Below, in pieces: positions 1 through 22,861 of a DNA stretch of 22,861 nt (positions are counted from its first letter, which is position 1; every line of letters starts with the position of its first letter). The notes beneath the pieces were generated by a model. The model ran no database searches. It was not told the DNA's origin and saw nothing but the letters and a program-made list of their open reading frames with translations. Both the position numbers and the translations under genes were made by a program. The DNA is from a virus: positions 1 through 22,861 of IMG/VR virus record IMGVR_UViG_3300030117_000278; one strand, written 5' to 3'.

Positions 1-467
1 GGTCTATCTTTGTACTGACAAATTAGATCAGCTGAACCTGCCCAACGATCATCATAGGCTAAACTTACTTCAGTTCCGTAAACTTCTGATAAATCTTGTA
101 AATTATCTACAATGGTATGTGCCATCATTCTTGGTAAGTGTCCGTCTTTTCTTAAATTTAAATAACCTACTCCATTCATATATTGTTCTAAAACATAGTG
201 CATTTCTGTTCCGCGAGTAGCAGCTTGGTTCGTGATTCGTGCAGCCTCTTTATGACCCACACGATTTCTCCAAGACGCTAAAGCTTGTTTTTTTTCTTCT
301 GATTGAGTGGCGGACAAAATAGCAGTAACACTAGGCACTTTTTTCTCGTCCACATTGTAGGTTCGTGGCCCGTCATTGTCGTTACGAGAGTATTGTTTAT
401 ATTGGTATGAATTATTTTTTTTAAATCCAGTTATTGTAAAGCTACTCTGGTTTTTTATTAGCTTCAT
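1..467 (-). CDS. PD-(D/E)XK exonuclease, N-terminal part (cut by left edge)
   Basis: About 155 residues are visible and the reading frame is still open at base 1, so the C-terminus lies outside the window. The sequence resembles the RecB/Cas4-like PD-(D/E)XK nucleases of marine podophages, which process phage or host DNA during replication and recombination. Visible marks are VPSVTAILSAT (residues 44-54), the helix motif RGTEMH (85-90) followed by a conserved Glu (LEQY), GTEVSL (131-136), and AGSADLI (143-149), whose Asp147 would be the first metal-binding acid. The E-x-K half of the active site is beyond the edge. I chose the ATG at 467 because AAGGTG lies five bases upstream. It overlaps the sugar dehydrogenase gene by 26 bases, and no later ATG precedes the conserved VPSVT segment. 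The family call is by motif only; the substrate is unknown. Confidence 0.75.
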   Translation of the reverse strand, partial: MKLIKNQSSFTITGFKKNNSYQYKQYSRNDNDGPRTYNVDEKKVPSVTAILSATQSEEKKQALASWRNRVGHKEAARITNQAATRGTEMHYVLEQYMNGVGYLNLRKDGHLPRMMAHTIVDNLQDLSEVYGTEVSLAYDDRWAGSADLICQYKDR

Positions 468-1206
468 CACGCACCTTGTTATTATATTCTATTACTTCTT
501 TTATTATGCTTAAATTTAACCCGTAATACAAAGCAGAGTATGTTATTGCTTCAGCATCTTTAGGTAAACAATGTCCATCAAAACCACGTTCTTTTGTTAC
601 CTGACTGTGGCTTTGTCCTATTCTACGATCTAAAACTATACCCTTTCTCACATTATTAAAATCAATACCAGACACATTACAAAAATCATACACTTGATTG
701 AAAAATGCAACTTTTGTGGCTAGGTAAGCGTTTTTAAAATATTTAATTGCTATAAGTTCTTTTGGATCGGCTTCAATTATTTGTGGACAGCTAGGAAAAA
801 CTTTCTTAAATAAATTTACCCAGAAAGTTGTTTCTTTGCCGCCTATCATTATATATTCTTGTTGACGAAGATCTTCTAAAGCTTTTTCAGCTCTCAAAAA
901 TTCTGGAGAAAAACAAATGTTTTTATCAAATCTTGATTGTATGTAATTCCAACCTTCTAAAGATATGGTGCTTTTGATTAAAATAGGTACATCAGGACAA
1001 TCTTGTAGTACTTCTTTAACATGTATTATATTACATGCGCCTTCTATACCGCTTGGTGTAGGCACGCATACAATAATAGCATCGACATTTTGACTAATTT
1101 TTCTGTCATAATGTTTTGGATCTATTATCTCTGTCTCGTGATAGTTTTGTAAAATGGCAGCATAGGCTCTTCCTACGAAACCATAACCAGCAATGGCTAT
1201 TCTCAT
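442..1206 (-). CDS. UDP-glucose/GDP-mannose 6-dehydrogenase family, short phage form
   Basis: This is an NAD-dependent nucleotide-sugar dehydrogenase of 254 residues. Enzymes of this family oxidise the C6 hydroxyl of UDP-glucose, GDP-mannose or similar sugars to a uronic acid. The Rossmann motif GYGFVG is at residues 7-12, CVPTP at 47-51, SPEFLRA at 100-106, and the Lys/Asn helix IKYFKNAYLATK at 154-165. The catalytic motif GHCLPKD is at 211-217, with Cys213, Lys216 and Asp217, so the active site looks intact. Cellular members are usually near 400 residues. Here the NAD-binding and central domains are present but the C-terminal UDP-binding domain is missing. The gene starts in a TAATG junction with the coiled-coil gene upstream and overlaps the exonuclease gene at its end. 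It may supply a sugar precursor for the two glycosyltransferases at 12050-13751. Exact substrate cannot be told from sequence. Confidence 0.85.
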   Translation of the reverse strand: MRIAIAGYGFVGRAYAAILQNYHETEIIDPKHYDRKISQNVDAIIVCVPTPSGIEGACNIIHVKEVLQDCPDVPILIKSTISLEGWNYIQSRFDKNICFSPEFLRAEKALEDLRQQEYIMIGGKETTFWVNLFKKVFPSCPQIIEADPKELIAIKYFKNAYLATKVAFFNQVYDFCNVSGIDFNNVRKGIVLDRRIGQSHSQVTKERGFDGHCLPKDAEAITYSALYYGLNLSIIKEVIEYNNKVRDEANKKPE

Positions 1207-1559
1207 TATTGTCCTAGTGGATTATCGTCCTTAAGTATTTCGTAAACTTTAGCTAATTCTCTTTCCATCCAACCAGCTAGTTTATCTTCCATATCTTTCA
1301 TTTCTGCATCTAATTTTTCAATACCTTCGTACAATTCTGTGGTAGATTTGTTATTGAACTGAACTCGTTCCTCAACTGCAACCAACCTTTCCTGTAACTG
1401 AGAAGTATCTGTTGCCACAAAATTTTTAACGGCTGCTTCGGTATGTTCCACTCTCGTAGCTAAATTGGCGACCCAATAGACTGTTGAACCTATCGGTACT
1501 ATCGCCCCCAAAACTAGACTCAAAAGTAATCCCGATGAGATCGTAAGAGTTTTGTTCAT
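1206..1559 (-). CDS. Small membrane-anchored coiled-coil protein (spanin- or holin-like)
   Basis: This 117-residue protein has one hydrophobic segment at about residues 8-32 (LLLSLVLGAIVPIG...VYWVANLA). A long charged, heptad-like coiled coil follows to the C-terminus (QLQERLVAVEERV, ELYEGIEKLDAEMKDMEDKL). The layout of N-terminal anchor plus periplasmic or cytosolic coil is that of phage inner-membrane spanins, but it is not diagnostic. The start at 1559 is backed by an AGGAG site eight bases upstream, even though this lies inside the preceding gene. The overlap with that gene is 134 bases in a different frame. The stop overlaps the ATG of the dehydrogenase by one base (TAATG). The 75-aa protein at 3373-3600 has the same layout. 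Role in lysis is inference. Confidence 0.7.
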   Translation of the reverse strand: MNKTLTISSGLLLSLVLGAIVPIGSTVYWVANLATRVEHTEAAVKNFVATDTSQLQERLVAVEERVQFNNKSTTELYEGIEKLDAEMKDMEDKLAGWMERELAKVYEILKDDNPLGQ

Positions 1560-2955
1560 AAATCATCTCCTGTTGTATGGACAACGTTTCTGTTATTTTA
1601 ATCGTATCTTGCATAACTTGCAAATATACCGCCGGCAGCAATATTTGACCTAAAGAGTCAACACTAATTACACTAGATTTAGTTTCGCTTTTATTTGTTT
1701 TAGCCACAGTTTTAACTTTTGGCTTAGGTTTTTCGTTTTTAACGGTGGATTTTTTAGAGTCATTTTTCTTTTTAGATTTATCGTTTTTAGATTTACTTTT
1801 TTTGACGACTTTACTTTCATCACTTTTGATTTCGGTTTTGTCACTGTTTGATAGCTCGCTTGTTGCATCGCTTTCACTCTCTGTTGCTGTCTCTTCTGGC
1901 TCATTATTATTCTCCCCGTCGTTTATCTCAGCAAGATCTTCTTCCATATTTATTTCTTTTAATTCTTCAGGCTGCTCTAACTCTATTTCTGCATCAACCT
2001 CAATGTCAACGACTTCAGGAATTTCAATTTCAACTATCTCTTGAATCTCCTCTACCTCATTTATAGAAGTTAAATTTTCGACATTTGGTAAGTCAACACT
2101 TGCAATGGGTGCAACACTAACTTCAATTACAGGCATTTCTATCTCAACAGGCATATCAATAACCACCTCAGGAACAACGACTTGAATTGGTGATATTTCA
2201 AGGGTAGGTTGATCTAAAATAATATCGTTAGTTACTGACATATCTAAACTCAAACCTTCGATAAGAGTTTCTTCAATTACGACAATAGGTTCTATAATAG
2301 CTTCAACTACAGGTTCAACCACTACAGGTTCAACCACTACAGGTTCAACCACTACAGGAGCCACATACTCCTCTATAGTCATAGATAAACTTAAATTATC
2401 AATAATAGGACCCCACCAATTACTAGAATTACCTGTGTCATTACCTGTAATAGTTAAATTTAATGAGGTATCATCTGTGTTAAAATCACCTGTTACATCT
2501 TTAGTAAAAGAATAACTCTCCCATCCATCTTCATAAGGCACAGCTATAGTTTCTGAAAGCACCTCTGCTGTTGATTCAGTTGATAGTGTAATGGTTGATA
2601 CCACTGTGTCATCTGCACCCGCAGTACACCATTGACCTCCTGTATTACCACAACCAATAGAGTCAAAATTCATGTTAATTTCTTTTATTAAATGATTTTC
2701 AGATACACCTGATATGTCCACATCTTGACTAATATTACCACCTTGATATCTAAATCTTACGCTCTTAGACGCAGAACCAGAGTAAGTCATTGGGTCTCTT
2801 TTAACCTTGTTTTGGTTGTTATCTGATAATTCCCAACCACTGGTATCAGTGGTAAAATTTGGGTTATTCAGTAGGTTGTCCGTAGTCGTTGACTCGGCGT
2901 GGCTTACTGATATTGATGCGGATGCCAGGAGCATCCAAAAGATTACCTTCTTCAT
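1426..2955 (-). CDS. Secreted multidomain protein: carbohydrate-binding-like head, PVVVE repeats, Lys/Ser-rich tail
   Basis: I do not recognise this 509-residue protein as a named family. A Sec signal peptide is clear (MKKVIFWMLLASASISVSHA, cleavage after residue 20). Residues about 27-192 look like a jelly-roll carbohydrate-binding module: NLLNNPNF...SGW at the front, GPIIDNLSLSM at the end, and a Cys pair in GCGNTGGQWC. Residues 201-215 are three perfect PVVVE copies, followed by a long Val/Pro/Glu/Ile-rich stretch of beta character. Then come an acidic segment and a Lys/Ser/Asn-rich basic segment (about 375-425). The last 44 residues are encoded in DNA shared with the next gene. The start overlaps the preceding gene by 92 bases and is supported by the signal peptide. 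Export to the periplasm is well supported; function is unknown. Options are an envelope-active lysis accessory, a secreted adhesin, or a superinfection-blocking protein. Confidence 0.75.
   Translation of the reverse strand: MKKVIFWMLLASASISVSHAESTTTDNLLNNPNFTTDTSGWELSDNNQNKVKRDPMTYSGSASKSVRFRYQGGNISQDVDISGVSENHLIKEINMNFDSIGCGNTGGQWCTAGADDTVVSTITLSTESTAEVLSETIAVPYEDGWESYSFTKDVTGDFNTDDTSLNLTITGNDTGNSSNWWGPIIDNLSLSMTIEEYVAPVVVEPVVVEPVVVEPVVEAIIEPIVVIEETLIEGLSLDMSVTNDIILDQPTLEISPIQVVVPEVVIDMPVEIEMPVIEVSVAPIASVDLPNVENLTSINEVEEIQEIVEIEIPEVVDIEVDAEIELEQPEELKEINMEEDLAEINDGENNNEPEETATESESDATSELSNSDKTEIKSDESKVVKKSKSKNDKSKKKNDSKKSTVKNEKPKPKVKTVAKTNKSETKSSVISVDSLGQILLPAVYLQVMQDTIKITETLSIQQEMIYEQNSYDLIGITFESSFGGDSTDRFNSLLGRQFSYESGTYRSSR
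1567..1571 (-). promoter_or_regulatory. Ribosome binding site AGGAG for the coiled-coil gene at 1206-1559
   Basis: On the minus strand AGGAG sits seven to eight bases before the ATG at 1559. It lies inside the coding sequence of the 509-aa secreted protein and fixes the start of the downstream gene, showing that the 134-base overlap is a true out-of-frame gene overlap rather than a misplaced start. Confidence 0.6.
2311..2355 (-). repeat. Three perfect 15-bp tandem repeats encoding PVVVE
   Basis: On the plus strand the unit aggttcaaccactac occurs three times without a mismatch, at 2311, 2326 and 2341, and the start of a fourth copy follows. On the coding strand each copy gives five residues, PVVVE, so changes in copy number would keep the reading frame. 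Degenerate copies flank the array (PVVEAIIEPIV). It is a coding minisatellite likely to vary by strand slippage. Confidence 0.9.
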
Positions 2956-3376
2956 CTAGTTTTACCATCCCTCTTTCGATGTAAAGTTTTTTTGCTTCCT
3001 CTCCTATTTTACCATCAATAGGACACGGACTATTAGAGTCCCACATTGCCTGCCAGACTCGTGGGTCTTGACACAAAATAGCAGTGGCACTTACGCGTAA
3101 TCCAAGTTGAGCCATGGCCCTAGAAAGCTTGATGCGCTCACACGTCTTATCAACGACATGTATACCAGCTGAAGCATTGAATAAACTCGTGCCCAAAGCA
3201 CCCGATCTTACGACCACACACACATCGCTGCCTCCACCTATGGAAACAGATGGCGATATGGCAGATGCTGGTGGTTGATCTTTGTAATAAATATTACTAT
3301 CCGCAGCAAAACTATCTGTAACATATAATAACAACCAAGCTGTAAATAATATTAAAAATGCTGTTGTCCATTTCAC
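2864..3376 (-). CDS. Exported four-cysteine protein of unknown function
   Basis: This protein has 170 residues. A hydrophobic signal peptide or anchor covers residues 1-24 (WTTAFLILFTAWLLLYV...SFA), with likely cleavage before ADS. The mature part holds four cysteines: Cys53 (DVCVVV), Cys79 (KTCERIKLSRAMAQLG), Cys102 (ILCQDPRVWQAM) and Cys118 (SPCPIDGKIG). They could form two disulfides in the periplasm. The CQDPRVW and CPIDGKIGE segments read like a conserved phage family that I have a sense of from marine phages, but I cannot name a function. It starts in a 4-base ATGA overlap with the 75-aa membrane protein and shares its last 92 bases with the 509-aa secreted protein. The context suggests an envelope or lysis role; this is inference. 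Confidence 0.75.
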   Translation of the reverse strand: MKWTTAFLILFTAWLLLYVTDSFAADSNIYYKDQPPASAISPSVSIGGGSDVCVVVRSGALGTSLFNASAGIHVVDKTCERIKLSRAMAQLGLRVSATAILCQDPRVWQAMWDSNSPCPIDGKIGEEAKKLYIERGMVKLDEEGNLLDAPGIRINISKPRRVNDYGQPTE

Positions 3377-3600
3377 TTCATTTTCTCCAGAATAGTATCA
3401 AGTTTATTAGAGTTTTTATTTACTTGATCTTTAATGTATCTAACTTCTACTTCCATTACCTGAACCTTATCTACTTTAGCTTTAATAAGTTCTTGTTCTT
3501 TTTTTAAATCATTTATTGTTGCGGTCGATGTACCCCAAGCTATGCCTATTAAAACAAAAGGTGAAATAATATAAATTATGTTTTTAGCTTCTATCTGCAT
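3373..3600 (-). CDS. Small membrane-anchored coiled-coil protein (holin/spanin-like)
   Basis: This 75-residue protein has one membrane segment at about residues 8-24 (IIYIISPFVLIGIAWGT) and then a coiled coil with heptad spacing of Ile/Leu/Val (DLKKEQELIKAKVDKVQVMEVEVRYIKDQV). Size and layout fit small phage membrane proteins next to ejection genes; in T7 the holin 17.5 and the spanin 18.5 sit just downstream of gp16 and gp17. The start is in a TAATG junction with the 1101-aa gene, and the end overlaps the next gene by four bases. With one membrane segment it would be a class III-type holin or an inner-membrane spanin, but the sequence does not decide. Confidence 0.7.
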   Translation of the reverse strand: MQIEAKNIIYIISPFVLIGIAWGTSTATINDLKKEQELIKAKVDKVQVMEVEVRYIKDQVNKNSNKLDTILEKMK

Positions 3601-6600
3601 TAACCTGTCCCACCTGTTTGTTTGTTTTTAGCAATCATTGCCCCTAATGGATCATTAGGAAAAATATTTTCGTACTGTATTTGATTTTGTTGTTGTGGCA
3701 TTGCCTGAGCCATTTGCGGTTCTGTTTGTGCTTCTGCTTGTGCGACAGGTTCCTCTTGCACATCAGTTGGCGGAATTGCGACTCCATCCATTTCTGCAGC
3801 TTTAACAGTTTCTTGTTCAAGTTGCGTGCGATTCGCATATGTTCTTTCAATGCCATCATCTATACCAGTAAAATAACTGTCTAAAGCTAATTTATCCTCT
3901 GGGCTAGCATTTTCAAATGCAACAGTTTTAGGCATAAAACTTTCTCTATATTTAGGATTTATATCTTTAGGAGTAAAATTACTCGTGTCTGGAATAGAAG
4001 CTGGTCCGTTTAAAAGATACTCTATGACCTGTTCTTCAGTAATTTCAGGTACAAATTTACCGTCAAATGCAGTAGGGTCTTCCTCTGATATTTGATTTAT
4101 CAATCTTACGAATGACCTACTCCTTTCAGGAGTAGGAAGGCCAAATAATCTACCGCCAAAAAATTTGTCCATGTTTCTAGCTTCTTTAATTCTTTCAACT
4201 GGCGACATAACATTTAGTAAATGTCTTGCAAATCTAGGACTCATGCCCGCCAAACCTATACCAATGCCTGCCCCTAACAGGGCAGCACCTGTTAACACAC
4301 CAGCTGATACCGTTCCACCTAGTAAAAAGCCACCTACACCTCCACCTGTAATTATACCTACTCCACCAAGTTGTAGACGTCTTGATAAGAAGCTACTGAT
4401 GTCACCATAAGCCACTTCTGCTTGTGCTTGCAAGATTCTCATAACGCCATCAAAGTCTTTAAAATGTCTTTTACCTTTAAGACCACCACCAAACATTTCA
4501 ATAAATCTTTGTTCCTTTCCTGGTATATTATAGCCAATAGAATCAGCAAAATTATTGTAATTAAATGTACCAGTTCTTATAGCGGCAATATCTTTTTTAA
4601 GTAAATCTTCAGTAGCCTCAAGACCAGCTCTTGCAAAAGTTTCACCAGGTTTTAAGGATCTTTTCAAACCCACGCCAAATTTTTGAGTTGCAGCTATGTT
4701 GGGTAAATGACTATCTAAAAAATCATCGTCAAAAACTTTTTTAGTAATCTTTAATCTATTTGCATCAATCACTCCTTGAAGATTCATATTTTGCTTTTTA
4801 AGTGATTTGTATGCCGCTCTACTTATGTTTTCAAATGAATTATAATAAGCATCTGTAAAAACCCTGCCTATTAAGGCTTTGTACAAACTAGTACCAACTT
4901 TCCCTGTTCTTTCAAGAGCAGCTTTGATATCAGCAGGTTTGTAAGTCTTACCATTTTTAACTATTGTTTGATTATTTGCTAAAGCTTTCGCCATGTCTGG
5001 AAATTGTTTTTGAGCTTCTCTTTCTAAAAGCCCTACTCCTTTACCTATGCCGACTTCTGATTCCTTTCCTGTGGCATTTAACAAAAATTTTAATTCGGCG
5101 ACTTGTTCAGAAGTGCCATCTCTAAATACTAAATTACTTATGCGCCCAAATAATTTGCTCAAGGGTTCCTTTTCAGCTCCGATTTTACCCGCTAAGCTTG
5201 CCTTAGTTAAAAGTTTATCGTCATATAAACGCAAAGCATCTGTCAATTCTGTTTTCCCTGTCATGGCGCTGGCAATAGAGGAAAAAAATTCATTAGCACC
5301 GTATAGAGCATCTGCATATTCTTTAACATCGTCTTGTATTTTCATTAAATATTTTTGTGCAGCGTCCTGACCCTCTTCAGACAAAAGTCTGGAATATTCA
5401 CTCTTAATAACTTCATTGGCTTCCAAAAATTCTTTAGCAAAGTTTTTACCACCAATATTAGCTAAATCACGTTCCATGGCCATTCTTAAAGGAGTCATAT
5501 AATCTAAAATTGCTGCGTTTGGATTTATTTCAGAAATTTCACCAAAAGCTTTATTTAAACTTTCTTGTAAACCTAAGTATTGTTTGGGTGAGATGTGTGT
5601 TAGTGGTTCAAATTGTTCTTTACCAGCCATTCTGGCAAGATTTTGAATCTGACTTTCTAATTCACTTGTTGGGGTAGGCAATTGGTTGTCTAAGCTCATA
5701 GATTTTACCTTATCGACATAACCTCTTACTACTTTATTAAGTTCCTTGACAGGTATTACTCTTGGATCCGACATAATATCCGCTCTTCTTAATAGTTGTC
5801 CATACAAAGCATCTGTGGTTCTAGCCACTTCATCGTGATTTGCTTTAATGGTTGCATAAATCTCATTACCAAAAAGATGTGTGTGAAAAATTGGCCCAAA
5901 ACTTTTAGTGAACATCATATTCATTCTTTTAGCAGTCTCTTCTTGCCTTTTAAATCTCTCCCTTTTAATAAAACTTTGTATTAAAGGTAGCTGACCTAAA
6001 ACTCTTGGGAAACCTGTAATTAAACTAGAGAAAAATCCACCACCTGCTGTTTTTGATGCTTCAATTACAGTTAATGGAATACTTTTTTCACTTGCTACAG
6101 TAACAGCTGCTTTAATTTCTTCTCTGTTTCTACCACCTAATCCGAAAGCTTTTCCTAAAACACGTTTACCAACTTTACTGACTATAGGTGTTAATGCTGA
6201 CCCAATTGTGTTGTAAAGCAAAGCATTTTTCATCTCAAACATAACAGCAGTTGTTGCCTTTTCTAATGGATCCATCTTTGCGTATTCATTACTAGATATC
6301 TCTGCAAGATCAAACATTGCGGCTTTTTTCAAACCCTCACGATATTGTTGTATTTCAAAAGTAGCAGCTCCTCCACCCGCACCTAAAGTGCCCCCAGCAA
6401 TAGATTTTAATTCAGTTCTTCCAGCTTGACTTCTAACAAATTTCTGTCCAGCATCAGCAGATTTTGTAAAAAAATCAGCAGTTCTTCCAAATAATCTTCT
6501 TACTCCTTTAAATCTTTTACCTAAAGTTTTTTCTGTAATTAAACTCATAAATTTACCCATCTTACTTTGCGTAAACCTAAAATTATCTGCCTCTTTAGCC

Positions 6601-6905
6601 TTTCTCGCCGCAAACATAAGTTTCTTTCTATCCAAAATATAAGGAACCATACTGCCTGTGAGATCACCAGCAATTACATAACCAAAGTTGCTTTTACCAC
6701 CAGGATTTGCTTTTTCTAAAGCGTCTTGTTTAATATTTTCTCTTGCAGTTTCACGTTCTTCAAACATTTCATTTACATTATTGTAACCTGTTAATGCCCC
6801 TTTTTTAAAAAGAGCATCCATTATTTTTAACTGCTGGTTTCCTAAATTAGCAGGATTAAGCGCTTTGCTATCAATTAAATTTTGTAGTTCTTCTAAACTT
6901 TCCAT
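3600..6905 (-). CDS. Large internal virion / DNA-ejection protein (T7 gp16-position)
   Basis: This 1101-residue protein is the largest in the window and the last of three large consecutive genes. It is mostly helical and charged (about 20-830). A glycine-rich hydrophobic stretch lies at about residues 845-885 (GGVGIITGGGVGGFLLGG and on to GAGIGIGLAGM) and could cross a membrane as a hairpin. The C-terminal 100 residues are Gln/Glu/Pro-rich and look disordered. No lysozyme or lytic transglycosylase motif is visible, unlike T7 gp16. Length, position after two other large structural genes, and the membrane-active segment suggest an ejection protein that enters the host envelope with the DNA. It starts three bases after the stop of the 897-aa gene, with AAGGG upstream of the ATG. 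Exact family not recognised. Confidence 0.7.
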   Translation of the reverse strand: MESLEELQNLIDSKALNPANLGNQQLKIMDALFKKGALTGYNNVNEMFEERETARENIKQDALEKANPGGKSNFGYVIAGDLTGSMVPYILDRKKLMFAARKAKEADNFRFTQSKMGKFMSLITEKTLGKRFKGVRRLFGRTADFFTKSADAGQKFVRSQAGRTELKSIAGGTLGAGGGAATFEIQQYREGLKKAAMFDLAEISSNEYAKMDPLEKATTAVMFEMKNALLYNTIGSALTPIVSKVGKRVLGKAFGLGGRNREEIKAAVTVASEKSIPLTVIEASKTAGGGFFSSLITGFPRVLGQLPLIQSFIKRERFKRQEETAKRMNMMFTKSFGPIFHTHLFGNEIYATIKANHDEVARTTDALYGQLLRRADIMSDPRVIPVKELNKVVRGYVDKVKSMSLDNQLPTPTSELESQIQNLARMAGKEQFEPLTHISPKQYLGLQESLNKAFGEISEINPNAAILDYMTPLRMAMERDLANIGGKNFAKEFLEANEVIKSEYSRLLSEEGQDAAQKYLMKIQDDVKEYADALYGANEFFSSIASAMTGKTELTDALRLYDDKLLTKASLAGKIGAEKEPLSKLFGRISNLVFRDGTSEQVAELKFLLNATGKESEVGIGKGVGLLEREAQKQFPDMAKALANNQTIVKNGKTYKPADIKAALERTGKVGTSLYKALIGRVFTDAYYNSFENISRAAYKSLKKQNMNLQGVIDANRLKITKKVFDDDFLDSHLPNIAATQKFGVGLKRSLKPGETFARAGLEATEDLLKKDIAAIRTGTFNYNNFADSIGYNIPGKEQRFIEMFGGGLKGKRHFKDFDGVMRILQAQAEVAYGDISSFLSRRLQLGGVGIITGGGVGGFLLGGTVSAGVLTGAALLGAGIGIGLAGMSPRFARHLLNVMSPVERIKEARNMDKFFGGRLFGLPTPERSRSFVRLINQISEEDPTAFDGKFVPEITEEQVIEYLLNGPASIPDTSNFTPKDINPKYRESFMPKTVAFENASPEDKLALDSYFTGIDDGIERTYANRTQLEQETVKAAEMDGVAIPPTDVQEEPVAQAEAQTEPQMAQAMPQQQNQIQYENIFPNDPLGAMIAKNKQTGGTG

Positions 6906-6907
6906 AA

Positions 6908-9601
6908 TTATTTCCCTTGTTTAAATAGTTGAAACAAATCGTAATTGCTCATTTCACTTAAATCTTTAACTTCCTCTCCTCTTGCTTTTAATGCCTGCTG
7001 AGCTTGATACTGTCTTAAAATTTTCATGTGACCAAATTGTTGAAGTAAACTCGCTGGAGTCTCACTGATACTTGAAAGTAGAACTTTTGCATTTTTTTCA
7101 AAATTACGATTAAGCCTTGTCTCAAGTAATCTATATTTTTCTAAAATAACCTTTGTATCCTTATTAACGATCGCTTCAGTAAGTTTTTTAGCTTCTTCAA
7201 TATCTTTTTGTGTCAAACGGTCTTCAGCTTTGTTTGCATTAGCCACAATATAAGTTAAATTAGTTTCAATTACTTTGTACCTTGCAAGAGCTTTTTTAAT
7301 TTCTTCTAATTTTTCCCTTTGCTCTTTGGGACTCATCTTTTTCTGTTGTGCATCAGGTATTACCATTTTGTAAATGTGATCTGCCCATGTGTCACCTCTT
7401 CTTTCACCTTTAAAATCTTTTCCTAATGCTGTGTTTCCATAATTCTGAGCCTCAGCTATGTCTTCTCTATATTGATTTAACATGTATTGCTGTGTGTCCT
7501 TCTCATTAGGATCTGATAAAGCTGCGTTTTCCATGATGATTTTTTCAATATTTGTGTTATTTAGTTTACTAACTTTAAAAATTTCACCTGTGTTATTTTC
7601 TATTTTGTCAATATACAAGGAAGTTTTATCAGTACCACCAGTGGTTCCAGTTCTTGGTAAAATGTCACCGGTAATTGATCGAATAAATTGTTCAACACCT
7701 ACTAAATTGCTTGCTGTATCAGCAATGTTGGCATCTGAGCCAGGCAATAAATTACCTTCTGAAACCGTAGCAAAAAATAAATTAATTAAATGCTGTCCGT
7801 CAGACGCATAATGTATTTGATTAAATGCTTTATCAATAGCAGTTTGTTTAAATTCATAAGTGTTTTCATCAGCTACTCCTACACTATCTGCAGGATATGC
7901 TTTACCCATTCTTGGAATAATGTAAAGCCTATTGTCTCCTTTGTTTCGTGAAACTCTGTAAAACTCCATACCAAAAAGGGCATCAGGGTTCAGTACTTTA
8001 ACACCAAAATCGTCTTGATATAGATCATAATCATTACCACCCTGTTGATTTATTTGTTTCATGAGAGCTTCCATGTACATTTCATCTAATCGCATGCTGG
8101 CTTCGACTTTTGATTTGTGAAGTTCAAGCATACCATCGTCTCTTTGTTGCATAATTCCTAAATCTGTTTCAAAAAGATATTTTTCATTATCTGAAAGTTG
8201 TTGATCAAGTGTGTTTAAATATTCATCGTATTTTAGTGCCATGCCTTGCATAAGTTCGCTTTCTGAAGCTTGTAAGGCTCCTAAACTATCTACCGCATCT
8301 GCACCTGCACTTCCTAAAATATCTAAAAACCCTGATACTCCACCTTCATAAGATTTGCCGGACATTAAATCTAATCCAAGTTTTAACAAAATATAATCTT
8401 GTTGTTTTTTGTTATAATCCTTTAAACCAGATCTTTCTTTAAAGTCACCTATGAACTCATCAAAAGTTTTTCTTTCTTGTTCAAGCAAGCCAGTTCGATA
8501 CTCGTCAAGTTTATCGCTGGAGTTTTGATAGTTCTTTTGAATTTGTTCTTCAATTCTTGCAAATTGACCTGGTAACATTAATTTCTGAGACATAAATAAA
8601 CTAGTAAGCATTTTATTTTTTGCCAAATTTGTATCAGTCGATGTATTTAAAATGTCACCTGCATTTGTTTGTTGATTGTCTTGTTTTACATCATCTGCTT
8701 CGACTAAATTACCACCTAGTGGTCCTTTAGGTCCTTCTTCACCCCCCATAATTTTATTAACATCAGTAAGGTTGTTCTTTATTTGAGTGTTGATTTGAGT
8801 GTTGGTAGCGCCTATTAATTCTTGATCAACCACGTTGTCTTTTTTTCCACTCGTTGCAAGAGCAACTAAGTCTTCAGTATCAGCCATTTGATCTGCAATG
8901 TTACTTGCAAAAGCTGCTTTATCTAATTTTAAATTTACTCTATTGTTTGGTGTTGTAGACTTAATTAAATCGGTCGTATTAGCATCTGCACCAGGTTGTA
9001 AAATTGAATCTGAATCTACCTTATCTTTGTCTTTGGTATCTTTTTGTATTGGCGTACTAGCCAAAAGGTCATCAAACAAACCTAGCTCACTGCCATACCC
9101 TCCAACAAATGCTGTGCCAGAACCAACTAATTTAGTGCCCATGTATTTATCTTCTCCAATAACATTACCAATTTTTTTAGCAAGTTTTTTTTGTTTAACA
9201 GCTGCACTTTTTGCAGAGGGGAGTTCTCCACTTCCAACTTTAGTAAAAGGAACTTTACCCCTAAACAAATTAGATTTAGTGCCTCTTCTTAATAAGTAAG
9301 GCAAGCCCAATATCTCTAAACTAGTTAACCCCATGTTTCCAAGCATTAAATCATAATTTTTATCTTGATAATTTTGTCCAATCTCCCTGAAGTTACTTGG
9401 CAAGTCCTGTGCAATATATCCTGCTGATAATAAATTTGCAGAGGGGTTTTTTAATACTGTTCCTGTTGCTTTAAATGGAAATCGAGTCACTGGATTATTG
9501 ACTGCTCTATTTGCTTTAATGCCTTGATAAACAGTACGCGCCACTGGAGCTAGCCTTGATAAAATTCCTATACCCGCTGCTGCTATGATAGGAAATGCCA
9601 T
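6908..9601 (-). CDS. Large internal virion protein (T7 gp15-position)
   Basis: This 897-residue protein has a hydrophobic, amphipathic N-terminus (AFPIIAAAGIGILSRLAPVA) and a low-complexity Asn/Asp/Thr region at about 200-330. A long helical, coiled-coil-prone region follows (about 345-520; EEQIQKNYQNSSDKLDEYR, YDEYLNTLDQQLSDNEKYLF). The second half is mixed and ends in a charged helical tail. I recognise no enzyme motif. Its start is preceded by a strong AGGAGGT site and forms a TAATG junction with the 351-aa gene. Position and size match the second of the three ejection proteins of T7-like phages. A tape-measure-like or inner-core role is possible. Confidence 0.7.
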   Translation of the reverse strand: MAFPIIAAAGIGILSRLAPVARTVYQGIKANRAVNNPVTRFPFKATGTVLKNPSANLLSAGYIAQDLPSNFREIGQNYQDKNYDLMLGNMGLTSLEILGLPYLLRRGTKSNLFRGKVPFTKVGSGELPSAKSAAVKQKKLAKKIGNVIGEDKYMGTKLVGSGTAFVGGYGSELGLFDDLLASTPIQKDTKDKDKVDSDSILQPGADANTTDLIKSTTPNNRVNLKLDKAAFASNIADQMADTEDLVALATSGKKDNVVDQELIGATNTQINTQIKNNLTDVNKIMGGEEGPKGPLGGNLVEADDVKQDNQQTNAGDILNTSTDTNLAKNKMLTSLFMSQKLMLPGQFARIEEQIQKNYQNSSDKLDEYRTGLLEQERKTFDEFIGDFKERSGLKDYNKKQQDYILLKLGLDLMSGKSYEGGVSGFLDILGSAGADAVDSLGALQASESELMQGMALKYDEYLNTLDQQLSDNEKYLFETDLGIMQQRDDGMLELHKSKVEASMRLDEMYMEALMKQINQQGGNDYDLYQDDFGVKVLNPDALFGMEFYRVSRNKGDNRLYIIPRMGKAYPADSVGVADENTYEFKQTAIDKAFNQIHYASDGQHLINLFFATVSEGNLLPGSDANIADTASNLVGVEQFIRSITGDILPRTGTTGGTDKTSLYIDKIENNTGEIFKVSKLNNTNIEKIIMENAALSDPNEKDTQQYMLNQYREDIAEAQNYGNTALGKDFKGERRGDTWADHIYKMVIPDAQQKKMSPKEQREKLEEIKKALARYKVIETNLTYIVANANKAEDRLTQKDIEEAKKLTEAIVNKDTKVILEKYRLLETRLNRNFEKNAKVLLSSISETPASLLQQFGHMKILRQYQAQQALKARGEEVKDLSEMSNYDLFQLFKQGK

Positions 9602-10656
9602 TACTTACCTCCTACACCAGTGCCGCCAAGTATATTATAGGTTTTTGCGGCAGTTAAACCTAAACCAGCAGCTTGTGCTAATGGATTGGTTCCAGGAGCC
9701 GTGCTTTGTGTAACCTGACTCGCTGCAGTTGGTAACGCAGTCATAATACCTTTTTGGAACTCTAAACGTTGATATGGTTCATAAGCTCGCGCAATATCAG
9801 TTTGACGTTGTGCTGCTAAGGCTTGTTGAGCTAAATTTCTTTGTGATTGACCCACTGCCATTTGTGTTTGTAAATCTTGCGCTTGCATTGCCTGTTGTTG
9901 TGCACCAAAGCCTCCAAGTGCTTGCGCAACGCCCAAATCAGTCTGTACACCTAAACCTTGTTGCTGTTGTGCTGCTTGTAATGCTCTTCCAAAATTTTGT
10001 GCTTGTGCTTGACCAACAGCTCGTTGTGTCGCACCCATTAGTTCTGCTTGTTGCACACCTTCTCGACCACCACCAAACGCACCAGATCTAAGTGCATCTG
10101 CACTTATTTGGTTAGATTGCATACCTGCTTGTCTATTAATCTCGTCGATAATAAATTGATTGTACGGATTTAAAAAAGCATCAATATTTGGCATTGCTTG
10201 AGCCCTTTGTTGTGCAGATAAAGCAGAAGCAATACCCTGATTAACAGCAGCAGTGCCAGTGCCAGTCATACCTGCATCCTGATAAGCTTGTTGTTCAAGA
10301 GCCGAAGGCCCTGCAACTTGAAAAGCAGGTATGTTTATTGGTTGTGATGTTACCTCAGCAGCTGTATCGTACAATGCTAGTTTACGTGCTTCAATTTCAG
10401 GAGCTTCTCTTGTAAAAGTAGTTTGTGTTTCTGCTGGTGTTGAACCTCCGCCACCACCACCAAAATATTGCATTAATTCAGTTTCATCGTTAACTGTGCC
10501 ACAACCACCATGTTGTATTAACAGTTCACGTTCATAAGCATTAATATGAGCTAGATGAGTATCTCCATTTTTACCTTTTTTTGCTATTTCAGCATAAAGT
10601 TTTTTAAATAACTCTATCTTTTGTTTCATACTTAAATTATCTGTATTTATACTCAT
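9601..10656 (-). CDS. Gln/Ala-rich internal virion protein (T7 gp14-position)
   Basis: This 351-residue protein has a charged helical N-terminus (1-60) and a run of six glycines near 66-71. Then comes a phage-typical segment, FLNPYNQFIIDEINRQAG... followed by LRSGAFGGGREGVQQAELM (about 165-210). From 210 to 310 it is very rich in Gln and Ala (AQAQNFGRALQAAQQQQGLG, QDLQTQMAVGQSQRNLAQQA), which predicts long helices. Proteins with the NPY...IDE and GAFGG(S/G)R signatures are widespread structural proteins of marine podophages; I know no proven mechanism for them. It overlaps the GNAT-like gene by four bases (ATGA) and is followed by the 897-aa gene through TAATG. An ejection-protein role is inferred from gene order. 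Confidence 0.7.
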   Translation of the reverse strand: MSINTDNLSMKQKIELFKKLYAEIAKKGKNGDTHLAHINAYERELLIQHGGCGTVNDETELMQYFGGGGGGSTPAETQTTFTREAPEIEARKLALYDTAAEVTSQPINIPAFQVAGPSALEQQAYQDAGMTGTGTAAVNQGIASALSAQQRAQAMPNIDAFLNPYNQFIIDEINRQAGMQSNQISADALRSGAFGGGREGVQQAELMGATQRAVGQAQAQNFGRALQAAQQQQGLGVQTDLGVAQALGGFGAQQQAMQAQDLQTQMAVGQSQRNLAQQALAAQRQTDIARAYEPYQRLEFQKGIMTALPTAASQVTQSTAPGTNPLAQAAGLGLTAAKTYNILGGTGVGGK

Positions 10657-11066
10657 AAGTCTTTCTCTATTTGTACATGTGTTTTAACATAGCCTTTTGG
10701 TTTCATAATTTTTTCCCACCCTGGTCTTGCAAATAATTCCATTTTTTTACAATCTTGTTCTTTAGCCCATGCTTCTAAATCAGCTACATGGTGATGCCAC
10801 CTATTCATTTGTTTGCCAGTCACGATCCGTGCATCACAAACTTTATAATTAGGGTAGCTTCTTATTTCAGTCACCACTGTTGCAAGAACTTTATCAGTTT
10901 CATCAATTACTAACCAGAGTTGCATGGCTCCTTCTTTGCACATGTCTTTGATGTCATTTACATCAAACGCTCCGTTTGTCTCACAAGCTAGTTGAACTAA
11001 ATCTTTTGCTAAAGGCCAAACTTTTTCTACTTCAAACTTTGTAAACTTAATAAATTTTGTTTGCAT
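10653..11066 (-). CDS. GNAT-like acetyltransferase fold protein (T7 gp13-like position)
   Basis: This 137-residue protein has a GNAT-type layout: LWLVIDETDKVLATVVTEIRSYP is the central beta hairpin with the substrate-side strand, then a helix after VTGKQMNRWHHHVADLEAWAKEQ, then CKKMELFARPGWEKIMKPKGYVKTHV, the usual C-terminal beta-alpha-beta with a final Gly-Tyr. Length matches T7 gp13 (138 residues), a GNAT-like protein placed before the internal virion proteins. The acetyl-CoA pyrophosphate loop (Q/RxxGxG/A) is degenerate here (IVTGKQMNRW), so catalytic activity is uncertain and a structural or assembly role is possible. It abuts the preceding gene with TAAATG. Confidence 0.7.
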   Translation of the reverse strand: MQTKFIKFTKFEVEKVWPLAKDLVQLACETNGAFDVNDIKDMCKEGAMQLWLVIDETDKVLATVVTEIRSYPNYKVCDARIVTGKQMNRWHHHVADLEAWAKEQDCKKMELFARPGWEKIMKPKGYVKTHVQIEKDL

Positions 11067-12011
11067 TTACGCGCTTACCAGATCGTATACCCTCTTTAGT
11101 TGATCTTGTTGATTGTAAAAAAATGCAGCTCCCTTTTTACGCATATCTTTAAAGTCCGCAGGATTTGCACCTGCCATGATGCCTGCTCCAAGAATGGCAT
11201 CTGCACGAGACACAAACTCACCATCGGCAAGTTGTGCTAACATGGTATCTTCATCTTTGTCACCAACACCGGATCCGTCTTCTACATATCCAGATGCTCT
11301 AACATAATTATTTATATCGTTTTCGTCATTTTCTACTTTACTAGGTAAATAGTTTACTCCACCTGTTGCATATTGTGCTATACCTTCAACAAAAGCACCT
11401 TCTTTTGCATAAAGCATGGAATCAAAATCATAAGGTTCCACTTGTTCTTGTGGTGCTGAAGCATAGTCAAACCTTTGTGTTAATCCAGTTAACTTACCTC
11501 TTTGCGACTCTAACATGGCCTCTTGTTGTTGCGGACTTAAATTGTATGGATTATTTGGATCGATTTTTCGTCCAGTTGGTTCATTAAGTTTATCGATTAT
11601 ATAACTGCCACCTATACCAATACCGGAGGCAAATTGTCTACTAGGGTCTTGAAGAAAACTGCCTGTCCTTTCCATAGCTGTAGTAAGAAAACCTTTACTT
11701 ACTGAATCTGCTGTTACAGCTGGAACTGTACTTAATCCACCTACTGATGTTACACCTTTTAATGTTTGATCTACCAAACCTGAAGGAAGGGTTTGGGTAG
11801 CAGCACCACTGACTCCTGATTTTAATGATTCCTTTAAAACTCCCTCTGCTGCTGTTTTAGATAGCCCTTGCCCTAAAACACCAGTAGCGTAAGATCCTAG
11901 TCCACCTAGAATCGCTGATTTGAAAGAGTCACTTGTGGATGCACCTGATAATTTAGCCAATGCGAAACTTAAACCACCTGCCATTAAAGCTGTCGATAAA
12001 AAAGCGGGCAT
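11067..12011 (-). CDS. Phage virion structural protein with DGEFV C-terminal motif
   Basis: This 314-residue protein has an N-terminal half rich in Gly/Ala/Ser with hydrophobic stretches (LSTALMAGGLSFALAKLSGA, AILGGLGSYATGVLGQGL). The C-terminal third (about 240-314) carries DTMLAQLADGEFVSRADAI...GAGIMAGANPADFKDMRKKG. That DGEF(V)..A.A..G.G pattern is shared by many phage tail or internal structural proteins. I chose the ATG at 12011, with GGAG nine bases upstream, rather than the TTG at 12026, because the TTG start would overlap its own ribosome site. A weak promoter candidate and a gap of about 38 bases precede it, the second longest gap in the window. Precise role unknown. Confidence 0.7.
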   Translation of the reverse strand: MPAFLSTALMAGGLSFALAKLSGASTSDSFKSAILGGLGSYATGVLGQGLSKTAAEGVLKESLKSGVSGAATQTLPSGLVDQTLKGVTSVGGLSTVPAVTADSVSKGFLTTAMERTGSFLQDPSRQFASGIGIGGSYIIDKLNEPTGRKIDPNNPYNLSPQQQEAMLESQRGKLTGLTQRFDYASAPQEQVEPYDFDSMLYAKEGAFVEGIAQYATGGVNYLPSKVENDENDINNYVRASGYVEDGSGVGDKDEDTMLAQLADGEFVSRADAILGAGIMAGANPADFKDMRKKGAAFFYNQQDQLKRVYDLVSA

Positions 12012-12040
12012 ATGTCCTATCTCCAATTACTATTAAGATA

Positions 12041-12069
12041 AGTTTACCCTTATTCTTCAGTGCTATCAA
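12041..12069 (-). promoter_or_regulatory. Candidate promoter TTGATA-N17-TAAACT before the interior virion genes
   Basis: On the minus strand TTGATA (12069-12064, five of six to consensus) is followed after exactly 17 bases by TAAACT (12046-12041, four of six). It sits at the end of the GT-A gene and reads into one of the few real gaps, ahead of the ATG at 12011. In AT-rich DNA such matches arise by chance, so support is weak. Confidence 0.25.
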
Positions 12070-12832
12070 CACTGTTAGGACGCAGTTCGTCCCACAATCG
12101 ACCTGTGTATTGAAACTCACCTACATGAGTTATATAGTCCATTATGTAACAATAGCATTTACCACCTAATTTTCGCCAAAGTCGACAAAAAGCAAAATCT
12201 TCACCTAGAAAATGTTTAGTTTCTTTATCGTGATAAGTGTCGAAAAGGTTATACAGATAAGGTTTTTTCTGTAATCTACCATCGACAATAGTTTCTTGCG
12301 TGATCCGTGTGTCAGGGTACGCCTCTATCATTTGCTCAAAGACATTACGTTTGATCAACATACAACCAGTTGGTGCGTGAGTCACCTCAATCACACCATC
12401 TCCTTCAACTTTAATATCTTCTTCGTCCTCTAAGCGTAAAGGGTAAGTGTTGCAGTTTACATGAGCTTCTTTGGCTGTGGTCACATCACCTGCTTGTATC
12501 TTGGCGATCAATCGGTCAAACTTGACGTGTTTAAGTGGGTAAGGTACAGAAATGACATCCTTGTCAGCCTCAAGCATTTTCCATATGCTATCACAGGTAA
12601 AAGCTATATCACTATCAATAAACAGTAAATGTGACATACCACTTTCTAAAAAACCCGCCACACATAGATTACGACCTTGAGTAACCAATGAGGATTTCAT
12701 CAAATGTACTGAAATGTCAATGTTTCTATCTAAACACTCTTTTTGAAAGTCTAGTACACTTTGAGCGTAATGTATAGATACCTCACTATGGACAGGTGTT
12801 GCTAAATATATTGATGTATTATTTTTTAGCAC
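12050..12832 (-). CDS. GT-A fold glycosyltransferase (GT2-like)
   Basis: This enzyme has about 260 residues. Near the N-terminus IYLATPVHSEVSIHYAQSV is the nucleotide-binding strand and helix. HLLFIDSDIAF carries the metal-binding DSD (residues 73-75 from the GTG start used here), followed by the acceptor-side segments VISVPYPLKHVKFD and APTGCMLIKR. HFLGEDFAFCRLWRKLGG (about 207-224) holds the catalytic-base ED motif, and ITHVG a late metal-ligand His. All key motifs look intact. There is no ATG: the frame opens after a TGA at 12845-12847, and only TTG 12844, GTG 12841 and GTG 12832 precede the fold. GTG 12832 has GGTG six bases upstream and gives an N-terminus of natural length. The start overlaps the GT-B gene by 14 to 26 bases. 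It likely moves a sugar from a nucleotide donor onto a protein, glycan or modified base; acceptor unknown. Confidence 0.8.
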   Translation of the reverse strand: MLKNNTSIYLATPVHSEVSIHYAQSVLDFQKECLDRNIDISVHLMKSSLVTQGRNLCVAGFLESGMSHLLFIDSDIAFTCDSIWKMLEADKDVISVPYPLKHVKFDRLIAKIQAGDVTTAKEAHVNCNTYPLRLEDEEDIKVEGDGVIEVTHAPTGCMLIKRNVFEQMIEAYPDTRITQETIVDGRLQKKPYLYNLFDTYHDKETKHFLGEDFAFCRLWRKLGGKCYCYIMDYITHVGEFQYTGRLWDELRPNSVDSTEE

Positions 12833-13751
12833 CCTTAGCACCAATCAAAAAATTTGTCCATTGTGTTTTCCTATTATGCCAACTATAAAAACGCTTCATA
12901 TAGTTTTGTTGTAGCTCTAAATGATCTTGAACGTAATCTCTGTGAAGTTGACACATAAGATGTTTTATAGCATAAGCGAACTTATAAGCTAATTTTTTAA
13001 CGTCCTTATCGAAATTTATGTAAACAGGAAAATCAGCACATGTTTCAAATAACGCACCATAGTTTGTCGTAATTGTATACAAACCTGCTGACATACACTC
13101 AATAGCAGAGATACAAGAGGTTTCTTCCCAAATACAAGGGTAGGCAAACATATGGTAATTTTTTAATTTATCTAGAATAAAAGCATTAGAACGATTACCA
13201 ATATAATTAACATTTGGTAAAGTTCTCGCTTGGTCAAATAAAATCTCCCAATCCTTTTTATTTCTTTTAGCAAAATCACTCCCGTATAAGTCACAACTGC
13301 TGTAAACATCTAATATTATATTCTCTTTTTTTAAAAGATCCATAGCACCTAATAAAACATTTAGCCCTCGCCATGGTGTAGGCTGAAAAATTAATCTTAC
13401 TGTGTCTCCTTTTTTATAAGGCTGAAGCTCTGGAAAATGTGTAACAGCATTTTTTATGACATGGCATTTTTCCAATGGTAATTGAAACATCATACGATAC
13501 TTTTCTGCACTCCAATGCGAATTAAATATATACCAATCGTATTGATCGTGATTCTTTTTGTCACTAAACCAAGGTTGTATATTAGGTTGATTGTAGTTGT
13601 TTTTTTGCCACAGAATATTTATCTTATCTGGGTCTATTGGAACTTTGCCTGGTATGGATGTGCAAATTTGAAAGTGACTTAATAACTCACTGTCAACATA
13701 TTTTTGCAAAAACTCCAGTTGTAATTCAGTGCCACCTTTTGGCTCACTCAT
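12819..13751 (-). CDS. GT-B fold glycosyltransferase (GT4-like)
   Basis: This enzyme has about 310 residues. The N-terminal SEPKGGTELQLEFLQ carries the glycine-rich acceptor loop. WYIFNSHWSAEKYRMMF and VIKNAV match the linker typical of GT4 enzymes. LIFQPTPWRGLNVLLGAMDLL is the start of the C-terminal Rossmann domain (the usual P..KGL..LL). YPCIWEETSCISAIECMSAG contains the donor-binding E-x7-E pair (Glu210 and Glu218 in this numbering). I chose ATG 13751 because GGGGAGA lies just upstream; a TTG at 13763 would consume that site. It overlaps the preceding small gene by eight bases. The 3' end reads GCT AAA AAA TAA and overlaps the next glycosyltransferase in the +1 frame. Donor and acceptor cannot be told. 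Confidence 0.8.
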   Translation of the reverse strand: MSEPKGGTELQLEFLQKYVDSELLSHFQICTSIPGKVPIDPDKINILWQKNNYNQPNIQPWFSDKKNHDQYDWYIFNSHWSAEKYRMMFQLPLEKCHVIKNAVTHFPELQPYKKGDTVRLIFQPTPWRGLNVLLGAMDLLKKENIILDVYSSCDLYGSDFAKRNKKDWEILFDQARTLPNVNYIGNRSNAFILDKLKNYHMFAYPCIWEETSCISAIECMSAGLYTITTNYGALFETCADFPVYINFDKDVKKLAYKFAYAIKHLMCQLHRDYVQDHLELQQNYMKRFYSWHNRKTQWTNFLIGAKGAKK

Positions 13752-13935
13752 TTGTCTCCCCAAACAAGTCTAATTTTGGAACAATAATAGTAACATCACG
13801 TTGAATGTCTTCTTCCTTAGTAGAAGTGCTAGGATCTTTTATGTCTTCTTGAGCTTGTTCCTCTGAGGCATATTCAAGACCTGACTTTTTGTTTGTGATT
13901 TTAACTTTTGATTCACAGTCTATAGTAATAGTCAT
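13744..13935 (-). CDS. Small acidic protein of unknown function
   Basis: This protein has 63 residues. A beta-prone start (MTITIDCESKVKITNKKSGLEY), a charged Ser/Thr/Asp/Glu middle that looks disordered, and a final VTIIVPKLDLFGETNE are visible. I recognise no family. The ribosome site before the ATG is weak, and the start may depend on the gene just upstream, whose stop is nine bases away. The end overlaps the GT-B gene by eight bases. Its place within a compact structural operon argues that it is real. Confidence 0.55.
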   Translation of the reverse strand: MTITIDCESKVKITNKKSGLEYASEEQAQEDIKDPSTSTKEEDIQRDVTIIVPKLDLFGETNE

Positions 13936-13944
13936 GGCGACATT

Positions 13945-14286
13945 TTAACCATTTTCTTGTGATCTGTCTAATTGAGCATATGAGATAACACCTGATAGTT
14001 TGGCAGCTGTTTCTGCGGTCATTTTAAGTATATCACCTTCTTCTAATACTAGCGTATTGGTAATAATATCGGTCGTGCTCGTCGCAGCAATGTCTTGATT
14101 ACCTATGACGTGCGTGGCTGATGCAGAAGTATCTGTTAATTTTGTGGTCAAAGTTACTGCACTACTGTGTATGTTGACTGCTTGTATTTGTTTTATAAGT
14201 AAACGTGCGTCTGTTGGCGCAGTTAACACAGATGTTTCATCAGTATTTGCTAAGGTAAAACCTTGGTTTTTATATTGAATAGTCAT
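13945..14286 (-). CDS. Small beta-rich virion structural protein
   Basis: This 113-residue protein is rich in Thr, Ser and Ala with alternating hydrophobic strands. ETSVLTAPTDARLLIKQIQAVNIHSSAVTLTTKLTD, then TDIITNTLVLEEGDILKMTAE, give the pattern of small phage beta-sandwich proteins in which a module around 'vp..t..ivk.i...n.s..a..v.v' is followed by 'l..g..l.....'. Such proteins are usually virion decorations or tail components; this is by resemblance only. It starts in an ATGA overlap with the 54-aa gene. Confidence 0.6.
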   Translation of the reverse strand: MTIQYKNQGFTLANTDETSVLTAPTDARLLIKQIQAVNIHSSAVTLTTKLTDTSASATHVIGNQDIAATSTTDIITNTLVLEEGDILKMTAETAAKLSGVISYAQLDRSQENG

Positions 14287-14447
14287 GATAAGAAAAAATT
14301 AAACGCATCTTGTTCGTTTTTAAAAGTAGTTTGAAAAGAAAAATTAAGTTGGTTTTTTAAAGTATTTAATGCTTCAAGAATTTGTCTTTGATTACTAGCA
14401 TCATACTCTTCTTTAGGTTCTGGTATTGTAACAATTATTTTTGCCAT
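14283..14447 (-). CDS. 54-aa conserved-type small phage protein
   Basis: This short gene is easily missed. It begins MAKIIVTIPEPKEEYDASNQ and continues RQILEALNTLKNQLNFSFQ, ending in NEQDAFNFFLS. The strand start followed by an amphipathic helix (NQRQILEALNTLKNQLN) resembles small proteins found beside tail genes in marine phages. The ATG at 14447 forms TAATG with the 721-aa gene and has GGGAGAAG upstream. The TGA forms ATGA with the next start. Both junctions and the ribosome site strongly support translation. Without it the 160 bases would be the longest gap in the window. Function unknown; a tail assembly or structural role is inferred from position. Confidence 0.8.
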   Translation of the reverse strand: MAKIIVTIPEPKEEYDASNQRQILEALNTLKNQLNFSFQTTFKNEQDAFNFFLS

Positions 14448-16612
14448 TATCTTCTCCCATCAGGTTGCACATCTGCTCTGAATGAACCAAATCTCCAGTT
14501 TTCATCTGTTGTGGTATTTTCTATTCTCAATGCCACCAATCGACCTCGAGTTCTGGTATCTATTTTTTTAGTTGATGATGTTACTGTAAAAGGACCTAAT
14601 AATGAACTGGCTTTTGTTTCACTAGGAAAACTTTTAATTTTTAAAGTAACCGTGGCATTACCACTAATAACTTTAAAGTCTGGTATAAATCTTTTTATCT
14701 TCATAAGAAACTCACCTTGTCCTCCATCTACAAAAGCAAAATCACCAGATTCAATAAACGCATCAATACTAGCAGTAGCATTACCATTTTGGTCTGCTTG
14801 ATTTACACCCTTCTCGTGTTGATAAGTTGTTGTTGCACCGTTGGTAGTGCTTACACCTTGAATGGTTGGAAAAGTAGGCGCAGTAGAAGATGCAAACTCT
14901 GTCGCTATCGGCTTGTCAAATAAATACTTGTCAGCATAAGTCGTTCTAGCTAGCGAGCTGGTAGTCCACACTCCTTCTCTATAGTTGAACGTGACACATC
15001 TATCAATTGCATTTGAACCTGCTTTAGGGTAAAACCAATTTATTTCCGTAAAAAGAGAGTTGTAATTACTATAAACTATTTCACCTGAGTCATAGTTAAT
15101 ACCTAAGTCGTCTTCATTGACATTAGTAAACACAAAATCTTCTACCGAACAAGGTAAGCGTTTTACTGTACCATCAAATACAAAAAAGCCTCCAGACTCA
15201 CCCATCCAATATACAGCACCATCTACATACACTAGGGCGTGTTGACCAATTAAGCCACAGTTCGAACCTACCTGTTGAATACTAAAAGTAAAAGGAGGTC
15301 CAACAAACTGCATGGTATAAGCAGAGGTATCGGTTAATATTAAAATATAATCTTTGGCTCTAGTTGCCCCAACAATTCTACTACCAGAGTCTAATCTAAA
15401 CGTGCCTGCTGTATTTGTTGATACAGGCGTATAATCAGTTCTATCTTCTTGATCACTAAAACGAATAAACATCTTGTCTTGTGTACTTGCTGTGCCTACA
15501 GTAGTTTCTGTGCCTAAATGTATCAAGTGTCTATCTCGGCCTGATACTAATGACATAACACTTTTAGTTGGATTATTACTACTAACAGTTGCTCTTGTGG
15601 TTAAACTACTGCTTGGATTCCATTCAAAAGTTCTACCATCGTGCACTGTAACAATCAGTATCGTGCCAAAATTGTCCAACGCAAAATTAGCAGGTTCTAA
15701 AGTTACATCTGTAGTTGCTGATGCGTTACCCCAAGCAACAAAGTTAGTCGCATCGGTAACGACTGCCTCATCATCGTGTGCTGCACGAGTTGAACCCAAA
15801 GCCGCTCTAGTAATGCCTGTTAAATCATTACTAGAAATGCCTGTGTAAGTGATTAATTCTGAACCGACTAAAATGTGTCCAGATGAACTAAAACCAGATG
15901 TTGATGTTAAAGTTACCGCAGTGCCAGAACCTCCAGTACCAGCTGTATTGTCACCCAACGCACCGTTTAAATCATTTTTAGTTAAAGCAAGTGTTTCACC
16001 ACCCCATTGAGCCACACCCCAACCATAACCTGCGGTTGCTTGTGCTGGACCAAATTTAACATATGGGTTTACATTGCACCCTGTTGCACCAGTTACACCA
16101 GCCCCAGATTCAACCTTACTCATGGTGACGGTGAACGTGTCAGTTGCTCGTGTAACCACTTCAAACGTGGTATCAGTAAAATCTGTTGCCACAAAACCCG
16201 TGCCACTACCTGGTATGGTCATGTTGCTAAAAGTAAAAAGATCTCCCGCTGCTAAACCATGTGCCGTTTTGTTTACCGTTAAAGTTGCTGAATTGTTGGT
16301 AGTCGTATAAGTGCAAGAAGTCAATGTAGTATCCAGCGGTGTCACGTCATAATAAGCACCTCCATAATAAATAACCAAAACTTTATTGGTGGCTATTGCT
16401 AAATACTTATTACCATCCAAGTCAGTCCAGTTGTGTGTGTCTCTTGCAGCACCAACTATAGTATTTGCAGTTAGCTTCTCCCAACCACCGATCTTTTCTG
16501 GTTCGCCGTACCTAAATCTTACAAAGTCGCCATCAATCCATGTGCTTTCCGCAACGGATTCACTCATTTGTTTATTAAAACCAGGTTTAAATGGCACTTT
16601 AATTAATGGCAT
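14447..16612 (-). CDS. Tail hub / head-closure type virion protein (P22 gp10-like candidate)
   Basis: This protein has 721 residues. Residues 1-60 hold IDGDFVRFRYGEPEKIGGWEKL, a phage signature for a beta-propeller-type tail protein. Around 100-180 is an inserted TAHGLAAGDLFTF...TFTVTMS beta module, and around 225-290 a second insert with GSELITYTGI...LTGITRAALGS. The core resumes with SAYTMQFVGPPFTFSIQQVG, VYWMGESGGFFVFDG and LPCSVEDFVF (about 430-500). The C-terminus is LRIENTTTDENWRFGSFRADV with a final Arg-rich end. By layout and late position it may be the packaged-DNA stabilising tail protein (P22 gp10 type) or a tail nozzle protein. The two insert modules are common on phage tail proteins. 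It begins in TAATG with the cupin-like gene. Confidence 0.65.
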   Translation of the reverse strand: MPLIKVPFKPGFNKQMSESVAESTWIDGDFVRFRYGEPEKIGGWEKLTANTIVGAARDTHNWTDLDGNKYLAIATNKVLVIYYGGAYYDVTPLDTTLTSCTYTTTNNSATLTVNKTAHGLAAGDLFTFSNMTIPGSGTGFVATDFTDTTFEVVTRATDTFTVTMSKVESGAGVTGATGCNVNPYVKFGPAQATAGYGWGVAQWGGETLALTKNDLNGALGDNTAGTGGSGTAVTLTSTSGFSSSGHILVGSELITYTGISSNDLTGITRAALGSTRAAHDDEAVVTDATNFVAWGNASATTDVTLEPANFALDNFGTILIVTVHDGRTFEWNPSSSLTTRATVSSNNPTKSVMSLVSGRDRHLIHLGTETTVGTASTQDKMFIRFSDQEDRTDYTPVSTNTAGTFRLDSGSRIVGATRAKDYILILTDTSAYTMQFVGPPFTFSIQQVGSNCGLIGQHALVYVDGAVYWMGESGGFFVFDGTVKRLPCSVEDFVFTNVNEDDLGINYDSGEIVYSNYNSLFTEINWFYPKAGSNAIDRCVTFNYREGVWTTSSLARTTYADKYLFDKPIATEFASSTAPTFPTIQGVSTTNGATTTYQHEKGVNQADQNGNATASIDAFIESGDFAFVDGGQGEFLMKIKRFIPDFKVISGNATVTLKIKSFPSETKASSLLGPFTVTSSTKKIDTRTRGRLVALRIENTTTDENWRFGSFRADVQPDGRR

Positions 16613-17028
16613 TATCGGTATCCTCTAACTAATCTACTAGCTGGTACAATTTTATCTTTTATTAAACCAGATGTTTCTTCATTAACTCGTCTACCCATAA
16701 ACATAATTGTATAGACTGGTTGTTCTGCTTTAATCGTATGAAATTTGTCGTGACTTAATTGATTAAACCATTTCTTATCATTTATTTGTATTAAACTTTT
16801 AGCTGGGTCATACACAGTTTCTTGATATTTACCCCATAATAAAAAAGATACGAAAGAACCCTCATGGTTATGAGCGATTTGTTTGATTGGATATATTTTA
16901 GATATTAATACAGTAAAGAAAGGTGTCCATACACCCCATCTTTTTAACATTGGATTACCTGTTCTGGTTATTACATGAGTAGAACCAATACCAGATCCTT
17001 TATAAATCTTTTGCAAGAACTTTATCAT
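16612..17028 (-). CDS. Cupin-like protein
   Basis: This 138-residue protein has a cupin beta-barrel pattern. QIAHNHEGSFVSFLLWGKYQE carries the HxH metal ligands (His53 and His55 from the ATG used) and the closing Gly. WFNQLSHDKFHTIKAEQPVYTIMFMGRR carries the second-motif His (His97). It resembles a family in which HDHP.....ILWGGY is followed by H.......TL...GPR, related to small dioxygenase-like or sugar-binding cupins. Catalysis is not proven. I chose ATG 17028 with GGAAG eight bases upstream over GTG 17037, which would overlap that site. It overlaps the orphan gene by 29 bases and couples to the 721-aa gene. Placement among tail genes is odd for a metabolic enzyme and suggests virion glycan or tail modification, as inference. 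Confidence 0.6.
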   Translation of the reverse strand: MIKFLQKIYKGSGIGSTHVITRTGNPMLKRWGVWTPFFTVLISKIYPIKQIAHNHEGSFVSFLLWGKYQETVYDPAKSLIQINDKKWFNQLSHDKFHTIKAEQPVYTIMFMGRRVNEETSGLIKDKIVPASRLVRGYR

Positions 17029-17815
17029 ATCCACCACTTCCGTCTGATTTAGGCACCATTACATATTCTTTTATATTTTCTTTATTAACTTCTTGAGCCA
17101 CACGATTGCCATTATTGTCAAACTTGGGCACGACAATTTCAGTATCCGCTAAATTAGATAATTCATCAGCAAAGTCAGCACTATATTCAGTATACAAACT
17201 ATTACCAACGCCATACACCATAACTCTGTCTAAGTGTGCAAATAACTCAACCGATTGTAATTCACCTGCTGTATTAAATTGAAACTTGTAAGAATCATCA
17301 GCATGTAGTTTTTTACTCTCTGATATAGGCATTACAATATCTGATTTTAAAGATTTAGCCCATGCAAATATATTTGCATTTGTGCCTTGTGCATAAATAG
17401 CTTGAGTCTTTTGTAAATTAAAATCAGCATCACACATATCAGAGATTCGATATACCGACACACCAGAACCCAAAGATACCACTGGTATAGCTTGATCTGC
17501 TTTATAAAATATCTCTATGGTCTTAGTTTTAGTATCAAGATTATAAATGTATCTTAAAAAATCAGCATCTAATAACAAACTGTTTTGAAACTTACTGCTG
17601 TCTTTGTGGTCTTGTTCTACCGAGCATTGATGAAACGTAATAACATTAGCGTTCATATCGACACCCCATATATTTACAGGATAAGGAAAAGTTTCAGAAG
17701 TAAACACATCGGTAACTTCTTTTTTTATTGCTACAGTTTCTGAATCTTCACTACCAGCCCAATAGACTCTATTGGTAACTGCTTTGTTGTTGATAAATGC
17801 TCTAAATAAAATCAT
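17000..17815 (-). CDS. Unknown protein, tail-module orphan
   Basis: This 271-residue protein belongs to no family I recognise. It is beta-rich with no membrane segment, signal peptide or catalytic motif (MILFRAFINNKAVTNRVYWA; LFAHLDRVMVYGVGNSLYTE; NGNRVAQEVNKENIKEYVMV near the end). It is joined to the glycine-rich adhesin gene by TAATG, with GGAGC upstream, and overlaps the cupin-like gene by 29 bases. Position between a fibre-like protein and the hub suggests a tail-associated or fibre-assembly part, which is inference only. Confidence 0.6.
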   Translation of the reverse strand: MILFRAFINNKAVTNRVYWAGSEDSETVAIKKEVTDVFTSETFPYPVNIWGVDMNANVITFHQCSVEQDHKDSSKFQNSLLLDADFLRYIYNLDTKTKTIEIFYKADQAIPVVSLGSGVSVYRISDMCDADFNLQKTQAIYAQGTNANIFAWAKSLKSDIVMPISESKKLHADDSYKFQFNTAGELQSVELFAHLDRVMVYGVGNSLYTEYSADFADELSNLADTEIVVPKFDNNGNRVAQEVNKENIKEYVMVPKSDGSGGYDKVLAKDL

Positions 17816-18753
17816 TATGAGGTTGCTCCATTTCTTGTACCTGTAGCTGTAAATGTTACAGTATTTCCGTTTAAGTTTACAGCCTTGCCAGCTGCCCCAC
17901 CTGCTCCACTAACAGTGGTTCCTGCTGCTCCTGCACCACCACCATCTCCACCTGCTGCGGACGTTGCTGAATCGTCACCTACACTTACGCTAAACGCTGC
18001 TCCTCCTGAACCCGCTGAATTTACTGCACCCGCAGATCCTGCGTTACCGTTTGTAGAATTATTACTTGATGATGCCGAACCAGCCGCTCCACCAGCACCG
18101 CCACCAAACCCACCACCACCGCCATTTCCGCCAGCAGTGTGAAAAGAAGTTTGTCCTTTTATATTTGCTGAGGCCGTTGCACCAGCACTACCGCCACCAC
18201 CGCCACCACCGCCAGAAAGAGTTCCGCCAGTGTTATCAATAGTGGTATCAAATTGAATATTAATAGCATGCCCACCAGCACCACCCGCTGTTGCTGCTGA
18301 AGTTACAGAATTATTACTTCTTGTTGCTCCAGCACCACCATCGCCACCATCACCGACAACGGTTGAGTTATTGTCAATGGTAATAGTGTCACCACTAGTC
18401 CATCCTGTGCCTGTATCTAAGGCTGCGGTGCCAGTTGAGGTTGAAGAAATAGTTGCATTATTGACTAAGGTAACATCACTTAGGCCTGCAACATAGGTGC
18501 CACCTCTGTTATTGTAAATATTGTAATTAGAAGTATCGCCTGAAATAGTTAAAGTAATTGCAATACGATTAGAAGTACCATAAAAACTTGACATGGTGAT
18601 TGCACCTGATGAGGCAATGCCTGAAGTGCTTGAAGCTGAAGGTACTAAACTACCACCACGATAATACTCGGACATAGAATGTGGAGTGCTACCACCAAAT
18701 TCTGCCGCTATTTCGGATATTGCTAAACTAGAACCGCTACTCTTTATGGTCAT
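17815..18753 (-). CDS. Polyglycine-rich tail adhesin / receptor-binding candidate
   Basis: This protein has 312 residues. Residues 1-60 form a tail-protein N-terminal module (SSLAISEIAAEFGGSTPHSM, SEYYRGGSLVPS, ITMSSFYG) found on many phage tip proteins. Residues 63-133 are beta strands (IAITLTISGDTSNYNIY, DTITIDNNSTVVG). Residues 134-290 are dominated by Gly, Ala and Ser, with runs such as GGGGGGGG at 181-188 and GGGGG at 211-215, separated by Asn/Ser/Thr loops. This recalls the polyglycine-II helical sandwich of T-even gp38-type adhesins, where variable loops at the tip bind the receptor; the match is by composition. AGAGGA lies nine bases before the start, and it overlaps the S74 fibre gene by 17 bases. 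Fibre-tip role is likely but not proven. Confidence 0.65.
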   Translation of the reverse strand: MTIKSSGSSLAISEIAAEFGGSTPHSMSEYYRGGSLVPSASSTSGIASSGAITMSSFYGTSNRIAITLTISGDTSNYNIYNNRGGTYVAGLSDVTLVNNATISSTSTGTAALDTGTGWTSGDTITIDNNSTVVGDGGDGGAGATRSNNSVTSAATAGGAGGHAINIQFDTTIDNTGGTLSGGGGGGGGSAGATASANIKGQTSFHTAGGNGGGGGFGGGAGGAAGSASSSNNSTNGNAGSAGAVNSAGSGGAAFSVSVGDDSATSAAGGDGGGAGAAGTTVSGAGGAAGKAVNLNGNTVTFTATGTRNGATS

Positions 18754-19996
18754 GTTTGAGTTCCTCTATTTCAGCTTTTAATTCTTTTATTGCTTCAATA
18801 AGAACACCAACAAGGTTGCCGTAAGCAACTGATTTTATTTTTTCTTTTGATTTATCTGTTTTGACAACTTCTGGTATCACTTTTTCTACTTCTTGTGCTA
18901 TTACACCCATATGCTTTTCACCATATTCTTCAATATCTATTCTATTGTATGTTACACCTCTAAGTTTACACACTTTATCTAAAGCATCTGGTATCGTTGT
19001 TATATCTTCTTTAAATCTGTTGTCAGAAAATGCCGTAACATCATTATTAAAAGTTGCAGCACCTGCTGCTGACATATCTAATGTTAGTGCGGTAATCACC
19101 GAGCCGTCGTCATTACCTTTAAAAATCATGTCTTTGTCACTGGTTGCAGATTGTATTACAAAATCAGTTGAGCTATTAGTAAATCGACCTACTTCTGTGC
19201 CAGCATCTTTAAAAATAATATCTGCACCATCAGCATCTAAAATGATATCGCCACCAGAATCTAAAAGCATGTCCGAGCCACTATGTAAAGATTGATCTCT
19301 ATTTTTAAATTGCCACCCTACAGTAGCGTCACCTGAATATACCAAAGTAAATGCTGCTCTTTCATTCGCTACTACAAGGTTAGAAGCGGCACCATTTATA
19401 TTAGAACTGTTACGACCTACAGTTAAATTATTAGTATCAAAAGTATTTTCTGAATCTAAAAAAGTTACTTCATCACCTGCGGCAGGTGAGGCAGGTAAGG
19501 TGATTGTTCTAGCTCCACCAGAAGTATCAACTAATAGTTGTGCTCCAGCTTGCACTGTTTCAGCTGCACTAACAACACGCCAAAAACGTGTTTCTTGATC
19601 TTTTACAATGTCAGTGCCATTTGAGTGACAAACATAATGATTACCTTCACATAGTAAAAAACCTGTCTGACTGGTTACCTTAAAAGTAAGGGTATAACCT
19701 GCATGATCAGTGCCATCAATAATATTAAAAAACTTTTCAATACTTGCAGGCATATTTACAGTTCGATTGGCTGCTAAAGTACCTGTAAATTTAATACTCA
19801 TGTTTCTTGCGTTAGATACTGCTGCATTAGACATTACTAAAGTAACATCGCCAGAGGCAACATTAACTTCTTCGTATCCAGCTATCGCTTGTTGAACAAC
19901 GTTAAAATTATTATTGGTTTTATCACCCCATGTTCCAGGGTTTTCTCCAGTTACTTGCAGTTCGAACTTTAAATCAGTTGAGTATGATGATGCCAT
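18737..19996 (-). CDS. Tail fibre with C-terminal peptidase S74 intramolecular chaperone
   Basis: This protein has 419 residues. The N-terminus SSYSTDLKFELQVTGENPGT, then WGDKTNNNFNVVQQAIAGYEE, is a marine-phage tail-fibre attachment type. The middle is beta-rich and includes SGGDIILDADGADIIFKDAG, related to the repeats of the 349-aa fibre. Residues about 323-419 are a peptidase S74 (endosialidase-type) chaperone: FSDNRFKEDI has Ser324 and Lys329, the catalytic dyad at the usual spacing of five, then MGVIAQEVEKVIPEVV and a terminal coiled coil (IEAIKELKAEIEELK). The domain trimerises the fibre and then cuts itself off, so the mature fibre should end before Ser324. The gene is preceded by a TTGAAA-N17-TATAAT promoter match. 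Confidence 0.85.
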   Translation of the reverse strand: MASSYSTDLKFELQVTGENPGTWGDKTNNNFNVVQQAIAGYEEVNVASGDVTLVMSNAAVSNARNMSIKFTGTLAANRTVNMPASIEKFFNIIDGTDHAGYTLTFKVTSQTGFLLCEGNHYVCHSNGTDIVKDQETRFWRVVSAAETVQAGAQLLVDTSGGARTITLPASPAAGDEVTFLDSENTFDTNNLTVGRNSSNINGAASNLVVANERAAFTLVYSGDATVGWQFKNRDQSLHSGSDMLLDSGGDIILDADGADIIFKDAGTEVGRFTNSSTDFVIQSATSDKDMIFKGNDDGSVITALTLDMSAAGAATFNNDVTAFSDNRFKEDITTIPDALDKVCKLRGVTYNRIDIEEYGEKHMGVIAQEVEKVIPEVVKTDKSKEKIKSVAYGNLVGVLIEAIKELKAEIEELKHDHKE

Positions 19997-20023
19997 AATT
20001 ACCTACTTTGTATGTTTATATTA

Positions 20024-20052
20024 ATTATAAGGTCGTTATGCAACCTTTTCAA
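20024..20052 (-). promoter_or_regulatory. Sigma70-type promoter TTGAAA-N17-TATAAT before the tail-fibre genes
   Basis: On the minus strand TTGAAA (20052-20047) and a perfect TATAAT (20029-20024) are separated by exactly 17 bases. The -35 lies within the end of the 129-aa gene and the -10 in the 39-base gap, leaving a leader of about 20 bases before the ATG at 19996 with AGTAGG as ribosome site. This is the best promoter match I found in the window. It would let host RNA polymerase express the S74 fibre, adhesin and downstream genes independently. Confidence 0.5.
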
Positions 20053-20425
20053 CCTCATCCACAATAGTCCATGTTTGCTCTGTGCCTTTACTTACAGCAG
20101 TCCACGTTTGACTAGATCCTGTGCTAACCGCAGAATAAGTTTGTGCTGTGCCTGTGCTTACAGTTGCCCAACCAATACCATTAGCTATTCCTTGACTGGC
20201 GGTCATGCTAATACCAGATACAGCAAAACTAACATCTATCTGTATACCAAGAGTTCCAATTGATGAGGTTAAAGCAGTGCCTGTTACGCTTACATTAGCC
20301 TCTCCAGTTTGTGAAGAGCTACCAGCGTTCATCGCTAAAGCAATACCAGAAACTTCAACTATAGTATTAGGTACACCTTGTGCTCCAAAACAATCTTCAG
20401 CAAATGTGGTTGCACCAAAATACAT
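20036..20425 (-). CDS. Virion structural protein with 11-residue TGTxQTW repeats
   Basis: This protein has 129 residues. It begins MYFGATTFAEDCFGAQG, then beta repeats of the type VSGIALAMN.../VSVTGTALTSS.../FAVSGISMTAS (about 22-80). It ends with three consecutive 11-residue units, STGTAQTYSAV, STGSSQTWTAV and SKGTEQTWTIV. This two-part layout is common in small marine-phage structural proteins, probably tail or virion surface parts; I know no proven role. A strong AAGGAG precedes the ATG. Confidence 0.7.
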   Translation of the reverse strand: MYFGATTFAEDCFGAQGVPNTIVEVSGIALAMNAGSSSQTGEANVSVTGTALTSSIGTLGIQIDVSFAVSGISMTASQGIANGIGWATVSTGTAQTYSAVSTGSSQTWTAVSKGTEQTWTIVDEVEKVA

Positions 20426-20436
20426 ATTTTATCTCC

Positions 20437-21015
20437 TTATACTGCTATTTCTGTAATAGTAATAGATGATGCAAAGACTCCACCTAATCTTCTTCCACTA
20501 CCAGCTCCATTAAAAGTGGTCGTGCCTGAAGCATTAAATCCTGCTCGCACTTTAAATGTTGTTTCACTTGTTGTACCAGCAGTCATGAAATGGCTAAACA
20601 CAATATCTTTCATATCATTCGCCGCCTCAGTGCTACCTGCCGAACCGGCAGCTAAAGCATTTGCAGTTGAGTCTTGAAATAAAGCAGCCAACATTATTCC
20701 AGAGGCTGTACCATTTGAACCATGCCAAACGACATCTATTTTTAATTTGTTAGATGAATTAGTTGGAGTGATTGCTAAAGTCATGTATTGATCGCCTTCT
20801 GTATTTTGAGGGATAGTGTCATCTTGTGGCATAGTTGTGGTTCCTGTAGCTACAGCTCCTGTTTGAGTATTCACTATTTGTATAATCGTTCCAGCAGTTT
20901 TGTTGGTTATAATATTGCCTGTTGCAGCTGGAAAGGTTAGTGTATTAGTGCCTGCAGCAGCTGGCACATCGACCGTTACTTGTCCTGAACTACTACCTTT
21001 AATTACTAATGGCAT
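20437..21015 (-). CDS. Tail fibre-type beta-rich protein, paralogue of the right-edge gene
   Basis: This protein has 192 residues. The N-terminus has a common phage fibre start (MPLVIKGSSSGQVTVDVPAA followed by GTNTLTFPAATGNI), and then a beta domain with YMTLAITPTNSSNKLKIDVV. The motif SSNK(L/I)KID recurs in the gene cut by the right edge, so the two carry the same fold, perhaps a jelly-roll fibre head. The ATG directly follows the stop of the preceding fibre gene (TAAATG), with AGGAGG five bases upstream. Likely a distal fibre or adhesin part; receptor unknown. Confidence 0.7.
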   Translation of the reverse strand: MPLVIKGSSSGQVTVDVPAAAGTNTLTFPAATGNIITNKTAGTIIQIVNTQTGAVATGTTTMPQDDTIPQNTEGDQYMTLAITPTNSSNKLKIDVVWHGSNGTASGIMLAALFQDSTANALAAGSAGSTEAANDMKDIVFSHFMTAGTTSETTFKVRAGFNASGTTTFNGAGSGRRLGGVFASSITITEIAV

Positions 21016-22065
21016 TTATCCTCCTAACCCTTCAGTAGTTAATATCGTGCCTTCTGGTTCTCTTTCTGGTTCTAAAATTACTTTACCATCTGAATCAGTC
21101 CAACCAGTATCTTTCATGTATTGGTCTTGTCTTTCACCAACTACCATCCATGAAATAGTATCTGTGCAACTATTATCTTGTGCTGTAATAGTCAAGACAT
21201 TACCTGATACTGAACCTTTGACTGCTGTCCAACCACTTTCATTTGTAGTAAAACATTGAACATCTGTATTTAATGCAACAAATGTACCTGCTGTCATACC
21301 TGCTACTGTATCAATATTAACACTTGCAGTTCCACCAACTAAATCTACTTTGCCACGATAAATTAAATCAGCTTGAGGTCCTTCTATAAAAGAATGAACT
21401 AAATAATGTGAACTATTTTTACTTTCCAATGGATGAGGAATTTTAAATGAACCACCATCTTTAGTAAGTGTTCCAGAAATATGTACAGTACCAGAACCTT
21501 TTGGCACTAATCTTATGCCAATATTAGTATCAGTTCCTACACCTTCTATTAATACAGGAGAGTTAGCAGCAGAACCAACCATTCTTACATTGTTTACTGC
21601 ATTATCAACAAAATAAATATCTACTTGAGTTGTACTAGAATTTGAAAATTTAATATTATTTCCAGCACCACCAGCAGATTTTAAATTAACTTGGTTGCTA
21701 CCATTAGCACTTAACGTGCAATTTCCTGTTCCTCCAAAATTAAAAGTGCCATCTGTACTTGACATTTTAAAATTATCAGTACCAGCGATTTTAAAATCTA
21801 TTTGGTCATCTGTATCAGCATGTATACTTGTGTCTGCATCAGCATCCAATACTAATTCTTTTCCATTTAAATCTAATTTACTAGCAGTCATTTGAAATAT
21901 ATCAGAACCACCAATTTTAATATCTATTTGGTCATCAGTATCCGCATGTATACTTGTGTCTGCATCAGCATCTAATATTAATTCTGTACCATTTAAATCA
22001 ATACTAGATTCTGTGGTTTGTAAATCTGTGTTATCTCCTTTTGTGCCATGTATCGTTACTGCCAT
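21016..22065 (-). CDS. Tail fibre protein with 42-residue DADADTS repeats
   Basis: This protein has 349 residues. Two near-identical 42-residue units start at residues 24 and 66 (LNGTELILDADADTS and LNGKELVLDADADTS, each followed by IHADTDDQID and an IKI/FKI G..FxM end). After these come beta strands (TFNFGGTGNCTLSANGSNQV, GSGTVHISGTL), and a C-terminal part around SVNIDTVAGMTAGTFVALN. The pattern is that of repeated beta-solenoid or trimeric shaft repeats in marine-phage tail fibres. A strong AAAGGAG precedes the ATG, and it is two bases from the stop of the 102-aa gene. Confidence 0.75.
   Translation of the reverse strand: MAVTIHGTKGDNTDLQTTESSIDLNGTELILDADADTSIHADTDDQIDIKIGGSDIFQMTASKLDLNGKELVLDADADTSIHADTDDQIDFKIAGTDNFKMSSTDGTFNFGGTGNCTLSANGSNQVNLKSAGGAGNNIKFSNSSTTQVDIYFVDNAVNNVRMVGSAANSPVLIEGVGTDTNIGIRLVPKGSGTVHISGTLTKDGGSFKIPHPLESKNSSHYLVHSFIEGPQADLIYRGKVDLVGGTASVNIDTVAGMTAGTFVALNTDVQCFTTNESGWTAVKGSVSGNVLTITAQDNSCTDTISWMVVGERQDQYMKDTGWTDSDGKVILEPEREPEGTILTTEGLGG
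21745..21996 (-). repeat. Tandem 126-bp coding repeat in the tail fibre gene
   Basis: Two copies with a period of exactly 126 bases (42 codons) are visible: 21996-21871 and 21870-21745. The core of about 75 bases (for example tttggtcatc at 21801 and 21927) is almost identical, and the ends have drifted. The copies encode the two shaft repeats of the fibre, so recombination between them could change fibre length in frame. Confidence 0.85.
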
Positions 22066-22068
22066 AAT

Positions 22069-22377
22069 CTACTCCTTTGGATATTTGTCTTTAATTGTTT
22101 TGATGTCTGCTTTCCAAGCATCAATACCATCATTATAAATTTTATCCAACTGCTCTGGTATAGAAGGATATTCAGCTTTACGTTTTCTTGCATACTCAAG
22201 ATTATTATAAGCAGTCTCTAGCTCAGTTACTTTTGCTAAAATATCAGCTTTTGCTACTGGCGTGGTAACCCAGTCAATGTTATCTATATCATCTTCTATC
22301 ATTACAAAAGACGCATTAGGGTCTATGGCTTTTATAGCAGCTGCTATGTCTTTTCCAGGATATACATTTTCTGTCAT
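22069..22377 (-). CDS. Small helical protein with YPSIPEQLDKI motif
   Basis: This 102-residue protein is mostly helical after residue 40. The C-terminal region EYPSIPEQLDKIYNDGIDAW and IKTIKDKYPKE matches a motif common in small proteins beside tail-fibre genes of marine phages, often a YPSI..QLD......W...I..IK..YP pattern. Fibre assembly is a reasonable but unproven role. It starts in a TAATG junction with the edge gene and ends two bases before the fibre gene, so it is translationally linked to both. Confidence 0.65.
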   Translation of the reverse strand: MTENVYPGKDIAAAIKAIDPNASFVMIEDDIDNIDWVTTPVAKADILAKVTELETAYNNLEYARKRKAEYPSIPEQLDKIYNDGIDAWKADIKTIKDKYPKE

Positions 22378-22861
22378 TATTCAATCTCCGTTAAACATAT
22401 ATGAGTACGACATCTACTTGTATAGGATTGGTCTGCGTCATTTTCAGTTCTATTTACATATAATGTTGTAGAGCCGTCTCCAGAACCAAAATAAAATTTA
22501 TAATCTACTTGATTAGTTGTACTTGGACTATCAACAATCGTTCCACCAAACCAAGCAGTAGACCTGTTACCATCTCCACCTCTGTCATAGTTACCTGCAA
22601 TAGCTGCTTGACGATTACCAGATGCATCGCCTGATAAACCTGTAACATGTGAATAACCACCACTATTTATTTGTCTATACAACCTCATTCGTAATCCAGC
22701 AGTGTCTCCAGCATGTCTTACTTGTGGTATAAAAAAATCTATTTTTATTTTGTTTGATGATGATGTTGGTGTTATTGAATATGCTTTTGTACCAGCATGG
22801 TCTGAAGTAGAATTAGTAACACTTATGGTATAACTTAAATGGTCACTATCAGCTACAGTTT
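22377..22861 (-). CDS. Tail fibre-type beta-rich protein, C-terminal part (cut by right edge)
   Basis: About 160 residues are visible, and the frame stays open through base 22861, so the start is outside the window. The Met at 22688 is internal, because coding of the same character continues upstream of it (for example SYTISVTNSTSDHAGTKAYS and ITPTSSSNKIKIDFFIPQVR). The SSNKIKID motif matches SSNKLKID of the 192-aa gene at 20437-21015, showing shared fold and likely duplication. The C-terminus has Gly/Ser/Asp-rich strands and ends in CRTHICLTEIE. Probably a fibre or tip protein. Confidence 0.7.
   Translation of the reverse strand, partial: TVADSDHLSYTISVTNSTSDHAGTKAYSITPTSSSNKIKIDFFIPQVRHAGDTAGLRMRLYRQINSGGYSHVTGLSGDASGNRQAAIAGNYDRGGDGNRSTAWFGGTIVDSPSTTNQVDYKFYFGSGDGSTTLYVNRTENDADQSYTSRCRTHICLTEIE

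Follow-up and report, generated by a model that had tools for sequence, protein, structure and literature searches.

What do three consecutive genes do for a virus when each runs deep into the next in another reading frame and all of them appear to encode envelope proteins? The question is raised by the viral record IMGVR_UViG_3300030117_000278, of which positions 1 to 22,861 were analysed (22,861 bases, referred to below as the window); the genes of its late block lie on the minus strand. A reading of this DNA from sequence alone, referred to here as the sequence-only reading, had likened the nest to the phage lysis genes Rz/Rz1 and suggested a novel cassette for envelope disruption or host exclusion.

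The first of the genes, here called CYS (2864..3376, minus strand), starts with GTG and encodes a 170-residue, predicted exported protein with a signal-peptide-like N terminus and a core holding four cysteines (C53, C79, C102 and C118). It is followed by BIG (1426..2955, minus strand; 509 residues), whose product is likewise predicted to be exported and to consist of a head resembling the beta sandwich of carbohydrate-binding modules (CBM), a disordered stretch and a short helical tail, and by CC (1206..1559, minus strand; 117 residues), with an N-terminal anchor, a coiled coil and a C-terminal NPLGQ. Overlap 1 (2864..2955, minus strand; 92 bases) joins the 3′ end of CYS out of frame to the sequence for the signal peptide of BIG; overlap 2 (1426..1559, minus strand; 134 bases) joins, again out of frame, the 3′ end of BIG to the part of CC encoding the transmembrane (TM) segment and the residues next to it. 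An AGGAG Shine-Dalgarno-like site for CC lies inside BIG (1567..1571, minus strand), 7 bases upstream of the start codon ATG at 1559, and is conserved in the clade; the ribosome sites are good for CYS and CC, and weak and distant for BIG. What had been read from the letters is confirmed: the three open reading frames are exact in coordinates, length and strand, both overlaps join different frames, and the four cysteines, the N termini of signal-peptide type and the AGGAG site are present. The statement that most other junctions measure 1-4 bases was worded too loosely; they are mostly short, and the two overlaps cited are by far the largest, but four further junctions overlap by 17 to 38 bases and one, at the edge of the window, by 29 bases.

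Directly upstream of CYS, with a 4-base overlap, lies a gene (3373..3600, minus strand) for a 75-residue, N-terminally anchored coiled-coil protein, which occupies the same place in the related loci L002, L005, L007, L008, L009 and L011 and is a possible partner of the trio. On the other side, a UDP-glucose dehydrogenase-like gene follows CC in the window, where some relatives of the clade have a gene for a protein with two TM segments.

The trio and its proteins

Homologues of CYS were found in 55 viral contigs by single-sequence search and in at least 595 by profile search. Gene order was assessed in the 111 loci whose downstream flank is 2.5 kb or longer; at 75% identity these form 40 clusters. 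The full ordered trio, that is, CYS, BIG and a CC ending in NPL, is present in 104 of the 111, and a downstream reading frame with NP[LMF] at most 8 residues from its end accompanies CYS in 110 (upstream, in 3); CYS, BIG and CC form one unit. Carriers include pelagiphages and roseophages from several unrelated groups. The isolates and named genomes with the trio are HTVC033P (HMO-2011 type), HTVC023P, HTVC202P, HTVC115P, Baldr, Mosig (Kyanoviridae), Votkovvirus AP013540, the roseophages CRP-207 and CRP-810, and two spring-water phages; among pelagiphages the distribution is patchy. The trio-bearing roseophages also have a lipoprotein beside an anchored coiled coil. A cellular origin of CYS was considered and rejected: the 21 matches in genome contigs, from unrelated phyla, are most simply explained as viral DNA that was binned or co-amplified, and since they are confined to metagenome-assembled genomes and one single-cell genome, the family looks exclusively viral. 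No curated family with a function covers CYS, BIG or CC in Pfam, NCBIfam or PHROGs (the last listing unknown function). The cassette, which combines an anchored coiled coil with two proteins that have export signals, is undescribed, as had been supposed; the trio itself, more than the overlaps, is the main result. The published pelagiphage transcriptome concerns HTVC022P and HTVC027P, in neither of which CYS queries had a match, and timing of trio transcripts was not found in the literature.

Signal-peptide-like N termini, scored by a simple rule and not by SignalP, occur in 87 of 102 CYS and 93 of 111 BIG proteins, compared with 73 of 443 other reading frames. As to the cysteines of CYS, 132 proteins have all four, 13 (from one cluster) lack the third and fourth together, and mixed patterns do not occur; this loss as a pair suggests that CYS resides in an oxidising compartment, with C53-C79 and C102-C118 as the predicted disulfides. 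A Foldseek search with the CYS model, which is weak (pLDDT 62), found nothing. Some CYS proteins (L027-L036) end in a hydrophobic tail. Further, CRP-810 encodes, directly after the gene for an anchored coiled coil, a lipoprotein in which part of the CYS domain recurs (hhalign probability 78), which would link the CYS fold to a form anchored in the outer membrane.

For BIG, an AF2 model places a beta sandwich at residues of about 40-197 (pLDDT about 80-90 for the greater part), followed by a disordered acidic P/V/E-rich and K-rich stretch and the short helical tail. The best Foldseek matches of the head in the PDB are CBM61, CBM4, CBM16 and Fbs lectins (E 1e-6 to 1e-4), and viral matches include tail fibres. 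The modelled head has the jelly-roll fold of CBM4/9-like modules and resembles CBM16 and CBM61 as well, whereas Pfam CBM_4_9 reaches at best 15.7-16.8 bits in relatives of BIG, below its cut-off of 25.9; the head is CBM-like and might bind glycans. Across relatives the size of BIG varies from about 250 to 800 residues, the lectin-like head being that of the BIG in the window. CC is predicted to have a single hydrophobic segment near its N terminus and then a likely coiled coil, with the NPL tail at the other end. In the comparison with two-component spanins, the sole sequence family match of the trio is a weak coiled-coil one, phrog_739 (E 0.028).

Constraint and origin of the overlaps

The comparison of the overlaps took in 20-odd homologous loci, the most distant of them at about 40-50% identity. 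Overlap 1 measures 92 or 95 bases in the clade of the window (77 to 110 in its most divergent members), and overlap 2 measures 128, 134 or 137 bases in nearly all complete loci of the clade. Counted solely at codons whose amino acid is unchanged, the synonymous change of CYS is 0.12 within overlap 1 versus 0.46 outside at 10-30% amino acid divergence, and 0.20 versus 0.57 at 30-60%; in BIG it is 0.03 within overlap 2 versus 0.27 outside and, in a second comparison, 0.15 versus 0.40. An independent cluster with an overlap 1 of 65-71 bases gives 0.26 inside and 0.50 outside. When either partner is recoded synonymously, the other frame stays open with a mean probability of 0.06-0.12 per locus, and the start region of CC, caGGAGatgatatATG, is nearly invariant across the clade. 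Codon choice is thus constrained within both overlaps in the clade of the window. At larger divergence, synonymous change in the CC frame of overlap 2 is not suppressed (0.53 versus 0.48), which argues that the C-terminal tail of BIG is weakly constrained there.

The sequence-only reading had made its case dependent on homologues keeping the overlaps, and this holds in part: constraint is evident within the clade, but the overlaps of HTVC033P measure 1 and 8 bases and that of HTVC115P 14 bases (as annotated), Mosig has gaps, and HTVC202P, Baldr and others likewise carry the trio without large overlaps, a substantial overlap 1 being present in about half of the 40 clusters. Because such homologues exist, the overlaps are features of lineages and not part of the function; they are real and constrained, and probably arose by genome compaction, in which an operon whose genes always travel together would have been condensed. 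That they serve a function themselves, such as translational coupling or forced co-inheritance, is rather improbable; the clade keeps both their lengths and the internal ribosome site, and a substantial overlap 1 recurs among clusters, but the trio exists without them, and spanin genes are also reported to switch between overlapped and separated arrangements without a gain in functional efficiency (PMC6139136).

Lysis genes beside the trio

In one locus (L020) the trio is followed by genes for a short coiled coil, a two-TM protein, a small TM protein and an M15 endolysin. Endolysin and holin-like seeds, drawn in part from trio loci so that the neighbourhood counts are not blind, match in 16 of the 40 clusters and not in the other 24. 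The endolysin matches lie 0-1.3 kb from the trio, except for one at 2.6 kb and a second match in HTVC033P at 1.9 kb, and belong to five Pfam families (Peptidase_M15_4, Peptidase_M15_3, Phage_lysozyme, Glyco_hydro_108 and Amidase_2). Often a holin-like gene sits between trio and endolysin; a holin-like gene in any position was found in 13 clusters, in most of them within about 0-0.5 kb of the trio. One neighbour is a PHROG holin (1.3e-24), the remaining holin-like genes being named by position and two-TM layout alone.

Within the clade of the window, the two-TM gene follows about 200 bases after CC in L001, L003, L004, L006, L077 and L079; in the window itself and in L002, L005, L007, L009 and L011, other genes follow, with no holin or endolysin nearby. 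The contig of L002 does have a holin-like gene, far from the trio, and a search for M15 endolysins in 11 contigs of the clade found none. In Baldr and HTVC202P the trio precedes the terminase and the endolysin is far off, as is the GH108 gene of Mosig. The proposed link to envelope disruption therefore finds support in relatives that place the trio beside holin-like and endolysin genes, but not in the arrangement of the window.

A different kind of evidence comes from the gene PurM. In HTVC023P the trio comes next, with one small gene besides, and then an M15 endolysin; in the relatives HTVC027P and 023Pt_psg01 of this phage, PurM is followed by a module of the gp13-gp15 type, in which anchored coiled coils lie on both sides of an exported four-cysteine protein, and in HTVC027P the M15 endolysin comes next. 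Skadi has the same four-cysteine protein as the HTVC027P module, near M15. The module has no BIG, and its four-cysteine protein is not detectably related to CYS; gp14 of HTVC027P was tried as a remote CYS homologue and rejected (hhalign probability 1). Trio and module look interchangeable without being detectably homologous.

A possible step at the outer membrane

A spanin, by definition, requires an outer-membrane lipoprotein. In two-component spanins an inner-membrane subunit (N-in/C-out) with a periplasmic coiled coil meets its partner by the C termini, so that the pair spans the periplasm; unimolecular spanins unite a lipobox and a C-terminal TM segment in one protein. Lacking a lipoprotein, the trio is not a spanin by this definition. 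It resembles Rz/Rz1 in that its predicted envelope proteins are encoded next to holin and endolysin in many relatives, that one of them is a coiled coil with a predicted anchor in the inner membrane, and that its genes are overlapped in some families and separated in others, as in the overlapped class (PMC6139136). It differs in its three genes, in its two Sec-type exported proteins, and in its nesting, where a signal peptide is embedded in the end of the gene before it, and a TM segment in the end of that for a secreted protein, in place of an o-spanin inside an i-spanin. As a claim of family the parallel with Rz/Rz1 had to be given up, since the window encodes no lipoprotein and the nesting is of another kind. 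With unimolecular spanins such as T1 gp11 the trio shares a predicted envelope-spanning role and, in L027-L036, the hydrophobic C-terminal tail of CYS, but no trio protein of the window has a lipobox.

A scan that does recover the lipoproteins of L050, L060 and L067 found no credible lipobox reading frame in the window, in AP013540 (whole), in HTVC033P (50 of 53 kb) or in HTVC023P (50 of 61 kb), so that no o- or u-spanin is seen in the scanned parts of these three phages; HTVC202P and Baldr have one lipoprotein candidate each, away from the trio. A survey of 677 phages found no spanin in 91, 20 of them isolated on marine cyanobacteria, asked how the outer membrane is opened in these, and suggested unknown topologies (PMC6139136); the trio phages in which no lipoprotein was seen join this set.

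The best-placed reading, plausible without being probable, is that the trio forms a trans-envelope complex of the lysis stage which replaces spanins in the step at the outer membrane. CC would be anchored in the inner membrane and extend its coiled coil into the periplasm; BIG would be exported and attach by its lectin-like head to glycan, either of the outer membrane or of the cell surface, its disordered middle spanning the gap and its tail docking on CC; and CYS, a small disulfide-bonded exported domain, would cap or gate the complex. With membrane potential and peptidoglycan already lost to holin and endolysin, this complex would act on the outer membrane and destabilise it, as a lipoprotein-free substitute for spanins. 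A role in lysis is favoured because the trio is an ordered unit with export signals and paired cysteine loss, because it often adjoins holin-like genes and five types of endolysin in relatives, because it and the HTVC027P-type module replace each other at the PurM site, because AP013540, HTVC033P and HTVC023P have no credible lipoprotein in what was scanned, and because the lipoprotein of a roseophage carries part of the CYS domain. Against it stand the loci in which the trio is not beside an endolysin (the window, five loci of its clade, Baldr, HTVC202P and Mosig), the 24 clusters lacking a match in a count that was not blind, the patchy occurrence among pelagiphages, as expected of an accessory function, and the apparent lack of an outer-membrane anchor on any trio protein; further, the roseophage lipoprotein and the anchored coiled coil beside it are possibly a separate spanin pair.

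That same patchiness would suit a module of surface modification or exclusion, in which CC and CYS hold BIG on the outer membrane of the infected cell and its head blocks other phages or alters stickiness. The CBM-like head and the export signals on CYS and BIG are consistent with this, and pelagiphages are known to carry envelope modules, namely curli secretion genes, which like the trio involve exported proteins and are common to unrelated phage groups (PMC9599517). Nevertheless it is unlikely, as the trio lies repeatedly beside holin-like genes and beside endolysins that belong to several unrelated types, and has no type VIII secretion domain; curli secretion itself was rejected, since Pfam scans of the window and relatives detected neither CsgG nor CsgF nor a curlin domain in the trio. 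The closeness of holin-like genes, together with a small exported disulfide protein and anchored coiled-coil partners, might also fit a regulator of lysis, with CYS and an anchored coiled coil acting from the periplasmic side, much as T4 RI does, to sense or block the holin, and with BIG sensing external phage or glycans. This is a distinctly improbable alternative: neither sequence nor fold gave a link to RI, the fold model being weak, and the large third protein is left unexplained. Very improbable is a virion or adsorption component, with BIG read as fibre-like because tail fibres commonly contain CBM-like domains, for while tail fibres are among its viral matches and the trio of the window comes after large structural genes, CYS and BIG have Sec-type signal peptides, CC has a TM anchor, the paired cysteine loss points to an oxidising compartment, and the trio is distant from tail genes in several genomes.

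If the trio does act in lysis as a trans-envelope complex, it may, more tentatively still, represent a third class of outer-membrane disruption, that is, a lipoprotein-free, three-component trans-periplasmic complex found across unrelated marine phage groups. Its components would be, again tentatively, a disulfide-bonded exported cap, a lectin-headed disordered rod and an anchored NPL coiled coil, in phages of SAR11 and other marine bacteria. SAR11 are the most abundant bacteria of the surface ocean. For annotation, the trio offers a signature, namely an exported four-cysteine protein, a large exported protein and a coiled coil with a C-terminal NPL. It is a concrete candidate answer, for SAR11 phages, to the question of how the outer membrane is opened without spanins (PMC6139136); if the proposal is true, phages of the commonest bacteria in the ocean would break the outer membrane by a route that has gone unrecognised.

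Features of the CYS, BIG and CC proteins

In CYS, the exported four-Cys protein, Cys3 and Cys4 are both replaced by alanine in proteins of the L037-L053 cluster; the two residues are lost jointly, as a pair. A small lipoprotein is encoded 5′ of CYS at L067:886-1101 and in the roseophage CRP-810 (L060:3558-3818); the latter protein contains a CYS-like half domain, and its gene is immediately preceded by one for an anchored coiled-coil protein. As to existing annotations, the “transport protein tonB” of MW202481 is BIG, the large exported protein, and the roseophage genes labelled “lysozyme” (L060:5162-5584 and L062:3292-3873) encode the anchored coiled-coil NPL protein.

Genes downstream of CC

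Immediately after CC, the window encodes a UDP-glucose/GDP-mannose dehydrogenase-like phage protein of 254 aa (442-1206), whose gene occupies the slot taken by the holin-like gene in close relatives. Short basic repeat proteins rich in Lys, Gly and Met are encoded 3′ of the holin-like gene at L001:7814-8053, L004:7875-8063 and L006:7910-8095.

Distribution and a second envelope module

CYS loci are also contained in MAGs of unrelated assigned phyla, archaea included (L160-L180); these are probably viral contigs co-binned with cells. Very large viral contigs of 200–300 kb (L119, L140) carry the trio as well.

A second, undescribed envelope module, in which an anchored coiled coil is followed by an exported four-Cys protein and another anchored coiled coil, is present in HTVC027P (gp13-15; L154:6803-8075), in Skadi-1 (L159:4156-5527) and at L155:6767-7979; in HTVC027P and Skadi an M15 endolysin is encoded nearby. 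The trio and this module are apparently swappable for one another.
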